Positions 1 through 64,000 of a stretch of 64,000 nt of DNA are shown piece after piece. Under the pieces are notes generated by a model. That model had not been told where the DNA came from, searched no databases, and saw only the letters and a program-made list of their open reading frames with translations. The stretch spans positions 62,001 to 126,000 of the forward strand of contig NZ_SLVX01000009.1 of assembly GCF_004341885.1 (NCBI RefSeq), written 5' to 3'. Numbering within the stretch: the stretch's first letter is position 1; every line of letters starts with the position of its first letter. This DNA comes from Shinella granuli. Its GTDB lineage: Bacteria; Pseudomonadota; Alphaproteobacteria; Rhizobiales; Rhizobiaceae. Position numbers and translations under genes: made by a program.

Positions 1-148
1 GCGCGAAGGCCAGCTTATACAGCTCTGCCCGGCCATCAACCCGATCGTCGGAGCCTACGAGATCGCGGGGCCAGCCCCCACGGACCGGGCGGCCGGGTTC
101 GATCAGTGGCTCCAGACCTGGCGGACCGAGGCGGCGACGCGATCGTAA
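1..148 (+). CDS. C-terminal end of a LysR-type transcriptional regulator (partial)
   Basis: An open frame enters from the left edge (codons begin at base 2) and stops at TAA 146-148, giving 48 residues. The tail has a hydrophobic-Pro pattern, a 'GAYEIAGP' stretch and a terminal 'FDQWLQTW' helix, which resembles the end of LysR effector domains of the GcvA type. The gene is cut by the window edge, so no DNA-binding domain can be seen. It converges on the NtaA-family gene with a 19-base gap. If it is a LysR regulator, it is a candidate controller of the neighbouring sulfur genes; that is inference from position only. Confidence 0.5.
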   Translation, partial: REGQLIQLCPAINPIVGAYEIAGPAPTDRAAGFDQWLQTWRTEAATRS

Positions 149-167
149 GGTCTGCTTGCGGACGGCA

Positions 168-1583
168 TCACGTCCCGACCGACTTCAACGCCGGAACATG
201 CTCGGCCTCGCGCCGCTTGACGGCCTCGATATCCCGGTAGCCGTCGGCCGGATGGGTTTTCGGCAGATATGGTCCCTCGCCGAACAGTTTTTCGCGCAGC
301 GTTCCGGGGCGGTAGGCCGTCGGATAGGCGCCGCGCTTCTGCAGTTCCGGCACGATATGGGCGACGACATCCTCGAAACTGTCGGGCGTCACCGCATAGG
401 CGAGGTTGAAGCCGTCGACATCCGTATCCGCCACCCATTCCTGCAGGATGTCGGCGATGTGCTCCGGCGAGCCGACGAAGACCGGCCCCATGCCGCCAAT
501 GCCGCCGAACTGGGCGAGCTCGTCGATGGTCCAGGATTTGTCGCCGCCGGCAATGTGCTCGACGAAGGAATGGATGGCATTTGTCTCGATCTTCTCCACG
601 ACGTCCGTCGGCGCATACTGGCCGAAGTCGATACCGCTCCAGCCCGACATGAAGGTGAGCGAGCCGTCGTAGGAGACGTAGCCCTTGTAGTCCTCGAATT
701 TCCTTTGTGCCTTTTCTTCCGTCTCGTCGGTGATGATGGTGACGAGCGTGTAGATGAAGACCTTCTTCGGATCGCGGCCGGCGGCGGCGATGCGCTGGCG
801 GATATCGGCGACATAGGCCTTGAGCACCGACTTGGTCGGCGCTGCGACGAAGATGCACTCCGCATGGGCGGCAGCGAACGCCTTGCCCGGGCCGGAGGCG
901 CCCGCCTGGTAGAGCACGGGGGTGCGCTGCGGCGAGGGTTCCGTCAGGCCGTAGCCGGGCACCTCGAAATACTTGCCCTTGTGGCCGATCTCATGGACCT
1001 TCTCCGGATGGGTGAAGATGCGTTTTTCACCATCACGCACCACAGCCCCCTCTTCCCAGGAACCTTCGAGCAGCTTGTAGAGCACCTCGACATATTCGGC
1101 GGCGACCTCGTAGCGGTTGTCGTGCCGGCGCAGGCCGCCCTGCCCGACATTCTTCGCGCCGCTTTCAAGGTAGGAGGTGACGATGTTCCAGCCGACGCGG
1201 CCCTTGGAGTGGTGGTCGGCCGTCGCGAGGCGTCGGGCGAAGGTATAGGGATGCTCGAAGGAGGTGGACGCCGTGATGCCGATGCCGAGATGTTCGGTGG
1301 CAAGCGCGATGGGGGCGGCAAGCTGGAGCGGATCGTTCACCGGGATCTGCGCGGCCTGGTGGATGGCGTGGTAGTTCGAGCCCTTGTAGACGTCGTAGTA
1401 GCCGATGACATCGGCAATGAAGATGCCGTCGAAAACGCCGCGCTCCAGCGTACGGGCGAGATCCTGCCAATAGTCCAGGTCCTTGTATTTCCAGGATTTA
1501 TCGTTCGGATGCGCCCACAGGCCCGGCGACTGGTGGCCGACACAGTTCATGTCGAAGGCGTTGAAACGGATGTGGCGGGCCAT
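168..1583 (-). CDS. NtaA/DszA-family FMN-dependent monooxygenase
   Basis: The 471-residue product belongs to the bacterial-luciferase superfamily group that includes nitrilotriacetate monooxygenase component A and dibenzothiophene-sulfone monooxygenase DszA. The N-terminus 'RFNAFDMNCVGHQSPGLW' and the 'FDGIFIADVIGYYDVYKG' block are typical, as is 'GRVGWNIVTSYLESGAKN'. Members use FMNH2 from a separate reductase and oxidise or cleave C-N or C-S bonds in the cytoplasm. The ATG at 1583 was chosen because it has a GGAGAG ribosome site and matches the family start; the frame stays open further upstream to 1769. The gene is apparently monocistronic and preceded by the shared AT-rich motif at 1661-1679. 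Substrate is unknown; the context suggests an organosulfur compound. Confidence 0.88.
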   Translation of the reverse strand: MARHIRFNAFDMNCVGHQSPGLWAHPNDKSWKYKDLDYWQDLARTLERGVFDGIFIADVIGYYDVYKGSNYHAIHQAAQIPVNDPLQLAAPIALATEHLGIGITASTSFEHPYTFARRLATADHHSKGRVGWNIVTSYLESGAKNVGQGGLRRHDNRYEVAAEYVEVLYKLLEGSWEEGAVVRDGEKRIFTHPEKVHEIGHKGKYFEVPGYGLTEPSPQRTPVLYQAGASGPGKAFAAAHAECIFVAAPTKSVLKAYVADIRQRIAAAGRDPKKVFIYTLVTIITDETEEKAQRKFEDYKGYVSYDGSLTFMSGWSGIDFGQYAPTDVVEKIETNAIHSFVEHIAGGDKSWTIDELAQFGGIGGMGPVFVGSPEHIADILQEWVADTDVDGFNLAYAVTPDSFEDVVAHIVPELQKRGAYPTAYRPGTLREKLFGEGPYLPKTHPADGYRDIEAVKRREAEHVPALKSVGT

Positions 1584-1660
1584 GGGGTCTCTCCAGGTAG
1601 CAGGAATGCCTGACGGCATGGTCGTGCGGCGAGAATAGTACCTCCACATTCTAAATACAG

Positions 1661-1679
1661 AAATTCTATCTTTTATATA
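1661..1679. promoter_or_regulatory. Shared AT-rich motif (site A) in divergent promoter region
   Basis: Read on the minus strand this site is TATATAAAAGATAGAATTT, matching the pattern TATATAAnnnATAGAATTT found at six other places in the first 27 kb. It lies 78 bases upstream of the minus-strand NtaA-family gene and about 145 bases upstream of the divergent SfnB-like gene at 1823. A 23-base stretch (1652-1674) is identical to site B at 15751-15773. Operator function is inferred from recurrence in promoter regions. Confidence 0.5.
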
Positions 1680-1822
1680 TACTAATTTTGGAAATGGCTT
1701 TTCTGGCCGCTGCCCGAAGGCTTTGGGAAGATGCGCGGAAGCGGCGGACACCCGTGCGCACCGATCCACCCATCCGACCGTGGCGCCCTGCCCGGTATCG
1801 GCCAGACCGCTGGAGACCGACC

Positions 1823-3034
1823 ATGACTGCCCTGCACCTTGTCAAGGAACCCGAACTTCAGGACGACCGGGCCCGCCTCTTTGCACGCGCCGAGGAGATT
1901 TCCGCCGATCTCGCCCGCCGCGGCGCAGCGCTCGATGCCGAGGGCAAGCCGCCGCATGCGGAGATCGCCCGGCTGAAGAGCGAAGGCCTGCTGACGGCGC
2001 TGCACCCGGTCGAGATCGGCGGCGGCGGCCTCGACTGGGTGGACGGGCTGAAGCTGGTGCGAATCCTCGCGCGCGGCGAAAGCTCGATCGGCCAGTTGCT
2101 CGGCTATCACTATGTCAACAGCCAGTATGTCTACTGGGCGGCCGACGACCCGGACAAGGCGTGGGACCTCGGCGCCGAGACGGTTGCGAAGAAGCTCTAC
2201 TGGGGGGCCGCCGTCAATCCGCGCGATCCCGGCCTGACGCTGACGCGCCAGGGCGACCACTACCTGCTCAACGGCAAGAAGACCTTCTCGACCGGCGCGC
2301 ATGTTTCCGACCGCATCAATGCGAATGCGGCCCTCGGCGACCAGATCGCCAATCTCGTGCTGCCGACCGACCGGCCGGGCTACATCGCCAATGACGACTG
2401 GGACAATATCGGCCAGCGGCTCTCCGACAGCGGCAGCGTCGAGTTCCGCGATTTTCCGGTCTACGAGACCGATTTCCTCCTGCCGCTCGTCGAAAAGGAC
2501 AGCGCCCCGCCCGTCCAGGCAACGTTCAACACGCCGCTGATCCAGCTCGTCTTCGTCAATTTCTATCTCGGCACGGCGGAAGGCGCGCTGGCGGCGGCGA
2601 GCGACTATGTCCGGACCACGACGCGCCCCTGGGTCACGTCCGGCCTCGAAAAGGCAAGCGACGATCCGTACATCCTGGAGCGCATCGGCGAGTTCCGTGC
2701 GGCGCTGAAGGCATCCGCCGCGCTTGCCGATACTGCCGCAACCGCCGTTCAGTCGGCGCTTGCGCGCGGCCGGGGCGTCAGCGCCCGCGAACGCGGCGAG
2801 GCAGCCATCGAGGCCTATGCGGCCAAGGTCAACGCCACCCACGTGGCGCTCGACGTCACCGCCCGCGTCTTCGAACTCACCGGCGCCCGCTCGACGGCCG
2901 CCCATCACCGCTTCGACCGCTACTGGCGCAACGTGCGCACCCACACGCTGCATGACCCGGTGTTCTACAAGGCGCGCGAGGTCGGCGATTTCGCACTGAA
3001 CGGCCGCGTGCCGGAGCCGAGCCTCTATAGCTGA
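1823..3034 (+). CDS. SfnB/DszC-like flavin-dependent monooxygenase (acyl-CoA dehydrogenase fold)
   Basis: The 403-residue product has the acyl-CoA dehydrogenase fold used by DszC and SfnB-type sulfur-acquisition oxidoreductases. Visible landmarks are 'LHPVEIGGGGLDW' (N-terminal helical domain), 'NGKKTFSTGAH' in the beta domain, 'WDNIGQRLSDSGS', and the C-terminal 'RYWRNVRTHTLHDPVFYKAREVG'. The last block, also present in the three other SfnB-like genes here, is typical of this oxygenase branch rather than true acyl-CoA dehydrogenases. The ATG at 1823 follows a GGAGA ribosome site; the frame is open upstream to 1688 but without a good site. It is divergent from the NtaA-family gene, suggesting a DszC/DszA-like pair, and is followed by a strong terminator. 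Substrate unknown. Confidence 0.82.
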   Translation: MTALHLVKEPELQDDRARLFARAEEISADLARRGAALDAEGKPPHAEIARLKSEGLLTALHPVEIGGGGLDWVDGLKLVRILARGESSIGQLLGYHYVNSQYVYWAADDPDKAWDLGAETVAKKLYWGAAVNPRDPGLTLTRQGDHYLLNGKKTFSTGAHVSDRINANAALGDQIANLVLPTDRPGYIANDDWDNIGQRLSDSGSVEFRDFPVYETDFLLPLVEKDSAPPVQATFNTPLIQLVFVNFYLGTAEGALAAASDYVRTTTRPWVTSGLEKASDDPYILERIGEFRAALKASAALADTAATAVQSALARGRGVSARERGEAAIEAYAAKVNATHVALDVTARVFELTGARSTAAHHRFDRYWRNVRTHTLHDPVFYKAREVGDFALNGRVPEPSLYS

Positions 3035-3056
3035 CGGCAAAGAACCGGCGTGAAAC

Positions 3057-3087
3057 GGGGCGGCCCGCAAAGCAGGCCGCCCTTTTT
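3057..3087 (+). terminator. Rho-independent terminator of the 1823-3034 gene
   Basis: A GC-rich stem (GGGCGGCC/GGCCGCCC, left arm about 3058-3065, right arm 3075-3082) with a 9-base loop is followed by five T residues at 3083-3087, 22 bases after the stop codon. Confidence 0.85.
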
Positions 3088-3094
3088 CCTGGCC

Positions 3095-3128
3095 AAAAAA
3101 AGGGCCGCAATCCCGAGGGATTGCGGCC
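3095..3128 (-). terminator. Rho-independent terminator of the leftward ABC-SfnB operon
   Basis: A perfect 12-base inverted repeat (GGCCGCAATCCC at 3103-3114 and its complement at 3117-3128) is followed on the minus strand by a seven-T run (3095-3101 read as A on the plus strand). It lies 31 bases beyond the stop of the SfnB-family gene at 3160 and is back to back with the plus-strand terminator. Confidence 0.87.
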
Positions 3129-3159
3129 AGGGGACCACCCCCACCACGAGGGTTGGATT

Positions 3160-4374
3160 TCAGAGCGCGCCGTTCTTCGGCGGGATGACGCCGTTGAGGT
3201 GATAGTTGCCGACGACGTGGTATTTCCAGCGCACCGGATCGTGCAGCGTATGCGTTCGGGCGTTGCGCCAGTGGCGCTCCAGATTGAGGCCGCGTTTCGT
3301 TGCGGAGGTGCCGGCGAGCTCGAAGAGCACATTGGCCGCGTCGATGGCGAGCTCCGTCGTCAGCACCTTGGCGGCGGCGACCGCCAGCGTGGCGGCAACG
3401 GCGTTCTCCTCGTTGAGATTGACCTGTGCCTGGTCGACCTTGCGCCCCGCCCGCTCCAGCACGGCCTCGGCCGCCTCAATACGGATGGCAAGCTCGCCGA
3501 TACGGGCGATGGTCAGGGGATCGTCGGCCGCGCGGTCGACACCGCTGTCCGTCCAGGGCCTCGCCTTGTCGCGCACATAGCCGATCGTCTCCTTCAGCGC
3601 CGCGCGGGCGATGCCGAGATCGACGCCGGCATGGATGATCTGGCCGACGGAGCCGATCGTGCCGGGGCGCTCGAACCCCTTCTGATGCTGCACCACGGCG
3701 TCGGCCGGCACATAGACATCGCGCAGGATCGTCGTGCCGCTGCCCGTCGTGCGCTGGCCGAAACCGTCCCAGTCGTCGACGATCTCGATGCCCTCGGTCT
3801 CGCGCGGGGCGAACGACATGGTCAGGCGATCCTGGCCATCCAGCGCGAAGATCGCCACCCAATGGGCGAAGAGCACGCCCGTCGAATAAAACTTCCGGCC
3901 GTTGATGCGGAAGCCCGCACCGTCCGGGGTGATGCGCGTATTGTAGTCGCCGACCGTCCTGGTGCCGACCTCGGAGAGGGCGTTGCCGAAGCGGTCGCCG
4001 GCAAGCGCCCGGCCGAAATAGAACCGCTTCTGCTCTTCGCTGCCGTCATGGCGCAGCGCTTCGAGGATGTAGAAATGGTTCTGGGGAATCTGGCCGATCG
4101 AGCTATCGGCCTCCGATAGGATCGCCGTCACCTCGGCGAGCACGGCGTTGGAGACATCGATGCCGCCATATTCGGCCGGGACGGTGATGGCGAGCAGGCC
4201 GGAGGCGGAAAGCTTGTCCAGTTCCTCATGCGGCAGTGCCCGTTCATAGTCGCGCCGGCTCGCCCCGACGGAGAATTCGTCGGCCAGCCGGCGGGCGACG
4301 GCGAGCGCCTCGTCCTCGCTGACGATGCGGTGGGCGGTTTCCTGTCGGGCGGCGAGCCGGGTGACGCTGCTCAT
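3160..4374 (-). CDS. SfnB-family sulfur acquisition oxidoreductase
   Basis: The 404-residue product matches the SfnB/DszC-type flavin monooxygenase branch of the acyl-CoA dehydrogenase superfamily: 'VPAEYGGIDVSN' near residue 65, 'IPQNHFYILEALR', 'NGRKFYSTGVLFAHW', 'WDGFGQRTTGSGTT' and the C-terminal '[29 protein letters not shown]'. Such proteins are induced by sulfate limitation and use reduced flavin. The ATG at 4374 has an AAAGGA site eight or nine bases upstream; the open frame continues upstream through the permease gene in another frame, so a longer start is rejected. It is the last gene of the sugar-type ABC operon, 26 bases behind the permease, so the importer and this enzyme probably share a substrate. 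Terminator at 3095-3128. Confidence 0.87.
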   Translation of the reverse strand: MSSVTRLAARQETAHRIVSEDEALAVARRLADEFSVGASRRDYERALPHEELDKLSASGLLAITVPAEYGGIDVSNAVLAEVTAILSEADSSIGQIPQNHFYILEALRHDGSEEQKRFYFGRALAGDRFGNALSEVGTRTVGDYNTRITPDGAGFRINGRKFYSTGVLFAHWVAIFALDGQDRLTMSFAPRETEGIEIVDDWDGFGQRTTGSGTTILRDVYVPADAVVQHQKGFERPGTIGSVGQIIHAGVDLGIARAALKETIGYVRDKARPWTDSGVDRAADDPLTIARIGELAIRIEAAEAVLERAGRKVDQAQVNLNEENAVAATLAVAAAKVLTTELAIDAANVLFELAGTSATKRGLNLERHWRNARTHTLHDPVRWKYHVVGNYHLNGVIPPKNGAL

Positions 4375-4400
4375 GAAAGATCCTTTCGAAAAGTCCGGGA

Positions 4401-5369
4401 TTACACCCGGCCGGCGGCCTTGCGGTTGGCAAAGCCGATGGCGAGGACGGAGAAGATGAGAAGGCCGGTGCCGACCTGCTGCCAGTAGAAATTGAGGCCC
4501 GACAGCAGGAGCCCGTTGGCGACCACGCCGAGCAGCAGCACGCCGAGCACGGTCCCCGGTACGTTCGGCCGGCCATGCGGGTCGAAGGTGGTGCCGATGA
4601 AGGTCGCGCCGATGGCGTTGAGCAGGAAGGCGTTGCCCGAGGAGGGGATGTAGACCGTCACCGTGGAGGTGAGGATGAGCCCGACCACGGCGGCGATCGT
4701 CGAGACCAGCACGTAGGTTGCGGCGGTGATGCGCGGAAGGCGCAGGCCCGAATAACGCACGACGCTCGCCTGGATGCCGGTTGCGAGCGCCACCCGGCCG
4801 AAACGGGTGCGCGCCAGCACGACCCACGCCCCGGCGACGACCAGCGCCGTGACAATGAGCGGCACGGGAATGCCGGCGAGCGCACCATGGCCGAGGAAGC
4901 GAAAAGCCTCCGGCACGCCGGCCGGCGGCAGGTAGACCGGATTGCCGCCATTCGTCAGCAATTGCTGCACGCTGCGGCCGACGAAGAGCGTGCCGAGCGT
5001 CGCGAGGAACGGCGAGATGCCGATGCCGGCGATCAGCACGGCGTTGAAGAGGCCGACGAGCGCCCCGCCGGCAAGCCCGCCGAGCGCCGCGAGCGCCACC
5101 GGTTGCCCGGCGAGCACGAGGGAGACGAAGGCGAAGCTCGAAAAATCCACCGCCGTGCCGACCGAAAGGTCGATACCACCCGCCGAGACGGCGAAGGTCA
5201 TGGCAATGGCGACGATGGCGAGCAGTGCGAAATTGTTGACCAGCACGCTGAGGAGATTGGCACCAGAGAGGAAGCCGGGCGCCAGCGCCGCGAAGAGCGC
5301 GAAGACGGCGGCAAGCGCGGCGACCAGCGCATAGCGCGCGAGCCCGTGGGCGAAGGACGGAAGGGCCAT
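4401..5369 (-). CDS. ABC transporter permease, ribose/sugar (BPD_transp_2) type
   Basis: The 322-residue hydrophobic inner-membrane protein has many Ala/Leu/Val-rich segments and the family motif 'AGGIDLSVGTAVDFSSF' around residue 65, as in RbsC-type permeases. With the neighbouring permease it should form the membrane channel of the importer encoded at 4401-9006. Two starts compete: ATG 5378, which has its Shine-Dalgarno sequence only one base away, and ATG 5369, placed nine bases after AAGGAG; I chose the second. It lies almost directly behind the other permease's stop (5371). Substrate is not readable from the sequence. Co-transcription with an SfnB-family oxygenase points to a sulfur compound rather than an ordinary sugar. 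Confidence 0.88.
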   Translation of the reverse strand: MALPSFAHGLARYALVAALAAVFALFAALAPGFLSGANLLSVLVNNFALLAIVAIAMTFAVSAGGIDLSVGTAVDFSSFAFVSLVLAGQPVALAALGGLAGGALVGLFNAVLIAGIGISPFLATLGTLFVGRSVQQLLTNGGNPVYLPPAGVPEAFRFLGHGALAGIPVPLIVTALVVAGAWVVLARTRFGRVALATGIQASVVRYSGLRLPRITAATYVLVSTIAAVVGLILTSTVTVYIPSSGNAFLLNAIGATFIGTTFDPHGRPNVPGTVLGVLLLGVVANGLLLSGLNFYWQQVGTGLLIFSVLAIGFANRKAAGRV

Positions 5370-5370
5370 G

Positions 5371-6420
5371 TCAGGCATTCTCCTTGCGGCCGAGCAGGGT
5401 CGTGGCGGAGACGACGAGCAGGATCAGGAGACCCTGCACGCCGCTGACCAAGGTGCTGGAAATGTTGAGAAGCTGGAAACCGTTGATGAGGAAGCCGACG
5501 AAGAGCGCGGAGAGCAGCGTGCCCGTGATGGTCGGCACCAGCCGGCGGGAGAAGACCGTGCCGAGCAGGGCCGTGACGACGACCGGCAGCAGCATGTCGC
5601 CAGCCCCAGTGGTGCTGCCCGAGAGATAGGAGACCGAGAGGACGCCGGCGAGGCCGCCGCAAAGGCCGCTCGCCAGGAAGGAGCCGGCGACGAACGATTT
5701 GACCGGCAGGCCCGCCGCGCGCGCCGCATCCGGAAAGGCGCCGACCGCATAGAGGCGAAGGCCGAGGGGCGTATATTGCACGATGGCGGCGACGACGAGC
5801 GTGAAGCCGAGCAGGATATAGGCGAGCACCGGAATGCCGAAGGGACCGCCGGCCGAAAGCGCCGCGAGGAAATCCGTGGAGGCCGGCACGACGGTGTTCT
5901 GCGTCAGCACCAGTTCGAGACCGGCGACGACGTTCATCACGGCGAGCGTCGCCAGCAGCGGCACGATGCCGGCCAGCGTGACGGCGGCGGCATTGACCGC
6001 GCCGATGGCAAGGCCCGTTCCAAGCGCGCCGAGGATGGCGAGGCCATCACCATGGCCCGCCTGCACGAGCGAGGCATAGACGGCGGCGCTGAGGCCCATG
6101 TTCGCGGCAAGCGACAGGTCGATGCCGCCCGTCACCACATTCGAGCCGCCCGCGATGATGACGATGGTGAGGCCGATCGCCAGCACGCCGGCAATCGCCG
6201 ACTGGCCGAGCACGTTGCCGATATTGCCGACGGTGAGAAAGAACGGCGCGGTGACGGAGAAGACCACGAGAACGCCGATGAAGACGGCGAGCGCACCGCC
6301 CCGCAACGCGATCGTGGCAAGCTGGCGGCCGAAGGCGGGACCGGGTTTGCCCGTCTCGAAGGCCTTCTGCGCCTCGATTTCGATGACGGAGGCCGGGATA
6401 TAGGGGGCGTCAACCAGCAT
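5371..6420 (-). CDS. ABC transporter permease, ribose/sugar (BPD_transp_2) type
   Basis: The 349-residue membrane protein has about ten hydrophobic segments and the motif 'TGGIDLSLAANMGLSAAV', the counterpart of the motif in the downstream permease. The two are distinct paralogues, implying a heterodimeric channel. The ATG at 6420 overlaps the end of the ATPase gene by 11 bases, suggesting translational coupling; a TTG at 6456 would add twelve residues and cannot be excluded because neither start has a strong ribosome site. It is the third gene of the operon binding protein - ATPase - permease - permease - SfnB. Confidence 0.87.
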   Translation of the reverse strand: MLVDAPYIPASVIEIEAQKAFETGKPGPAFGRQLATIALRGGALAVFIGVLVVFSVTAPFFLTVGNIGNVLGQSAIAGVLAIGLTIVIIAGGSNVVTGGIDLSLAANMGLSAAVYASLVQAGHGDGLAILGALGTGLAIGAVNAAAVTLAGIVPLLATLAVMNVVAGLELVLTQNTVVPASTDFLAALSAGGPFGIPVLAYILLGFTLVVAAIVQYTPLGLRLYAVGAFPDAARAAGLPVKSFVAGSFLASGLCGGLAGVLSVSYLSGSTTGAGDMLLPVVVTALLGTVFSRRLVPTITGTLLSALFVGFLINGFQLLNISSTLVSGVQGLLILLVVSATTLLGRKENA

Positions 6421-7942
6421 GGCGAAGCGTCTCGTGGGCACCCGTGACATCCGCAAGGATCTCGCCCGGGCTCGTTTCGGAAGAGGGGAACTCCCGCGTC
6501 ACGCTGCCGCGGAAGAAGACGAGGATGCGGTCGGTGACACCGAGCAGTTCCTCGATATCGGAGGAGAGCACGAGGACGGCCGCGCCGCGCTCGGCCAGTT
6601 CCCCGATCAGCCGGTAGATCTCCACCTTGGCGGCGATGTCGACGCCGACCGTCGGCTCGTCGAGCAGGTAGATTTCCGACTGTCGGCTCAGCCATTTGGC
6701 GATCGCCACCTTCTGCTGGTTGCCGCCGGAAAGCGTCTTCACCAGCGCGTCGACGCCGTCGGTCTTGATCTCAAGCCTTTTCACGAGGTTTTCCGTCTGA
6801 CGGCGTTCCGCGCTGCGGTCGATGATGCCGCGGGAAAATCGGTCGAGGCTGGCGAGCGTGGTGTTTTCGGTGACGGTAAGGTCGAGCGCGACCCCGTCGC
6901 GGCGGCGGTCCTCCGGCACCAGCGCCAGACGCCGGCGGGTGGCGGCGGCGGGATCGGCGGAGAACACCGTCTCGCCCTTGATGCGGACGGTTCCGCCGGT
7001 CGGCCGGTCGAGGCCGAAGAGCGAGCGCACCACCTCCTTGGCCCCCGAGCCGACGAGGCCGGTGAGGCCTAGCACTTCGCCCTTGCGCAGCCTGAAGGAC
7101 ACCGCCTCGAAGCGGCCCGCAAGGGCAAGATTCTCCACGTCGAGAACCACCTCGCCGGGGGTGACGTCCGGTTTCGGATAGAGCTCGCCGATGGCCCGGT
7201 TGACCATCAGCGCACCGATATCCGCCGCCGAGGTTTCCGCCACCGGCAGGGTGGCGACGTCGCGGCCGTTGCGCAGCACCGTCACGGTGTCGCAGAGATC
7301 GACGATCTCGCCGAGATAGTGCGAGATATAGAGGACCGTGACGCCCTCGGCGCTGAGGCGTCGGATGAGCTGGAAGAGCAGGTCCGCCTCGCGCCGGACC
7401 AGCGCGGCGGTCGGCTCGTCGAAGACCAGCACCTTGGGATTGGCGATGAGCGCGCGGGTGATCTGCACGATCTGCTTTTCCGCCGCGGACAATTCGGCGA
7501 TCAGCGCCGAATGGGGCAGGGAAAGGCCGAAATAGCGCTCCAGAATCTCGGCGGACTTGCGGCGCATGCCCGCACGATCGAGGAAGGGCGTGCCGGGAAA
7601 CCGCAGTTCCCGGCCGAGGAACAGCGCCTCCCCCACCGTGAAGGTCGGCACCAGCAGGCGATCCTGGTGGATGAAATGGACACCGAGTTCTTCGACGAGA
7701 TGCGGCGTCAGCCGGTCATAGGCCTTGCCGTCGATCTCGACGGTGCCCTCGTCCGCCCGGTGGAGGCCGGCGATGAGCTTGATCAGCGTCGACTTTCCCG
7801 CGCCGTTCTGGCCGACGAGGCCATGCACCGAGCCGCGCCGGACGGTCAGCGACGCGCCCGAAAGCGCCTCAGCCCCGCCGAAACGCTTGACGATGTTTTC
7901 GAGGCGGATGATCGCCTCGCCGCTCTTTGCCGTGTCCGCCAT
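6410..7942 (-). CDS. Sugar-type ABC transporter ATP-binding protein (two-domain, RbsA/MglA-like)
   Basis: The 510-residue protein has two fused nucleotide-binding domains. The first carries Walker A 'GQNGAGKST' (residues 44-52), the family's unusual signature 'LSAAEKQIVQI' and Walker B 'VLVFDEPTAAL'. The second has a degenerate P-loop 'GLVGSGAKEVVRSLFG' without the Lys, but a full signature 'LSGGNQQKVAIAKWL' and Walker B 'IYLLDEPTVGVD'. This asymmetry is normal for the ribose/galactose family. It energises the two downstream permeases at the inner face of the membrane. ATG 7942 follows GGGGA. A stem-loop at 7969-7991 separates it from the binding-protein gene. Confidence 0.92.
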   Translation of the reverse strand: MADTAKSGEAIIRLENIVKRFGGAEALSGASLTVRRGSVHGLVGQNGAGKSTLIKLIAGLHRADEGTVEIDGKAYDRLTPHLVEELGVHFIHQDRLLVPTFTVGEALFLGRELRFPGTPFLDRAGMRRKSAEILERYFGLSLPHSALIAELSAAEKQIVQITRALIANPKVLVFDEPTAALVRREADLLFQLIRRLSAEGVTVLYISHYLGEIVDLCDTVTVLRNGRDVATLPVAETSAADIGALMVNRAIGELYPKPDVTPGEVVLDVENLALAGRFEAVSFRLRKGEVLGLTGLVGSGAKEVVRSLFGLDRPTGGTVRIKGETVFSADPAAATRRRLALVPEDRRRDGVALDLTVTENTTLASLDRFSRGIIDRSAERRQTENLVKRLEIKTDGVDALVKTLSGGNQQKVAIAKWLSRQSEIYLLDEPTVGVDIAAKVEIYRLIGELAERGAAVLVLSSDIEELLGVTDRILVFFRGSVTREFPSSETSPGEILADVTGAHETLRHAG

Positions 7943-7968
7943 GGCTGCATTCCCCGTTTTCCGGAAAG

Positions 7969-7991
7969 GGACCGCGGCGCCGCCGCGGTCC
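7969..7991 (-). other. Intra-operon stem-loop behind the binding-protein gene
   Basis: A perfect inverted repeat GGACCGCGG(CG)/(CG)CCGCGGTCC lies in the 59-base gap between the binding-protein stop (8002) and the ATPase start (7942). There is no T run on the minus strand, so it is not a standard terminator. Such hairpins often protect the highly expressed binding-protein mRNA; that role is inferred. Confidence 0.6.
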
Positions 7992-8001
7992 GCTTCGACG
8001 A

Positions 8002-9006
8002 TCAGCCGATGCCGAGCTTCTTCGACACCTCGCCGACATTCTGCTTGTTGGCGAGCAGCGCCGGCACATAGGTCTCACGCGGCAGGGTCTCGCCGGCGAG
8101 GTAGCGGGCGACGTTCCGGATCGCCACGCGGCCGAGTTCGGCCGGCTGCTGGGCGACGTCGGCGGCGGCCGGCGAATTCGGGTCGGCGACGAGCTGGAGC
8201 ACTTCCGGGCTGCCGTCGACGCCGTAGGTCCGGATCTCGGTGCGGCCGGCGGCGGTCAGCGCCTGCGTCGCGCCGAGCTGCGGGATGTCCCAGGCCGACC
8301 AGATCGCCTTGATCGAGCCCTTTTCCGGATATTTGGCGAGGATCGCGGTGATCTGGGTGAAGGCGTCCTGGACGGTGTTGGGGATCACGTCGCGCAGCTC
8401 CGGCTGCACGATCTGCACCTTCGGGAAATATTTCGTCACGTTGACGAGCTGGTCGTAGCGGATGGCGCAGGGCGTGACGCCGTAGAAACCGTTGAAGACG
8501 ACGATGTTGCCCTCGCCGCCGATGTCGGAGACGAGCTGGAGGGCGAGGTCCTTGCCGATGCCCCAGTTGTCCGAGGTCGAATTGTTGATCGAGTTGACCG
8601 AGCCGACATCGATGGTGAAGACCGGGATATCGGCCTCGCGCGCCTTCTTCAGCCAGGGATCGATGACGCTGAGCGTGCCGAGGAGCTGCACGATGGCATC
8701 CGGCTTCTGGGCGATGAGCGTCTGGAGCTGGGAGACGAGCTTGCCGTCGTTGCGGCCGGCGTCGACGGCGATCGGCTCGCCGCCGAGGCGCTTCACTTCC
8801 TCGACCTGGGCGTTGTAGGCCTGGAGATCGAAGAAATGGTCCGTGCCGGCGGTGCTGATGCCGATGCGCTTGCCCTTCAGGGAAAGCCCCTCCTCAGCCG
8901 CTGCGGTGCGCGCCGAAAGAAGGCCGGTGCCCGCCACCACGCCGGCGACAGCCGTGAGTTTCAGGAGATTGCGGCGGTTAACGCCGGAAAACGTGTCGTC
9001 GGTCAT
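8002..9006 (-). CDS. Periplasmic sugar-type ABC substrate-binding protein
   Basis: The 334-residue protein begins with a Tat-like export signal ('NRRNLLKL' followed by an Ala/Gly/Val-rich core and 'TAAAEE'), then a type-I periplasmic-binding fold: 'GKRIGISTAGTDHFF', 'QTLIAQKPDAIVQLLG', 'ADIPVFTIDVGSVNS', 'YGVDGSPEVLQLV'. This is the ribose/LacI-like binding family. It should capture the substrate in the periplasm for the downstream permeases. ATG 9006 is preceded by GGGGAC. The gene heads the ABC-SfnB operon and is preceded by shared motif site C (9031-9050). Ligand unknown; the regulon context suggests an organosulfur compound. Confidence 0.9.
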   Translation of the reverse strand: MTDDTFSGVNRRNLLKLTAVAGVVAGTGLLSARTAAAEEGLSLKGKRIGISTAGTDHFFDLQAYNAQVEEVKRLGGEPIAVDAGRNDGKLVSQLQTLIAQKPDAIVQLLGTLSVIDPWLKKAREADIPVFTIDVGSVNSINNSTSDNWGIGKDLALQLVSDIGGEGNIVVFNGFYGVTPCAIRYDQLVNVTKYFPKVQIVQPELRDVIPNTVQDAFTQITAILAKYPEKGSIKAIWSAWDIPQLGATQALTAAGRTEIRTYGVDGSPEVLQLVADPNSPAAADVAQQPAELGRVAIRNVARYLAGETLPRETYVPALLANKQNVGEVSKKLGIG

Positions 9007-9030
9007 GGTGTCCCCGTTGGATCAATAATC

Positions 9031-9050
9031 ATATAATCTATAAAATAGAT
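9031..9050. promoter_or_regulatory. Shared AT-rich motif (site C) upstream of the ABC-SfnB operon
   Basis: ATATAATCTATAAAATAGAT lies 25 bases upstream of the binding-protein start. It contains a perfect dyad ATCTAT-AAA-ATAGAT (9036-9050) and matches the pattern shared with sites A, B and D-G. A regulator site overlapping the promoter is the likely reading; no biochemical evidence is available. Confidence 0.5.
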
Positions 9051-9145
9051 GGACTAATATGCGAAAACAGGCAGGTTTTTCCAAAATGGAGCCGGCTTGG
9101 GAAAAGATTCGGCTGTACGCAAGATACGCCGCGCAGCCCGCCCCT

Positions 9146-10513
9146 TCACTCCGCAGCAGCCGCCCTTGCGCGGAACCAGCCGGCGGGGTGTCGGTCCGGC
9201 AGGCGGTCGCCTTCGCCGAAGAGGCGGTTGCGCAGGCTGCCGGCCGCGTAGGCGGTCTTGTAGCGGCCGCGCTCCTGCAGAACCGGGATGACGAGATCGA
9301 CGAAATCCTCATAGCTTTCCGGCGCGACGGTGCGGGCGAGGTTGAAGCCGTCCACCTCGCCTTCCGCGATCCACGCCTCCAGCGCATCGGCCACCTGGTA
9401 GGGATTGCCGACGATCAGCGGATAGCGCCCGCCGAGCGCCATCTCGGAGAGGATGCTCCGCTTCGTCCAGCCGCGCGCGCGGGCGAGATCTACCGAGGTC
9501 TGTACGAAATTGCCCTTGCCGTAGGCGATCGGCTCGTCGGGTTCATATTGCGAAAAGTCGATGCCCGTACCGGCGGAGAAATGTGCAAGGCCCGCCTCGG
9601 GGCTGGCGTAGCGGGCGTAGTCCTCGAACTTCTCCTTTGCCGCCTTCTCCGTGCGGTCGACGACGACGGTGAGGCCGGCGAAGATACGGACATCCTCGGC
9701 TCGCCGGCCCGCCTCCACCGCGCCCTTGCGGATAGCGCGCGCCGCGGTGCGCGCGACGTCCGCATCCGGCGGGGAGATGAAGACGCATTCGGCGTGGCGT
9801 GCGGCGAAACTCCGCCCGCGGCCGGAGGTGCCGGCCTGGTAGAGCACCGGCGTGCGCTGGCGTGAGGGCTCGCTGAGATGATAGGCCTCGGCGCGATAGA
9901 ATTTTCCTTCGTGCCGGATTTTTCGCACCCGGGCCGGGTCCGAATAGACGCGGGCACGGCGATCGCGGATGACGGCGTCGTCGTCCCAGCTTCCTTCCCA
10001 GAGCTGGTAGAGGAGATCGAGGAATTCGTCGGCCCGGTCGTAGCGCTGGTCGTGTTCGCCGAGCGCGCTTTCGCCCATCGCCCGCGCCGCACTGTCGAGA
10101 TAGCCGGTGACGATGTTCCAGCCGATGCGGCCGTCCGTCAAGTGGTCGAGCGTCGAGATGCGCCGGGCGAAGATGGCGGGCGCCTCCGCATTGACATTGA
10201 CCGTGACACCGAAGCCGAGCCCCTTCGTCACCGCCGCCATGGCGGAGATCAGCATCAGGGGATCGTTGACCGGAAGCTGGATGGATTCGCGCAGGGTCAG
10301 GTCGACGGACCGCTGGTAGACGTCGTAGACCCCGACGATGTCGGCGAGGAACACGCCGTCGAACAGGCCGCGCTCCAGCGTCATCGCCAGGTCCGTCCAG
10401 TAGCTGAGCCTGGTATAGCGGTGTGACTGGTCGCGCGGATGCGCCCAAAGGCCATGGTTGATATGGCCGGCGCAGTTCATGGTGAAGGCGTTGAGGAGGA
10501 TTTCTTTTCGCAT
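9146..10513 (-). CDS. NtaA/DszA-family FMN-dependent monooxygenase
   Basis: The 455-residue product is a second luciferase-superfamily enzyme of the NtaA/DszA group: 'LLNAFTMNCAGHINHGLW', 'FDGVFLADIVGVYDVY', 'GRIGWNIVTGYLDSAARAM', and 'PVLYQAGTSGRGRSFAARHAE'. It differs clearly from the 168-1583 paralogue, so the two probably act on different substrates. The ATG at 10513 matches the family start; the longer frame to 10570 would run into the preceding gene. It is the last gene of a six-gene operon (15669 to 9146) containing a methionine-type ABC importer and two SfnB-like enzymes. A stem-loop at 10524-10545 precedes it. A cytoplasmic oxygenolytic desulfurisation step is inferred. Confidence 0.88.
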   Translation of the reverse strand: MRKEILLNAFTMNCAGHINHGLWAHPRDQSHRYTRLSYWTDLAMTLERGLFDGVFLADIVGVYDVYQRSVDLTLRESIQLPVNDPLMLISAMAAVTKGLGFGVTVNVNAEAPAIFARRISTLDHLTDGRIGWNIVTGYLDSAARAMGESALGEHDQRYDRADEFLDLLYQLWEGSWDDDAVIRDRRARVYSDPARVRKIRHEGKFYRAEAYHLSEPSRQRTPVLYQAGTSGRGRSFAARHAECVFISPPDADVARTAARAIRKGAVEAGRRAEDVRIFAGLTVVVDRTEKAAKEKFEDYARYASPEAGLAHFSAGTGIDFSQYEPDEPIAYGKGNFVQTSVDLARARGWTKRSILSEMALGGRYPLIVGNPYQVADALEAWIAEGEVDGFNLARTVAPESYEDFVDLVIPVLQERGRYKTAYAAGSLRNRLFGEGDRLPDRHPAGWFRARAAAAE

Positions 10514-10523
10514 GTCTTCTTGC

Positions 10524-10545
10524 GGAGGGCGGCACGGCGCCCTCC
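10524..10545 (-). other. Intra-operon stem-loop between SfnB-like and NtaA-like genes
   Basis: An 8-base perfect stem GGAGGGCG/CGCCCTCC with a six-base loop lies in the 47-base gap between the SfnB-family stop (10561) and the NtaA-family start (10513). No T run follows on the minus strand. Confidence 0.5.
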
Positions 10546-10560
10546 CCTTCTTCCGGCCTG

Positions 10561-11826
10561 TCAGATCCACGAATGCAGCGGCGGCTGCACGCCGTTGAGG
10601 TAATACTGACCGACCGCGTGGAACTTCCAGCGCACCGGATCGTGCAGCGTGTGGGTGCGCGCGTCACGCCAGAAGCGATCGAGATTGTGCGTACCGAGCG
10701 TCGAGCGCGTGCCGGCGAGCTCGAAAAGCTTGTTGGCGGCGGCCAGCGCCACCTCCGTCGTCAGCACCTTGGCTTCGGCGACCGCGATCTTCGCCCTGGC
10801 GATCGTCTCGTCGGTGACGCCCGCAATGGTCTCGTCGAGCTGGCGGCCGGCGCGTTCGAGCAACGCCTCGGCGGCGTGGAGGCGGATCTTGAGATCGCCG
10901 ATCGCCGCGATCGTATAGGGATCGTCCGCCGCCTTATCCGAACCGCTGTCGATCCACGGGCGGGCATGGTTTCGCACGAGGTCGATGGTCGCCTCGATGG
11001 CGCCGCGCGCGATGCCGGCGTCGATCGCCGCGTGGATGAGCTGGCTTTGCGGACCGACGGCGCTCTGGTTCTCGTAGACGATATGGGCGGGCAGCACGCG
11101 GGCTTCCGGGATCGCCACCGCGTTCAGGATCACCGTACCGCTCGCGGTGGTGCGCTGGCCGAAGGCCGACCAGTCGTTGACGACCTCCAGCCCCGCCGCG
11201 TCCCGATCGGCGACGGCGACGACGACATGGCCGTCCTCATCGAGCGCAACGATGGGCACGAGATGGGCAAAGAGCGCGCCCGTGGAATAGAATTTCTTGC
11301 CCGAGACGGTGAAGTGGTCGCCCGTGCGGACAAGCTTCGTCTCGAAAGCTTCGACATTCTTGCCGCCGAATTCGGAGAAGGCATTGCCGAGCCGTTTGCC
11401 CGCCAGCACCGCGCCGAAAAGCTCGTGCTTCTGTGCGTCGCTGCCGGTCTGGCGGATGACGTCGACGATCTCGAAACTGTTCTGGGCAATCTGGGTGAGG
11501 GAAGGATCGCCGGCCGCGAGCGTGGCGAAAACTTTCGCCAGCGTGACCTGCGAGACACCCGCCCCGCCGTACTCTTTCGGGATGGTGATGCCCCAGAGAC
11601 CACTTTCCGAGAAGAGGTCGACCTCGGAGAAGGGCAAGCGCCGGTCGCGGTCGCGCTCCCTCGCCTCGGCAGCGAAGAGCGGCTTCAGCCGTTCCGCGAC
11701 GGCGATCGCCTCCGCGTCGTCACGGATGACATGGGCGGCTCGCGCCGGTGGGGCGGGTAGCCAGCCGGCTTCGCCGGGCGCGGGTTCGGCAAGGGTTTTT
11801 CGTGCGTTGGCTTGGGTCGGGGTCAT
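10561..11826 (-). CDS. SfnB-family sulfur acquisition oxidoreductase
   Basis: The 421-residue protein shows the same branch landmarks as the 3160 gene: 'IPKEYGGAGVSQ', 'SLTQIAQNSFEIVDVIR', 'SGKKFYSTGALFAHL', 'WSAFGQRTTASGT' and 'RFWRDARTHTLHDPVRWKFHAVGQYYLNG'. It has about 40 extra N-terminal residues rich in Ala and Pro before the first helix. The start is uncertain: ATG 11826 was taken, but a GTG at 11841 is possible and neither has a clear ribosome site. It follows the methionine-type binding protein and precedes the NtaA-family enzyme, so the pair may act in sequence (S-oxygenation, then C-S cleavage), by analogy with DszC and DszA. Confidence 0.86.
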   Translation of the reverse strand: MTPTQANARKTLAEPAPGEAGWLPAPPARAAHVIRDDAEAIAVAERLKPLFAAEARERDRDRRLPFSEVDLFSESGLWGITIPKEYGGAGVSQVTLAKVFATLAAGDPSLTQIAQNSFEIVDVIRQTGSDAQKHELFGAVLAGKRLGNAFSEFGGKNVEAFETKLVRTGDHFTVSGKKFYSTGALFAHLVPIVALDEDGHVVVAVADRDAAGLEVVNDWSAFGQRTTASGTVILNAVAIPEARVLPAHIVYENQSAVGPQSQLIHAAIDAGIARGAIEATIDLVRNHARPWIDSGSDKAADDPYTIAAIGDLKIRLHAAEALLERAGRQLDETIAGVTDETIARAKIAVAEAKVLTTEVALAAANKLFELAGTRSTLGTHNLDRFWRDARTHTLHDPVRWKFHAVGQYYLNGVQPPLHSWI

Positions 11827-11855
11827 GGTTTCGGCCGTCACTTCAAGAAGGGGTT

Positions 11856-11883
11856 GCCGGGCTGCGATAGGGCACAGCCCGGC
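11856..11883 (-). other. Intra-operon stem-loop behind the methionine-type binding-protein gene
   Basis: A perfect 9-base stem GCCGGGCTG/CAGCCCGGC (11856-11864 and 11875-11883) lies between the binding-protein stop at 11900 and the SfnB-family start. It lacks a T run, so partial read-through and mRNA stabilisation are more likely than full termination. Confidence 0.6.
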
Positions 11884-11899
11884 GGCGAAGGGCGAAAAA

Positions 11900-12712
11900 T
11901 CAGAAGGCGGCGACCACCTGTCCCTTGTAGCGCTCCTCGATGAATTTCCGCGTCTCTTCGCTGTTCAGCGCCTTGGCGAGCTTGGCGACGCGTGCATCGC
12001 CCTTGGTCTCCGGGCGGGTGACGAGATATTCGCTCCAGACGTTGTAGCCATCCTGGCCGCGGTCGATCAGCAGCGACTTGGAGATGTCGAGCTTTGCCTC
12101 GAAGACGTAGTTGCCGTTGAGTGCGGCGAGGTCGACTTCGCCGAGCGCGCGCGGCAGAAGCGCCGATTCCAGCTCGACGATCTTGAGGTTTTTCGGGTTC
12201 TCGACGACGTCCTTGATGGTCGGCAACGGGTCTTCCGGCGAGGTTAGCTCCGGCTTGCCGGCAACTTTTATCAGACCCAGTTTTTGCAGAAGCAGCAGGC
12301 CGCGTCCGCCATTGACCGGATCGTTCGGGATCGCGACGGTCGCGCCGTCGGCGAGTTTTTCCACCGCGTCGATCTTCGTCGAATAGGCGACGAAGGGCTC
12401 GATATGCACGGGCACGATCGGCGTCAGATCCGTGCCGCGCTGCTTGTTGTAGTCGTTGAGGAACGGCCTGTACTGGTAGTAGTTGGCGTCGAGCTCGCCG
12501 GAGACGAGCTGGGCGTTCGGCTGGATGTAATCCGTGAAGACGCGGATATCGAGGTCGAGGCCGTCCTTGGCGAGGATCGGCTTGACGAATTCGAGGATCT
12601 CCGCGTGCGGAATGGCGGTGGCGCCGACGACGAGCGTGTCGTCCGCCCTGGCGGAACCGAAGGCGGCGAGCGCGAGGCCGGCGGCGATGGTGAGGGATTT
12701 CAGGATGCGCAT
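11900..12712 (-). CDS. MetQ/NlpA-family ABC substrate-binding protein
   Basis: The 270-residue protein has a Sec signal peptide (basic start, 'IAAGLALAAFGSARADD') and the NlpA fold: 'VVGATAIPHAEILEFVKPIL', 'VFTDYIQPNAQLVSGELDANYYQYRPFL', 'AIPNDPVNGGRGLLLL', and 'ALNGNYVFEAKLDISKSL'. There is no lipobox Cys, so it is probably a free periplasmic protein and not a lipoprotein as in MetQ of enterics. ATG 12712 sits behind a perfect AGGAGG. It forms a methionine-type importer with the upstream MetI-like and MetN-like genes. Given three oxygenases in the same operon, the ligand may be an oxidised or substituted organosulfur compound; this is inference. Confidence 0.9.
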   Translation of the reverse strand: MRILKSLTIAAGLALAAFGSARADDTLVVGATAIPHAEILEFVKPILAKDGLDLDIRVFTDYIQPNAQLVSGELDANYYQYRPFLNDYNKQRGTDLTPIVPVHIEPFVAYSTKIDAVEKLADGATVAIPNDPVNGGRGLLLLQKLGLIKVAGKPELTSPEDPLPTIKDVVENPKNLKIVELESALLPRALGEVDLAALNGNYVFEAKLDISKSLLIDRGQDGYNVWSEYLVTRPETKGDARVAKLAKALNSEETRKFIEERYKGQVVAAF

Positions 12713-12732
12713 GTGGGTCCTCCTGGCGCGGG

Positions 12733-13392
12733 TCATTTGCGGGAAAAATGGGCGACGAGACGGTTGCCGCTCGCCTGGATGAGCTGGACGAAGACGATGA
12801 GGATCGCCACGCAGACCAGCATGATTTCGGTCTGGAACCGGTGGTAGCCGTAGCGGATGGCAAGATCCCCGAGCCCGCCGCCGCCGATCGCGCCGGACAT
12901 GGCCGTATAATCGACGAGCACGATGGCCGTGACCGTGACGGCCGCCAGGAGGCTCGGCAGCGCTTCGGGCAGCACGGCGCGCAGGATCGTCTGGCTGGTG
13001 GACGCGCCCATCGCGAGGCTCGCCTCGATGACGCCACGGTCGACCTCGCGCAGCGCCGTCTCGACCAGCCGTGCGAAGAAGGGCGCGGTGCCGACGACGA
13101 GCGGGAAGATGACGCCGCGGACGCCGAGCGAGGTGCCCGTGACGATGACCGTGACGGGCATCAGCACGATGAGCAGGATGATGAAGGGCACCGAGCGGAT
13201 GATGTTCAAGACGAACGACAGGCCGCCATAGGCGACCGGGGCCTGGAAGAGCTGCTGTCGCCCGGTGAGGAAGAGCAGGACGCCGAGCGGCAGGCCGACG
13301 AGCACGGTGAGCAGCAGCGCGCCGCCGACCATGGCGAGCGTCTGGCCGAGCGCCGCACCGATATCGCCCCAATAGATGTTCTCAAACGACAT
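12733..13392 (-). CDS. MetI-like ABC transporter permease
   Basis: The 219-residue inner-membrane protein has five hydrophobic segments and the size usual for MetI. The EAA-like loop reads '[27 protein letters not shown]', and '[21 protein letters not shown]' is typical of methionine permeases. The ATG at 13392 overlaps the stop of the ATPase gene by 11 bases, indicating coupling. It transports the ligand of the 11900 binding protein, powered by the 13382 ATPase. Confidence 0.9.
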
Positions 13393-14431
13393 GGCGCGGC
13401 CTTTCCTCGATGGCGGCCAGCGGCGCGCCGCCCAGCTCCACATCGACGCCGCTCGCCTCCAGCCCCGCGATCGCGCCCGCCACGTCCCGCCCGCTGAGCG
13501 AGACGATGAACTGCGCATAGGGTGTCTCGCGGATATGGCCGATGCGGCCGGCGAGGATCGCGTAATCGACGAGGTTTTCCCGGGCGATGCGGCCGAGGAT
13601 CGGCTTGTGCGCTGCCGGCCCCGTGAAGGTGAGGCGCACGGTGCGTCCGCCGAGATCGGCCCCGGCGACGGCGTCGAGCGAACCGCCATCCGGCTCGGCC
13701 TCGCGCACCAGGCGCAGCGTCGCGGGGTGGCGCGGATGCAGGAAGACGTCGGTCACCGGTCCCTCCTCCACCACGCGGCCGCGATCGAGCACGGCGACGC
13801 GGTCGCAGGTGCGGCGGATCACATCCATCTCATGGGTGATGAGCACGATGGTGACGCCGAGGTCGCGGTTGATCTGGCGCAGGAGATCGAGCACCGCACC
13901 CGTTGTCTGCGGATCGAGCGCGCTCGTCGCTTCGTCGCAAAGGAGAACCGAGGGCTCGCAGGCAAGCGCCCGGGCAATGCCGACGCGCTGTTTCTGCCCG
14001 CCCGAAAGCTGGCGCGGATATTTCTGCGCATGCTCCGTGAGGCCGACGCGGGCGAGCAGCGCCGCCACCCGTTCGGCGATCTCCACCTTGCCATATTGCC
14101 CGGTCAGTTCCAGAGGATAGGCGACGTTTCCGGCGACCGTGCGGGCACTCAAAAGGTTGAAATGCTGGAAGATCATGCCGATCGACCGGCGCAGCGCGCG
14201 AAGGCGCTCGCCGCGGGCGTCCGTCACCCGCTCGCCGGCGACAAAGATCTCGCCGCCGCTCGGGCGTTCCAGCAGGTTGATGAGCCGCACCAGCGTGGAC
14301 TTGCCGGCGCCGGAGGAGCCGATGACGCCAAAAATCTCGCCCTTGGCGATGGAGAGGTCGACACCGTCGAGCGCGGCGACCGCACCTTGCCTGCCGGTAA
14401 AACTCTTGGTGATCCGTTCCAGCCTGATCAT
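13382..14431 (-). CDS. MetN-like ABC transporter ATP-binding protein with NIL domain
   Basis: The 349-residue protein has Walker A 'GSSGAGKST' (residues 38-46), signature '[16 protein letters not shown]', Walker B '[13 protein letters not shown]' and the H-loop 'ITHEMDVI'. The C-terminal part from about residue 270 ('[19 protein letters not shown]' to 'GVDVELGG') is an ACT-like NIL domain, which in MetN gives feedback inhibition by internal methionine. The ATG at 14431 follows the stop of the SfnB-like gene by five bases. Presence of the NIL domain suggests that uptake may be inhibited by cytoplasmic methionine or a related compound. Confidence 0.9.
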
Positions 14432-14436
14432 CGCCG

Positions 14437-15669
14437 TCAGCCCGCGCTGGCGCCGATGCGCCATTGATAGGGCGGCGGCGTGCCGTTGACGGCGAAATCG
14501 CCGATGATGCGATGCTTGTAGATGCGCGGATTGTGCGAGGCGAGCGTGCGGGCGTTGCGCCAGTGGCGGTCGAGGCCGGCCGGCTTCTTGGTCGCCGAGG
14601 CGCCGAGCGCGTCAAAAAGCAGGGTCGAGGCGTCGAGGATGAGGTCCGAGACGACCGTCTGGGCCTGCGCCGCCTCGAGTTCGGCAATGGCATTGGCCTT
14701 TTCCTCGGCCTCGGCGTCATCGACGAAATGGGCGGAGTAGGCGCGTTCGAGGCTGGCGGCCGCCTGAAGGGTGACCGCGCCCGCCGCATAGGCCGCGGCG
14801 CGAATGCGCCCGACGACCTGCAGGACCTGAGGATCCGCGCTGGAACGCGCGGCGCTCGCGTGGGTGTAGGTACGCCGCCGCTCCGCCACGGCTTTGGCAA
14901 CGTCCGCCGTGATCGCCCGGCCGATGCCGGCGAGCGTCGCAAGATGCACGAGCTGGTAGAAGGCGGCCGAATATTTGAAGCGATCGTCATCGATGACGAC
15001 ATCGTCAGGCGCGACGGCGACGTCGCGGAAGGTGGTGGTGCCGCTCGCCGTCAGCGTCTGTCCGAAACCGTCCCAGTCGTCGACCACCTCGACGCCGGCG
15101 GCTTCGCGACGCACGGCGACCGAAACGTCCTCCCCGGCCGCATTGGACGCGCCGACGTCGATCCAGTCGGCGAAGAACGAGCCGGTCGTATAATATTTCG
15201 CGCCGTTGAGGACGAGCCGGCCGTCCTTTTCCGCGACGTTGGTGGAGAAGCATTCGAGCGCTGCACCCGTTCCGATCTCGCTCCAGGCGTTACCGGCGAT
15301 CTCCCCGCGGCCGATCCGGCCAAACCAGAGCGCCCGGCGCGCAGCGTCCTTCGTGTTGAGGATATCCTCGGCGAAGCCGAAATGGCCGCGCAGCGCCTGC
15401 GTGATGTTGGAATCGGCGGCGGAAAGCTCGATGAGAAGATTGAAGAACTGCGGCAGGCTCGCACCCTTGCCGCCCGCCTCGACCGGCAGACGCACCGCGC
15501 CGAAACCGGCCTCTTTCAAAAGACGGATCGCCTTGTGCGGCAGGTCGCGCTCCAGGTCCCGCCGCACGGCCTCGGCGGCGATCTCGGCGAAAATCGGCCG
15601 GAACGGCGCGGCCAAAGCCTCATATCCTTCCCCGGGGCCGGCGCCCCAGGCGTTCTCGATCTGCGTCAT
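14437..15669 (-). CDS. SfnB/DszC-like flavin-dependent monooxygenase
   Basis: The 410-residue protein has the acyl-CoA dehydrogenase fold of the SfnB/DszC group: '[15 protein letters not shown]', '[12 protein letters not shown]', '[15 protein letters not shown]', '[19 protein letters not shown]' and '[29 protein letters not shown]'. In the last motif His-Asn-Pro replaces the His-Asp-Pro of its relatives, so it is the more divergent of the four. ATG 15669 was preferred to a GTG at 15678. It is the first gene of the operon that runs to 9146, and motif site B (15751-15780) lies about 80 bases upstream, in the same orientation and spacing as site A has to the 168-1583 gene. Confidence 0.82.
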
Positions 15670-15750
15670 GCTTCCCACTCATCGCTGCCGTGCCGGCCGC
15701 GGCGGCCGATCACGCTTGGAATTGGCGAGGAGAGTAGCCGTCGCTCCATA

Positions 15751-15780
15751 TAAATACAGAAATTCTATCTTTTTTATATA
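15751..15780. promoter_or_regulatory. Shared AT-rich motif (site B) upstream of the methionine-type operon
   Basis: Bases 15751-15773 are identical over 23 positions to 1652-1674 (site A). Read on the minus strand the core is ATATATAAAAAAGATAGAATTT, which has two more A residues in the spacer than site A. It lies about 80 bases upstream of the operon's first start codon. Near identity in two separate promoters argues for a functional element. Confidence 0.55.
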
Positions 15781-15830
15781 TTACAAAGCGGAATGCTGTT
15801 TCTTCCGGCAGCCGTGACGGGGATGGGCCA

Positions 15831-15868
15831 AACAAAAGACCCCGGCGCGAGGAGGAAGCGCCGGGGTC
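15831..15868 (-). terminator. Rho-independent terminator of the sulfonate ABC-sulfhydrylase operon
   Basis: A perfect 11-base stem GACCCCGGCGC/GCGCCGGGGTC (15838-15848 and 15858-15868) is followed on the minus strand by TTTTGTT. It lies 23 bases past the sulfhydrylase stop codon. Confidence 0.85.
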
Positions 15869-15891
15869 GCACGCCGATCGGGCGGCCGGCC

Positions 15892-17253
15892 TCAGGCCAG
15901 CGCGATGGCTCTTTCCAGATCGGCGATCAGGTCGTCGGGATGTTCGAGACCGATGGAAAGGCGCACGTAGCCGGGCGTGACGCCGGTTGCGAGCTGGTCT
16001 TCCAGCGAGAGCTGCGAATGGGTCGTCGTCGAAGGATGGATCGCCAGCGAGCGCGCATCGCCGATATTGGCGAGATGGTAGAAGAGCTGGAGACTGTCGA
16101 TGAAACGGCGCCCCGCCTCGCGACCGCCCTTCAGCTCGAAGCCGACCAGCGCGCCGAAGGAGCCCGGCGTAAAGTATTTTTCCGCCCGCGCCTTGGCGGC
16201 ACCCTCCTGGAATTTCGGGAAGATGACACGCTCGACCTTGGCGTGGCCCTTGAGATATTCGGCGACCTTCACCGCGTTCTCGTTATGCTGGCGCAGGCGC
16301 AGCGGCAGGGTTTCGAGGCCCTGGATGAACTGGAAGGCGTTCTGCGGGCTGATCGCCGCGCCGAGGTCGCGCAGGAGCACGGCACGGGCGCGCAGGATAT
16401 AGGGGTGGAAGGCGATGGCCTCGGCCTTCTCGATCCAGGTCTTGCCCTGGTAGCTGGCGTCCGGCTCGGTGAGGTTCGGCTGGCGGGCCGGGTTCTCCGT
16501 CCAGGGGAAGGTGCCGCTGTCGACGATCGCGCCGCCGATGGAGGTGCCGTGGCCGCCGATATATTTCGTCGTCGAATAGACGACGATGGCAGCGCCATGC
16601 TCCAGCGGGCGAATGATCAGCGGCGCAGCGGTGTTGTCGACGATGAGCGGAATGCCGTGGCGGCGGCCGATGGCGGCGACCTCGGATATCGGGAAGACCT
16701 CCAGCTTCGGGTTCGGCAGGGATTCGGCATAATAGGCGCGGGTGCGCGCGTCCGTCGCCTTCTCGAAGGCTTCCGGATCGGACGCATCGACGAAGCGGGT
16801 CTCGATGCCAAAACTCTTCAGCGTGGCGGCGAAGAGCGCCCAGGTGCCGCCATAGAGGCCGGCGGCGCTGACGATGTTGTCGCCGGCCCGCGCCAGGTTG
16901 AGGATCGCGAAGGCCGAGGCCGCCTGGCCGGAGGCGAGCGCAAGCGCGGCCGCGCCGCCTTCCAGCTCGGCGAGGCGCTGCTCGAAGGCGTCCTGCGTCG
17001 GGTTGGAGACGCGGGTATAGAGATGGCCGGGCGCTTCGAGGGCGAAGAGCTTGTCGGCGCCGTCCGTGCCGGGCAGTTGGAAGGACGAGGTCTGGTAGAT
17101 CGGCACGGCGACCGCGCCGCTCGCCGGATCGAAGCGGAAACTGCCGCCGTGCAGCGCGATGGTTTCCGGATGGCGGCTCTTGAAGGTGGCGGTTCCGGCC
17201 GGGACGGTGACGATATCCTGCTCGGCGACCTCGGGGGATTGATGGATCGTCAT
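15892..17253 (-). CDS. O-acetylhomoserine (thiol)-lyase / sulfhydrylase
   Basis: The 453-residue PLP enzyme of the Cys/Met metabolism family makes homocysteine or methionine from O-acetylhomoserine and sulfide or methanethiol. Visible landmarks are 'PIYQTSSFQLPGTDGAD', 'RVSNPTQDAFEQRLAELEGG', 'ASGQAASAFAILNL' and the PLP-Lys motif 'YSTTKYIGGHGT' (Lys230). The insertion 'WIEKAEAIAFHPYILRARAVLLRDLG' distinguishes it from cystathionine gamma-synthases and fits the MetY type. ATG 17253 follows AAGGAG. It is the last gene of the operon starting at 20394 and would fix sulfur released by the imported compounds. A role with methanethiol is inferred. Confidence 0.92.
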   Translation of the reverse strand: MTIHQSPEVAEQDIVTVPAGTATFKSRHPETIALHGGSFRFDPASGAVAVPIYQTSSFQLPGTDGADKLFALEAPGHLYTRVSNPTQDAFEQRLAELEGGAAALALASGQAASAFAILNLARAGDNIVSAAGLYGGTWALFAATLKSFGIETRFVDASDPEAFEKATDARTRAYYAESLPNPKLEVFPISEVAAIGRRHGIPLIVDNTAAPLIIRPLEHGAAIVVYSTTKYIGGHGTSIGGAIVDSGTFPWTENPARQPNLTEPDASYQGKTWIEKAEAIAFHPYILRARAVLLRDLGAAISPQNAFQFIQGLETLPLRLRQHNENAVKVAEYLKGHAKVERVIFPKFQEGAAKARAEKYFTPGSFGALVGFELKGGREAGRRFIDSLQLFYHLANIGDARSLAIHPSTTTHSQLSLEDQLATGVTPGYVRLSIGLEHPDDLIADLERAIALA

Positions 17254-17279
17254 GACAGTACTCCTTTGGTGAGGCGCCC

Positions 17280-17576
17280 TCAGGCGCGAGAGGGGCGGAC
17301 GGACAGGAACACGCCCGCGACGAGAATGCTTGCCGCGGCCCAGAAGGCCTCCGGCGCGTACCACCGGATGCCGTAGAGATGGTCGTTGGTGCAGAGCGCC
17401 TGGGCGAGCGCGCAGAGGTCGCTCGCGCCCGCAAGGCAGGTCACGGCCTGGCGGACGGTGAGATAGTCGTTCTCGACGACCTTGCCGAAGATCAGCCACC
17501 ACCAGCCGACGGCGACGAGGGCGAGAGCACCACCGGCAATGGCGACGGCATGCTGGCCAAGGCGCGCGCTAGACAT
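17280..17576 (-). CDS. Small two-segment membrane protein of unknown function in sulfonate operon
   Basis: This 98-residue protein is not one I recognise. It has two strongly hydrophobic segments (about residues 8-32, containing 'VAVGWWWLIFG', and about residues 72-92, containing 'AAASILVAGVFL') flanking a hydrophilic middle with three Cys in 'TCLAGASDLCALAQALCTND'. Both ends probably face the cytoplasm and the Cys-containing loop the periplasm. Its ATG overlaps the ATPase stop by eight bases and the sulfhydrylase follows after 26 bases, so it is embedded in the operon and probably real. It might be an accessory transporter subunit or a thiol-binding membrane protein; neither is shown. Confidence 0.72.
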   Translation of the reverse strand: MSSARLGQHAVAIAGGALALVAVGWWWLIFGKVVENDYLTVRQAVTCLAGASDLCALAQALCTNDHLYGIRWYAPEAFWAAASILVAGVFLSVRPSRA

Positions 17577-18354
17577 CGTGGGCGATCCCCAGCGTTTCGA
17601 GCAGCGAGCGGCGCAGCGCGATGAGGCTTGCATCGTCCCGCCGGCGCGGATGCGGCCGGTCGACCCGCACCTCCGCGACGATGGCGGCGGGCCTGTCGGA
17701 GAGCACGATCACGCGGTCGGCCAGAAGCAGCGCCTCCTCCACGTCATGCGTGACGAGCAGCGCGGTGAAGCCGGCGCTCTTCCACAGGTCGAGAAGCTCG
17801 TTCTGCATCCTCAGCCGCGTCAGGGAATCGAGCTTGCCGAACGGTTCGTCCAGCAGCAGCAGCTTGGGATCGTTGACCAGCGCCCGGGCAAGCGCGGCGC
17901 GCTGGGCCATGCCGCCGGAGAGCTGGTGCGGGTAGAAATCGGCAAAGCCTTCCAGCTTGACGAGCTCCAGCACCTCGTCGATGCGGTATTCCCGCTCGCG
18001 GATGAGGCCCCGCGCCTCAAGGCCCGTCGCGATATTGCCGCGCACGGTGCGCCAGGGAAACAGCGTCGCATCCTGGAAGACGAGGATGCGGTCCGGGTTC
18101 GGCGCGGTAACGGGCCGACCATCTTCCAGCACCCTGCCGGTCGTCGGCGTCTCCAGCCCGGCGGCAAGGCGCAGCAACGTGGACTTGCCGCAGCCCGACG
18201 GGCCGAGCAGAGCGACGAACTCGCCGGGCGCGATCGTCAGGCTCACATTGTCGAGAACCTTCAGTTCCTTGCCGTCGAGCTCGTAGCGGTGGGAAACGCC
18301 TTCCACATCGAGCGCGATGCTGGCGGCGGGGGCTTCTGCAAGGGCGAGCGCCAT
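17569..18354 (-). CDS. Sulfonate/taurine-type ABC transporter ATP-binding protein (SsuB/TauB-like)
   Basis: The 261-residue protein has Walker A 'GPSGCGKST' (residues 51-59), Q-loop 'LVFQDATLFPWRTVRGNI', signature 'QLSGGMAQRAALARALV', Walker B 'LLLLDEPFGKLDS' and H-loop 'VTHDVEEALLL'. The 'LFPW' and 'GMAQRAALARAL' blocks are characteristic of the nitrate/sulfonate/taurine ATPases. The ATG overlaps the permease stop by one base (TGATG). It powers the permease at 18354 with the binding protein at 19360. Confidence 0.92.
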   Translation of the reverse strand: MALALAEAPAASIALDVEGVSHRYELDGKELKVLDNVSLTIAPGEFVALLGPSGCGKSTLLRLAAGLETPTTGRVLEDGRPVTAPNPDRILVFQDATLFPWRTVRGNIATGLEARGLIREREYRIDEVLELVKLEGFADFYPHQLSGGMAQRAALARALVNDPKLLLLDEPFGKLDSLTRLRMQNELLDLWKSAGFTALLVTHDVEEALLLADRVIVLSDRPAAIVAEVRVDRPHPRRRDDASLIALRRSLLETLGIAHDV

Positions 18355-19355
18355 CAGAGGATCCCCTTCTGCCAGCCGAGCAGTTCATCGCGCACGAGGA
18401 AGAGCAGCCGCACCAGCCCGGCGCATATCAGCGCCATGACGATGAGGGCGGCATAGACATTGGCATAGGCCGAATAGGCCGTGTTGAACTGGAGATACCA
18501 GCCGAGGCCGAACTTGGCGCCAAGCATCTCGGCGACGACCAGAACGGCGAAGGAATAGTAGAGCCCCATGAACAGGCCGACGAAGACGTTCGGCAGCGAG
18601 GCCGGGATCGCGACCTTGAGGACGAGGAAACGATTGTCCGCGCCGAGGGTGCGGGCGACATCGTAGAAGGAACGGTTCACCTGGCTGACCCCGGCCGCCG
18701 TGAGGATCGCGACCGGAATGCCCGACGCCAGCGCCACGAGAAAGACGGAGGCGTGGAAAGTCGACGGGAAGATGAAGAAGGTGCAGGGGATCCAGGCGCT
18801 CGCCGGCACCGGCCCGATCAGCTTGAGAAGCGGCATGCCCCAATAGGCGAACCGCTTCGACCAGCCGAGCGCGACGCCGCCGGCAAAGCCGACGAGGATG
18901 CCCGAGAAGAAGCCGAGCCCCCACAGGCGCCCCGTATAGGCGATGCAGATCAGCAGCCGCTCCCAGTCGGTGACATAGACGTGCAGCAGGCCCTGCGGCG
19001 GCGAGAAGAACGGCTTCGGCAGCCAGCCGAGCTTGGCCGTCAGCACCTCCCATGCGGCAAGCCAGAGGCCGAGCACGATGAACCACGGCCCGTAGTGGAC
19101 GAGCGTGCGGCCGACCCCGCCGAGCCGGTGGACCGTCACCGACAGCACGAGAAAAATCCCCGCGCCGGCAAGCGTGACGGCTGCGAAAAGCTCCGTCGCG
19201 CCCCAGGTGATGACATCGGGCAGGCCATAGGTCAGCACCGCAGCGAGAGACCAGGTGCCGGCCGCGAAAAGCCCGTTGCGCCAGATGCCCGAAAAGGGAA
19301 GGGCGAGGGATCGCCGCCCTGCCCCGCCGAATGTTTCCTCGACCGCCGTGCTCAT
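18354..19355 (-). CDS. Sulfonate/taurine-type ABC permease with N-terminal membrane extension
   Basis: The 333-residue inner-membrane protein has the SsuC/TauC core: 'AWEVLTAKLGWLPKPFFSPPQGLL', the EAA-like loop 'VARTLGADNRFLVLKVAIPASLPNVFVG' and 'MLGAKFGLGWYLQF'. It is about 70 residues longer than typical SsuC. The extra N-terminal part (about residues 20-85) contains two additional hydrophobic segments ('LFAAGTWSLAAVLTYGL', 'LFAAVTLAGAGIFLVLSVTV'). ATG 19355 begins four bases after the binding-protein stop. The longer frame upstream runs into that gene and is rejected. Confidence 0.9.
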   Translation of the reverse strand: MSTAVEETFGGAGRRSLALPFSGIWRNGLFAAGTWSLAAVLTYGLPDVITWGATELFAAVTLAGAGIFLVLSVTVHRLGGVGRTLVHYGPWFIVLGLWLAAWEVLTAKLGWLPKPFFSPPQGLLHVYVTDWERLLICIAYTGRLWGLGFFSGILVGFAGGVALGWSKRFAYWGMPLLKLIGPVPASAWIPCTFFIFPSTFHASVFLVALASGIPVAILTAAGVSQVNRSFYDVARTLGADNRFLVLKVAIPASLPNVFVGLFMGLYYSFAVLVVAEMLGAKFGLGWYLQFNTAYSAYANVYAALIVMALICAGLVRLLFLVRDELLGWQKGIL

Positions 19356-19359
19356 GGCG

Positions 19360-20394
19360 TCACGCGAAGATGTCGATGGTGATGCGGCTTGCGATCTCTT
19401 CCGGATCGGTGGAGGCATCGATGACGCCGGTCAGCTTCAGGTCCTCGTAGCCGATCCGCACTTCCTTCAGCAGATCCTTGCCGAACCAGTGGTCATGATA
19501 GGTGAAGGCGGCGAGGACCTCCGTCAGATCCTGCAGCGACAGGCCCGGCTTCAGCGTGTCGAAGTACCATTTGGCGACTTCGTCCGGGTGCTTTGACGTG
19601 TACTGGTGGATTTCGAGGTTGGCGGCCGCGACGCGCTTGATGGCATCCTTGTTGGCCTCGTAATAGTCGCCGTTGACGCCGAGCACACAGCAGACGCGAT
19701 CCTGGAAGGTGCCGGTCTGCGTATCGGCGACACGGCGGAAACCGTGCTGCTTCTCATAGGAATAGGCCCAGGGATCCATATGCGCGACGGCATCCGCCTC
19801 GCCCTTCAGCACGCCCTCGGCCACGAGGTCGAAGGGGAAGACCTTCCAGGTGACGTCGGTTTCCGGATTGAGGCCGGCCTTGGCAAGCGCAACGGAGAAG
19901 GCGACGCGCGAGGGCGACATCACGTCGAAGGTGCCGATGGTCTTGCCCTTGAGGTCGGTCAGGGTCTTGATGTCGCTGTCCGGCTGGACCAGGATGCTCT
20001 GGCAACCCCCATGCGAGCCGGCGAAAAGCCGAACGTCGAAACCCTGCTCGATGGGCTTCAGCCAGTCGTAGAGCAGGCCCGGACCGGCTTCGGCCTTGCG
20101 GGTGGCGAGCGCCTGGATGAGCGTCTGGCCGCTCGCGCCCTGATAGAACAGTTCCACATCGAGGCCGTGCTTGGCATAAATGCCCTTGGAAAGGCCGAAG
20201 CCGACGGGAGAATGGCAGGCCGCGACCTCGGTCCATTCCAGCTTGATCGGTATGAGATTGCCGGCAATGGCATAGCGCGTCGAACGGGCGCCGATCACGC
20301 CGGCCGTGGCGGCGAATGCGGTGACGCCCGCCGCCTTGATCAGGCCGCGGCGCGACAGGCCCCTGGAAAGGATGGTTTCGGATTGCTGGCTCAT
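19360..20394 (-). CDS. Sulfonate-type (NMT1/SsuA-like) ABC substrate-binding protein
   Basis: The 344-residue protein begins with a twin-arginine signal ('LSRRGLIKAAGVTAFAATAG'), followed by a type-II periplasmic-binding fold: 'IPIKLEWTEVAACHSPVGFGLSKGIYAKHGLDVELFYQGASG', where each part matches the SsuA/NMT1 N-terminal lobe. 'LKGKTIGTFDVMSPSRVAF' and 'GEADAVAHMDPWAYSYEKQHG' follow. It is exported folded by Tat and delivers an anionic sulfur compound to the permease. ATG 20394 follows GAGGGGAC. It is the first gene of a five-gene operon and is preceded by motif site D. The exact ligand is unknown. Confidence 0.88.
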   Translation of the reverse strand: MSQQSETILSRGLSRRGLIKAAGVTAFAATAGVIGARSTRYAIAGNLIPIKLEWTEVAACHSPVGFGLSKGIYAKHGLDVELFYQGASGQTLIQALATRKAEAGPGLLYDWLKPIEQGFDVRLFAGSHGGCQSILVQPDSDIKTLTDLKGKTIGTFDVMSPSRVAFSVALAKAGLNPETDVTWKVFPFDLVAEGVLKGEADAVAHMDPWAYSYEKQHGFRRVADTQTGTFQDRVCCVLGVNGDYYEANKDAIKRVAAANLEIHQYTSKHPDEVAKWYFDTLKPGLSLQDLTEVLAAFTYHDHWFGKDLLKEVRIGYEDLKLTGVIDASTDPEEIASRITIDIFA

Positions 20395-20438
20395 CGGATG
20401 TCCCCTCGCGAAATGATGGGGTCAGCCTATCAAAATTA

Positions 20439-20457
20439 TATATAGTTTATAGATTTT
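20439..20457. promoter_or_regulatory. Shared AT-rich motif (site D) upstream of the sulfonate ABC operon
   Basis: TATATAGTTTATAGATTTT lies about 45 bases upstream of the binding-protein start at 20394. It fits the common pattern TATATAAnnnATAGAATTT with two differences. Confidence 0.45.
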
Positions 20458-20759
20458 ATGGATTATTTCATCGCCCGACGGAGGAATATTCTTTTGCCGT
20501 TTGCAGGCATCGCGGTTCCGGCATTCTCCCGATCGCGCGCCCTGCCTTTTCCGCTCCGCCTCTTGCAAGTTTCCGGCGGAGGCCCCCACAGGCAAGAAAC
20601 GCCAGGAATTCCATAGGCAATTCGCCTCCCCCCTCCCCATACGCCGACTGGCCAACGCATTGCACGCGCTGCAGTCGAAACCGGCCGCCACAGGTCCGCC
20701 CCGGGAAGCAATTTCCTCTCCCGTCGTGCAAAATGGAATGTTCGTCCCTTAAATACACT

Positions 20760-20777
20760 AATTACATAGATAATATA
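20760..20777. promoter_or_regulatory. Shared AT-rich motif (site E) upstream of the amino-acid-type ABC genes
   Basis: Read on the minus strand the site is TATATTATCTATGTAATT, similar to the common pattern (TATATAATCTATAGAATT at site G) with three differences. It lies 76 bases upstream of the ATG at 20853. Confidence 0.4.
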
Positions 20778-20852
20778 AAGATATCTTCCGCGCCAGCCAG
20801 AGAGCGTGTCCCGCGGAAGCTCAGTTCTTTTTGAAAACGGGGACATTTCAAT

Positions 20853-21884
20853 ATGATAGTTCAAAAACCCTTCCGGCGGGCCATTCAGGCGGCTGCGGCC
20901 GCCGCCTTCCTTGCCACCACCATGCTTTCGGGTCTCGCCCATGCCGGCCCGACGCTGGACAAGATCAACCAGCGCGGCGCCATCAAGGTCGGCGTCGGCA
21001 CCACGCCGGGCTTCTTCGCGCCCGACAGCAACGGCAAGTGGCAGGGCTTCTTCATCGATTTCGGCCGGGCCCTTTCCATCGCCGTCTTCGGCACGCCCGA
21101 CAAGGTGGAGTTCACCTCCTCCTCGCCGCAGCAGCGCCTTCCCGCCCTCCAGAGCGGCGAATTCGACATCCTGCTGTCCGGCGTGACCGTCACCACCACG
21201 CGCGCCTTCAAGCTCGGCTTCCACTTCGGCCCGACGGTCTTCTATGACGGCCAGGGCATCCTCGTGCGCAAGGACCTCGGCGTCACCAAGGCCGCCGACC
21301 TCGACGGGGCGACCATCGGCGCGCAGAGCGGCACGACGGGCGAGCTCAACGTCGCCGACTTCTTCCGCAAGACGGGCAAGACCTTCACGCCCGTCACCAT
21401 CGAGGATACCGGGCAGTTCATCGACGCGCTCGAATCCGGCCGGGTCGATGCGATCACGCAGGATTCTTCCGATCTCGTCGGCAAGCGCACGCAGTTGAAG
21501 AAGCCCGACGACTACGTGCTCCTGCCCGAGCGCCTGTCCAAGGAGCCGCTCGCACCGGCGATTGCCGGCGGCGACGACCGCTGGCTGGAACTGGTGAACT
21601 GGACGGTGAACGCGACGATCCAGGCGGAAGAGTGGGGCATCACCTCGGCCAATGTCGATGAGTTCCTGGAGACGGACGATCCGGCCATCCAGCGCTTCCT
21701 CGGCGTCGACCCGTCCTTCGCGAACGAGCTCGGGCTCGATCCGAAATGGGCCTATACGATCATCAAGACCGTCGGCAATTACGGCGAGATCTTCGAGCGC
21801 AACCTCAAGCCGCTCGGCTGGGACCGTGGCTATAACAGCCTGTGGACCGACGGCGGCCTGCTCTATTCGCCGCCGTTCCGCTGA
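20853..21884 (+). CDS. AapJ-like polar amino-acid ABC substrate-binding protein
   Basis: The 343-residue protein has a Sec signal peptide ('AAAAAAFLATTMLSGLAHAG') and the type-3 solute-binding fold: 'LDKINQRGAIKVGVGTTPGFF', 'QRLPALQSGEFDILLSGVTVTTTRAF', 'AADLDGATIGAQSGTTGEL' and 'LGVDPSFANELGLDPKWAY'. The overall layout is that of AapJ/BztA, general L-amino-acid binding proteins. ATG 20853 is preceded by GGGGAC. It overlaps the first permease by one base. Location between sulfonate genes and ssuD, with its own motif site E, suggests a sulfur amino acid or sulfonated amino acid as ligand; this is inference. Confidence 0.88.
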   Translation: MIVQKPFRRAIQAAAAAAFLATTMLSGLAHAGPTLDKINQRGAIKVGVGTTPGFFAPDSNGKWQGFFIDFGRALSIAVFGTPDKVEFTSSSPQQRLPALQSGEFDILLSGVTVTTTRAFKLGFHFGPTVFYDGQGILVRKDLGVTKAADLDGATIGAQSGTTGELNVADFFRKTGKTFTPVTIEDTGQFIDALESGRVDAITQDSSDLVGKRTQLKKPDDYVLLPERLSKEPLAPAIAGGDDRWLELVNWTVNATIQAEEWGITSANVDEFLETDDPAIQRFLGVDPSFANELGLDPKWAYTIIKTVGNYGEIFERNLKPLGWDRGYNSLWTDGGLLYSPPFR

Positions 21885-23083
21885 TGTCGGACAGACGCGT
21901 GTTTCGCGCTGTGGTGCCGGGCCCGCCAAGGCCCGGCGCTTTCGGGAAGGTGCGCGCCTGGTGGGGCGGCTGGCCGGTCGGCCAGTTCGCCTTCCTTGCC
22001 GTCGTCGCGCTTTTCGCCGCCCTGTTCGTTCACAACGTGCTCGAAACCATGGCGCGGATCGGCATCCTGCCCGGCTTCGGCTTCCTCTCCAACTCCGCCA
22101 ATTTCGAGATCGGCGAAAGCCCGATCGCCTTTCGCGCGGGGGACACCTATCTGCGCGCGATCCTTGCCGGGCTTCTCAACACGCTGAAGGTCTCCCTCCT
22201 CGGCTGCCTGCTTGCGACGATCCTCGGCGTTGCCGTCGGCATTGCCGGCCTTTCGCGCAATCTCCTGCTGTCCGGGCTCGTGCGCTGGTATATCGAAATC
22301 ACCCGCAACACGCCGCTGCTGCTGCAGCTCTTCTTCTGGATGGGTCTCGCCAAGGCACTGCCCGCCCCGCGCCAGGCCGCCGCGCTCTTCGGCACGGTCT
22401 TCCTCACCAATCGCGGCATCTACATGCCCTCGCTGTCGCTGGAGGGCGGCGTCTTCGGCCTGCCGGCCGCGCTGGCGCTTGCAGGCACGGGCGCCATCGC
22501 GCTGCTTCTCGCGCTGCGCGCCGCCCGCCGGCTGACAGGCAGGACCGGCCTTGCGGCGGTCATCCTCGCCGTCGCCGCGGCGTTTTCCCTTCTCCTCCTC
22601 TCCGGTGCCCGGCCGGTCGCCGAGATACCGGCGCTTTCCGGCTTCAACATTCGTGGCGGGCTCAATCTCTCGCCGGAATTCGCGGCTCTCCTGACCGGCC
22701 TCGTCGTCCGGTTCTCCGCGCTGATCGCGGAGATCGTGCGGGCGGGCATCCAGTCGGTCGGCACCGGCCAGTGGGAAGCGGCGCGGGCGCTCGGGCTGCA
22801 TGACGGCCAGATCATCCGCCTCGTCGTGCTGCCGCAGGCGCTGCGCGTCATCACGCCGCTGACGACGTCGAGCTATCTCGACCTCACCAAGGATTCGAGC
22901 CTTGCCGTCGCCATCGGCTTTCCCGACCTCGTCAGCATCGTCAACACAACGGCCAACACGACCGGCCAGTCCATGGAGGCGCTGATCATCCTGATCGGCA
23001 CCTTCCTTGCCATCAACCTCTCGCTGTCCGCCCTCATGAACGCCTACAACAACCGCGTCGCCCTTCGGGGAGGCACCCGATGA
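21884..23083 (+). CDS. AapQ-like polar amino-acid ABC permease
   Basis: The 399-residue membrane protein matches the long permease type AapQ: an N-terminal segment, 'GDTYLRAILAGLLNTLKVSLLGCLLATILG', 'WYIEITRNTPLLLQLFFWMG', an inserted loop with extra hydrophobic segments, and the EAA loop 'GTGQWEAARALGLHDGQIIRLVVLPQALRVI'. It starts at the TGATG overlap with the binding-protein gene and overlaps the next permease by four bases (ATGA). Together with the 23080 permease it should form a heterodimeric channel. Confidence 0.9.
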   Translation: MSDRRVFRAVVPGPPRPGAFGKVRAWWGGWPVGQFAFLAVVALFAALFVHNVLETMARIGILPGFGFLSNSANFEIGESPIAFRAGDTYLRAILAGLLNTLKVSLLGCLLATILGVAVGIAGLSRNLLLSGLVRWYIEITRNTPLLLQLFFWMGLAKALPAPRQAAALFGTVFLTNRGIYMPSLSLEGGVFGLPAALALAGTGAIALLLALRAARRLTGRTGLAAVILAVAAAFSLLLLSGARPVAEIPALSGFNIRGGLNLSPEFAALLTGLVVRFSALIAEIVRAGIQSVGTGQWEAARALGLHDGQIIRLVVLPQALRVITPLTTSSYLDLTKDSSLAVAIGFPDLVSIVNTTANTTGQSMEALIILIGTFLAINLSLSALMNAYNNRVALRGGTR

Positions 23084-24159
23084 CGGCGGCCGCCCGAACG
23101 CTTGCGACACTGCGCACCGGCCTGTTCGGCACGCGCACGAACACGCTGATCACCGCCGCGACGCTGCTCGTCCTGTCGCAGATCCTGCCGCCACTGCTGC
23201 GCTGGGCCGTGCTCGACGCCACCTTCACCGGCGATGCGGGCGCCTGCACGCGGGAGGGCGCCTGCTGGGCCTTCGTTTCGGCGAAGCTGCGCTTCATTCT
23301 CTTCGCCTTCTACCCGCCGGACCTGCAATGGCGGCCAGCGCTGGTCATCCTGCTCATCGCGGCGATCCTGACGGCGAGCGCCCTGCCCCGCTTCTGGGGC
23401 CGCACGCTGCTTCTCGCCTGGCCGCTGACGATCCTCGCCTGCTGGCTTCTCCTGGAGGGCGCCTTCACCGCGACACCCATCCCCTCCAATCAATGGGGCG
23501 GCCTGCCGGTGACGCTCTTCGTCTGGGCCGTCTGCTTTGCCGCGGCAACGCCCGTCGCCGTGCTGCTGGCGCTCGCCCGCCGCTCGTCGCTCGGCGGGTT
23601 GCGCACCTTCTCGGTGCTCTATATCGAACTGATGCGCGGCACGCCGATGGTCGGCATCCTCTACGTCGCCATGCTGATCCTGCCCATGGCCCTGCCGGAC
23701 GCACTCTCCTTCGACAAGATGCTGCGCGCCATCTTCATGGTGACGCTGTTCTGGGCCGCCTATATCGCCGAGGTCATTCGCGCCGGGCTGCAGGCCATTC
23801 CCGACGGACAGCGGGAAGCGGCGACGGCGCTCGGCCTCGGCTACTGGAGGACACAGCGCCTCGTCATCCTGCCGCAGGCCTTCCGCATCGTCATTCCCGG
23901 CATGGTCAATCTGGCCATCGGCTTCCTTCTGGCGACATCGCTGCTCGCCGTCATCGGCATCTTCGACCTTCTCAACGCCGCCCGCGCCGCGGCGACCGAT
24001 CCGCAATGGCTGGGTTTCTACAACGAGGCCTATATCGTCGTCGCGCTCGTTTACTTCGCCATCTGCTTCAGCGCGTCCCGCTACAGCCGGTGGCTGGAGC
24101 GGCGGCTCACGGCCGGCCGGCAGCCGGCCGGCGCATCGGCCGCGGCGCGCAAGGAATAA
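23080..24159 (+). CDS. AapM-like polar amino-acid ABC permease
   Basis: The 359-residue membrane protein is the AapM counterpart: 'NQWGGLPVTLFVWAVCFAAATPVAVLLALARRS', 'LYIELMRGTPMVGILYVAML', and the EAA loop 'IPDGQREAATALGLGYWRTQRLVILPQAFRIVIPG'. ATG 23080 overlaps the previous stop. Normally an AapP-type ATPase follows; here the next gene is ssuD, and no ATPase of that family lies anywhere in the window. The transporter therefore needs an ATPase encoded elsewhere or shared with another system. Confidence 0.9.
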   Translation: MTAAARTLATLRTGLFGTRTNTLITAATLLVLSQILPPLLRWAVLDATFTGDAGACTREGACWAFVSAKLRFILFAFYPPDLQWRPALVILLIAAILTASALPRFWGRTLLLAWPLTILACWLLLEGAFTATPIPSNQWGGLPVTLFVWAVCFAAATPVAVLLALARRSSLGGLRTFSVLYIELMRGTPMVGILYVAMLILPMALPDALSFDKMLRAIFMVTLFWAAYIAEVIRAGLQAIPDGQREAATALGLGYWRTQRLVILPQAFRIVIPGMVNLAIGFLLATSLLAVIGIFDLLNAARAAATDPQWLGFYNEAYIVVALVYFAICFSASRYSRWLERRLTAGRQPAGASAAARKE

Positions 24160-24194
24160 CTCCGGCGGCGGCGGCACAGAGAATATAATTCCTT

Positions 24195-24213
24195 ACTCAA
24201 ACTATAGAATTTA
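24195..24213. promoter_or_regulatory. Shared AT-rich motif (site F) upstream of ssuD
   Basis: CTCAAACTATAGAATTT sits 42 bases before the ssuD start and shares CTATAGAATTTA exactly with site G at 26892-26910. It implies that ssuD has its own promoter as well as possible read-through from the permease genes. Confidence 0.5.
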
Positions 24214-24254
24214 TTATCCTGTTGCGAACTTTGTTCCAACCTGGAAGACAGCGC

Positions 24255-25424
24255 ATGAGCAAACCCGACCAGCCCCTTGATTTCCTCTGGTTCATCCCGA
24301 GCTCCGGCGACGGCGCCTATCTCGGCTCCGATGAGCTGAGCCGCCCGCCGGATCCGGGCTATTTCCGCGAGATCGCGGTGGCGGCGGACCGCCTCGGCTA
24401 TTCGGGCGTGCTCATTCCCGTCGGCGCGGCCTGCGAAGAATCCTTCGTGCTCGCCGCCGACCTTGCCGCACGCACGGAGAAGCTGAAGTTCCTGGTGGCG
24501 ATCCGCCCGGGAACCGCGACGCCGGCCTATTATGCGCGCCTCGCCTCCACGCTCGACCGCGTGTCGAACGGCCGGCTGCTGCTCAACATCGTGGTGGGCG
24601 GCAGCGCCGAGGAGCTTGCCGGCGACGGCATCTTCCTGCCGCATGACGAACGCTATGATCACGCCAGCGAATTCTTCCAGGTCTTCAACGAGCTGATCGA
24701 GACCGGCCGCTCCACCCTCGACGGCAAGTACATCAAGGCGATCGACGCCAAGCTCGGCCTGCCGCCGGTGCAGGCACCGCGCCCGCCGATCTATTTCGGC
24801 GGCTCGTCCGATGCGGCGATCGATTTCGCCGGCGGCATCGTCGACAAGTACCTCACCTGGGGCGAGCCGCCGGCGCAGGTCGCCGAAAAGATCGCCCACG
24901 CCCGCAAGGCCGCCGCCGCCAAAGGCCGCGCGGCGACCTTCGGCATCCGCCTGCACTTCATCGTGCGCGAGACGGACGACGAGGCATGGGAAGCCGCCGA
25001 CCGGCTGATCTCGAAACTCTCCGACGAGGCCATCGCCTCGGCCCAGGAGGTGCTGACGAAGAACTCCGATTCCGTCGGCCAGGCGCGCATGGTGGCCCTG
25101 CACAACGGCCGGCGCGACAGGCTGGAGGTCTCGCCGAACCTGTGGGCGGGCATCGGCCTCGTGCGCTCCGGCGCCGGCACGGCCCTGGTCGGCTCGCCGA
25201 AGACCGTCGCCGCGCGGCTTCGCGAATATCAGGCGCTCGGGATCGATACGGTCATCGCGTCGGGCTATCCGCATGTGGAGGAGGCCTACCGCGTCTCCGA
25301 ACTGCTCTTCCCGGAACTCGGCCTGCCCGGCCCGCGCAACCAGTTGCGCTCGTCCTTCGGCGGCCACCAGGTCTTCGGCGGCGGCGGCCATGGCGGCAAT
25401 GTCAAGCTGACCTCCGCGTCGTAG
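24255..25424 (+). CDS. ssuD: FMNH2-dependent alkanesulfonate monooxygenase SsuD
   Basis: The 389-residue luciferase-superfamily enzyme releases sulfite from alkanesulfonates, yielding the aldehyde, using FMNH2 and O2. Family blocks include '[17 protein letters not shown]', '[31 protein letters not shown]', '[38 protein letters not shown]', and '[15 protein letters not shown]'. Length is close to E. coli SsuD (381). The C-terminus is Gly-rich ('[15 protein letters not shown]'). The ATG at 24255 was preferred to 24222 because it has a GGAAG site and matches family starts. Its usual partner, the flavin reductase SsuE, is absent nearby. Confidence 0.93.
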
Positions 25425-25448
25425 GATCGGCCGGCCCTCATCAAATGC

Positions 25449-25471
25449 CCGGGTGGCGGCCTGCCACCCGG
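25449..25471. other. Stem-loop after ssuD
   Basis: A perfect 9-base stem CCGGGTGGC/GCCACCCGG with a 5-base loop lies 25 bases after the ssuD stop. No T run follows, so it is at most a weak or Rho-assisted end for ssuD transcripts. Confidence 0.4.
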
Positions 25472-25523
25472 AAACAACCGCATGGCCGCCTCGGACATGG
25501 CTAGACCTCGCCACGGAGGAAAC

Positions 25524-25544
25524 GCCCGCCCTTTCGAGGCGGGC
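25524..25544 (-). terminator. Possible weak terminator of the oxygenase gene
   Basis: The stem GCCCGCC/GGCGGGC (25524-25530 and 25538-25544) lies just past the stop of the 25552 gene. On the minus strand it is followed by GTTTCC, a poor T tract. Confidence 0.4.
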
Positions 25545-25551
25545 ATGGTCG

Positions 25552-26592
25552 TCACCCCTTGGCCGGTTTTTCCAGGAGGTACAGCAGGTCCGGATGATGC
25601 GCGGCCGCGACATCCGGATGGGAGCGCAGGCGGCTTTTCAGGTGATTGATGCCGACTTCACGGAAGATCGGGTTGAGCGGATCGACCGTCACGCCCCGTT
25701 CGGCGCGCTTCAATTCGTCCGGCAGGGCGATCACGGGAATGGTCGCGTCGTAGCGCGCGCCGAGGAAGAAGGCGACGGAGAAGCGCTCCGTGCCGGCAGG
25801 CGGCGTGACGACGTCATGCACATCCGCCCGCACGAAGCCGTTGGTCGCAAGCTCCAGGAGCTCGCCGCTGTTGATGATGAACGTGCCGGGCACCGGTGGC
25901 GCCTCGATCCAGACGCCTTCCTCCGTGCGGATGCGCAGGCCCGGCGTCGTATCCTGCAACAGCACCGTGACGAAGCCGCCGTCCTTGTGCGCGCCGACGC
26001 CCTGGTCGCTGCCGGCAGCCTCGCGGCCGGGATAGCGGATGATCTTCAGGAGCTGCGAGGGCGACGGCTCGTAGATCTCGGCAAAGGCGTCTTCCGGCTG
26101 GCCGAGCGAAAGCGCGATGGCCTTCAGCACGTCGATCCCGATGCGGGTGACCTCCGCCTGATAGCGCAGCAATAGCTGCTTCAGCTCCGGTTGCGCCGCC
26201 GGCCACTGGTTCGGACCGTAGAGGCGGTTCCAGGGCGTCTCCGGCCCGGCTTCGACCGGCACGCCCTCCGTGTTGATGTCGAGCTGCTCGCGCCAGTCCT
26301 GTTCCCCGCGGGTCCGTTCGTAGCCGGCCCGGTTGTAGCCGCGGAAATGCGGCGACTTCACCATCTCGATCGACAGCTTTTCCGCCTCCGGCAGGGCGAA
26401 GAACCGCTTGGAAGCGGCGAGTACGTCATCGATCAGGCTCTGCGGCACGCCGTGGCCGGTAAGATAGAAGAAACCGTGGTCATGCAGGACGCGGGTCAGC
26501 TCCCGGATGAAGCCCTCTCGCTCGGCGGGGCCGCCGTAGAAGCGGGAAAAATCGATCGTCGGCAAATGGATGGGCTTGGTATGAATGGTCAT
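25552..26592 (-). CDS. Fe(II)/2-oxoglutarate-type oxygenase, isopenicillin-N-synthase-like
   Basis: The 346-residue protein has the non-haem iron oxygenase fold: 'IDFSRF' at the start, 'HGFFYLTGHGVP' (residues 39-50), the iron ligands His202 and Asp204 in 'GAHKDGGFVTVLLQD', His259 in 'ADVHDVV', and the co-substrate pair Arg270/Ser272 in 'ERFSVAFF'. The full triad suggests an active enzyme. It resembles the IPNS/ACC-oxidase-like bacterial group, not TauD or AtsK. ATG 26592 follows GAGGAG. Placement beside ssuD and under motif site G suggests oxidation of a sulfur-containing substrate; the substrate is unknown. Confidence 0.88.
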   Translation of the reverse strand: MTIHTKPIHLPTIDFSRFYGGPAEREGFIRELTRVLHDHGFFYLTGHGVPQSLIDDVLAASKRFFALPEAEKLSIEMVKSPHFRGYNRAGYERTRGEQDWREQLDINTEGVPVEAGPETPWNRLYGPNQWPAAQPELKQLLLRYQAEVTRIGIDVLKAIALSLGQPEDAFAEIYEPSPSQLLKIIRYPGREAAGSDQGVGAHKDGGFVTVLLQDTTPGLRIRTEEGVWIEAPPVPGTFIINSGELLELATNGFVRADVHDVVTPPAGTERFSVAFFLGARYDATIPVIALPDELKRAERGVTVDPLNPIFREVGINHLKSRLRSHPDVAAAHHPDLLYLLEKPAKG

Positions 26593-27113
26593 GAAAGCTC
26601 CTCGATAAAGATGATGCGCAGGCCGGACATACGGCAAGGCCAAGCCGCGGCCGAAGGTTCGGGACGGTCTTCAGATATCCGCCCCCGGTGGTCGACATCC
26701 CGTGGATCGGCAAGCTCCTGCCGGGAACAGCCGAGATCGATCGCAGCATCGGGGGACGATGGCGGCTTCGCGCAGCACTTGCACCCAGCCCAAGCTGCCC
26801 CCTGGAGGCGACAAAACCATCTTGCCTGCAAGGGCGGCGGCGAAAGGGCGGTCTGCGATCATCACGATGTTCTTCTTCGAAACCTACAAATTATATAATC
26901 TATAGAATTTAATCCCAACGAGAGCGCACATTCCAACTTGTACCGGGTAGCGTAGTTTTTTCTCCTATCTTCAACGCACGCGGCATGCGCGGCACCTCTG
27001 GCAGACGCCGGGAACAGCGCAATTTCAAGACGGACGTGCCTCCGGCCAGAGGCAATTGTGACAATGACAAAGCGCGGATAGTGCCGGGGCGCCTCCCCTT
27101 GCCTCGCTCACAC
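26593..27113. other. 521-base intergenic region with shared motif, no certain gene
   Basis: This gap lies between the oxygenase start and the upstream LysR stop (both leftward). It contains motif site G (26892-26910), 300 bases upstream of the oxygenase. The 280 bases between them hold an open minus-strand frame of 80 codons (26831 to 26589) that is Cys-rich and overlaps the oxygenase start as ATGA; I could not confirm it as a gene. The 26911-27113 part shows nothing clear. Confidence 0.5.
26892..26910. promoter_or_regulatory. Shared AT-rich motif (site G), closest to consensus
   Basis: TATATAATCTATAGAATTT is the clearest copy of the motif found in front of the sulfur genes. Its core TCTATAGA is a perfect palindrome. 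It is upstream of the oxygenase gene 25552-26592, leaving a long leader of almost 300 bases. Confidence 0.5.
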
Positions 27114-28013
27114 TTACTCCATCATGCCGGGCAATCCCGCCGCCAGCGTGTCGATGGCCAGGCGGACGCGCGGCAGCATGACGGGGGAGCGCGGCCAGAC
27201 GGCATGGGTCTCGAAGGTGACCGACGGCACGGCCTTCAAGACCTGCCGAAGCCGCCCCGCCGCAACGTCGTTCCGGATCATCCAACAGGGCAGCCAGGCC
27301 AGCCCCAATCCCCGACAGGCCGCATCCCGGATCGATTCCAGATCGTCCAGCCTCAGGCGGGAGCGGGGCAGGACGACACGCCAGGGATCGTCGGACGATG
27401 GAAAGACCCAGGTGTCATGGCTCTCCCTCTTGCCATAGATGATGCCCTCATGGTTCGGCACGTCCTCCAGCCCTTGGGGTTCGCCGTGCCTCTCGATATA
27501 GGCCGGCGAGGCGCAGACCGTCAGGCGCTGGAACGCGACCCGCCGAACGATGGTATCGGCATCGTCCTTGAGGCGGCCATTGCGCACGGCCAGGTCAAAG
27601 CCGTCGGCCCGCAGGTCGGCGACACGGTCGCTGAAGGAGAGGTCGAGTTCGAGCCCCGGATGCTTGTCGAGCAGGCCGATCAGCAGCGGGGCGACGCATT
27701 GGCGGCCGAAAATGACAGGCATCGTGACCCGCAGCTTGCCGCGGACATCGCGCCGGCCCGATTCCAGCTCCGCCTCGCCGGCCCGGATCTCCTCGATCGC
27801 CCTCAGACATCGCTCATAGAAAAAGCGACCCTCTTCGGTCATGCCCTGGCTGCGCGTCGTGCGATGAAAAAGCCGGACCTTCAACCGCGCCTCCATGCGC
27901 GCGATCGTCTTGGCCACGGCGGAGCGTGTCAGGTTGAGCCGCTTCGCAGCCGCCGAGAAACCGCCGGCATCGACCGCTTCCACAAAAACCGAGACGTCCT
28001 TCAGGTGTTCCAT
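27114..28013 (-). CDS. LysR-type transcriptional regulator
   Basis: The 299-residue protein has an N-terminal winged helix ('LKDVSVFVEAVDAGGFSAAAKRLNLTRSAVAKTIARMEARL', within residues 4-44) and a C-terminal effector domain ('LRVTMPVIFGRQCVAPLLIGLLDKHP', 'FDLAVRNGRLKDD', 'LGLAWLPCWMI'). The pattern is that of the GcvA/DmlR-like group, which often regulates a divergent dehydrogenase. ATG 28013 has no strong ribosome site but fits the family start. It is divergent from the oxidoreductase at 28113 with a 99-base gap and probably controls it and itself. Confidence 0.92.
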   Translation of the reverse strand: MEHLKDVSVFVEAVDAGGFSAAAKRLNLTRSAVAKTIARMEARLKVRLFHRTTRSQGMTEEGRFFYERCLRAIEEIRAGEAELESGRRDVRGKLRVTMPVIFGRQCVAPLLIGLLDKHPGLELDLSFSDRVADLRADGFDLAVRNGRLKDDADTIVRRVAFQRLTVCASPAYIERHGEPQGLEDVPNHEGIIYGKRESHDTWVFPSSDDPWRVVLPRSRLRLDDLESIRDAACRGLGLAWLPCWMIRNDVAAGRLRQVLKAVPSVTFETHAVWPRSPVMLPRVRLAIDTLAAGLPGMME

Positions 28014-28112
28014 ATTGTATCCATCTGGGAACCAGTGTGGCGAATTAATACCGCAACTGCCGATGCTTTTTCAACGATAGGCTTCCTTCATGCATCCAGA
28101 AGGAGAATGACG

Positions 28113-29126
28113 ATGACAATGGCAAGGCAGTGGAGCATGGCGGCAATCGGCCCGAAGGATTTCGCGATCCGCACCGCCGCGATCACGGAACCCGGTTACG
28201 ACGAGGTTCGCGTGCGCACCGAAGCCGTTTCCCTGAACTACCGCGACAAGCTTGTTCTGGAGACCGGCATGGGCCTGCCGCTGGAATATCCCTTCGTACC
28301 GGCCTCCGACATGGCTGGCGTGGTCGAGGCCGTCGGCCCCCGCGTCACCCGCTTCAAGCCCGGCGACCGGGTGATCTCCACCTTCATGCCCGGCCGGATC
28401 GAAGGCAAGGGCCTGGGCAATGCGCGCAATCCGCCGTACAGGACGCTCGGCGGCGCGCATCCCGGCGTGCTCTCGGACTATGTGACCTTTCCGGCAGACT
28501 GGTTCGTTGCCGCGCCGAAGACGCTGGATGCCGGGGAGGCAAGCACGCTGCCCTGCGCGGGCCTTACGGCATGGATGGCGCTCATCGAAAGCGGAAAGCT
28601 GAAGGCCGGCGAGAAGGTGCTGATCCAGGGAACGGGCGGGGTCGCCCTTTTTGCCCTGCAGATTGCGCGGGCGCATGGCGCGGAGACCTTCGTCACCTCG
28701 TCAAGCGCGGAGAAGCTCGAAAGACTGCGCGCCCTGGGCGCCGACCATCGCCTGCTTCGCGACGGTTGGGTGGAGCGGCTTCTCGACCTGACAGACGGCC
28801 ATGGCGCCGATCATGTGCTCGATATCGCCGGCGGCGCGGGTTTTGGAGAAGCGCTGAACGCCGTGGCGGTGGGCGGGCGCGTCTCCCTGATCGGCGTGTT
28901 CGAAGGGTTCGAAATCTCCGGTCCCGCATCGGCGCTTCTGCTCAAATCACCGGTCGTGCAGGGCATTTCGGTCGGCTCCCGCCGGGCGCTTGAAGATTTC
29001 GCCAGAGCCGTGGACAGCATCGGACTCAAGCCGGTGATCGACAGGCGCTATCGCTTCGAGGACGCAGACAAGGCATTCGCGCATCTCGATCGCGGACCAT
29101 TCGGGAAGATCGTGATCGAGTTCTGA
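28113..29126 (+). CDS. Zinc-less medium-chain NAD(P)-dependent oxidoreductase
   Basis: The 337-residue MDR-superfamily protein has a GroES-like N-terminal domain ('VRVRTEAVSLNYRDKLVLETG', 'YPFVPASDMAGVVEAVGPRVTRFKPGDRVI') and a Rossmann domain with 'LIQGTGGVALFALQIARAHGAE'. The position of the catalytic zinc Cys is taken by Tyr-Arg-Asp, so it belongs to the quinone-oxidoreductase-like, zinc-independent branch. Start: ATG 28113 is seven bases after AGGAG; ATG 28107 is too close to it. The very long open frame back to 26985 is a shadow over the LysR gene. Substrate unknown. Confidence 0.9.
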   Translation: MTMARQWSMAAIGPKDFAIRTAAITEPGYDEVRVRTEAVSLNYRDKLVLETGMGLPLEYPFVPASDMAGVVEAVGPRVTRFKPGDRVISTFMPGRIEGKGLGNARNPPYRTLGGAHPGVLSDYVTFPADWFVAAPKTLDAGEASTLPCAGLTAWMALIESGKLKAGEKVLIQGTGGVALFALQIARAHGAETFVTSSSAEKLERLRALGADHRLLRDGWVERLLDLTDGHGADHVLDIAGGAGFGEALNAVAVGGRVSLIGVFEGFEISGPASALLLKSPVVQGISVGSRRALEDFARAVDSIGLKPVIDRRYRFEDADKAFAHLDRGPFGKIVIEF

Positions 29127-29135
29127 GGTGTTGCG

Positions 29136-29164
29136 GCCGCCCGGGCGGGAATGCGCCGGGCGGC
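29136..29164. terminator. Hairpin between convergent genes, possible bidirectional terminator
   Basis: The stem GCCGCCCGG/CCGGGCGGC (29136-29144 and 29156-29164) is flanked by TGTT and AACA, which can extend the pairing. It lies between the stops of the oxidoreductase (29126) and the amidase (29269). T runs are poor on both sides, so confidence is limited. Confidence 0.4.
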
Positions 29165-29268
29165 AAAACACGCCATGTCCCTGTTCGCTGTGCCGTGGAA
29201 ACGCAGCCACATGGCTCCGCATTTCACCGGCGGAACACCGATGCCGCGGGAAGGGCTGATCAAGAAAC

Positions 29269-30630
29269 TCAGCCGAGCGCGCCCTCCACCGCCGCAGCGG
29301 CGGCAAGCAGCCGGTCGTCGCCGTTGCGCGGCGCCGAGACGAGGAGCCCGACGGGCATGCCGCCGGCACCCGTGCCGCAGGGCAGCGAGACACCGCACCA
29401 GTCGAGGAAATTGCCGACAAGCGTGTTGCGCAGCGTCTTGCCGTTGGTCTGGAAGAACAGGTCCTCGTCATCGAGCAGCGGCTGGATTGCCGGGGCGACA
29501 TGGGGCAGCGTCGGGCTGAGCAACAGGTCTTTCGGGCCGAGCCGGGCTTCAAAGGCGGCGGTCAGTTTTTCGCGGGCCTCCAGCGTTTCGAGATAGTCGG
29601 CGACGGTGATCTTTTCGCCGAGCAGCGTACGCTTGACGACGCGCGGATCCATCTCCGCCGCTGCCGCGCCCTTGATGCGCGCGCGGTGAAGGACGAAGGC
29701 CTCGGCCGTCACCAGTGCACCGTGTTTCGCCATCAAGTCGAAAATCGCGGAAAATTCCGGGAACGCCTCGCGCCGGATGCGCGCGCCGGCCCGCGAAAGC
29801 TGCGTGACGCCCGCCTCGAAGGCCGCGACGACCTCCGGTTCCGCGCCGTCGAAGAACACGGTCTCGGGGATGACGAAGGAGAGATCGGCAACATTCCGGC
29901 GCGGGATGGGTCCCGCGGCGGGCAGACCCCGCATGGCCGCATCGATGAGGATCGCGTCCTGCACCGTACGGCAGAGCGGGCCGAGGGAATCGAGGCTTTT
30001 GGCCAGCGGGAATACGCCGTCCATGGCATAGCGCCCGCGCGTCGCCTTGTAGCCGACGATGCCGTTGAAGGCGGCGGGGATGCGCACCGAGCCGCCGGTA
30101 TCCGTGCCGATAGAGACGGGCACGAGCCCCGCCGCGACCGCGACGCCGGAGCCGGACGAGGAGCCTCCGGGAATGCGGTGCTCGCCGGCGGGCGAGGCCG
30201 GGTTGCGCGGCGTGCCGTAATGCGGGTTGATGCCGAGGCCGGAAAAGGCGAATTCGCTCATGTTCACCCGCCCGACGCTGACCATGCCGGCGCCGGCAAG
30301 CGCCTGCACCACGGCCGCGTCCCGGCCTGCGGGCGCCGCATCCTTCAGCACGCGCGAGCCGGCGGTGGTCGGCAGGCCCGCAATATCGAAAAGGTCCTTC
30401 CAGGCGACCGGCACGCCGTCCAGCGCGCCGCGCGAGCGCCCTTCGCGCAGGCGCCGCCGCGCAGCCTCCGCCTCCGCGTTTGCGCGCTCTTCCAGAAGAA
30501 AGGTGAAGATCGCGGCATCCGGATGGGACCGGATGGCCGCGAGCGTCTCTTGCGCAAGCGCGACGGGATCGAGCGCACCCGATTGCAGGAGCACGGAAAG
30601 CTGGGCGATCGACCGCGGCTCTGTCGTCAT
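29269..30630 (-). CDS. Amidase (amidase-signature family)
   Basis: The 453-residue protein hydrolyses an amide bond using a Ser-cisSer-Lys triad. Lys78 is in 'VPVAWKDLFD', the Ser-rich loop 'PGGSSSGSG' is at 154-162, and the nucleophile Ser181 is in 'GTDTGGSVRIPA'. The family signature is complete. ATG 30630 begins two bases after the stop of the binding-protein homologue. As last gene of the 41161-29269 operon it could hydrolyse the half-amide left after ring opening by the NodB-fold hydrolase at 33375; that pathway is inference. No signal peptide, so cytoplasmic. Confidence 0.92.
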   Translation of the reverse strand: MTTEPRSIAQLSVLLQSGALDPVALAQETLAAIRSHPDAAIFTFLLEERANAEAEAARRRLREGRSRGALDGVPVAWKDLFDIAGLPTTAGSRVLKDAAPAGRDAAVVQALAGAGMVSVGRVNMSEFAFSGLGINPHYGTPRNPASPAGEHRIPGGSSSGSGVAVAAGLVPVSIGTDTGGSVRIPAAFNGIVGYKATRGRYAMDGVFPLAKSLDSLGPLCRTVQDAILIDAAMRGLPAAGPIPRRNVADLSFVIPETVFFDGAEPEVVAAFEAGVTQLSRAGARIRREAFPEFSAIFDLMAKHGALVTAEAFVLHRARIKGAAAAEMDPRVVKRTLLGEKITVADYLETLEAREKLTAAFEARLGPKDLLLSPTLPHVAPAIQPLLDDEDLFFQTNGKTLRNTLVGNFLDWCGVSLPCGTGAGGMPVGLLVSAPRNGDDRLLAAAAAVEGALG

Positions 30631-30632
30631 CG

Positions 30633-31865
30633 TCAAATGTCCTTCTCTGCGCGCCCGACAAGCTGCATCCAGCGTCGGACGAGATAGTTATGTTCATCCA
30701 TGGTCGTGTTCCAGACGGCGATGCCGTTGGCGCGCTGCCAGTAGGAGCCGCCGCTGCGCACCGAACCGCGTTTCACGCGGACCGTGCCATCGGGACCTGG
30801 CAGGTCCTCCCGCGCGGCAAGGCCTTCGTACCAGTAATCCCACTCGGCTGCGCTCATATAGCGGCGCGAACGCTCCGGGGTGGAGATATAGTAGCCCTGC
30901 CGGGCGACGACCGCGCCCGGCCAGCCGGAAATCCACCAGTTGAGATAGTCGTAGGCGACATCCAGCATGCGGCCGGAAAGCCGCCGCGAAAGGCACAGGC
31001 CGCCGTGCCAGGCGCGATAGCCTTCCGCGGGCGCGGCCTGCTCGACGGGGAAGCCCCGGCCGTTCAGGATGCCGATGCCCGTCGACCACATGCTCTGGAT
31101 GTCGGTTTCGCCGGCCACCATCAGCCCCGCGGCCTCTTCCGCCGTGCGCCAGAACCCCCGGAAGAAGCCCGCCTTGCGCCGCGCCTCCAGGATATCCATC
31201 AGCTCGTCGATCTCCGCCACCGTCATGTTGCCGATATTGCCGAAGCTCATCAGGCCGGCCGCCTGCGCGGCGAGCGCGGCGTCGAAAATGCCGATCGCCG
31301 GCTCGTCGACGAGGGCGGAGCGGCCGCTCCAGCGTTCGTCGAGAAGCGCGGCCCAACTGTTCATCGGCTGAAGGGGATCGACGGCATCGCTGCGATAGGC
31401 GAAGCTGTCGAAATTGTGCGTCGTCGGCAGCATGGAGATGCGGCCGGTCGGCGTGTCGCCGAGCGCAAGGCTCGGCTGGACATAGAGCTTGCGGGCCGGC
31501 ACGTCGCCCTGGCCGAGGCGGGCGCCCGGACCGATCTGGCCGGTCTTCGTCAGGTCGTTGATCTCGTCCCAGAGCGCAATGCGGGCAATCTCGATCGGCT
31601 GGATGGCGCGCCAGTACCAGACGATATCGAGATTGTGGAAACACTGATCGTAGATGTCGTAGCTGTCGGGTTCCTGCGCGGCCTTGTGCTGGGTGACGAT
31701 GAAGTCGTTGTTGTCGAAACTGACCTCGATGCCGAGATCGGCCTCGGCCTTCACGCGCAGCTCCTCCAGAAGCGAGATGGCCGTGCCAAGCACGCGCAGC
31801 TTCGGCTTGCCGGCCGTATGGACGGCCGGTGCTGCCGGTTCCGGTTTCGGGGAATGCTTGTTCAT
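30633..31865 (-). CDS. Polyamine-type binding-protein homologue without signal peptide
   Basis: The 410-residue protein is homologous to spermidine/putrescine-type solute-binding proteins and to the 35440 gene in the same operon; both share the C-terminal block around 'QGYYIST...YWYEGL' and an 'RSGGSYWQRANG'/'RDGGSLEERAKN' region. It begins 'MNKHSPKPEPAAPAVHTAGKPKLRVLG' in pieces with no hydrophobic stretch, and no upstream in-frame start would add one. It should therefore stay in the cytoplasm unless exported by an unusual route. The ATG overlaps the COG0523 stop by one base. It might be a ligand sensor, a sequestering protein or a degenerate copy. Confidence 0.82.
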   Translation of the reverse strand: MNKHSPKPEPAAPAVHTAGKPKLRVLGTAISLLEELRVKAEADLGIEVSFDNNDFIVTQHKAAQEPDSYDIYDQCFHNLDIVWYWRAIQPIEIARIALWDEINDLTKTGQIGPGARLGQGDVPARKLYVQPSLALGDTPTGRISMLPTTHNFDSFAYRSDAVDPLQPMNSWAALLDERWSGRSALVDEPAIGIFDAALAAQAAGLMSFGNIGNMTVAEIDELMDILEARRKAGFFRGFWRTAEEAAGLMVAGETDIQSMWSTGIGILNGRGFPVEQAAPAEGYRAWHGGLCLSRRLSGRMLDVAYDYLNWWISGWPGAVVARQGYYISTPERSRRYMSAAEWDYWYEGLAAREDLPGPDGTVRVKRGSVRSGGSYWQRANGIAVWNTTMDEHNYLVRRWMQLVGRAEKDI

Positions 31866-32941
31866 CAAGGGCTCTGGGCGTTGCGAACCGGTTCGGCTGC
31901 CTCTGGCTGCGGACTGTCTGCGGCCTTCCCGGCAAGCGCGAAGGCGTTGAAGGACCGTTTCAACAGGTTCGGATCGAGACCGTCAACAATAAACACGATG
32001 CGCGAAGAGCGCTCCCCCGCCGGCCACGCGTCCATATGCACGGGCGGATGGACGAGATGCTGCACGCCATGCACCGCCACCGGCCGGTCCTCGCCCTCGA
32101 TGTCGAGCATGCCCTTCACCCGCAACACGCGTTCGCCGTGGCGATTGAGCAGCATGGTGAGCCAGACGCCGAAACCGGTCCAGTCGACCGGGGTATCGGC
32201 GGCGATCACGAAGGAGGAGATGGCCGCCTGGTGCGGCGTGCCGTCCGCCGTCACCAACCCGGCGGGGGCATCGCAATAGAAGCCGCTCGCCGATTGCAGT
32301 TTTGCTGCGCGATGGGCCGCGTCATCGCCGAAGAGCGCTTCGGCGCCCGGCCCGTCGGCCGTCGCAATGTGGCGGACCGCATCGGGGTTGAGTTCGGCAA
32401 GGCGCGAAAGCAGGCGCGCCAGACCGGCACTGCCCGCGCAAAGATCCGCCTTGGTCACGACGATCCGGTCGGCGATGGCCGCCTGCCGGTTCGATTCGAC
32501 ATAGGTTTCGAGCTGGGCGAGGCCATTGACGGCATCGACGGTGGTCACCACGCTGCCGGCGCGAAAATGATGGCGCAGCACGGGGTCGGATTTCAGCGTC
32601 GAGAGCACGGGGAAGGGATCGGCAAGGCCGGTGCTTTCGATGACGACGCGGGTGAAGGGCGGCACGAGGCCGCGCTCGCGCTTCGAATGGAGATCGCGCA
32701 ACGCCTCGGCAAGCTCGCCGCGCACGGTGCAGCACACGCAGCCCGATTGCAGCAGCACCATCGTGTCGTCGATGCGTTCGACGAGATGGTGGTCGAGGCC
32801 GACCTCGCCGAATTCGTTGATCATGACGGCGGTATCGGCAAGCGCCGGATCGGCAAGCAGACGCTTCAGCAGCGTCGTCTTGCCCGAACCGAGAAAGCCG
32901 GTGAGGAGATGGACGGGCGTGAAAGCGGGAATGTCAGCCAT
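31865..32941 (-). CDS. COG0523/CobW-family GTPase, putative metallochaperone
   Basis: The 358-residue G3E GTPase has Walker A 'GFLGSGKTT' (residues 15-23), the metal-binding 'CVCC' motif (Cys68, Cys70, Cys71), 'VIESTGLADPFPVL', the guanine-specificity 'TKAD', and a C-terminal CobW_C domain ('VLRVKGMLDIEGEDRPVAVHGVQHL'). Such proteins insert zinc, cobalt or iron into partner enzymes. The partner is likely the metal-dependent NodB-fold hydrolase at 33375 or another hydrolase of this operon. It overlaps the small CxxC gene by eight bases. The metal cannot be told from sequence. Confidence 0.9.
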   Translation of the reverse strand: MADIPAFTPVHLLTGFLGSGKTTLLKRLLADPALADTAVMINEFGEVGLDHHLVERIDDTMVLLQSGCVCCTVRGELAEALRDLHSKRERGLVPPFTRVVIESTGLADPFPVLSTLKSDPVLRHHFRAGSVVTTVDAVNGLAQLETYVESNRQAAIADRIVVTKADLCAGSAGLARLLSRLAELNPDAVRHIATADGPGAEALFGDDAAHRAAKLQSASGFYCDAPAGLVTADGTPHQAAISSFVIAADTPVDWTGFGVWLTMLLNRHGERVLRVKGMLDIEGEDRPVAVHGVQHLVHPPVHMDAWPAGERSSRIVFIVDGLDPNLLKRSFNAFALAGKAADSPQPEAAEPVRNAQSP

Positions 32942-33266
32942 CGCTCACGCTTTCCATGCGCGCGATCAGCGCGGGGTCGAGCGGATCGCAGGGCCGGCCG
33001 GCGAGGCGCTCGGCGGCCGGCCAGAGATGGCCGAGGTCTTCGATCATCTCGCTCTTGCCGGTGCGCGTCGCCAGCACGAAGGACGAGCCCTGCCAGTCGG
33101 AAAGGCTCATGCCGAAAGCGGCCAGAACGCGGTTGACCGCGACAACCCGGCGGGCGCGCTCGCGCCGCCGGTCGAGGCGCTCGACGTTGCGCGTGAAGAC
33201 GCCGGGCCGTGCGGCGGCATCCGTCCAGTGCTGATCTCCGCCGATGACGCCGCATAGGGAGCACAT
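32934..33266 (-). CDS. Small CxxC protein coupled to COG0523 GTPase
   Basis: The 110-residue protein begins 'MCSLCGVIGGDQHW', giving a CxxC pair at residues 2 and 5 and a nearby His, a possible metal site. The rest is a charged helix ('RNVERLDRRRERARRVVAVN') and an alpha/beta-like tail with 'SSFVLATRTGKSEMIEDLGHLW'. I cannot assign it to a named family with certainty. The gene overlaps cobW-like 31865-32941 by eight bases and has an AAAGGA ribosome site, so it is likely translated. It may hand a metal ion to or from the GTPase; that is inference. Confidence 0.75.
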   Translation of the reverse strand: MCSLCGVIGGDQHWTDAAARPGVFTRNVERLDRRRERARRVVAVNRVLAAFGMSLSDWQGSSFVLATRTGKSEMIEDLGHLWPAAERLAGRPCDPLDPALIARMESVSDG

Positions 33267-33297
33267 GGGGTGGTTCCTTTCTTCCTTGGATGCGGCG

Positions 33298-33350
33298 CCC
33301 CCTCAAAGGGAGGGAGATGGGATGGGACTGTTTCGCCCATCTCCAACATC
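33298..33350. repeat. Copy of intergenic palindromic repeat element
   Basis: This stretch resembles 42809-42865: a Cys-rich 'ccccctcaa' start, then a hairpin whose arms are GGAGATGGG (33313-33321) and CCCATCTCC (33336-33344). In the other copy the arms are GGAGATTGG and CCAATCTCC, a compensatory change. It lies in the 108-base gap between the deacetylase-like gene and the small CxxC gene, inside the predicted operon, and could cause mRNA processing or partial termination. Confidence 0.6.
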
Positions 33351-33374
33351 GCTCTTGGATCAGGGATCCCGCCC

Positions 33375-34256
33375 CTATTTCTTCCGCGGAAACCGCCGCG
33401 CAAAATCATCCGCGATCTCGTCCATCGTCACGAATTTCACGCCCGGATGCCTGATCATATGCGCATAAAGCCGCTCCAGCATCATCAGCACCTGCGGCCG
33501 GCCGGCGACGTCGGGGTGGATGGTGATCGGGAAGACGGCATAGTCCATCTCGCGGTAGACCCAGTCGAATTGGTCGCGCCACATCTCCTCCAGATGCCGC
33601 GGATTGACGAAGCCGTGGCTGTTCGGCGATTTCTTGATGAACATCATCGGCGGCAGGTCGTCGAGATACCAGGAGGCCGGGATCTCGATGAGGTCGGTCT
33701 CATGCCCACGCTTCAGCGGCACCATCCAGTCCGACGGCTTCTTCGAATAGTCGATCTTGGTCCAGCTGTCGCCGACGCGCACGTAATAGGGTGTGAAGTC
33801 GTTGTGCATCAGCGAGTGGTCGTACTTGATGCCCCGCTCCAAAAGCAGCTCGTTGGTGACGTTGGAGAACTCCCACCACGGCGCGACGTAGCCGGTCGGC
33901 CGCTTGCCCGAGAGTTTCGAGACCAGCTCGATGCTCTTGTCGAGCACCTCCGTCTCCTGCTCGCGCGTCATGGCGATGGGGTTCTCATGGGTATAGCCAT
34001 GGATGCCGATCTCGTGGCCGGCCTCGGCAACGGCCTGCATCTGCTCGGGAAAGGTCTCGATCGAGTGGCCGGGGATGAACCATGTCGTCCTGACGCCGAA
34101 CCGCTCGAAGAGCTTGAGGAGGCGCAGGCTGCCGACCTCGCCGGCGAAGATGCCGCGCGAGATGTCATCCGGCGAATCCTCGCCGCCATAGGAGCCGATC
34201 CATCCGGCCACCGCATCGACGTCGACGCCGAAACTGCACAAAATCTCTTTTGCCAT
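33375..34256 (-). CDS. Polysaccharide-deacetylase-fold hydrolase (PuuE/imidase-like)
   Basis: The 293-residue NodB-fold protein has the metal ligands of the family: '[13 protein letters not shown]' (Asp12, Asp14) and '[10 protein letters not shown]' (His86, His90). Further blocks are '[15 protein letters not shown]', '[10 protein letters not shown]' and '[13 protein letters not shown]'. The last, and the gene context, resemble the cytoplasmic branch that includes PuuE-type allantoinases and zinc-dependent cyclic imidases rather than secreted chitin or peptidoglycan deacetylases; there is no signal peptide. ATG 34256 follows AAGGAGAT. Ring-opening of a cyclic imide or ureide, followed by the downstream amidase, is proposed but not shown. 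Confidence 0.83.
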
Positions 34257-34286
34257 TTTGTATCTCCTTGGTTCCCTCAAAAAGGA

Positions 34287-35381
34287 TCAATGGGCCGGGA
34301 TGACCGTCGCCTCGGCGGGGTTCCAGCTCAAAAGAACGGGGGTTCCGGCCGGGAACGCGCCCGGGCGGTACTTGTCGACATGGGCTTCGAGCGCGACGGC
34401 CCGCCCGTCCTGAAGCCGCGCCGTCAGATGCGCGATATGGCCGACGACCTCCGAGCGCTCGATGCGGGCGTCCACCCGGTTCTTCGCGCCGGACAGCGTC
34501 CCCTCGCCCGCCGCATGCAGCTCGATCGCCTCGGCCGGCACGACGAGATTGACGCGGCCCTTCTCGGCGAGCGCGCCGTTGGCGCGGCCGGAAAGCGTGC
34601 CGATGCCCGTCGTCACCACCACGTCCTCGCCCTCGCTGCCCGCGACCTCGCCCGAAAGCACGGTGTTGCGGCCGATGAACTGCGCGACGAAGGGCGTGTT
34701 CGGGCGGGTATAGAGCTGGTGCGGCGGGCTCACCTGCTCGACGCGGCCCTGGTTCATCACCACGATGCGGTCGGAGAGCGCCAGCGCTTCCGACTGGGCA
34801 TGCGTGACGAAGATGAAGGTGACGCCGAGGCTCTTCTGCAAGAGCTTCAGTTCGTTCTGGATGGCCTTGCGCAGATTGGCGTCGAGCGCGCCGAGCGGCT
34901 CGTCGAGCAGCAGGATATCCGGCTCGACGACGAGGCCGCGGGCGAGCGCGATGCGCTGGCGCTGGCCGCCGGAGAGTTTCTCCGGCTTGCGCTCGGCGAT
35001 GTCCTGAAGGCCGAGCGTCGCAAGGATGCGGTCGACCTTCGCCTCGCGCTCGCCCTTGGGAACACCCTTGACCTCCAGCCCGTAGCCGACATTGCGGCGC
35101 ACGCTCATATGCGGGAAGAGCGCGTAGTTCTGGAAGATCATCGATGTCGGGCGGCGCTGCGGCGGCACGTCGTTCATGCGCTCGCCGCGGATCAGCATGT
35201 CGCCGGAGGAAATGCCCTCGAAGCCGGCGATCATGCGCAGCGTCGTCGTCTTGCCGCAGCCGGACGGGCCGAGGAAGGCGATGAACTCGCCCTTGCGGAC
35301 GGACAGGTTGAAGTCGATGACGGCGGGCGTGCCATTGTCATAGACCTTGCCGACATTGTTGAGTTCGAGGTCGAACAGCAT
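34287..35381 (-). CDS. Polyamine-type ABC transporter ATP-binding protein (PotA-like)
   Basis: The 364-residue protein has Walker A 'GPSGCGKTT' (residues 38-46), Q-loop 'MIFQNYALFPHMSV', signature 'KLSGGQRQRIALARGLV', Walker B 'ILLLDEPLGALDAN', an intact H-loop 'VTHAQSEALALSD', and a C-terminal TOBE domain ('VVPAEAIELHAAGE' onward). ATG 35381 lies about 11 bases after GGAGA. It is the second ATPase in an operon with one pair of permeases; the other (40088) lacks the H-loop His. This one is therefore the more likely main energiser. Confidence 0.92.
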   Translation of the reverse strand: MLFDLELNNVGKVYDNGTPAVIDFNLSVRKGEFIAFLGPSGCGKTTTLRMIAGFEGISSGDMLIRGERMNDVPPQRRPTSMIFQNYALFPHMSVRRNVGYGLEVKGVPKGEREAKVDRILATLGLQDIAERKPEKLSGGQRQRIALARGLVVEPDILLLDEPLGALDANLRKAIQNELKLLQKSLGVTFIFVTHAQSEALALSDRIVVMNQGRVEQVSPPHQLYTRPNTPFVAQFIGRNTVLSGEVAGSEGEDVVVTTGIGTLSGRANGALAEKGRVNLVVPAEAIELHAAGEGTLSGAKNRVDARIERSEVVGHIAHLTARLQDGRAVALEAHVDKYRPGAFPAGTPVLLSWNPAEATVIPAH

Positions 35382-35400
35382 CAGGAAAATCTCCGGTCGC

Positions 35401-35427
35401 GGACCGGGGCCACGCGCGCCCCGGTCC
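35401..35427 (-). other. Intra-operon stem-loop behind binding-protein gene
   Basis: A perfect 10-base stem GGACCGGGGC/GCCCCGGTCC with a 7-base loop lies in the 58-base gap between the binding-protein stop (35440) and the ATPase start (35381). It has no T run. The position is the same as for the stem-loops at 7969 and 11856, each directly behind a binding-protein gene. Confidence 0.6.
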
Positions 35428-35439
35428 TTCGTCTTGGGA

Positions 35440-36672
35440 TCAGGCGTTGAGGAACTCGTCCCATTTCTGGATGAGGTGGTCGTATTCGTCCGGCCACTGG
35501 TGCCAGTAGGCGACGTTCTTTGCGCGCTCCTCCAGCGAGCCGCCGTCGCGCAGGTCCCCCTCCTTGATGCCGCGCTCCTCCGCGCCGACCCAGGGCTTGC
35601 CCTCGTACCAGAAGGCGTATTTCTCCGGGGACATGACATCCTTGATGTTGGTGGAGGGCGAATAATAGCCCTGTTCGGAGACAGTGATGCCGGGCTCGCC
35701 CGAGAGCCAGTAGTCGGCATAGGCGATGACGGCGTCGCGGTTGGCCGTGCCGGCGATCATCGAGGGACCGATCGCCCAGCCGCGATAACCTTCCTTCGGC
35801 ACGGCGTACTTGCAGGCCTTGCCCTGCGCCTTGACGGCCATGACGGCCGGCTGCCAGGCGTCGCAGACGACCATCTCGCCCGAGGCCATCAGGTTGACCA
35901 GCTCGCCGAAATCGCCCCAGAGCGCGCGGAACTGGCCTTCCTTCTTCTTGGAGACGAGGAAGGCGGCGGCCTCGTCGATCTCGGCGGCGGTCGGGTTGCC
36001 GGGGTTCTTCACATCCGACAGGCCGAGCGTGTTCATCGCCATGATGGCCTGGCCGAAGGCGATGAGCGGGTCGGTGTTGAGGCCCGACTTGCCCTTCCAC
36101 TTCGCATCGAAGATCGCCGTCCAGGTGTTGGCCTCCTCGTCGGAGAGCACATCCGGATTGTAGCCGATGGAATCGTAGTTGTAGACGGCAGGCACCATGT
36201 TGAGCACGGTCTGGCCCTCGTCCGCCCAGATCTGGCCGACGATCTGCGCGGCACGGTCCCACTTGTCGCTCGCCGTGGTGAAGGTGTCGCGGATATTGGC
36301 CCAGTTCTTCAGCGAGGCGGCCGGGATCGTCTCGACATTGTCGGTCATGACGATGGAGGGCAGGCGCTCGGCGATGATCTCCCAGCAGTCGTAGTCCTTC
36401 GAGCCCGAGAGGATCTTCGTCTGCGCGTCCGGGAAGGTGGCCGCGGTGCCCGAGGTGCCGCCGACGCCGGAGGCCTTCTTGAACTCCTCGAGGATGCGCT
36501 CCTGCACCGTCACGGAAAGGCCGATGGTGCGCAGCTGCTGGCCGGCGAGGTCAGCGGCCTGCGCGAAGGCCATGCGTGAGGAGAGGAACGGCGTGCCGCC
36601 GCCCATCGCCAGCGCCATCACCCCGGCCGAGCGCTTGAGGAGCGAGCGGCGATTGATTTCCGACTTGAACAT
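35440..36672 (-). CDS. Polyamine-type ABC substrate-binding protein, Tat-exported
   Basis: The 410-residue protein starts with a twin-arginine signal ('INRRSLLKRSAGVMALAMGG'), followed by a PotD/PotF-type binding fold: 'QQLRTIGLSVTVQERILEEFKK', 'AVYNYDSIGYNPDVLSDEEANTW', 'GDFGELVNLMASGEMVVCDAWQ' and 'RGWAIGPSMIAGTANRDAVIAYADYWLSG' (shown in part). It should deliver the ligand to permeases 39137 and 38288. ATG 36672 follows GGAGA. It is paralogous to the signal-less protein at 30633. The ligand may be a cyclic amide, imide or polyamine derivative, judged only from neighbours. Confidence 0.9.
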   Translation of the reverse strand: MFKSEINRRSLLKRSAGVMALAMGGGTPFLSSRMAFAQAADLAGQQLRTIGLSVTVQERILEEFKKASGVGGTSGTAATFPDAQTKILSGSKDYDCWEIIAERLPSIVMTDNVETIPAASLKNWANIRDTFTTASDKWDRAAQIVGQIWADEGQTVLNMVPAVYNYDSIGYNPDVLSDEEANTWTAIFDAKWKGKSGLNTDPLIAFGQAIMAMNTLGLSDVKNPGNPTAAEIDEAAAFLVSKKKEGQFRALWGDFGELVNLMASGEMVVCDAWQPAVMAVKAQGKACKYAVPKEGYRGWAIGPSMIAGTANRDAVIAYADYWLSGEPGITVSEQGYYSPSTNIKDVMSPEKYAFWYEGKPWVGAEERGIKEGDLRDGGSLEERAKNVAYWHQWPDEYDHLIQKWDEFLNA

Positions 36673-36700
36673 GTCTCTTCTCCAGTTGTTATCGTTCCCC

Positions 36701-36719
36701 GGAGCCGCCCCGCGGCTCC
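36701..36719. other. Stem-loop between dehydrogenase and binding-protein genes
   Basis: The stem GGAGCCGC/GCGGCTCC with a 3-base loop is followed on the plus strand by TTTTT. The genes here run leftward, so the T tract is on the wrong side for them. A second, imperfect pairing (GCAATTCCGG at 36729 with 36762-36771) sits beside it. The 99-base gap may be a processing point within the operon. Confidence 0.4.
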
Positions 36720-36771
36720 TTTTTGTCTGCAATTCCGGGCGCAAACCGCTGCACATGCTTGCCGGGATTGC

Positions 36772-37539
36772 TCAGTACCGGCCCACCAGGAGGCCGCCAT
36801 CCACGACCAGCACCTGGCCGGTCATGTATCTCGCGCTGTCGGACGCGAGGAACACGGCGACATCGGCGATGTCCTCCCCGGTCCCGAGCCGCCCCATCGG
36901 AATGAACTCCGCCGCCTTCTCCGCCCCCGCGGGCCCGAGCGAGTTCTCCTCCGAGAGAAGCTGCGCGGTGCGGATGTAGCCGGGCGCGATGCCGTTCACC
37001 CGCACGCCGTCGCGCGCCATCTCGACGGCAAGGCCCCGCACCAGGCCGACGACGCCAGATTTGGCCGCCGAATAGTGCACGTGCTCGTCCCAGCCATAGG
37101 CGACGCCCATGATGGAGGAGAGCGCGACGACCGCCCCCGACCGGCGGGCGCGCATGCCGGGCGCGGCGGCCCGCACGAGGCGGAAGATGCCCTTGAGGTC
37201 GATGTCGAAGGTGAGGTCCCACTTCTCGTCGGTGAGGTCGGCCAGCTTCGTGCGGTGCGCGATGCCGGCATTGGCGACGACGACGTCGATGCGGCCGTGC
37301 CGCGCCTCGACATCGGCGACCAGCGCGTCGGTCGCCTCCGTCGAGCGCACGTCATAGAGGTGGAACTCCGCCGCGCCGCCCGCGGCCGAGATCGCCGCCA
37401 CCGTCTCCCGGCCTTCCCTTTCAAGAATGTCGGTGACGACCACATGGTCGCCCAGGGCCGCAAACGCCTTCGCGGTGGCCGCGCCGATGCCGATGCCGGC
37501 CCCTGTGACGATGACGATGCGTTTCGTTTCTTTGGTCAT
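36772..37539 (-). CDS. Short-chain dehydrogenase/reductase (SDR)
   Basis: The 255-residue NAD(P)-dependent SDR has the coenzyme motif 'VTGAGIGIG' (about residues 11-19), 'NAGIAH', catalytic Ser in 'ALSSIMG' and the Tyr-x3-Lys pair in 'HYSAAKSG', and the classical ending 'TGQVLVVDGG'. It oxidises or reduces a hydroxyl/carbonyl compound in the cytoplasm. ATG 37539 has CCGGAGATA upstream; a GTG at 37557 would overlap the preceding stop and is less likely. It is the fifth gene of the 41161-29269 operon, following a second SDR. Confidence 0.9.
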   Translation of the reverse strand: MTKETKRIVIVTGAGIGIGAATAKAFAALGDHVVVTDILEREGRETVAAISAAGGAAEFHLYDVRSTEATDALVADVEARHGRIDVVVANAGIAHRTKLADLTDEKWDLTFDIDLKGIFRLVRAAAPGMRARRSGAVVALSSIMGVAYGWDEHVHYSAAKSGVVGLVRGLAVEMARDGVRVNGIAPGYIRTAQLLSEENSLGPAGAEKAAEFIPMGRLGTGEDIADVAVFLASDSARYMTGQVLVVDGGLLVGRY

Positions 37540-37553
37540 GGATATCTCCGGGT

Positions 37554-38288
37554 TCACAGCATGACGTCGCCGGAATTCGGCCCGAGCGTCTGTCCGACGA
37601 AGAGGCTGGCGGCGGGGGATGCGAGGAAGGCGACGGTCTCGGCCACCTCCTCCGGCTCGCCGAAACGGCCGAGCGGCAGGCCCGCCCGCTTGGCGGCCCG
37701 CCAGTCCTCCGAAAGCTGCATGACGAGCGGCGTGTTGATCGGGCCGGGCGCGACGGCGTTGACGCGCACCCCGCGGGCGGAAACCTCGCGGGCAAGCGCC
37801 TTGGTCATGCCGATGATCGCGGCCTTGGCGCCGGAATAGTGCACGAGCTCGACGCCGCCGATCTGGCCGAGCTGCGAGGCGACGTTGACGATGACGCCCG
37901 CCCCGGCGGAGAGCATCGCCGGCAGCACGGCCCTGGTCATCAGGAACGTGCCGCGCACATGCACGGCGAACATGCGGTCGAAATCGCGGACATCGAGGTT
38001 CTCGAACAACGCCTGATGGGCGATGCCGGCATTGTTGACGAGCAGCGTGACATCGCCATGCGCCGCGACGGCGGCAAGATGGATGGCCGCGACATCCGCC
38101 TCGCCGGAGACATCGCCCGCCACGGCGACGGCCTTGCCGCCCGCCACGCGGATCTCGTCCGCCACCGCCTCGGCGCGCTCGGACGAGAGGTCGTTGACCG
38201 TCACGGCGTAACCGTCCGCCGCGAGCTTCATCGCGATGGCGCGGCCGATGCCGGAGCCTGCGCCGGTGACGAGAGCTGCGCCCGCCAT
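37554..38288 (-). CDS. Short-chain dehydrogenase/reductase (SDR)
   Basis: The 244-residue SDR has 'LVTGAGSGIGRAIA' (NAD(P) site), 'NNAGIAH', the catalytic 'VELVHYSGAKAA' with Tyr-x3-Lys, and ends 'FVGQTLGPNSGDVML'. It is a distinct paralogue of the 36772 enzyme. Its ATG shares one base with the stop of the upstream permease (TGATG), so it is firmly part of the transporter operon. Two linked SDRs suggest successive or stereospecific oxidation of a hydroxylated substrate after import; the substrate is unknown. Confidence 0.9.
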   Translation of the reverse strand: MAGAALVTGAGSGIGRAIAMKLAADGYAVTVNDLSSERAEAVADEIRVAGGKAVAVAGDVSGEADVAAIHLAAVAAHGDVTLLVNNAGIAHQALFENLDVRDFDRMFAVHVRGTFLMTRAVLPAMLSAGAGVIVNVASQLGQIGGVELVHYSGAKAAIIGMTKALAREVSARGVRVNAVAPGPINTPLVMQLSEDWRAAKRAGLPLGRFGEPEEVAETVAFLASPAASLFVGQTLGPNSGDVML

Positions 38289-39133
38289 CACGCCTCCTCC
38301 TGGATCGCCATGCGCTTGGCGCGGCGCACCGACAGGCCCATCAGCACGGCATAGGTGCCGAGCAACGCGAAGGAGAACAGCGTGGTCAGCACGCCAAAGG
38401 CGAAGACGTTCGGATGCACTTCCACCGAGAAGGTGCCGTAGATGGCGAGCGGCAGCGTCAGGTCCCGGCCCGAGGCGAAGAGCGTGCGCGAGAATTCGTC
38501 GTAGGAGAGCGTGAAGGCGAAGAGCATGGCCGAGAGCACGCCGGGGAAGATCAGCGGGAAGGTGATCTTGCGGAAGGTCCGCGCCGGGGTGACGCCGAGC
38601 GACCAGGCGGCTTCCTCCACGCTCGGATCGAAGCGGTTGAAGATCGCCAGCATGACGAGGAAGGCGAAGGGGAAGGTGTAGACGACATGCAGCACGAAGG
38701 CCGTGCCCCACCAGTGGCGGTCGACGCCGAGCGTGTTGGCGACCAGCGCCATGCCGAGGCCGACGAGCACGCCGGGCACCATCATGCCGAGCACGATGAG
38801 ATAGAAGACGACGCCCGAGCCGCGAAACTTCTTGCGGAACGCCTGGGCGGCGGTGACGCCGAGCACGGTCGAGACGATCATCGTCATGACGGCGAGCGCC
38901 AGCGAGCGCACCAGCGCCTGTTCGATCGGCAGCGGCGCGATGCGCGAGGGCGGGGTGAGGCCGAAGAGGTGCTTGTACCAGTAGGTCGACCATTCGATGA
39001 TCGGGAATTGCGGCCCACCTTCCGGCCCGGTCTGGAAGGAGAGGATGGCGAGCACGACGAGCGGGCCGTAAAGGAAGACGATGAACAGCGTCGTATAGAG
39101 GCCGAGGCCGAGCTTGATGCCGGAAGCGTTCAT
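38288..39133 (-). CDS. Polyamine-type ABC permease (PotC-like)
   Basis: The 281-residue membrane protein has six hydrophobic segments and the EAA loop 'FDPSVEEAAWSLGVTPARTFRKITFPLIFPG'. The N-terminus 'LGLYTTLFIVFLYGPLVVLAILSF' is typical of PotC/YdcV permeases. ATG 39133 follows AAGGAG. It starts three bases after the PotB-like stop and makes the second half of the channel with that protein. Confidence 0.92.
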   Translation of the reverse strand: MNASGIKLGLGLYTTLFIVFLYGPLVVLAILSFQTGPEGGPQFPIIEWSTYWYKHLFGLTPPSRIAPLPIEQALVRSLALAVMTMIVSTVLGVTAAQAFRKKFRGSGVVFYLIVLGMMVPGVLVGLGMALVANTLGVDRHWWGTAFVLHVVYTFPFAFLVMLAIFNRFDPSVEEAAWSLGVTPARTFRKITFPLIFPGVLSAMLFAFTLSYDEFSRTLFASGRDLTLPLAIYGTFSVEVHPNVFAFGVLTTLFSFALLGTYAVLMGLSVRRAKRMAIQEEA

Positions 39134-39136
39134 GGC

Positions 39137-40042
39137 TCAGAGCTCCTTCCTGAGATCGACGACCCTGAGCAGCGCGGCGACGACCGCGCCCATCAGGATG
39201 GTCAGCACCACGCCGGCGACCGCGGCGAAGGCCCATTTCAGCGACCCTACCTGGGTGACGATGATGTTGCCGAGGAGGTTGACCTTACGGCCGGACAGCG
39301 CGGCCGAGGTGGCGAATTCGCCGAGCACCATCACGGAGACGAAGATCGCGCCCACCACCACGCCCGGCATGGAGAGCGGCAGGATGATGGTTCTGAAGAT
39401 CCGCCAGAAGCTCGCCCCGAGATCCTGCGCCGCCTCGATGACGGAAGGGTCGATGCGGCCGAGCATGAAGGCGATCGGCCCGACCATGAAGACGCAATAG
39501 ATCTGCGTCATGCCGATGATGACGGAGAGTTCGGAGAACAGCAGCACCTCGATCGGCTGGGTGACGATGCCGAGCTTCATCAGGATCATGTTGATCGCGC
39601 CCTCCTTGCCGAGCATCGGCCGCCAGGCGAGCACGCGGATGAGGAAGGAGGTCCAGAACGGGATGACGCAGAGCACCAGGAGTGCGGTCGAGAGCGTCTT
39701 GTTCTTGACGAAGAGCCCGACGAAGAGCGCCGCCGGATAACCGACGAGGAGGGTGGAGACGAGCACGATCAGCCAGATGCGGACCGTCGTCCAGAGCGCG
39801 CCGAGATAGGTGTCGGAGGAGAAGAAGGTGATCCAGCTCTTCAGCGTCAGCGTCGGCTCGATCTTGAAGGTGGTCTGCGTCCAGAAGGAGACGTAGACCA
39901 TCATCAGGATGGGCGCGACGAGGAAGAGCAGCATCCACAGGACGCCGGGGGCGAGCAGCCAATAGGTGCGGTCCGGCTGCCTGCGGGTGGAAGGCGCCGC
40001 CGTTTCGACGGGCGTGTCATGGCTGGTGGCGGCCATCGTCAT
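39137..40042 (-). CDS. Polyamine-type ABC permease (PotB-like)
   Basis: The 301-residue membrane protein has 'WLLAPGVLWMLLFLVAPILMMVYVSF' at its first membrane segment and the EAA loop 'IDPSVIEAAQDLGASFWRIFRTIILPLSMPG'. ATG 40042 has GGAGAATGAGAG upstream; ATG 40036 is an alternative two codons in. It follows the ATPase gene by 45 bases and pairs with the downstream PotC-like permease. Confidence 0.92.
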   Translation of the reverse strand: MTMAATSHDTPVETAAPSTRRQPDRTYWLLAPGVLWMLLFLVAPILMMVYVSFWTQTTFKIEPTLTLKSWITFFSSDTYLGALWTTVRIWLIVLVSTLLVGYPAALFVGLFVKNKTLSTALLVLCVIPFWTSFLIRVLAWRPMLGKEGAINMILMKLGIVTQPIEVLLFSELSVIIGMTQIYCVFMVGPIAFMLGRIDPSVIEAAQDLGASFWRIFRTIILPLSMPGVVVGAIFVSVMVLGEFATSAALSGRKVNLLGNIIVTQVGSLKWAFAAVAGVVLTILMGAVVAALLRVVDLRKEL

Positions 40043-40087
40043 CTCTCATTCTCCGGGTGGACAGGGGCGGGACCGGCGACGGGGTTC

Positions 40088-41161
40088 TCAAACGAAGACA
40101 AGGGCGTCCTCCCGTTTCCAGACGAGGGCGTAGCGGGCCTTCTCCTCGAAGGCCTCGGGCGCGGCATGGCTGAGATGCGTCTCCACCTCGAAGACGCGGC
40201 CGTCGTCGAGCGTGAAGAAGGAGTTGATCGCCGCGCCGGAATACTCGCTGGCGACGAAGCTCGCCTCGATGCGCACCTCGTCGCCAGCGGCCGCCGCATC
40301 TCTCGGGCGGATCGCAACACGGTCGTAGCGGATGGCGTAGGCCGGCCTGCCGGATGCCTGGCGCACGCCGCCGAGCGCCAGGCGGCCGACGGGGCTCTCG
40401 AAGACATTGCCCGAGACCGCGCCGGAAAAGATGTTGTAGCAATTGAGGAAACGCGCGACGTCGGCGGAGGCCGGGCGGCTGTAGAGCGTGCCGGCATCCG
40501 TCGCTTGCGCGATGCGGCCGCGATCGAGCACCAGCACGGTGTCGCCCATGGCGAGCGCCTCGGTCTCCGAACCGGTGACGTGGAGGAAGGTGACGCCGCA
40601 GCGCTCGCGGATGGTGCGGAGCTCCCCGCGCATGCGCGTGCGCAGGTTGGCGTCGAGCGCGCCGAGCGGCTCGTCGAGCAGCACCATGCTCGGCTCCGTC
40701 ACCAGCGTGCGGGCGAGCGCCACGCGCTGCTTCTGGCCGCCGGAGATCTGCGTGACGGCGCGGTCTTCGAGGCCCGTGAGCCCGACGAGGCCGATCATGT
40801 CGCGCACCCGGGCGGTGACGGCCTTCGCGTCCGTCACCGGGGCGACGGCGCGGTTCTCGAGGCCGAAGGCGATGTTCTGCGCGACGCTCAGATGCGGAAA
40901 GAGCGCGAAATTCTGGAAGACGAAGCCGATGCCGCGCTCATGCGGCGGCACGCCGTCGATGCGCCTGCCGGCAAAGAGGATCTCCCCGCCGTCCGGCTGC
41001 TCGAAGCCGGCGATGACGCGCAACAGCGTCGTCTTGCCCGAGCCCGACGGCCCGAGCAGCGAGACATAGGAATTGTCCATGAGCGCCGCATCGACGCCCG
41101 CAAGCGCCGGCACGCCGGCAAAGGCCTTGTGCACATTCTTCAATTGGAGGACGGCTGACAC
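40088..41161 (-). CDS. Polyamine-type ABC ATPase lacking the H-loop histidine
   Basis: The 357-residue protein has Walker A 'GPSGSGKTT' (residues 37-45), Q-loop 'FVFQNFALFPHLSV', a signature '[17 protein letters not shown]' and Walker B 'MVLLDEPLGALDAN', then a TOBE-like C-terminus. The switch region, normally VTHDxxEA, reads 'HVTGSETEALAMGD': Gly197 (codon 40573-40571) stands where the catalytic His should be. The intact paralogue in this operon (34287) has His there. The start is uncertain: GTG 41161 was chosen; no ATG is well placed. It is the first gene of the operon. Reduced or asymmetric ATPase activity, perhaps in a heterodimer with the 34287 protein, is inferred. Confidence 0.85.
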   Translation of the reverse strand: MSAVLQLKNVHKAFAGVPALAGVDAALMDNSYVSLLGPSGSGKTTLLRVIAGFEQPDGGEILFAGRRIDGVPPHERGIGFVFQNFALFPHLSVAQNIAFGLENRAVAPVTDAKAVTARVRDMIGLVGLTGLEDRAVTQISGGQKQRVALARTLVTEPSMVLLDEPLGALDANLRTRMRGELRTIRERCGVTFLHVTGSETEALAMGDTVLVLDRGRIAQATDAGTLYSRPASADVARFLNCYNIFSGAVSGNVFESPVGRLALGGVRQASGRPAYAIRYDRVAIRPRDAAAAGDEVRIEASFVASEYSGAAINSFFTLDDGRVFEVETHLSHAAPEAFEEKARYALVWKREDALVFV

Positions 41162-41354
41162 CTCTGTTCCCACCAGTTCCGGCCAGGACCTTCGGCGCAC
41201 GGGGCTCCGCATCCCCGGGCGCGAAGAGGCCGTCGGAGAGGGCAAGAGGCTCCCGTTCGCGCATCGGTCAGATGCGCGGCGCAGCGTCGATCCTGAGCAT
41301 TTCGTTTTGTTCCACTGTCGACGCCTCTTCCGGGCGTCTTGTTGTCAAAACCAT

Positions 41355-41379
41355 GGCATAAATGATTTTTGTATTCAAT
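41355..41379. promoter_or_regulatory. GntR-type operator candidate 1 (proximal to ABC operon)
   Basis: GGCATAAATGATT (41355-41367) is followed by TTGTATTCAAT (41369-41379). The TTG-N4-CAA core is the kind of short dyad bound by FadR-subfamily GntR proteins. The same composite occurs inverted at 41621-41644. Operator role is inferred. Confidence 0.55.
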
Positions 41380-41620
41380 AGACTTTTTAGAAATTTCTAT
41401 CGCGGGGCCGTTCCGGCATTTTGCTCATGAATTTCCGGCTGCGGAGACGTCGTCCTCGCACCAAGGCTTTCCACGTCTTCTGGCGAATTTCCGCGCATTA
41501 TGCGCAAAGTTCACCGCTTTCGCCTATAAATTCGGCGACCGAACCGCCATGGTGGCGCGACCAGCGATAGCGCGCCGTCATCTTTCGTGCTCGAAGAACT
41601 GCCGAGGCTATCTTCAAATT

Positions 41621-41644
41621 TTGTATTCAATAATCATTTATGCC
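41621..41644. promoter_or_regulatory. GntR-type operator candidate 2 (proximal to GntR gene)
   Basis: TTGTATTCAAT (41621-41631) followed by AATCATTTATGCC (41632-41644). The second half is the exact reverse complement of 41355-41367, so the two sites face each other across about 240 bases. It lies 68 bases before the GntR start, fitting autoregulation. Confidence 0.55.
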
Positions 41645-41711
41645 ATCCTTTCCTTGCGGCGGAGAATGCGGCAGAGTGCTGCCCTCCACGAGGCCGACGG
41701 ATCAGGACCCC

Positions 41712-42722
41712 ATGAAGGACGAGCAGGCAGCCACCGGCACCCAGCGACGCTACGCGATCGCCGAGGACGTGCTGCGCAGCAATATCGAAGCGGGCACGCT
41801 GCCACCCGGCCTGGTGCTCCTGGAAGGCCCGATCGCCGACATCCTGCAGACCTCGCGCGCGCCGGTGCAAAGGGCGCTGCAGGCGCTGGAGGCGGAGGGG
41901 CTGGTGCACCGCTTTTCCGGCCGCGGCTTCCTGGTCGGCCCGCCGGGCGCCGGCATCGAGCCGAACCGCACGGACATCAAGGCGCTCGGGCTCATCGTGC
42001 CGCGCCATGCGGACGAGGCGCTGCAAAGCCGCTCCTCCTGGGAGCGCATCTACAACCAGGTCGAGGCGGACGTCGCCGGCTGCGTGGTGTTCGGCCGCTA
42101 CCGCATCATCGAGATGGAGCTCGCCACCCATTTCAACGTCAGCCGCACCGTGGTGCGCGACGTGCTGACGCGCCTGCGCGAGCGGGGGCTCGTGCGCAAG
42201 AACCAGAGCTCGCACTGGATCGCCGGGCCGCTGACCGCCCAGACGGTGAAGGACCATTTCGTGCTGCGCACCATGCTGGAGCCGCCGGCGATCCGTCTTG
42301 GCGCGCGTGCCGTCAACCAGGCGCGGCTGGAGGCGCTGCTGAAGCGCCTGCGCGCCGCCGAGGAGGCGAGCGCCGCCGGCTCCCTGCGCGAAAGCGAGGC
42401 GATCCAGACCGAATTCATCGAATGCTGCGTGCTCGCCGCGCCGAACGAGCGGCTGAAGGATCTCGTGCGCAACAACCTCCTGCCCGTCACGGCCACCGAC
42501 CGGCTGCTGCGCCGCCTCGGCCTGCCGGGCGATCCCGCGATCATCACGGAGCTGCGGCTGGTCGGCGAGCTTCTGCTGCGCGGGGCGACGGAAGCGGCCG
42601 TCTCGATGATGGAGACCCATCTGGAGGCCTCGCTGAACCGCACCATCGCCCAGATGAAGATCGTCGCGATCATCCCCGGGCCGGGCGTCACGGCGGCGTA
42701 TCTGACACCCGTGCTGGATTGA
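41712..42722 (+). CDS. GntR-family regulator with two winged-helix domains
   Basis: The 336-residue protein has two GntR-like winged helices in tandem. The first (residues 14-76) contains 'AEDVLRSNIEAGTLPPG' and 'APVQRALQALEAEGLVHR'. The second (about 110-170) contains 'IYNQVEADVAGCVVFGRYRI' and 'SRTVVRDVLTRLRERGLVRK'. A helical FCD-like effector domain follows ('FVLRTMLEPPAIRLGARAV' onward, with 'MMETHLEASLNRTI' near the end). Normal members have one winged helix and about 230 residues. ATG 41712 follows AGGA; the frame is open upstream to 41640, inside the operator. It probably senses a substrate of this locus and controls the divergent ABC operon. Confidence 0.87.
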   Translation: MKDEQAATGTQRRYAIAEDVLRSNIEAGTLPPGLVLLEGPIADILQTSRAPVQRALQALEAEGLVHRFSGRGFLVGPPGAGIEPNRTDIKALGLIVPRHADEALQSRSSWERIYNQVEADVAGCVVFGRYRIIEMELATHFNVSRTVVRDVLTRLRERGLVRKNQSSHWIAGPLTAQTVKDHFVLRTMLEPPAIRLGARAVNQARLEALLKRLRAAEEASAAGSLRESEAIQTEFIECCVLAAPNERLKDLVRNNLLPVTATDRLLRRLGLPGDPAIITELRLVGELLLRGATEAAVSMMETHLEASLNRTIAQMKIVAIIPGPGVTAAYLTPVLD

Positions 42723-42781
42723 GAAGCAGCGGATCGCAAGGCGTCCGCCCGCCTCCCGCGAAGAGGCCGGGTCATGCCGTC

Positions 42782-42938
42782 CACCCCCCTCTGGCCTGCC
42801 GGCCATCTCCCCCTCAAGGGGGGAGATTGGATGGGGCACCGTTCCGCCAATCTCCAAAGTTGCCAATTGAGCAAGGTTTTCGCCTCTTGCCGATCTCCCC
42901 CCTTGAGGGGGAGATGGCCGGCAGGCCAGAGGGGGGTG
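42782..42938. repeat. Long inverted repeat between convergent genes
   Basis: Bases 42782-42827 and 42893-42938 are perfect inverted copies over 46 positions, separated by 65 bases. Each arm carries an internal short palindrome (CCCCCTCAAGGGGG). The left arm leads into a further hairpin with arms GGAGATTGG (42822-42830) and CCAATCTCC (42847-42855). No transposase and no target-site duplication were seen. It fills most of the 325-base gap between the converging GntR and pxpC genes and could act as a bidirectional transcription block. Similar palindromic repeats are common between genes in Rhizobiales. Confidence 0.85.
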
Positions 42939-43047
42939 CCTCGTAACGCCACGACCAGGCCGCCCTCGCTGCACGGACAATGACCCCGCCCCGCCGGGCA
43001 GGACATGTCTCGTCATGAGCGCGGCGGCCGGTCGCATCGCCCCTCCC

Positions 43048-44019
43048 CTATGCCAGCGCTTCGCGCAGCTGCGCGAGGCTCGCCTGCCGGGCCTTGCGCG
43101 CCGCCAGCGCCTCCTCCATCGTCACCTTGACGAAACGGGTCGGCGTGTGGGGCTGGAGCTGGCCGATCAGGTCCATGTCGGCGGAGATGATCGTGCCGAC
43201 CATGAAATAGCCACCGCCGGAGACGGCGTCGCGATGCAGGATGATCGGCTCCGTGCCGCCGGGCACCTGGATCGAGCCATAGGGATAGCAGCTATCGACG
43301 ATGTTCGACGGATCGGAGCCCGCCCCGAAGGGCTGGTCTCGCGCGACGAAATCCAGCTTGCGCCCGCCCTTGAAGCGATAGCCCATGCGGTCGGCCTCGT
43401 TCGCCACCTTCCATTCGTCGGCGAAGAAGTTCTCCTGCGACGCCTCGGTCAGGCGATGCCAGTAGAGGCCCGGCACGACGCGCAGCGCCGCCGGCAGGCC
43501 CGGCTTGCGGCGCAGCGCCTCGGGCACCGTTCTCCCCTCGCCGGAAAGGCTTGCCTTCCCGACCGGCAATTCGTCGCCCGCGGCAAGCGGCCGGCCCTTG
43601 TGGCCGCCGAGCGCGCCGATCGGATAGGTCGAGCGGCTGCCGAGCGCTTCCGGCACATCGATGCCGCCGGAGACCGCGATCAAGATGCGCGCGCCGGACT
43701 TCAGGAAGTCGAAGGTCAGCGTCTGGCCCGCCTTCACCTTGAAGGCCGTCCAGCCGGGCTGGGCAACGCCGTCCACCTTGGCCGGCATGTCCGCACCGGT
43801 GACGGCGACCAGCGCATCCTCGGTGAATTCCAGCTTGGGGCCGATGAAGACGGCCTCGAGCCCCGCCGCGCCCTCGTCATTGCCGACCAGCAAATTCGCC
43901 GCGCGCATGGCGAAACGGTCCATCGCCCCGCCGACGGGGATGCCGAGATGGAAATAGCCGGGCCGGCCGAGATCCTGGACAGTGGTCGCAAGACCGTGGT
44001 GGAGAACCTTAATGGCCAT
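43048..44019 (-). CDS. pxpC: 5-oxoprolinase subunit C (PxpC/KipA family)
   Basis: The 323-residue protein has the biotin-dependent carboxyltransferase-like fold of PxpC: 'HHGLATTVQDLGRPGYFHLGIPVGGAMDRFAMRAANLLVGN' in successive pieces, 'EFTEDALVAVTGADM', 'YPIGALGGHKGRPLAAGD' and 'GGYFMVGTIISADMDLIGQL'. With PxpB and PxpA it opens the pyroglutamate ring to glutamate using ATP. ATG 44019 overlaps the pxpB stop by 11 bases. It is the last gene of the 47308-43048 operon. Confidence 0.92.
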   Translation of the reverse strand: MAIKVLHHGLATTVQDLGRPGYFHLGIPVGGAMDRFAMRAANLLVGNDEGAAGLEAVFIGPKLEFTEDALVAVTGADMPAKVDGVAQPGWTAFKVKAGQTLTFDFLKSGARILIAVSGGIDVPEALGSRSTYPIGALGGHKGRPLAAGDELPVGKASLSGEGRTVPEALRRKPGLPAALRVVPGLYWHRLTEASQENFFADEWKVANEADRMGYRFKGGRKLDFVARDQPFGAGSDPSNIVDSCYPYGSIQVPGGTEPIILHRDAVSGGGYFMVGTIISADMDLIGQLQPHTPTRFVKVTMEEALAARKARQASLAQLREALA

Positions 44020-44884
44020 GGAGCATGCCCTCCAGCGTGGCGTTGGTGCCGTCGATATCCTTCTGGAAGTCCCGGAGGTCGAAACGCACCTCGCGGATGG
44101 GCGGGGCGAAACGGCCCCGGTCGACATCCTCCACCGCCTGGTCATAGGCGTCGCGATCGATCGGCTTGAACTTGACGATGTCGCCGGGGCGGAAGAAGAC
44201 CATGAAATCGCGGAGATAACTGGTCGTCTGCGCCGGGTCGAAGATCGGCATGGGCGTGATGCCGAACATCTGGTAGCCGCCCGCCCCGCGCACCGAATAG
44301 ATGCAGCCGAAGCAGCCGCCATGGCCGACTGTCAGCCTCGGCGTGTCCGTGCGCGGCCGCAGGTATTTCGGCACCTGGATCTGCCGCTTTCGCTCGACCA
44401 TCTGGTACATGAAGGGCAGGCCCGCGACGAAGCCGACCATGGAGACGAACCAGGGCGAGCCGGAATGGGCGCCGACGAAATCCTCGACCGAGCCGTAGCC
44501 GTTGATGCGCGCGGCATAGTCGAGGTCGGTGCCCGAGGGCTCCTGGTGGCGCTCGCGAAAGCGCATCAGCGTCTCGTGCGTCCAGGGATCGTTGTAGAAG
44601 ACGGGGATCTCGACGATGCGGGTCTTCAGCACGGGCTCGGCCTTTTCCGCCGCGCCCTCGATCGCCTTCACTTCCCGCAGGATGTCGTCGGGATGGATGA
44701 GGTCGGGATCGAACTTCACCTGAAAGGAGGCGTTGGCCGGGCAGATCTCCGTCACGCCCTTAATGCCGCTCTCGCGCACGCCCTTCGCCATGGAAAGGCT
44801 CTTGAAGAAGGCTTCGAGCGACATCTCCTCGCTGCATTCGACGAAGAGGTGCTCGTCGCCGCCAAATGTGTATCGGATGCTCAT
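44009..44884 (-). CDS. pxpB: 5-oxoprolinase subunit B (PxpB/KipI family)
   Basis: The 291-residue protein has the PxpB fold: 'IRYTFGGDEHLFVECSEEMSLEAF', 'IPVFYNDPWTHETLMRFRERHQ', 'FVSMVGFVAGLPFMYQM', 'HGGCFGCIYSVRGAGGYQMFGITPMPIFD'. It is longer than the 218-residue E. coli protein, as in many alphaproteobacteria. ATG 44884 shares one base with the stop of the biotin carboxylase gene (TGATG). It acts as a complex with PxpC in the cytoplasm. Confidence 0.92.
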   Translation of the reverse strand: MSIRYTFGGDEHLFVECSEEMSLEAFFKSLSMAKGVRESGIKGVTEICPANASFQVKFDPDLIHPDDILREVKAIEGAAEKAEPVLKTRIVEIPVFYNDPWTHETLMRFRERHQEPSGTDLDYAARINGYGSVEDFVGAHSGSPWFVSMVGFVAGLPFMYQMVERKRQIQVPKYLRPRTDTPRLTVGHGGCFGCIYSVRGAGGYQMFGITPMPIFDPAQTTSYLRDFMVFFRPGDIVKFKPIDRDAYDQAVEDVDRGRFAPPIREVRFDLRDFQKDIDGTNATLEGMLHGH

Positions 44885-46269
44885 CAGGCAACCTCCGCAG
44901 TCGCGCCGGCCCTTGCGGCGAATTCGGTTTCAAGCCAGTGTTCGAGGAAACGAGTGTCGAAGGCGCCGCGCCGGACGCTGTCGTCCGCGGCGAGCGCCAG
45001 ATGCAGCGGGATCGTCGTCGGGATGCCTTCGATCACCAGCCCCTCCAGCGCGCCCTTCAGCCGTGCGAAGCAAGCCTCGCGCGTCTCGGCCCAGACGATG
45101 AGCTTGCCGACGAGCGAATCGTAGAAGGGCGGGATCGTGTAGCCCTCGTAGAGCATCGTATCGAAGCGGATGCCCTCGCCCTCAGGCACGACGAGCCTCG
45201 TGATCGTTCCCGGCGCGGGCATGAACCCCCTGGCAGGGTCTTCCGCATTGATGCGGCATTCGATGGCGTGGCCCTCGGCCGCGACATCCGCCTGGCGGAT
45301 CGACAGCGGCGCACCGCCGGCGATGCGGATCATCTCCTCGACGAGGTCGATGCCCGTGATCATCTCCGTCACCGGATGTTCGACCTGGATGCGGGTGTTC
45401 ACCTCGATGAAGTAGAATTCCCGCGTCGCCTCGTCATAAAGATATTCCACCGTGCCGGCGCCGCGATAGCCGACCGCGCGGGCGAGCGCCACGGCGCTGT
45501 CGCAAAGCCGCGTCCGCACATCCGCCGGCAGCAGGAAGGACGGCGCCTCCTCCCACACCTTCTGGCGACGGCGCTGCAGCGAGCATTCCCGCTCGAAGCA
45601 ATGGATGAAATCCTGCCCGTCGCCGAGGATCTGCACCTCGACATGGCGCGCCCGGGTGATGACCTTCTCCAGATAGAGGCCGCCATCGCCGAAGGCGGCG
45701 AGCGCCTCGGCGGAGGCCTGCGGGAAATGGCGCTCCAGGTCGGCAAGGTCGGCAGCGATGCGGATGCCGCGGCCGCCGCCGCCTGCCGCCGCCTTGATCA
45801 TGATCGGAAAGCCGGTTCTTTCCGCCACGGCCCGCGCTTCCTCGATCGTCGAAAGGCGTCCCGCGCTGCCCGGCACCGTCGGCACGCCGGCCTTCGCCGC
45901 GACGGCTCGCGCCGCGACCTTGTCGCCGAGCAGGCGGATCGCGTCGCCCTTCGGGCCGATGAAGATCATGCCCGCCGCCTCGACGGCATCGGCGAAATCG
46001 GCATTTTCCGAGAGGAAGCCGTAGCCGGGATGCACCGCATCGACGCCGGCGGCCTTCGCCGCGTCCACCACCGCCGCTATGTTGAGATAGGACTTCTTCG
46101 GCGCCGGCGAGCCGATGTCGACGGCGGCGTCCGCGAGCTTGACCGCCAGCATGTCAGCATCCGCCGCGCTGTGAACCTGCACGGTGCGGATGCCGAGCGC
46201 CCTGGCCGCCCGGATGATGCGCACCGCGATCTCGCCGCGGTTGGCAACGAGGATCGAGCGGATGGTCAT
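44884..46269 (-). CDS. Biotin carboxylase subunit (AccC-like) of 5-oxoprolinase operon
   Basis: The 461-residue ATP-grasp enzyme carboxylates biotin with bicarbonate and ATP. Landmarks: 'ILVANRGEIAVRIIRAARALGI', 'VHPGYGFLSENADFA', the Gly-rich ATP loop 'KAAAGGGGRGIR', 'ECSLQRRRQKVWEEAPS', and the catalytic 'FIEVNTRIQVEHPVTEMITGID'. Being co-transcribed with a dedicated carrier and pxpABC suggests it serves a carboxylation linked to lactam or urea-like substrates and not fatty-acid synthesis. ATG 46269 overlaps the carrier stop (ATGA). Confidence 0.93.
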   Translation of the reverse strand: MTIRSILVANRGEIAVRIIRAARALGIRTVQVHSAADADMLAVKLADAAVDIGSPAPKKSYLNIAAVVDAAKAAGVDAVHPGYGFLSENADFADAVEAAGMIFIGPKGDAIRLLGDKVAARAVAAKAGVPTVPGSAGRLSTIEEARAVAERTGFPIMIKAAAGGGGRGIRIAADLADLERHFPQASAEALAAFGDGGLYLEKVITRARHVEVQILGDGQDFIHCFERECSLQRRRQKVWEEAPSFLLPADVRTRLCDSAVALARAVGYRGAGTVEYLYDEATREFYFIEVNTRIQVEHPVTEMITGIDLVEEMIRIAGGAPLSIRQADVAAEGHAIECRINAEDPARGFMPAPGTITRLVVPEGEGIRFDTMLYEGYTIPPFYDSLVGKLIVWAETREACFARLKGALEGLVIEGIPTTIPLHLALAADDSVRRGAFDTRFLEHWLETEFAARAGATAEVA

Positions 46270-46508
46270 GCCTCCACCTCGGCGATGACCTGGCCCGCCA
46301 TGACCGGCTCCTCGTTGTCGACGAGGAAGGTGATGTTCCTGCCCGCAACGCCGGCCGGCACTTCCTGGAAGGTCTTCATCACCTCGATGAGCCCGATCGC
46401 ATCGCCGCTCGAAACGGCGTCGCCATCCGCCTTGAACGGCGGGACGTCCGGCGAGGATGCCCGGTAGAAGGTGCCCGGCAGGGGCGATCTGATCTCGATC
46501 TTGCTCAT
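46266..46508 (-). CDS. Biotin carboxyl carrier protein (short, AccB-like)
   Basis: The 80-residue protein is a bare biotinyl domain: 'IRSPLPGTFYRASSPD', then the attachment motif 'IEVMKTFQEV' with the biotinyl Lys45, and a 'MAGQVIAEVEA' end. It lacks the N-terminal half and Ala/Pro hinge of housekeeping AccB. ATG 46508 follows GGAGAG. It overlaps the biotin carboxylase gene by four bases and should be its carboxyl acceptor. Confidence 0.92.
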   Translation of the reverse strand: MSKIEIRSPLPGTFYRASSPDVPPFKADGDAVSSGDAIGLIEVMKTFQEVPAGVAGRNITFLVDNEEPVMAGQVIAEVEA

Positions 46509-46531
46509 GGTTCTCTCTCCACTTTATGACG

Positions 46532-47308
46532 TCAGCGCCCGGCCACGTTCGAGACCGGCGCAATGCGAATGCCCGCCCCCACCAGCGCCTCGCGCATCTG
46601 GCGCACGATGTCGAAGGCGCCGAGCGTGTCGGAATGGAAGCAGATGGATTCGAAGTCGATGGCGATGTCGTTTCCCGTCACCGTCCTGACCTTGCCCTCC
46701 TTGCAGGCGCGCAAGACCTTGCGGGCGATCGCCGCCGGATCGGGCCGGCCGGCATCGCGGGTAAAGACGATGGAGCCGCTGTCGTCATAGTCCCGGTCGG
46801 CATAGAATTCGCGCACGACCGGCTGGCCGGCCTCCCCGGCTGCGCGCCAGGTGGCCGAGCCGCCCATGCAGAAGATGTAGGCATTCGGCTCGACGGTGCG
46901 CATGTACTGCACGAAGATCTGCGACAACTCCGGATTGGCGGCCATCTCCATGTAGAGCGCGCCATGCGGCTTGACGTGCTGCAGGCGCACGCCGTGGCGA
47001 TGGGCGAATTCCCGGATGGCACCGACCTGGTAGATGATGTCGTTGACGAGTTCCCGGGCGGTGCCGGCGATCTTGCGGCGGCCAAAACCCTGCAGGTCGT
47101 TGTAGCCCGGATGGGCACCGATACCGACGCCGTGCTCGGCGGCAAGCCGCACGGTCTGGTCCATCAGGTTCGGGTCGCCGGCGTGGAAACCGGTCGCGAT
47201 ATTGGCCGAGCTGATCAGCGGCATCAGGGCGGCATCGTCGGTATCGCCGACGCGCCAGCGGCCGAAGGCCTCGCCCATGTCGCAATTGATGTCGACGACC
47301 TCGCGCAC
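46532..47308 (-). CDS. pxpA: 5-oxoprolinase subunit A (PxpA, LamB/YcsF family)
   Basis: The 258-residue protein has the LamB/YcsF signature: '[13 protein letters not shown]', '[18 protein letters not shown]', '[17 protein letters not shown]', '[12 protein letters not shown]' and '[10 protein letters not shown]'. It is the hydrolytic subunit that acts with PxpBC on 5-oxoproline. The start is GTG 47308, behind AGGGAAGAG; no ATG is available nearby. It is the first gene of the leftward operon and divergent from a LysR gene, with AT-rich and dyad sites between. Confidence 0.93.
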
Positions 47309-47370
47309 TGTCTCTTCCCTCGCCTGCTTTTCCCGACGGGGAAACGCTAGGTCGTTTTCCGCCTTTTGAA

Positions 47371-47390
47371 AAATTCTATTTTTCTATATA
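47371..47390. promoter_or_regulatory. AT-rich promoter element upstream of pxpA
   Basis: Read on the minus strand this is TATATAGAAAAATAGAATTT, about 63 bases before the pxpA start. It resembles the sulfur-region motif but with altered spacing. The region beside it has its own LysR-type dyad, so it may just be the promoter of the pxp operon. Confidence 0.4.
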
Positions 47391-47394
47391 TGAA

Positions 47395-47409
47395 TTCTGA
47401 AAATCAGAA
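47395..47409. promoter_or_regulatory. LysR-type dyad between pxpA and its LysR regulator
   Basis: TTCTGAAAATCAGAA is a perfect 6+6 dyad with a 3-base centre and fits the T-N11-A rule for LysR binding sites. The half-site AAATCAGAA recurs at 47541-47549 and, inverted, at 47513-47521. It is the best candidate binding site for the divergent LysR protein. Confidence 0.6.
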
Positions 47410-47510
47410 CCCGTTGCCTCTTTTTGTTGCGGCGCAAAAATACGGGAAATCAAATGGATATGCGCAGAACGCCCGCAATGGTGCAGCGCCATGCCCATTT
47501 CGATATCGCT

Positions 47511-47551
47511 CCTTCTGATTTTCCGATACCTTGCCGCAATAAATCAGAAGG
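47511..47551 (+). promoter_or_regulatory. Hairpin overlapping the ribosome-binding site of the LysR gene
   Basis: CCTTCTGATTT (47511-47521) and AAATCAGAAGG (47541-47551) form a perfect 11-base inverted repeat with a 19-base loop. The right arm includes the AGAAGG Shine-Dalgarno sequence of the TTG-initiated LysR gene. It could be an operator for autoregulation, an mRNA hairpin that limits translation, or both. Confidence 0.5.
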
Positions 47552-47563
47552 GACAGCACAGCC

Positions 47564-48466
47564 TTGACGATCAGCCTCAGACAGATCCGCTACTTTGTCG
47601 CGACGGCCGAGCTCGGGCAGATCTCGCAGGCCGCCGTCGACCTGTCGATCTCGCAGTCCGCGGTGACGACGGCGATCAAGGAACTGGAGCGCACGGTGGG
47701 CGTCGGCCTCTTCCTGCGCACGCCGCACGGCATGGACCTGACGCCGGCCGGCCGGCAGTTCCTGTCGCATGCCTACGAGATCCTGAAGAAGGTCGACGAG
47801 GCGGTGCACCTCAATGCCGTCAGCAGCGAGATCGAGGGCACGCTGACGGTTGCGGCGACCTATACGGTCATCGGCTATTTCCTGCCGCTGCATATCGAGC
47901 GGCTGCGGCGCCTCTTCCCGAAGCTCGACATCCAGCTCTTCGAGCTCAATCGCGAATCGATCGAGGAGGGGCTTTTGAGCAACCGCTACGACATGTCGGT
48001 GCTGCTCACCTCCAACATCCTCAATCCCGCGCTGGTGACGGAGAAGGTGCTGAGCTCGACGCGCCGCCTCTGGCTGCCGGCACAGCATCCGCTGCTGCAG
48101 GCCGAGACGGTGGGGCTGAAGGAAATCGCGGAGGAGCCCTACATCATGCTGACGGTGGACGAGGCGGCGCATTCCGCCCTCAAATACTGGAGCACGACGC
48201 CTTACCAGCCCCGCGTCATCCTGCGCACCTCCTCGGTGGAGGCGGTGCGCTCGCTCGTCGCCAACGGCCAGGGCGTGGCGATCCTTTCCGACATGGTGCA
48301 CCGGCCCTGGTCGCTGGAGGGCCGGCGCATCGAGACGGTGAATATCAGCGATGCCGTGCCCGCCATGGATGTCGGCCTCGCCTGGCGGCGCAAAATGGAG
48401 CTTTCCCCGCCCATGCTCGCCTTCCGCTCCTATTTCCAGCAGGCCTTCCATCTGCCGGAACGGTGA
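47564..48466 (+). CDS. LysR-type transcriptional regulator, probable pxp operon regulator
   Basis: The 300-residue protein has the LysR winged helix at its N-terminus ('LRQIRYFVATAELGQISQAAVDLSISQSAVTTAIKELERTVG' in pieces, residues 5-46) and an effector domain ('LTVAATYTVIGYFLPLHIERLRRLFP', 'SSVEAVRSLVANGQGVAILSDMV'). The start codon is TTG 47564, chosen because it follows AGAAGGGA, gives the canonical LysR N-terminal length and no ATG is near. It is divergent from pxpA and probably activates it in response to a pathway intermediate. Confidence 0.9.
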   Translation: MTISLRQIRYFVATAELGQISQAAVDLSISQSAVTTAIKELERTVGVGLFLRTPHGMDLTPAGRQFLSHAYEILKKVDEAVHLNAVSSEIEGTLTVAATYTVIGYFLPLHIERLRRLFPKLDIQLFELNRESIEEGLLSNRYDMSVLLTSNILNPALVTEKVLSSTRRLWLPAQHPLLQAETVGLKEIAEEPYIMLTVDEAAHSALKYWSTTPYQPRVILRTSSVEAVRSLVANGQGVAILSDMVHRPWSLEGRRIETVNISDAVPAMDVGLAWRRKMELSPPMLAFRSYFQQAFHLPER

Positions 48467-48615
48467 CCGGCAGCAGGCGGCAGGCCTGGGCTCGATGTCC
48501 GCGTGCGCCACACCGGCTTGAGAGGCAGGCGCCGGCATTCGCTACGTCGAACGGCTGTGTTGCGCCGGCGGGCGTCTCGTCGCAATCATGCGAGACCACC
48601 GGCCGGAGGTTCGCC

Positions 48616-49920
48616 ATGGCATGGATCGGCACAGTGCTTCTCCTGCTGACGTCCCTTGCCTTTCTGGGCTGGGGGCTTTGGAAGCGCGGCGGATTTTACG
48701 GTTTTCCGTTTCTTGCCGCCGCCATGTTCCTGACATTCGTCCTGCCGCAGATTCCCGGGCTCATCAACGATCGCTTCATGCCGCAGGACGGCGCCTTGAC
48801 GCGTGCGATCTTCTTTTCCTGGCTGTGCCTTATGATGTGCGCTATCGGCTGGGAGCTCGGGCGGCATTCGAAACCGGGCTGGAACGCCACATTCAGCGAA
48901 AAGCGGCTGCTTGCCTGTTCCGCCGTGCTGTCGCTGGCCGGAGCGTATTTCTTTCACAAGTTCGGCCAGCTCGACGATGAACAGCGCCTCCGCGGCTTTC
49001 TCACCGGAACCGCGGTCGCATATCTCTTCTTCGCCAAGCTCCTGACCTACGGGCTGGCGATCGCGCTCCTGTGCTTCGCGCGCCGTCGCTCGCCGATGGC
49101 GCTCTGGATCATCCTGTTCGACTGCGTGTTCTACTTCGACCGCATCGTGATCGCCGGACGGCGCGGCGAGGCGGCCGAACTCGCTCTGATGATAGCGCTC
49201 GCCCTGTGGTTTCACCGGCGATATGCCGTACCCCGTCATGTCGTGGCGTCGAGCATGGTCTTCGCCGTCGTCGGCCTGCTCGCCGCCGGCGAATATCGGG
49301 CGGCGACCTATTACAGCGGCGCGCCGAACTGGCGCGCGGTTCTCGACATCAACCTTGCGGAAAACTGGCGCAAGCTCATCCAGCAAGGCGGCCCGGAATT
49401 CCGCAACCTCGCGTTCTCCCTTTCCTATGTCTCCGAAAACAACGCCTATGATTTCGGTTCGACCCACTGGAACACGCTGGTCCATTCCTATGTGCCGGCC
49501 CAGCTCGTCGGCTCGGCGCGCAAGGAAGCGCTCTACATTCGCAACCCCTTGCGATACGCGGTCGGCTATGAACCGGCGCCGGGAACGACGCCGACGGGCA
49601 TGATGGACGCCTTCGCATCGTTTTCCTATTTCGGATGCCTGAAATTCGCGCTGATCGCGGCCCTGCTGGCAGGGATCTATTCATGCGCCATGCAGGGCAA
49701 TACGGCCATGCAGCTGCTCTATATGCTGTCCGTCATACCGGCCATGCTCGCCGTGACCCATTTCACGAACGAGATCGCCATCGCCTGGGTGCATATCGCG
49801 CTCTTCATGATACCAGTGCTGATCTTCGCGCGTATCCCCGCCCCCAGGGCGACGAACGACCGTTCTTCCCCCATTCTGGAAAAGCGCTACAACTGCGCGA
49901 AAAAAACCTCCATGAGCTGA
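48616..49920 (+). CDS. Polytopic membrane protein, putative polysaccharide polymerase
   Basis: The 434-residue protein is largely hydrophobic with roughly ten membrane segments, a large loop in the second half ('NLAENWRKLIQQGGPEFRNLAFSLSYVSEN' region, shown by its key residues Asn, Arg, Tyr) and a basic tail. This layout and its place at the edge of a glycosyltransferase cluster fit a Wzy- or oligosaccharide-repeat-unit polymerase. Wzy proteins have poorly conserved sequences, so function is inferred. ATG 48616 follows GGAGG. The longer open frame to 47491 is a shadow over the LysR gene. Its 3' end overlaps the convergent LuxR gene by 34 bases. Confidence 0.75.
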   Translation: MAWIGTVLLLLTSLAFLGWGLWKRGGFYGFPFLAAAMFLTFVLPQIPGLINDRFMPQDGALTRAIFFSWLCLMMCAIGWELGRHSKPGWNATFSEKRLLACSAVLSLAGAYFFHKFGQLDDEQRLRGFLTGTAVAYLFFAKLLTYGLAIALLCFARRRSPMALWIILFDCVFYFDRIVIAGRRGEAAELALMIALALWFHRRYAVPRHVVASSMVFAVVGLLAAGEYRAATYYSGAPNWRAVLDINLAENWRKLIQQGGPEFRNLAFSLSYVSENNAYDFGSTHWNTLVHSYVPAQLVGSARKEALYIRNPLRYAVGYEPAPGTTPTGMMDAFASFSYFGCLKFALIAALLAGIYSCAMQGNTAMQLLYMLSVIPAMLAVTHFTNEIAIAWVHIALFMIPVLIFARIPAPRATNDRSSPILEKRYNCAKKTSMS

Positions 49921-50315
49921 ACGATTCCATGGGTGCCGGTCTTCCGGTAGATTCTGTATATGTGCGCTTCGACGGTTCTTGGATGAATGCCGAGATGCTC
50001 GGCAATGGTTTTTGCCGAATGCCCTTTCACCAGCTCCATGAGAATCTCGTGCTGGCGTCGAGACAAGGTGGACAGAAGACCATTGCTCACCTGTGCCGCG
50101 GCCATGCGCGACTGGTCCAGAATGCACAGGCATACTCTGTTTCCGTCTATTTCCAGGAACGGCCCGATCTGAGAGGGGATACATACATCCTCATGGCCCG
50201 CTTGTTCTATCTCCAATGCAATTCTTCTCAGGAAATCAGCAATTTTCCTCGTTTCACCACTGACCACGACATTATTATTTCGAATTAAATCTGGAGAACT
50301 CTGACGCAGCTTCAT
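49887..50315 (-). CDS. Small LuxR-type helix-turn-helix regulator
   Basis: The 142-residue protein has a LuxR/GerE DNA-binding domain at the C-terminus (about residues 80-140): 'LSRRQHEILMELVKGHSAKTIAEHLGIHPRTVEAHIYRIYRKTG'. The N-terminal 75 residues are too short for a receiver domain and contain 'CIPSQIGPFLEIDGNRVCLCILD', which I do not recognise. ATG 50315 follows GGGAG. It converges with and overlaps the membrane protein gene by 34 bases. It probably regulates polysaccharide genes nearby. Confidence 0.87.
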   Translation of the reverse strand: MKLRQSSPDLIRNNNVVVSGETRKIADFLRRIALEIEQAGHEDVCIPSQIGPFLEIDGNRVCLCILDQSRMAAAQVSNGLLSTLSRRQHEILMELVKGHSAKTIAEHLGIHPRTVEAHIYRIYRKTGTHGIVQLMEVFFAQL

Positions 50316-50348
50316 CTATGACTCCCGCATGATAGTCATCGATAGGCT

Positions 50349-50384
50349 AAAGCCCATTCAACAACGCGAATCGGGCTTTTTTTA
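50349..50384 (+). terminator. Terminator-like hairpin upstream of the small LuxR gene
   Basis: AAAGCCCATTC pairs with GAATCGGGCTTT (one bulge), followed by TTTTTTT-ATT on the plus strand. The only plus-strand gene upstream ends at 49920 and is followed by the antisense LuxR gene, so this would end read-through transcripts or an unannotated short RNA. Confidence 0.6.
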
Positions 50385-50510
50385 TTCACCGCGCGCGGTG
50401 AAGCACTGCCCTCACGCGCCGATGGGGGAAGACTGCCGGCCGGTGGCCGATCGGGTAAGGCGTGACGGCTGTTGAAGTGCGGTTCAGCGGAAGCCTGGCG
50501 CGGTGAAACG

Positions 50511-51251
50511 TCAGCCCGTGCACCCTTGCCCGGCAACCCGATGTCCGGGCTTGCGCGCCATCGCCATCAGCGTCCAGCCCCAGTCACGGCGCTCCAGAAG
50601 GTCGCGCCAGCGATCGCCGACGATGGTTCTCAGGGCGTTGTTCAACCTTCGGCCGGCCAGGATGCGGCGCAGCCCCTTGTGGGCGACGGGGCTGGCGGAA
50701 ACGAGCCGCTCGACATGGAAGCCGGCTTCCAGCAGATGTTGAAGCTCACGCCTGTTCACCCAGTTGCGCAACTGGCCGGGCTGGGGCGGCGGGACATGGC
50801 AGCGCTCGGTGAGAACGGTCCTGTTCTGCGTAGCAAGAAGCAGAACGCCGCCCGGCCGCAGGAGCCGCGTGATCCGGGCGATGAAGGCCGGCTGGTCTGC
50901 AATATGCGAGAGAACCTCCAGGCTCACCACGACGTCATAGGCTTCCTCGCAAAGGGGCAGCGCGGCGAAATCACCTGCGATGAACTTGATATGGGGCCAG
51001 CGAAGCTGCGCACGCCGCAGCACCTCGTCCGACAGGTCGGTGCCGGTGACCCGGCCGAAGCGGGCAAGGTGCGGGCACAGCCATCCCGTGCCGCAGCCGA
51101 CTTCGATGATGTCCAGGTCGTCGCGGTCGAGCTTGCCCAGCCAGTCCAGAACGATCTCGGCCTGGCGGCGCGATATCTCGCCGACGCTCGCCTCGCGATT
51201 TTCGGCGTTCCATGCATTCCAGAACGTGCGCTGGCTCTCGATCGTTTCCAT
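50511..51251 (-). CDS. SAM-dependent methyltransferase (class I)
   Basis: The 246-residue protein has the class I methyltransferase fold: SAM-binding motif 'DIIEVGCGTGWLCPHLARFG' (about residues 46-65), 'GTDLSDEVLRRAQ', 'FIAGDFAALPL', 'YDVVVSLEVLSHI' and 'LLRPGGVLLLATQNR'. It may methylate a sugar or another polysaccharide precursor; nothing shows the substrate. The start is uncertain: ATG 51251 gives the natural N-terminus 'METIESQRTFWNAW', while the open frame extends to 51470. It is transcribed opposite to the neighbouring sugar transferase. Confidence 0.85.
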   Translation of the reverse strand: METIESQRTFWNAWNAENREASVGEISRRQAEIVLDWLGKLDRDDLDIIEVGCGTGWLCPHLARFGRVTGTDLSDEVLRRAQLRWPHIKFIAGDFAALPLCEEAYDVVVSLEVLSHIADQPAFIARITRLLRPGGVLLLATQNRTVLTERCHVPPPQPGQLRNWVNRRELQHLLEAGFHVERLVSASPVAHKGLRRILAGRRLNNALRTIVGDRWRDLLERRDWGWTLMAMARKPGHRVAGQGCTG

Positions 51252-51600
51252 GCGGCGAGCATGCGGTCGCCGCCGGAGGCGCGCCATCTGTCCTTTCGGC
51301 GCAGCGCCTTGCGCCATTGGTGGTAAGGCGCCCTCCCCGCAAAACCGGGCACCAAACCGACGGGAAAGCCGGGTTGCGGCGTAGGAGGCGGTGACCGCAC
51401 ATGCCCCTGCTTCGGCCAAAAGGCGGAGTGCGTGGGGGAAACGAGGTAGAAAACCAGAGCGTGTAAACATCTTCCGGTGTTTTACTTCTCGTCTCTTCCC
51501 CCTTTGCTCGAATGTTCAGGCCCCGGGGTCTCTCGCTATGCTTCATCGCCGGCCAAACACCGTGATGATGAACGGTGAGCGCCGCAACGAGGGGGATCCT
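51252..51600. other. 349-base divergent region, promoters expected, no gene seen
   Basis: Between the methyltransferase and the sugar-phosphate transferase. I see no convincing gene. The part nearest 51601 contains an imperfect repeat GTAAACA...TGTTTTAC (51458-51484 area) and a GAGGGGGA ribosome site. The rest may hold the two divergent promoters but no clear consensus. Confidence 0.4.
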
Positions 51601-52665
51601 ATGGTTTTCCTGCTGCTTGAAAGTTCAGCTTCCCTTGCCTTGAGTGCCTTTCTGATCATTTTCCTGCGCCGGCTTGCGGTCCCCTTGCACCTGATCGACC
51701 TGCCGGATCACCGCAAGCTTCATGAAGGCGCCGTTCCGCTTTGCGGCGGCATCGCGATCTTCCTGTCCTTCGCAGGGATTTCCCTTCTGTCGGAACCTTT
51801 GAGCCTCGGGCCTGGCTTCTGGGTGGCGATGGGCCTGATCACGGTTCTCGGCGTCGTCGACGACCGGTTTCCCCTGCCTGCCCGCACCCGTTTCCTGGCG
51901 CAGGTCCTGATCGCGCTGGCCCTGATCTCCACGGAAGATCTTGGCCGGCTGTCCCTCGGCGATCTGCTGCCGCCGGAAGCGATCGGGGGGGCGGTAGGCC
52001 TTTTCATCCTCTCCGCCATATTCATCGTCGGGCTGGTCAACGCCTGGAACATGATGGACGGCGTCGATGGCCTTGCGGGCGGCAGCGCCGCAGCCGCCCT
52101 GGTCTGGATCCTCCTTCTTGCGGTCCATCTCGGCGAGGAAGGGCTTGTCTTCCCCGTCATGGCGCTGATCGCGGCGATCGGCGGCTTCCTGATCTTCAAT
52201 GCGCGGAGCCCGTGGCGGCCGAGGGCGTCCGTCTATCTGGGCGATGCCGGCAGCACCACCCTTGGGGCGATCATCGCCTATCTTGTTCTGCACCTCTCCA
52301 ACGGGACGGAGGGCCTGCCTTTCCCTGTTCTGCTGTGGCTGGTCGTCGTGCCGGTCATCGACACGCTCAGCCTGATGGTGCGCCGCATGCTCGATCATCG
52401 CAACCCGATGTCGGCCGATCGGCGGCATCTGCACCACCTGCTGATCGACACGGGCCTTTCACCGGCCGCTGCGAGCTACACCATCATCGCGGTGTCGTTC
52501 CTGTGCGGCGGCGTCGGTTATGCCGGTCTTGTCGCCGGCCTGCCGGCATCGGTGATGACGATCGGCCTCTTTTTCGTCGCCTTCGCCCATACGGCCTTCG
52601 TGCTGGCCGTCGAAGCCACGGCGCGCCACCGCGTCGCGCGGCCCCCGATCCATCTGCATCTGTGA
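51601..52665 (+). CDS. Polyprenyl-phosphate glycosyl-1-phosphate transferase (WecA/MraY family)
   Basis: The 354-residue membrane enzyme transfers a sugar-1-phosphate to undecaprenyl phosphate, the first step of a lipid-linked glycan. Signature sites are complete: 'DLPDHRKLHEGAVPLCGG', the Mg-binding Asp pair in 'GVVDDRF', 'NAWNMMDGVDGLAGG', 'VYLGDAGSTTLG', and the 'RRHLHHLLIDTG' loop. About ten membrane segments. This pattern fits WecA-like enzymes more than MraY. ATG 51601 follows GAGGGGGA. It leads a rightward trio with the GT2 and acetyltransferase genes. Confidence 0.93.
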   Translation: MVFLLLESSASLALSAFLIIFLRRLAVPLHLIDLPDHRKLHEGAVPLCGGIAIFLSFAGISLLSEPLSLGPGFWVAMGLITVLGVVDDRFPLPARTRFLAQVLIALALISTEDLGRLSLGDLLPPEAIGGAVGLFILSAIFIVGLVNAWNMMDGVDGLAGGSAAAALVWILLLAVHLGEEGLVFPVMALIAAIGGFLIFNARSPWRPRASVYLGDAGSTTLGAIIAYLVLHLSNGTEGLPFPVLLWLVVVPVIDTLSLMVRRMLDHRNPMSADRRHLHHLLIDTGLSPAAASYTIIAVSFLCGGVGYAGLVAGLPASVMTIGLFFVAFAHTAFVLAVEATARHRVARPPIHLHL

Positions 52666-52682
52666 CCGGCGGAGACGAGCCC

Positions 52683-53516
52683 ATGTCGATTTCCGTGCTC
52701 ATCATGACGCTGAACGAGGAGCGGAACCTGCCTGCCTGCCTCGCTTCGCTGGATTGGTGCGACGACATCGTGGTGCTTGACTCCTACAGCACCGACCGCA
52801 CGGTGGAAATCGCGCGCGCCGCGGGAGCGCGTGTCTACCAGCGGGTGCACGACACGGAATCCGGGCAGCGCACCTATGGCTTGAAGGAGATCCGATACAA
52901 ATACCCCTGGGTCTACACGCCCGACGCCGACGAGATCACGCCGCCGGACCTGCGCGACGAGATGCTGGCCATCGTCCGCGACCCGACACGGCCGGAGACC
53001 TCCTTCCGCATCCGCTACAAGAACATGTTCATGGGGCGCTGGATCAAGCACAGCAGCCTCTACCCGACCTGGATCACCCGGCTCGTGCGGCCCGATTGCG
53101 TGCGCTACGAGCGGGAGGCGCATTCGCGCTGCCTTTCAGACGGCCCGGAAGGGCGTCTCAATGCGCATTTCATCCACTACAGCTTCAACAAGGGCATGAC
53201 CGCCTGGTACGACAAGCACAACCGCTATTCCTCTTCCGAGGCGCGCGAGACGATCGCCAGCCTGCGCGAGAAACATGTGCCCTGGCGCGATGTGCTGAGC
53301 CATGTGCCGGAGACGCGCCGGCGTGCGCTGAAGGAACTCGCCATGCGGCTGCCCTTCCGCCCCGCTGCCCGCTTCCTCTACATGTATGTCGTGCGCGGTG
53401 GCTTCCTCGATGGCCGGGAAGGCTATCACTATTGCCGGCTGCTGGCGGCCTACGAATACATGATCGTCATCAAGACCGAGGAGCTGCGGCGACGCGAAAG
53501 CGGCCTGCCGGTATGA
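52683..53516 (+). CDS. Glycosyltransferase family 2 (WaaE/KdtX-like)
   Basis: The 277-residue GT-A fold enzyme has 'SVLIMTLNEERNLPACLASLDWCDDIVVLDSYSTD' (in part; nucleotide-sugar binding) and the metal-binding 'TPDADEITPPDLRDEM'. The basic 'RRALKELAMRLPFRPAARFLYMYVVRGGFLDG' region near the end is typical of the WaaE-like subgroup of lipopolysaccharide glycosyltransferases. ATG 52683 follows GGAGACGA, 17 bases after the preceding stop. Donor and acceptor sugars are unknown. Confidence 0.92.
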   Translation: MSISVLIMTLNEERNLPACLASLDWCDDIVVLDSYSTDRTVEIARAAGARVYQRVHDTESGQRTYGLKEIRYKYPWVYTPDADEITPPDLRDEMLAIVRDPTRPETSFRIRYKNMFMGRWIKHSSLYPTWITRLVRPDCVRYEREAHSRCLSDGPEGRLNAHFIHYSFNKGMTAWYDKHNRYSSSEARETIASLREKHVPWRDVLSHVPETRRRALKELAMRLPFRPAARFLYMYVVRGGFLDGREGYHYCRLLAAYEYMIVIKTEELRRRESGLPV

Positions 53517-53653
53517 CCGGGGTCAGGGGAGGCCCACCGCCTCCCAAGGCCGCCGTCAGGAGAAGGAAGGACGAGGCTCCGGCTCCTGACGGTCGCACCC
53601 GGGACGAGGTGGATCGGCGCAGTCGTTTCAACATCGAGGAGGCCCGTTCCCCC

Positions 53654-54247
53654 ATGAAGTCCCGTTATGACGATCCGCGTTTCGACGACGTGACCTGTGT
53701 CTCACCGCTTCTCGGCGGGCCGACCTTCGCGCTGCGTTTCCGGCTGATGCGGCTGGCATGGCTCATCGCATGGCGATGCCTTGCCGCCTGGACGCCCTCG
53801 CCGTTCCATCCCTGGCGCAACCGGTTGCTGCGCCTGTTCGGGGCGAAGCTGGATCCGACGGCCATCGTGCATGGCACGACCTCCATCTGGTGGCCGGGCA
53901 ATCTCATCATGGGCCCCAACGCCTCGATGGGGCCGGGCGTGATCTGCTACAATGTCGCGCCGGTGACGCTGGAGGCGCTGGCCATCGTCTCGCAGCGCGC
54001 ACATCTGTGCACCGGCACGCACGATATCCATCGGGCGGGCTTTCCGCTGGTGTCACGAGCGATCGTGCTACGGCGCAAGTGCTGGATCGCGGCGGAGGCC
54101 TTCGTCGGCCCCGGAACGGTGGTGGGCGAAGGGGCCGTGCTCGGCGCGCGGGGGGTGGCGGTGAAGCCGCTTGCGCCCTGGACCGTCTATGTCGGAAATC
54201 CGGCCCGCGCCGTCGCCGGCCGCCGGCACGAGGACGACGCCGCCTGA
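53654..54247 (+). CDS. WcaF-like acetyltransferase (left-handed beta-helix)
   Basis: The 197-residue protein matches putative colanic-acid acetyltransferases: 'RLMRLAWLIAWRCLAAWTPSPFHPWRNRLLRLFGAKL' in outline, then beta-helix repeats 'GNLIMGPNASMGPGVICYNV', 'LCTGTHDI' with the catalytic His, 'VGPGTVVGEGAVLGARGVAVK' and 'VYVGNPARAV'. It likely O-acetylates a sugar of the polymer. ATG 53654 follows GAGGAGG at 11 bases; an ATG at 53513 overlapping the GT2 stop would add a poorly conserved basic leader. It ends next to the convergent GT4 gene with no gap. Confidence 0.87.
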   Translation: MKSRYDDPRFDDVTCVSPLLGGPTFALRFRLMRLAWLIAWRCLAAWTPSPFHPWRNRLLRLFGAKLDPTAIVHGTTSIWWPGNLIMGPNASMGPGVICYNVAPVTLEALAIVSQRAHLCTGTHDIHRAGFPLVSRAIVLRRKCWIAAEAFVGPGTVVGEGAVLGARGVAVKPLAPWTVYVGNPARAVAGRRHEDDAA

Positions 54248-55414
54248 TTACGCAGCATGCGCATAGGCTTCGTAGAGGCCGGTCGTCAGGCGTGCGATGC
54301 GCGGCCAGGTGTAGTTCTCGAAGACCAGGTGCCGCCCGCGCATTCCCATCTTCTCTGCCGCGCCGGTATTCTCCAGGATCTCGATCATGCCATGGGCGAT
54401 CTCCGCCGGCTCCAGCGTGGTGACGACGCCCGCACCGGCGATCGCCACTTCCGGAAAATGGCAGGCATGCGTGATGACGACGGGCGTGCCGCAGGCGAGC
54501 GCCTCGGTGATCGCGATGCTGAACCCCTCCTGCCTGCTCGGCAGGCAGAAGCAGGCGGCGGCAACGAGCGCCTGCAGCTTCGTTTCGCCGTAAAGCGGCC
54601 CGACCATCAGGACACGCTTCTCCAGCCCGAAGCGCCGCACCAGCGTACGGAAATCGTCTTCCGCACCGCCATCCGGCCCCGCGACCACAAGATCGACGTC
54701 GGGGCATTCGGCGGCCACCTGCCGGAAGGCGTGGGCCAGCAGGTCCAGCCCCTTCTTGTAGTGCAGCCGGGAAAGGAAGAGCACGTAGCGCCGCCCGCCC
54801 GGCCGGGCAATCAAATCGAGAAACGGTCGCGGCGACGGAAGCTGTTCGAACTCCTCGATGAAGACGCCGTTCGGGATGATCTCGGCCGGAGCGCGCAGGC
54901 CCACCGGCTGCATCAGGTCGACTTCGTCCCGGTTGAGCGCGTGGATGAAGGCGGCGTTGTCGAGCATCCGGCGGCAGCCGAGCGCCAACGCCAGCCGCTT
55001 CTTCCAGCGCTTCTGGGCGAGGCTCCACGTATCGAGCATGCCCGCCGGGCAGACGCAGTAGGGAAGGCCGATGCGCCGTGCGATGGTCGCGGCGGAAACG
55101 AGGATCGGTTCCCAGACGCCATGCAGATGCAACTGGTCGGCATCGGCGAGCACGTGGCCCAGCAAGCCGCGCGCCTTGCGGCAGAGGATTTCCTCGACGC
55201 GTCCCGGCGGGGGAAGAAGATGCCAACTGATCCGTTCGAAGCCGGGGATGAGCCGGCCGAGCGCAGCCATGCGGGCGACGACGTTCCGGTCCGCCTGGCT
55301 GACGACCTGGACGTCATGGCCAAGATTTGCCTGCGCGGCGGCGAGCCGCATCACCACCGCCTGCGGCCCGCCCTTGTCCGGATCCATCGAGGTGATGACG
55401 TGCACGATCTTCAT
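54248..55414 (-). CDS. Glycosyltransferase family 4
   Basis: The 388-residue GT-B fold enzyme begins 'MKIVHVITSMDPDKGGPQAVVMRLA', has 'HLHGVWEPI', 'IPNGVFIEEF', 'LFLSRLHYKKGLDLLAHAF' and the donor-binding E-x7-E region 'REEGFSIAITEALACG'-like ('RQEGFSIAITEALACGTPVV'). It is a retaining cytoplasmic transferase building the repeat unit. Its start overlaps the stop of the upstream GT4 gene by four bases. Donor unknown. Confidence 0.92.
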   Translation of the reverse strand: MKIVHVITSMDPDKGGPQAVVMRLAAAQANLGHDVQVVSQADRNVVARMAALGRLIPGFERISWHLLPPPGRVEEILCRKARGLLGHVLADADQLHLHGVWEPILVSAATIARRIGLPYCVCPAGMLDTWSLAQKRWKKRLALALGCRRMLDNAAFIHALNRDEVDLMQPVGLRAPAEIIPNGVFIEEFEQLPSPRPFLDLIARPGGRRYVLFLSRLHYKKGLDLLAHAFRQVAAECPDVDLVVAGPDGGAEDDFRTLVRRFGLEKRVLMVGPLYGETKLQALVAAACFCLPSRQEGFSIAITEALACGTPVVITHACHFPEVAIAGAGVVTTLEPAEIAHGMIEILENTGAAEKMGMRGRHLVFENYTWPRIARLTTGLYEAYAHAA

Positions 55415-56652
55415 GACACGACGCCATGGCGCGCATGCAGGTGGGTGAGCACATCGAGAAGACGGCGGCCGTATTTTTCGACCGTGTTCTCCCGGGCGGT
55501 GCGCCGGGCGTTTTCCGACATGCGCGCCCTTGTATCCTCATTGTCGGCGAGATGGCGGATGGCCTCGACGATCGCCTGGGGATCGCGCTCGCGCACGATG
55601 AGGCCCTCCACGCCGTCGCGCACCACGCTGCCGGTGCTGTAGGTGGTAATGACCGGAAGGCCGGCCGCCAGCGCCTCGTAGACGACCGTGGCCGAGCCTT
55701 CGCAAAGCGAGGGCAGCAGGAACGCGTCCGCCCAATGGTATTCGGCGGCGATCTGCTGGCGTGGCACGATGCCTTTCAATTCGACCGAGCGACCCAGCCT
55801 GCGGCGAAGGGAGGGCGGCAGGCGGTCGGGGCCGACCATGCGGATACGCGCGGCCGCGCCGAGGCGCTCGGCAGCCTGGAGCACATAGGGCGACCCCTTG
55901 CGCAGCCCGACCTCGCCGACGGTGAGCACACGGAACGGCCCGGGCGTGCGGCCCGCCGCGCCGAACCGCGCCTCGGCGTCGACGCCATAGGGAACGACGA
56001 CGCAACGCTCCGCCGGCCCGCCTTCTGCAACGACATGATCGCGGACGAATTCCGACGGGCAGACGATGCAATCCGCAATCCGCCATTCGGCGCGTTCGCG
56101 CTCGGCGAGCGTGTCGGCGAAAGGATTTCGCTTCGGCGGCCCGGCCCAGTCGGGAAAGCGGCCCATCTCCTCCGCCAGGATGCGCTCCAGTACGGCGCGC
56201 GGCGCGACCATCTGCTCGACGGCGGTCCACATGCCCTGGCGCTTGGCCGCCTGCATCTGCTCCAGCGCGTCGCCGCTATAGGCGTAGAGGCCGGCCGCAT
56301 CGTGAAACCCACAGCCGGCGACGAGCGTCGAAAAATGACTGCCGGCCCAGACAGCGTGCGAGATCTCCTCGATGTCGTTTTCGACACGAAGCCGCCGAAT
56401 GCCGGATCTGAGGCCGAACAGCGGGAAATCCGTGATGAGTTCGGCGGGAACACCGCTCGGGATGCGTCCGGTGAGGCGGCGCACAGCCTTCGGCAACATC
56501 GCCGGCGGCAGTTTTCGCAGCAGGGAAGGCCAGCTCTTCGTGCCGCAGATATCGGTGAAGAAATGGCCGAGCTGGCCTTCCCGTGCCAGGATCCGGGGCA
56601 CGGCATAGTGCATGCGGGCGCCGAGCTGGCTGACGACGATCGTCTCGTTCAC
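55411..56652 (-). CDS. Glycosyltransferase family 4
   Basis: The 413-residue GT-B enzyme has a divergent N-terminal half ('VVSQLGARMHYAVPRILAREGQLGHFFTD') and a conserved C-terminal half: 'VVVPYGVDAEARFG', 'VLTVGEVGLRKGSPYVLQAAERLG', 'LLPSLCEGSATVVYEALAAGLPVITT'. The start is GTG 56652, overlapping the previous stop as GTGA. It is the second of three leftward glycosyltransferases translated in tight coupling. Confidence 0.9.
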   Translation of the reverse strand: MNETIVVSQLGARMHYAVPRILAREGQLGHFFTDICGTKSWPSLLRKLPPAMLPKAVRRLTGRIPSGVPAELITDFPLFGLRSGIRRLRVENDIEEISHAVWAGSHFSTLVAGCGFHDAAGLYAYSGDALEQMQAAKRQGMWTAVEQMVAPRAVLERILAEEMGRFPDWAGPPKRNPFADTLAERERAEWRIADCIVCPSEFVRDHVVAEGGPAERCVVVPYGVDAEARFGAAGRTPGPFRVLTVGEVGLRKGSPYVLQAAERLGAAARIRMVGPDRLPPSLRRRLGRSVELKGIVPRQQIAAEYHWADAFLLPSLCEGSATVVYEALAAGLPVITTYSTGSVVRDGVEGLIVRERDPQAIVEAIRHLADNEDTRARMSENARRTARENTVEKYGRRLLDVLTHLHARHGVVS

Positions 56653-57911
56653 GACGGCTCCTCCTCCAGGATGCGGGATCGTGCGGGAAGCGCATCATCC
56701 TCGGCGAGCGCGTGAAAGAGGGTGCGCCAACTGACGAGCGCGCGGTCATAGGCGTAGTCCGTTTCCAGCAGGGCCCGCGCCTTCGCACCCATTGCCGCCA
56801 CGCGCTCCGGCGCGGCAGCAAGCGACGCAATCGTTCCGGCCAGTCGCTCCGGCTCGCCAATGGTGGCCGTGACGCCGCAGCCATGCGCGTCGATGACAGC
56901 GGCGACGCTGCCCTTGGGATCGCCGATGAAGAGCGTCGGCCGGCCGGCGGCGAGAACGCCATAGAACTTGCTCGGGATGATGCAATGTTCGAGATGGGGG
57001 AGCAGGGAGACAACATGCAGATCCGGCACGCCGAGGCTTTCGGCGATGCGCTCCGCCGGCTGCAAGGGCTTGAACGTTATATTCGTAAGGCCACGCTCGC
57101 GCACCGCGGTCATGACCGGCGCCAGCTTGTAGCCGCCGCCGACCATCAGGAAGGCGATATCCGTGCGGTCCTTCAGCGAAGTGGCGGCATCGATCAAGGT
57201 GGCGAATTCATGGGCCCTGCCGAAATTGCCGGAATAGCCGACGACAAATTTTTCCTGGTAGCCCCAGGCGGCGCGCAGGGAATTTCGGTCTTTCGCGACC
57301 GGCCGGATCTCGGCGGCGTCCGACCAGTGGTGCAGCACCTTGACGCGATCGGCCGGCGCACCGCGCTGGCGCAGGAAATCCGCCATCCTTTCGGTCGGGC
57401 ATATGCTCAGCCGCGACCGCGCGATCGAACGGTCGCGCAGATGGGCGGCGAGCCGGCCGAGGAAGGGTGCCCTGCGAAAGAGGCCGAGTTCGACGGCGGT
57501 TTCAGGGAAGAGGTCCATGATCCAGTTGATCATGTGGCCGCCGCGCAGGCGCACCGGCAACCCGCAGGCGAGCGAGATGAGCGGCGGATCCGTGCAGACG
57601 ACGACCATATCGCCACGCCTGACATGGCGCAGCAGCCAGATGAAAGCCATGACGTGGAAGGAGAGGTAGTCCACGGCGCGCCCGGGCAGGGCATGGCGGC
57701 CGAAGCGGCTCGTGGCGAGCCGGACGATGCCGACACCGGCATGGGTTTCCTTGCCGGAAAGAGCGCTCTGCGGGTCGTCATGGCGGCTGCGGCTGGCGAC
57801 AACCGCGACCTCGGTCCCGTGCCGCGCCAGTCCGAAGGCAAGGGCGGAGACCATCCGGCTCGTCGCCGACTGGTCGGGATGAAAATACCGATTGACGAAA
57901 ATCACCCGCAT
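56649..57911 (-). CDS. Glycosyltransferase family 4 (WcaI/WbuB-like)
   Basis: The 420-residue enzyme starts 'MRVIFVNRYFHPDQSATSRMVSALA', the typical N-terminus of WcaI/WbuB-like transferases, and carries 'MINWIMDLFPETAVELG', 'VGYSGNFGRAHEF' and 'IIPSKFYGVLAAGRPTLFIGDPKG'. It likely adds a fucose-type or amino sugar to a lipid carrier-linked intermediate, consistent with gmd and fcl next to it, but this is inference. ATG 57911 was chosen from the conserved N-terminus; the frame continues open to 58055. It is the first gene of the leftward set. Confidence 0.92.
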   Translation of the reverse strand: MRVIFVNRYFHPDQSATSRMVSALAFGLARHGTEVAVVASRSRHDDPQSALSGKETHAGVGIVRLATSRFGRHALPGRAVDYLSFHVMAFIWLLRHVRRGDMVVVCTDPPLISLACGLPVRLRGGHMINWIMDLFPETAVELGLFRRAPFLGRLAAHLRDRSIARSRLSICPTERMADFLRQRGAPADRVKVLHHWSDAAEIRPVAKDRNSLRAAWGYQEKFVVGYSGNFGRAHEFATLIDAATSLKDRTDIAFLMVGGGYKLAPVMTAVRERGLTNITFKPLQPAERIAESLGVPDLHVVSLLPHLEHCIIPSKFYGVLAAGRPTLFIGDPKGSVAAVIDAHGCGVTATIGEPERLAGTIASLAAAPERVAAMGAKARALLETDYAYDRALVSWRTLFHALAEDDALPARSRILEEEPS

Positions 57912-58168
57912 GATCGCGCCCGCCCTCAATTCTGGAGTGTACGATCCTGCCAGCCGTGCCGCATCCGGCAAGCTCTCCAAAGGCGCTAGGGAGCATCCGG
58001 CTCCCCTATCCGCCCTAAGCCTTCCGCAGGGGGAGCATAAACCTTCGGTTTGCATTCGGCGGCCATCGCCTGATCGGAGGAGGAGAAACGCATCGCACTG
58101 CTCGAACGGTCACCTTGTGATCCGGTGTCCGCTCGCTAACTCTCGCAGATTGAGACGGGGAGCGAGCC

Positions 58169-59239
58169 ATGACCAACAAGACAGCCCTGATCATCGGCGT
58201 AACCGGCCAGGACGGCTCCTATCTGACGGAGCTGCTGCTGGAGAAGGGCTATCATGTGCATGGCCTGAAGCGCCGGTCCTCATCCTTCAACACGGCCCGG
58301 GTCGATCATCTCTATGTCGATCCGCGCACGCCCGGCGCGCGCTTCCAGATGCATTTCGGCGATCTTACCGACGCGATGAACCTTTGCCGGGTCATCCAGG
58401 AGGTCCGGCCGGACGAGATTTACAATCTGGGTGCGCAGAGCCATGTCCAGGTGAGCTTCGAGACGCCGGAATATACGGCGAACACCGACGCGCTCGGCAC
58501 CCTGCGGATCCTGGAGGCGATGCGCATCCTCAAGCTCGGAGCGGATTGCCGCTACTACCAGGCCTCGACCTCGGAGCTCTTCGGTGGGCTGGGGGAAACG
58601 GCGCAGCGCGAGGATACACCCTTCCACCCGCGCAGCCCCTATGCCGCGGCGAAACTCTACGCCTACTGGATGACGATCAATTATCGCGAGGCCTACGGCT
58701 TCCATGCCTCGAACGGCATCCTGTTCAACCATGAAAGCCCCCGGCGCGGCGAGACCTTCGTGACGCGCAAGATCACGCGCGCCGTCGCGGCGATCGAGTG
58801 GGGGATGCAGGACAAGCTCTATCTCGGCAATCTCGAGACCAAGCGCGACTGGGGTCACGCGAAGGACTATGTGGAGGGCATGTGGCGCATCCTGCAGCAG
58901 GATGCGCCCGACGACTATGTGCTCGCCACCGGCGAGGTCCACACCGTTCGCGAATTCGTGGAATGCGCCTTCGACGTCGTCGGGCGGACCATCGTGTGGG
59001 AAGGGCATGGGGTCGACGAGGTCGGCTACGACCGCAAGAGCGGCGAGCGCCTCATCGAGATCGACCCGCGATATTTCCGGCCCGCCGAAGTGGATTTCCT
59101 GCTCGGCGACCCGGGCAAGGCCTGGGCCCGGCTCGGCTGGAGCCCGACGATTTCCTTCAGCAATCTCGTTTCGGAGATGGTGATGTCGGACGTGAACGTC
59201 ATGATGAGGGAGAAGGGTCGCAATGACCTCCATGGATGA
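58169..59239 (+). CDS. gmd: GDP-mannose 4,6-dehydratase
   Basis: The 356-residue SDR-family enzyme converts GDP-mannose to GDP-4-keto-6-deoxymannose. Landmarks: '[24 protein letters not shown]' (NADP site), '[15 protein letters not shown]', '[17 protein letters not shown]', the catalytic '[12 protein letters not shown]' and '[12 protein letters not shown]', and '[16 protein letters not shown]'. ATG 58169 follows GGGGAGCGA. It overlaps fcl by 17 bases, giving a GDP-L-fucose synthesis pair. Confidence 0.96.
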
Positions 59240-60203
59240 AAGTCCCTATGATCTGCGTGGAAAACGCGTCTGGGTGGCCGGCCATCGCGGCATGGTGGGC
59301 TCGGCGCTCCTGCGCCGCCTGGAGGACGAAAACTGCGATCTGCAGACCGTGCCGCGCAGCGAGGTCGACCTGACCTCCCAGGCCGATACGGCGAACTGGA
59401 TGCGAAAGGCGCGGCCCGAGGCGGTGTTCATAGCCGCCGCGCGGGTCGGCGGCATCAGCGCGAACGCCCGTTATCCCGCCGAATTCCTCGTCGAGAACGT
59501 GCTCATCCTGGTGAATGTCATCAAGGCGGCCTCGGAACTGGGCGTCGAGAAGCTGATGTGCCTCGGTTCAAGCTGCATCTATCCGAAACATGCCGAGCAG
59601 CCGATCCGCGAGGAGGCCCTCCTGACAGGAAGCCTTGAGCCCACCAACGAGGCCTATGCGATCGCCAAGATCGCCGGAATGAAGCTCGCTTCCGCCTATG
59701 CGGAGGAATACGGCCACCGGTTCATCTCCGTCATGCCGACCAATCTCTACGGCCGGAACGACAATTTCGACCTCGATCATTCCCATGTCATCCCCGCGCT
59801 GATCCGCAAGATGCACGAGGCGAAGATCGCCCATCGCGACAGCGTGGTCGTCTGGGGCACCGGCACGCCGCGGCGCGAATTCCTCCATGTCGATGACCTC
59901 GCCGATGCCTGCGTCTTCCTCATGAAGCAGTATGAGAGCCCGAAGCCCATCAATATCGGCTCCGGAGAGGAGATCGCGATCGGTGAGCTCGCCTTCCTCA
60001 TTGCCGACATCGTCGATTTCCGCGGCCATATCGTTTTCGACACACTGAAGCCGGATGGCGCCCCCAGAAAACTCCTTGATTGCTCCAGGCTTCGCGCGCT
60101 CGGATGGTCGCCGAGCATCGGCCTCAGGGCCGGCATCGAGGAACTGTACGACCGATGGAAGAAGACGAGCCGTAGCGTGCAAGGGCGGCACGATTATCCT
60201 TAG
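59223..60203 (+). CDS. fcl: GDP-L-fucose synthase
   Basis: The 326-residue epimerase-reductase completes GDP-L-fucose from the Gmd product. It has '[18 protein letters not shown]', '[18 protein letters not shown]', the catalytic block '[20 protein letters not shown]' with Ser and Cys, '[14 protein letters not shown]' (Tyr-x3-Lys), and '[13 protein letters not shown]'. ATG 59223 follows GAGAAGGG; an internal ATG at 59232 is possible. It lies in the same operon as gmd. The expected output is fucose for the surface polysaccharide. Confidence 0.95.
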
Positions 60204-60226
60204 AATGGTGTCGCCTTGCGCAACTC

Positions 60227-60238
60227 ATGATTAATCAT
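60227..60238. promoter_or_regulatory. Perfect palindrome in the LuxR-gene leader region
   Basis: ATGATTAATCAT is a perfect 12-base palindrome in an AT-rich stretch of the 263-base gap between fcl and the LuxR-type gene at 60467. It may be an operator or promoter part for that regulator. Nothing else recognisable was seen in the gap. Confidence 0.4.
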
Positions 60239-60466
60239 AATACTATTCACACTAAATAATTGCCATATTTACGTATTTTCCGAATCTATTCGGGTCGCGT
60301 TCTGGTGATGTATAGTGGAAAATGGACAAATACGGGAAAGCGACGGCGGCCGACAGGCTGGAAAACCGCTTTTGTCACACTCAATTTTGACGTTGCATCT
60401 GTTTTGAGATGTGACGCGGCGGCCAGACATTCCCGACGTTAAGCGTGATGTACCAGGAGTTTCGCT

Positions 60467-61216
60467 GTGACTGAAGTCAGGGGAATAATCGGGTCTGGCA
60501 TCGGAAAGGGCTTGAACGGGGCGATCCCGTCCTCCCCTTTCCCATCGTCCGTCAACGTGAAGCCGTCGCTCTACCGGGCGCCGGTGCTCGACATCATCGA
60601 CGAGCGGGCGCTCGACCGCGAGTGCCTGTCGCAAAGCCTTGTGTCGCACGGTCTCAACATGACGATCGTGCTGTTCAATTCCATCGACGCGTGGATGGCG
60701 AAATATTCCGGAGAATCGAGCGGCCTTCTGATCAGCCTCGGTAGCCATGACTTCACCGAGTCCGGCATCGAGGACAGTATCCGCATGCTGGTCACGAAGT
60801 TTCCCGAGCTGCCGGTCATCATCCTGTCCGACAATCATGACCTGCGCCAGGTGCTGACGGCGCTGGATCTCGGCGTCAAGGGCTTCATTCCATCGGCAGT
60901 CGGCATCGCCGTCTGCGTGAAGGCGATTTCGCTCGCCTTGTCGGGCGGTATCTTCATCTCCACCGAGAGCCTGCCGGAACTGCGCCGCCTGATGTCCGTC
61001 GCCGACCAGCAGGAGCGCAAGCGGGCCGAGGTCTTCACCAGCCGCGAGGAGGAGGTCATCTCCATGCTCAAGCTGGGCAAGGCGAACAAGATCATCGCCT
61101 ACGAACTCGACCTCAGGGAAAGCACGGTCAAGGTGCATATCCGCAACATCATGAAGAAGCTGAAGGTCCACAACCGGACGGAGGTCATCTTCAAGCTCAA
61201 CGAGCTGTTCAGCTAG
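60467..61216 (+). CDS. LuxR-family regulator with degenerate receiver domain
   Basis: The 249-residue protein has a response-regulator-like N-terminal domain (about residues 38-160: 'VLDIIDERALDRECLSQSL', 'LPVIILSDNHDLRQVLTALDLGVKGFIP') and a LuxR DNA-binding domain (about 185-245: 'FTSREEEVISMLKLGKANKIIAYELDLRESTVKVHIRNIMKKL' in outline). The usual phospho-accepting Asp after strand 3 is replaced in 'LLISLGSHDF', so phosphorylation is doubtful. A 35-residue Pro/Ser-rich leader precedes it. The start is GTG 60467, seven bases after AGGAG. It probably regulates the polysaccharide cluster. Confidence 0.88.
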   Translation: MTEVRGIIGSGIGKGLNGAIPSSPFPSSVNVKPSLYRAPVLDIIDERALDRECLSQSLVSHGLNMTIVLFNSIDAWMAKYSGESSGLLISLGSHDFTESGIEDSIRMLVTKFPELPVIILSDNHDLRQVLTALDLGVKGFIPSAVGIAVCVKAISLALSGGIFISTESLPELRRLMSVADQQERKRAEVFTSREEEVISMLKLGKANKIIAYELDLRESTVKVHIRNIMKKLKVHNRTEVIFKLNELFS

Positions 61217-61369
61217 GGCATTTCCAGCCGACATGGGGAGCGCCTCTGTGTCCGAAATCGCGGAAGGCGAACGGGCCTACCCCTATCGGCCAGCCCGTCT
61301 ATCCCAAGGACTTGGATGGCGCGCTACCCCTGCGGTGATAGGTCTAGGAGACCGAGCGGGGGCTGCGCA

Positions 61370-62707
61370 ATGGCCGGGTTCATCCAGAATTTCGACAATT
61401 CGAACAGGCTGCGCGACCTCGCGCATTCGATGATTCCGGGCGGCGCGCACACCTATGCCAAGGGAGACGACCAGTATCCCGTGCTCTCCCCCGGCTTCAT
61501 CGTCAACGGCTACGGCTGCCACGTCTGGGACGTCGACGGCAATGGCTATATCGAATACGGCATGGGCAACCGGGCGGTCGGCCTCGGCCATGCCTATCGC
61601 CATGTGCTCGATGCCGTCATGCGGCAGCTCGAATTTGGCTGCAACTTCACGCGGCCTTCTCATATCGAGGTCGAATGCGCCTCCACCTTCCTGGACATGA
61701 TCCCGACGGCCGACATGGTGAAGTTCTGCAAGGACGGCTCGGATGCGACCTCGGCGGCGGTGCGCCTGGCGCGGGCGGTGACGGGGCGGGACCTCATCGC
61801 GCGGTGCAGCGATCATCCGTTCTTCTCGACGGACGACTGGTTCATCGGCACGACCGAGATGAATGCCGGCATTCCCAAGGCCGTCAGCAACCTGACGCTC
61901 GGCTTCCGCTACAACGACCTTGACGATGCGCGCGCGCTTTTCGCCCGTCATCCCGGCGCCATCGCGGCGCTGATCCTGGAGGCCTCGCGTGGCGACGATC
62001 CCGAGCCTGGCTATCTCCAGGCCCTGAAGGACCTGTGCCACGACAACGGCGCGCTGTTCATCCTCGACGAGATGATCACCGGGCTTCGCTGGGCGCGCGG
62101 CGGTGCGCAGGCGCATTACGCCGTGCAGCCAGACCTTTCCTGCTTCGGCAAGGCGCTGGGCAACGGTTTTGCCATCTCGGCCCTTGCCGGCCAGCGGGAA
62201 TACATGGTGCTCGGCGGCATCGAGCAGGTGGAGAAGCCGCGGGTCTTCCTGCTGTCGACGACGCACGGCGCCGAGACCCACGCCATGGCGGCGGCGATCG
62301 CCACCATGCATGTCTATGCGCAGGAGCCCGTCATCGAGCATCTGCGCAGCCAGGGGCTGCGGCTGAAGGCGGGGCTTGACCAGGTCATCGCCCGGCACGG
62401 CCTGCAACGCCATGTCAATGTCGTCGGGCACCCGGCCTGCCTGTCCTATGGAACGCGGGATGCGACGGGAAAGCCCTCGCAGGCATTGCGCACCCTGCTC
62501 CTTCAGGAAACGATCCGCCGCGGCGTGCTCGCCCCGTCGCTGGTGGTGAGCTACTCGCACGGCGACGACGATATAGACCAGACCGTCGATGCCTTCGACG
62601 GAGCCCTCCACATCTATCGGCTGGCGCTGGAAGAAGGGGTCGAACGCTACCTCGTGGGCCGGCCCTCGGAGGTCGTCTTCCGTCGCTACAACAGCCGAAA
62701 GGAGTAG
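61370..62707 (+). CDS. Class III aminotransferase, glutamate-1-semialdehyde-aminomutase-like
   Basis: The 445-residue PLP enzyme has '[26 protein letters not shown]' in outline, '[21 protein letters not shown]', '[17 protein letters not shown]', and the PLP-Lys motif '[10 protein letters not shown]' (Lys261). It resembles HemL but sits in a polysaccharide cluster with an epimerase, so it is probably a sugar or small-molecule aminotransferase and not the haem enzyme. ATG 61370 is eight bases after GGGGG; the longer frame from 61316 lacks a site. Confidence 0.88.
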
Positions 62708-62816
62708 GGTATCGCGGCGCCTGCGCCGTTCGAGCAGGGGGCGCCGTCTTTGTCCTCAATCGCGGCCGCGACACCCCGCGCCTACCATCCGCGAACATCA
62801 GATGGGGGTTTTCGAC

Positions 62817-63887
62817 ATGAAGGTGCTTGTGACCGGACACCAGGGCTATATCGGCGCCGTGATGGTGCCCTTCCTCTTGCGCGCCGGGCATGACGTGCAT
62901 GGCTATGATGCCGGGCTCTACCGGCACTGCGCTTATACGCCGGGCGGCGCGATGTTCGATATCCCGTCCGTGCTGAAGGATGTGCGCGATATCTCCCCCC
63001 GCGACCTCGACGGCTTCGACGCCGTGATCCATCTCGCCGCCCTTTCGAACGATCCGCTCAGCAATCTCGATCCCGAGGTCACCTACGACATCAACCACAG
63101 GGGCAGCGTGCGGGTCGCGCGCGCGGCGAGACAGGCGGGGGTGTCCCGCTTCCTCCTCGCCTCCTCCTGCAGCAACTACGGCCTTGCCGGCGCCGACCTC
63201 GTGGACGAGGATGCGCCGCTCAATCCCGTCTCTGCCTATGGCATTTCCAAGGTGCGGGCCGAGGCCGACATCGCCGAACTTGCGGATGCGCGGTTCTGCC
63301 CGGTCTTCCTGCGCCCCGCGACCGCCTACGGCCTGTCGCCGATGCTGCGCTTCGACATCGTTCTCAACAACCTCGTCGCCTGGGCCGTGACGCAGCACCT
63401 CATCCTCCTGAAATCGGACGGCACGCCCTGGCGGCCGATCGTGCATGTCGAGGATATTTCGCGCGCCTTCCTCGCAGCCCTCGAAGCGCCGGTGAAGAGC
63501 GTCTTCAACGAGGCATTCAATGTCGGCCAGACGGCGCACAATTACCAGATCCGCGAGATCGCCGACGTCGTCGCGCGGATCGTCCCGGGATGCCGGCTGG
63601 AATATGCACAGGAAGCCGGGCCGGACGCGCGCTCCTACCGCGTCGACTTCGGCAAGATCGCCCGTGTTCTGCCGGCGTTTCGGCCGCAATGGGACGTGGT
63701 CGCCGGCGCGCGCCAGCTTTATACGGCCTACAGCAGCGCCGGGCTCAGCCTCGCGGAGTTCGAAGGGCCGCGCTACCAGCGCATCAGCCAGATCCGCCAG
63801 CTCCTCGAAACCGGCGCGATCGACCCGGACCTGCGCTGGCGCCCCGCGGTTCGCAGCCCGGCCGCCATGCGGGAAATCCGCGTTTGA
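62817..63887 (+). CDS. NAD-dependent sugar epimerase/dehydratase
   Basis: The 356-residue extended SDR has '[23 protein letters not shown]', '[17 protein letters not shown]', the catalytic 'SSCSNYG' and '[11 protein letters not shown]' (Tyr-x3-Lys), and '[25 protein letters not shown]'. It acts on a nucleotide-sugar, giving an epimerised or dehydrated product. ATG 62817 has GGGGG at eight bases; ATG 62802 lacks a site. It is 109 bases after the aminotransferase and is followed closely by a DUF4910-like gene. Confidence 0.9.
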
Positions 63888-63896
63888 GGCGATGGC

Positions 63897-64000
63897 ATGA
63901 ACGAGGCCACACGATTTCCCCCCGGAGCCTTGCCGGGCGACACGGCCGATCCGGGCCGCGCGCTTTTTGCGCTCGTCGCCCGGCTCTTTCCGATCTGCCG
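63897..64000 (+). CDS. Start of a DUF4910-like (aminopeptidase-like) protein, partial
   Basis: An ATG at 63897, ten bases after the epimerase stop, opens a frame to the window end (34 residues). The last visible part 'ALFALVARLFPICR' resembles the characteristic N-terminal 'LFPICRSITG' region of DUF4910/M28-like aminopeptidase-fold proteins found in polysaccharide clusters. Only the beginning is visible, so this is a tentative reading. Confidence 0.5.
   Translation, partial: MNEATRFPPGALPGDTADPGRALFALVARLFPIC

Follow-up and report, generated by a model that had tools for sequence, protein, structure and literature searches.

Evidence for DNA looping in bacteria usually comes from a small number of model operons whose spacers have been engineered to different lengths. 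The lac and gal operons of Escherichia coli each combine two operators, helical phasing and DNA loops, and the phasing was measured with engineered spacers. The locus described here resembles them in having two phased operators, for which a loop is likewise proposed, and differs in its regulator, since the LacI-family proteins of lac and gal are unrelated to it. Within the GntR family, AraR of Bacillus subtilis displays cooperativity and looping; it shares the GntR-type DNA-binding domain with the regulator of this locus and differs from it by a LacI-type sensor domain and a single HTH.

Two published GntR systems are used here for comparison. Atu1419 of Agrobacterium fabrum is a VanR-group FCD GntR repressor which, in the sections of the report drawn on here (PMC7797058), forms a tetramer and recognizes two 10-bp palindromes that are 190 bp apart and in which the G at position 3 is essential. 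A repression loop over the divergent intergenic region was proposed there from the structure of the tetramer. Suvorova et al. (2015) reported on GntR divergons that contain double sites as well as “additional half-sites,” and in the part of that study considered here (PMC4494728), an inter-site distance that rises with intergenic length was taken to mean that the sites are presumably independent.

Within the window, which is the whole stretch of DNA analyzed (64 kb), two composite sites lie between an ABC-transporter operon on the minus strand and a divergently oriented GntR gene. The features of the locus are as follows.

35440..36756, minus strand: solute-binding protein of the ABC operon (Pfam).
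38288..39133, minus strand: ABC permease (Pfam).
39137..40042, minus strand: ABC permease (Pfam).
40088..41161, minus strand: ABC transporter ATPase, first gene of the divergent operon (Pfam), with a GTG start at 41161.
41353..41387, minus strand: operator A, the one nearer the ABC operon; in the direction of the ABC gene its sequence is AAAAGTCTATTGAATACAAAAATCATTTATGCCAT, with about 30 conserved positions (82 loci).
41357..41367, minus strand: outer box of A, AATCATTTATG in the direction of the ABC gene, kept at a fixed distance from the dyad.
41369..41378, no strand assigned: core dyad of A, TTGTATTCAA, identified from the sequence and centered between 41373 and 41374.
41380..41387, minus strand: second outer box of A, AAAAGTCT in the direction of the ABC gene, conserved in A and not in B.
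41388..41619, no strand assigned: spacer between the operators, unconserved in sequence, its length shifting mainly by multiples of about 11 bp.
41620..41646, plus strand: operator B, the one nearer the GntR gene, TTTGTATTCAATAATCATTTATGCCAT, lying 92 bp upstream of that gene's start codon.
41621..41630, no strand assigned: core dyad of B, TTGTATTCAA, centered between 41625 and 41626, 252 bp from the center of A.
41712..42722, plus strand: GntR regulator gene (Pfam, NCBIfam, AlphaFold2).

As the initial annotation had recorded, GGCATAAATGATT occurs exactly at 41355-41367 on the plus strand and at 41632-41644 on the minus strand, and each of these 13-mers is adjoined by TTGTATTCAAT (41369-41379 and 41621-41631, both read on the plus strand). 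The bracketed distance, given there as 240 bases, is approximately right, with 241 bases measured between the inner edges. The claim that matched composites face each other also stands, but TTGTATTCAAT is not a direct repeat: it is nearly its own complement (TTG-WATW-CAA), and the direct-repeat appearance arises because the core TTGWATWCAA is quasi-palindromic. The 27-bp unit as a whole forms a true inverted pair, at 41353-41379 on the minus strand and 41620-41646 on the plus strand, in which ATTGAATACAAAAATCATTTATGCCAT and TTTGTATTCAATAATCATTTATGCCAT differ by 4 mismatches (identity 23/27). The inversion of the whole composite means that each copy is oriented alike relative to its own gene.

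No further matches to GGCATAAATGATT were found within the 64-kb window at up to 2 mismatches, and two or more matches arose in 5 of 100 shuffles; for TTGTATTCAAT, searched at up to 1 mismatch, the same happened in 3 of 100. The search of the genome for the composite that had been suggested as a check returned just two 27-bp copies in 6.59 Mb at up to 3 mismatches, both of them at this locus, with 0 matches for a reversed control pattern at the same threshold. Scanning the 64-kb window for inverted 27-bp pairs (up to 4 mismatches, starts 50 to 500 bp apart) gave 36 matches at two places, the operator pair and an unrelated long repeat around 42777-42943. The latter is a long, nearly perfect inverted repeat directly 3′ of the GntR gene and presumably resembles an intergenic repeat element.

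An inverted 27-bp pair measuring about 290 bp from end to end also has the shape of the terminal inverted repeats of a small, MITE-like mobile element. Multiple copies would be expected of such an element, whereas this pair is present once in the genome; it stands in the identical place beside the GntR gene in 90 loci, and its ends are conserved whereas the spacer is not. We give this origin practically no credence and rejected mobile-element ends on the strength of the single genomic copy.

The conservation of the sites was assessed in 47 orthologous loci, including Shinella, Rhizobium, Ensifer, Agrobacterium and Phyllobacterium, which remained from 48 gathered after L081 (a partial match, 39%) was left out. 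In the aligned upstream regions of these loci, the operators are the sharpest conserved islands and the intervening spacer is unconserved; weaker conserved blocks appear in both leaders, that is, in the stretch from A to the ABC gene and just before GntR. Site A was found in 47 of 47 loci (up to 4 mismatches to the 27-mer) and site B in 46 of 47 (up to 5 mismatches to one of two consensus forms), L076 having no recognizable B. Operator A is conserved over about 30 positions, AAAAGtCTATTGaATACAAAAATCATTtATG (82 loci), with an outer box about as conserved as the core. Operator B is weaker and drifts faster; it retains the dyad together with a single outer box, GTATtCAAtA.tCATTTat (80 loci). Symmetry of the two outer arms, as judged from the aligned sites, is suggestive only for A (P = 0.07), the value for B being 0.44.

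On the transporter side, about 190 bp separate operator A from the GTG start at 41161. This start was assigned using both the sequence and an annotated relative in which the distance to GntR is equal. Pfam supports an ATPase, two permeases, a solute-binding protein and a polysaccharide deacetylase in the operon; two short-chain dehydrogenases and a second ATPase near the solute-binding gene were named by matching gene order with pRL12 of R. johnstonii 3841. The ABC leader (41162-41352, minus strand) contains conserved blocks downstream of A, around cGC.....AGAaGCg......G.gGaAC. Rfam gave 0 matches at E up to 1 in 41100-41720, and the consensus fold of this leader is one 8-bp hairpin lacking covariation support; an RNA element was rejected on these grounds. 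A conserved leader peptide was likewise rejected, the short apparent reading frame of Shinella being broken in relatives, as judged by eye. In R. johnstonii 3841, an annotated hypothetical protein (L158:8656-8901) overlaps the operator spacer; this is probably not a real gene, given that the spacer sequence is unconserved among relatives.

The initial annotation had described the regulator as a tandem-domain protein, and this was borne out by both Pfam, which detects two GntR winged helices and an FCD domain, and the AlphaFold2 model, which contains two winged helices. The first GntR winged helix spans residues 17-75, the second about 108-166 and the FCD domain 183-305. PF00392 matches 2 stretches of the protein (E 1.2e-21), PF07729 (FCD) scores 42.3 bits against a cut-off of 24.3 (E 1.2e-10), and NCBIfam models span residues 108-166 and 105-310. 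In the AlphaFold2 model (mean pLDDT 85), a helix-turn-helix plus wing appears twice (about 38-75 and 134-171), followed by a helical part from residue 176, and Foldseek searches with this model matched FCD regulators, including Atu1419 and AlkR. The contact arginine of the recognition helix is retained in both winged helices, as R49 and R145, without variation among the aligned proteins (34 of 34); these residues were equated with Arg45 of Atu1419 on the basis of the S-R motif.

Solved FCD relatives usually carry one winged helix per subunit, a feature that is not strictly defining, and this regulator has two. All 20 PDB chains matched by sequence at E 1e-5 are 78 to 265 residues long, too short for both winged helices and the FCD domain, and among open-license PMC papers we recognized no study of tandem-winged-helix GntR/FCD regulators. 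Compared with Atu1419 as described in the sections consulted (PMC7797058), the locus is alike in its FCD regulator, in its two sites between divergent genes and in its 10-bp palindrome with G at position 3: the core dyad TTGTATTCAA has the FCD/VanR-type 10-mer form and may be compared with ATGTATACAT of Atu1419. It differs in that Atu1419 has one winged helix per subunit and simple 10-mer palindromes, whereas here there are two winged helices and a composite operator. The two proteins share 17 to 20% identity in fold alignments.

Several relatives of the regulator were encountered. A second regulator of about 34% identity (G000:C3:166968-167927) aligns over both GntR domains and FCD, and each of the 21 Shinella genomes has at least one match of this paralogue type (31 to 35% identity). 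An alignment of 13 of 15 upstream regions of these 34%-identity tandem-GntR relatives contained no comparable composite. In homologues at 48 to 50% identity (L139, L140 and L141), another candidate site is present about 446 bp upstream of the regulator, with the sequence TTGTATACATAATCATTTTTTGATGA or one closely similar to it. A plasmid labeled Roseateles sp. XES5 (NZ_CP084754.1) encodes a regulator that is 96% identical; the label may be wrong, as a genome with identical coordinates (G011) belongs to Shinella. Literature searches by guessed locus tags of the R. johnstonii locus retrieved no papers, and keyword searches for effector hints gave nothing useful.

The distribution of the operator was compared with that of the GntR gene. 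Of 21 Shinella genomes, the same 11 carry both operator A (searched at up to 3 mismatches) and the GntR orthologue (E no higher than 1e-90). In Rhizobium, the operator was found at up to 2 mismatches in 38 of 148 genomes and the orthologue in 37, all of which have the operator. The additional genome (G536) has a completeness of 82%, and 446 bases separate its operator from the contig end on the GntR-facing side, so that the exception looks like a cut contig. Operator matches are confined to a single locus in each operator-positive genome of the two genera. With a looser 21-base motif (up to 2 mismatches), at least 116 of the 394 family genomes gave a match, whereas the orthologue is present in 32 of them; loose matches alone therefore mean little, and the motif was dropped as a marker for being too degenerate.

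Co-occurrence ties the sites to the locus and does not by itself separate GntR from the remainder of the locus or establish which protein binds. The GntR protein is the putative binder of the sites; another regulator might bind them instead, with the sites hitch-hiking with the locus. Against this, the composite is found at this locus alone in the genome under study, in Shinella and Rhizobium it tracks the GntR gene (one cut contig apart), and its dyad has the FCD/VanR 10-mer form, which makes a different binder very improbable.

The A-B distance varies, but operator B stays close to the GntR start: most loci have about 92 to 108 bp between the two, and the extreme values are 67 and 117 bp. 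This recalls the “second group” of divergons in the part of PMC4494728 considered here, and it would fit independent double sites that each regulate their own gene only, as presumed by Suvorova et al. for some GntR divergons. Also shared with those divergons are the presence of two sites and of extra boxes 7 to 12 nt from the palindrome center. The locus differs from them, as far as the same part of that study describes, in that the outer box of A is conserved about as well as the core and in that the variable spacing is phase-locked.

This phase-locking was observed by measuring the distance between dyad centers in 138 loci, a set in which the paralogue loci L019-L033 were never included. Removal of 38 loci with an identical intergenic stretch left 100 non-identical ones, and 10 in which A or B was not recognizable at the mismatch limits applied (L018, L076, L137-L141 and L155-L157) were left out to give 90. 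The A-B distances in these 90 loci range from 194 to 320 bp and are bunched near 229, 240, 252, 263, 275 and 285 bp; the spacing of 252 bp was confirmed for the locus of the genome under study (L004). Parsimony on the regulator protein tree yielded 67 spacing changes, and the 38 of at least 4 bp cluster at multiples of about 11 bp (V-test z of 4.04 for a period of 11 bp and of 2.95 for one of 10.5 bp). With a common phase fitted at 11 bp, 76 of the 90 loci lie within 2.5 bp of it (41 expected) and 8 are off phase by more than 3.5 bp.

In simulations of unphased indels on the same tree, including indel sizes drawn from the control regions, the observed z was reached in 0 of 1,800 runs, and in 0 of 5,000 at one indel rate; the 11-bp period had been noticed in the data before testing, and the simulations allow for that only within 10 to 11.5 bp. 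When periods between 5 and 20 bp were scanned in 0.5-bp steps, 11.0 bp came out best in all three site-quality sets. Stricter site quality left 68 loci and 22 changes, with z of 3.66 at 11 bp and 3.63 at 10.5 bp. The signal was weaker when only disjoint sister pairs were counted (22 differences of at least 4 bp, z of 2.44 at 11 bp and 1.31 at 10.5 bp), and cruder tip statistics reached the observed values in 5 of 300 simulations at the lowest indel rate. As a further check, 15 of 43 plasmid matches were fetched, of which 12 were not identical to earlier loci. None of the 12 deviates from the phase by more than 2 bp, and they include an R. laguerreae plasmid with a new spacing of 273 bp versus 284 to 285 bp in the three R. 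leguminosarum plasmids examined alongside it; this support is modest, since the majority of the 12 are closely related to loci in the earlier set.

No period was detected in either of two control distances, from A to the Walker A motif of the ABC gene (18 changes, z of −0.64, with 5 of the 90 loci left out for want of a recognized Walker A) and from B to the GntR start (14 changes, z of −0.83), both of which have fewer changes than the A-B distance and hence less power. Independent sites predict no helical period, whereas it is strong between A and B and absent from both controls. Sites that are each tied to their own gene should show no constraint between them, and here a phase constraint lies between the sites, which makes independence unlikely. 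The locus has two operators between divergent genes, as in a looping divergon of the Atu1419 type, and their position on one helical face is indicated by the comparative phasing, the sister-pair count being weaker. Where the loop of Atu1419 was deduced from structure (PMC7797058, sections consulted), evolutionary phase-locking provides the argument here.

Phasing in itself shows just that the relative face of the helix matters, which could reflect, in place of a GntR loop, a need for the two promoters, their polymerases, phased bends or a nucleoid protein to share one side of the double helix. A consensus search of 41160-41715 identified no sigma-70-like promoter. However, the spacer has no conserved third site for a bending protein, and the phase is present between the operators and not seen when measured to the genes. 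We regard coupling of this kind as rather unlikely.

The sequences are most simply read as suggesting a DNA loop in which A and B share one face of the helix. Evolution of the spacing mainly by whole turns with an unconserved spacer is what would be expected if a protein on A touched a protein on B through a loop, and the neighboring regulator would be the natural candidate for that protein. The cooperative binding or looping proposed in the initial annotation is thereby supported by the conservation of the sites, their co-occurrence with GntR and a spacing that is phase-locked between the sites and not to the genes. We consider it probable that A and B are operators of the adjacent tandem-winged-helix FCD regulator, looped together and probably repressing both divergent genes.

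In this model, the regulator would control this locus only. A dimer would bind the TTGWATWCAA dyad, probably with one pair of winged helices, and the other pair would read one or both outer boxes; this would account for operator conservation over about 30 bp. A and B would be held together by two dimers, as a tetramer or through dimer-dimer contacts, with the approximately 250 bp between the divergent genes looped. Until an effector occupies the FCD domain, both the regulator gene and the transporter operon would most likely be repressed by the loop. GntR-family regulators usually repress rather than activate.

More tentatively, the duplicated winged helix may provide four DNA-reading heads per dimer that clamp the composite operator, with the two operators bridged in an obligatory loop that quantizes spacers at about 11 bp across Rhizobiales. 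Double-site divergons and proposed loops were already known; what is new here is the combination of a long composite operator, a duplicated DNA-binding domain and evolutionary phase-locking, and we recognized no comparative or evolutionary test of loop phasing in the literature as the same test. The natural spacer lengths of the 90 loci serve as a spacer-engineering experiment, and they indicate that variable double-site spacing, read as presumed independence in the part of PMC4494728 considered here, can hide tight coupling. The locus is a compact test case for tandem-winged-helix FCD regulators. If the loop is indeed obligatory, natural sequences alone would give the helical repeat in vivo, and looping regulators could be found from genomes without experiments.
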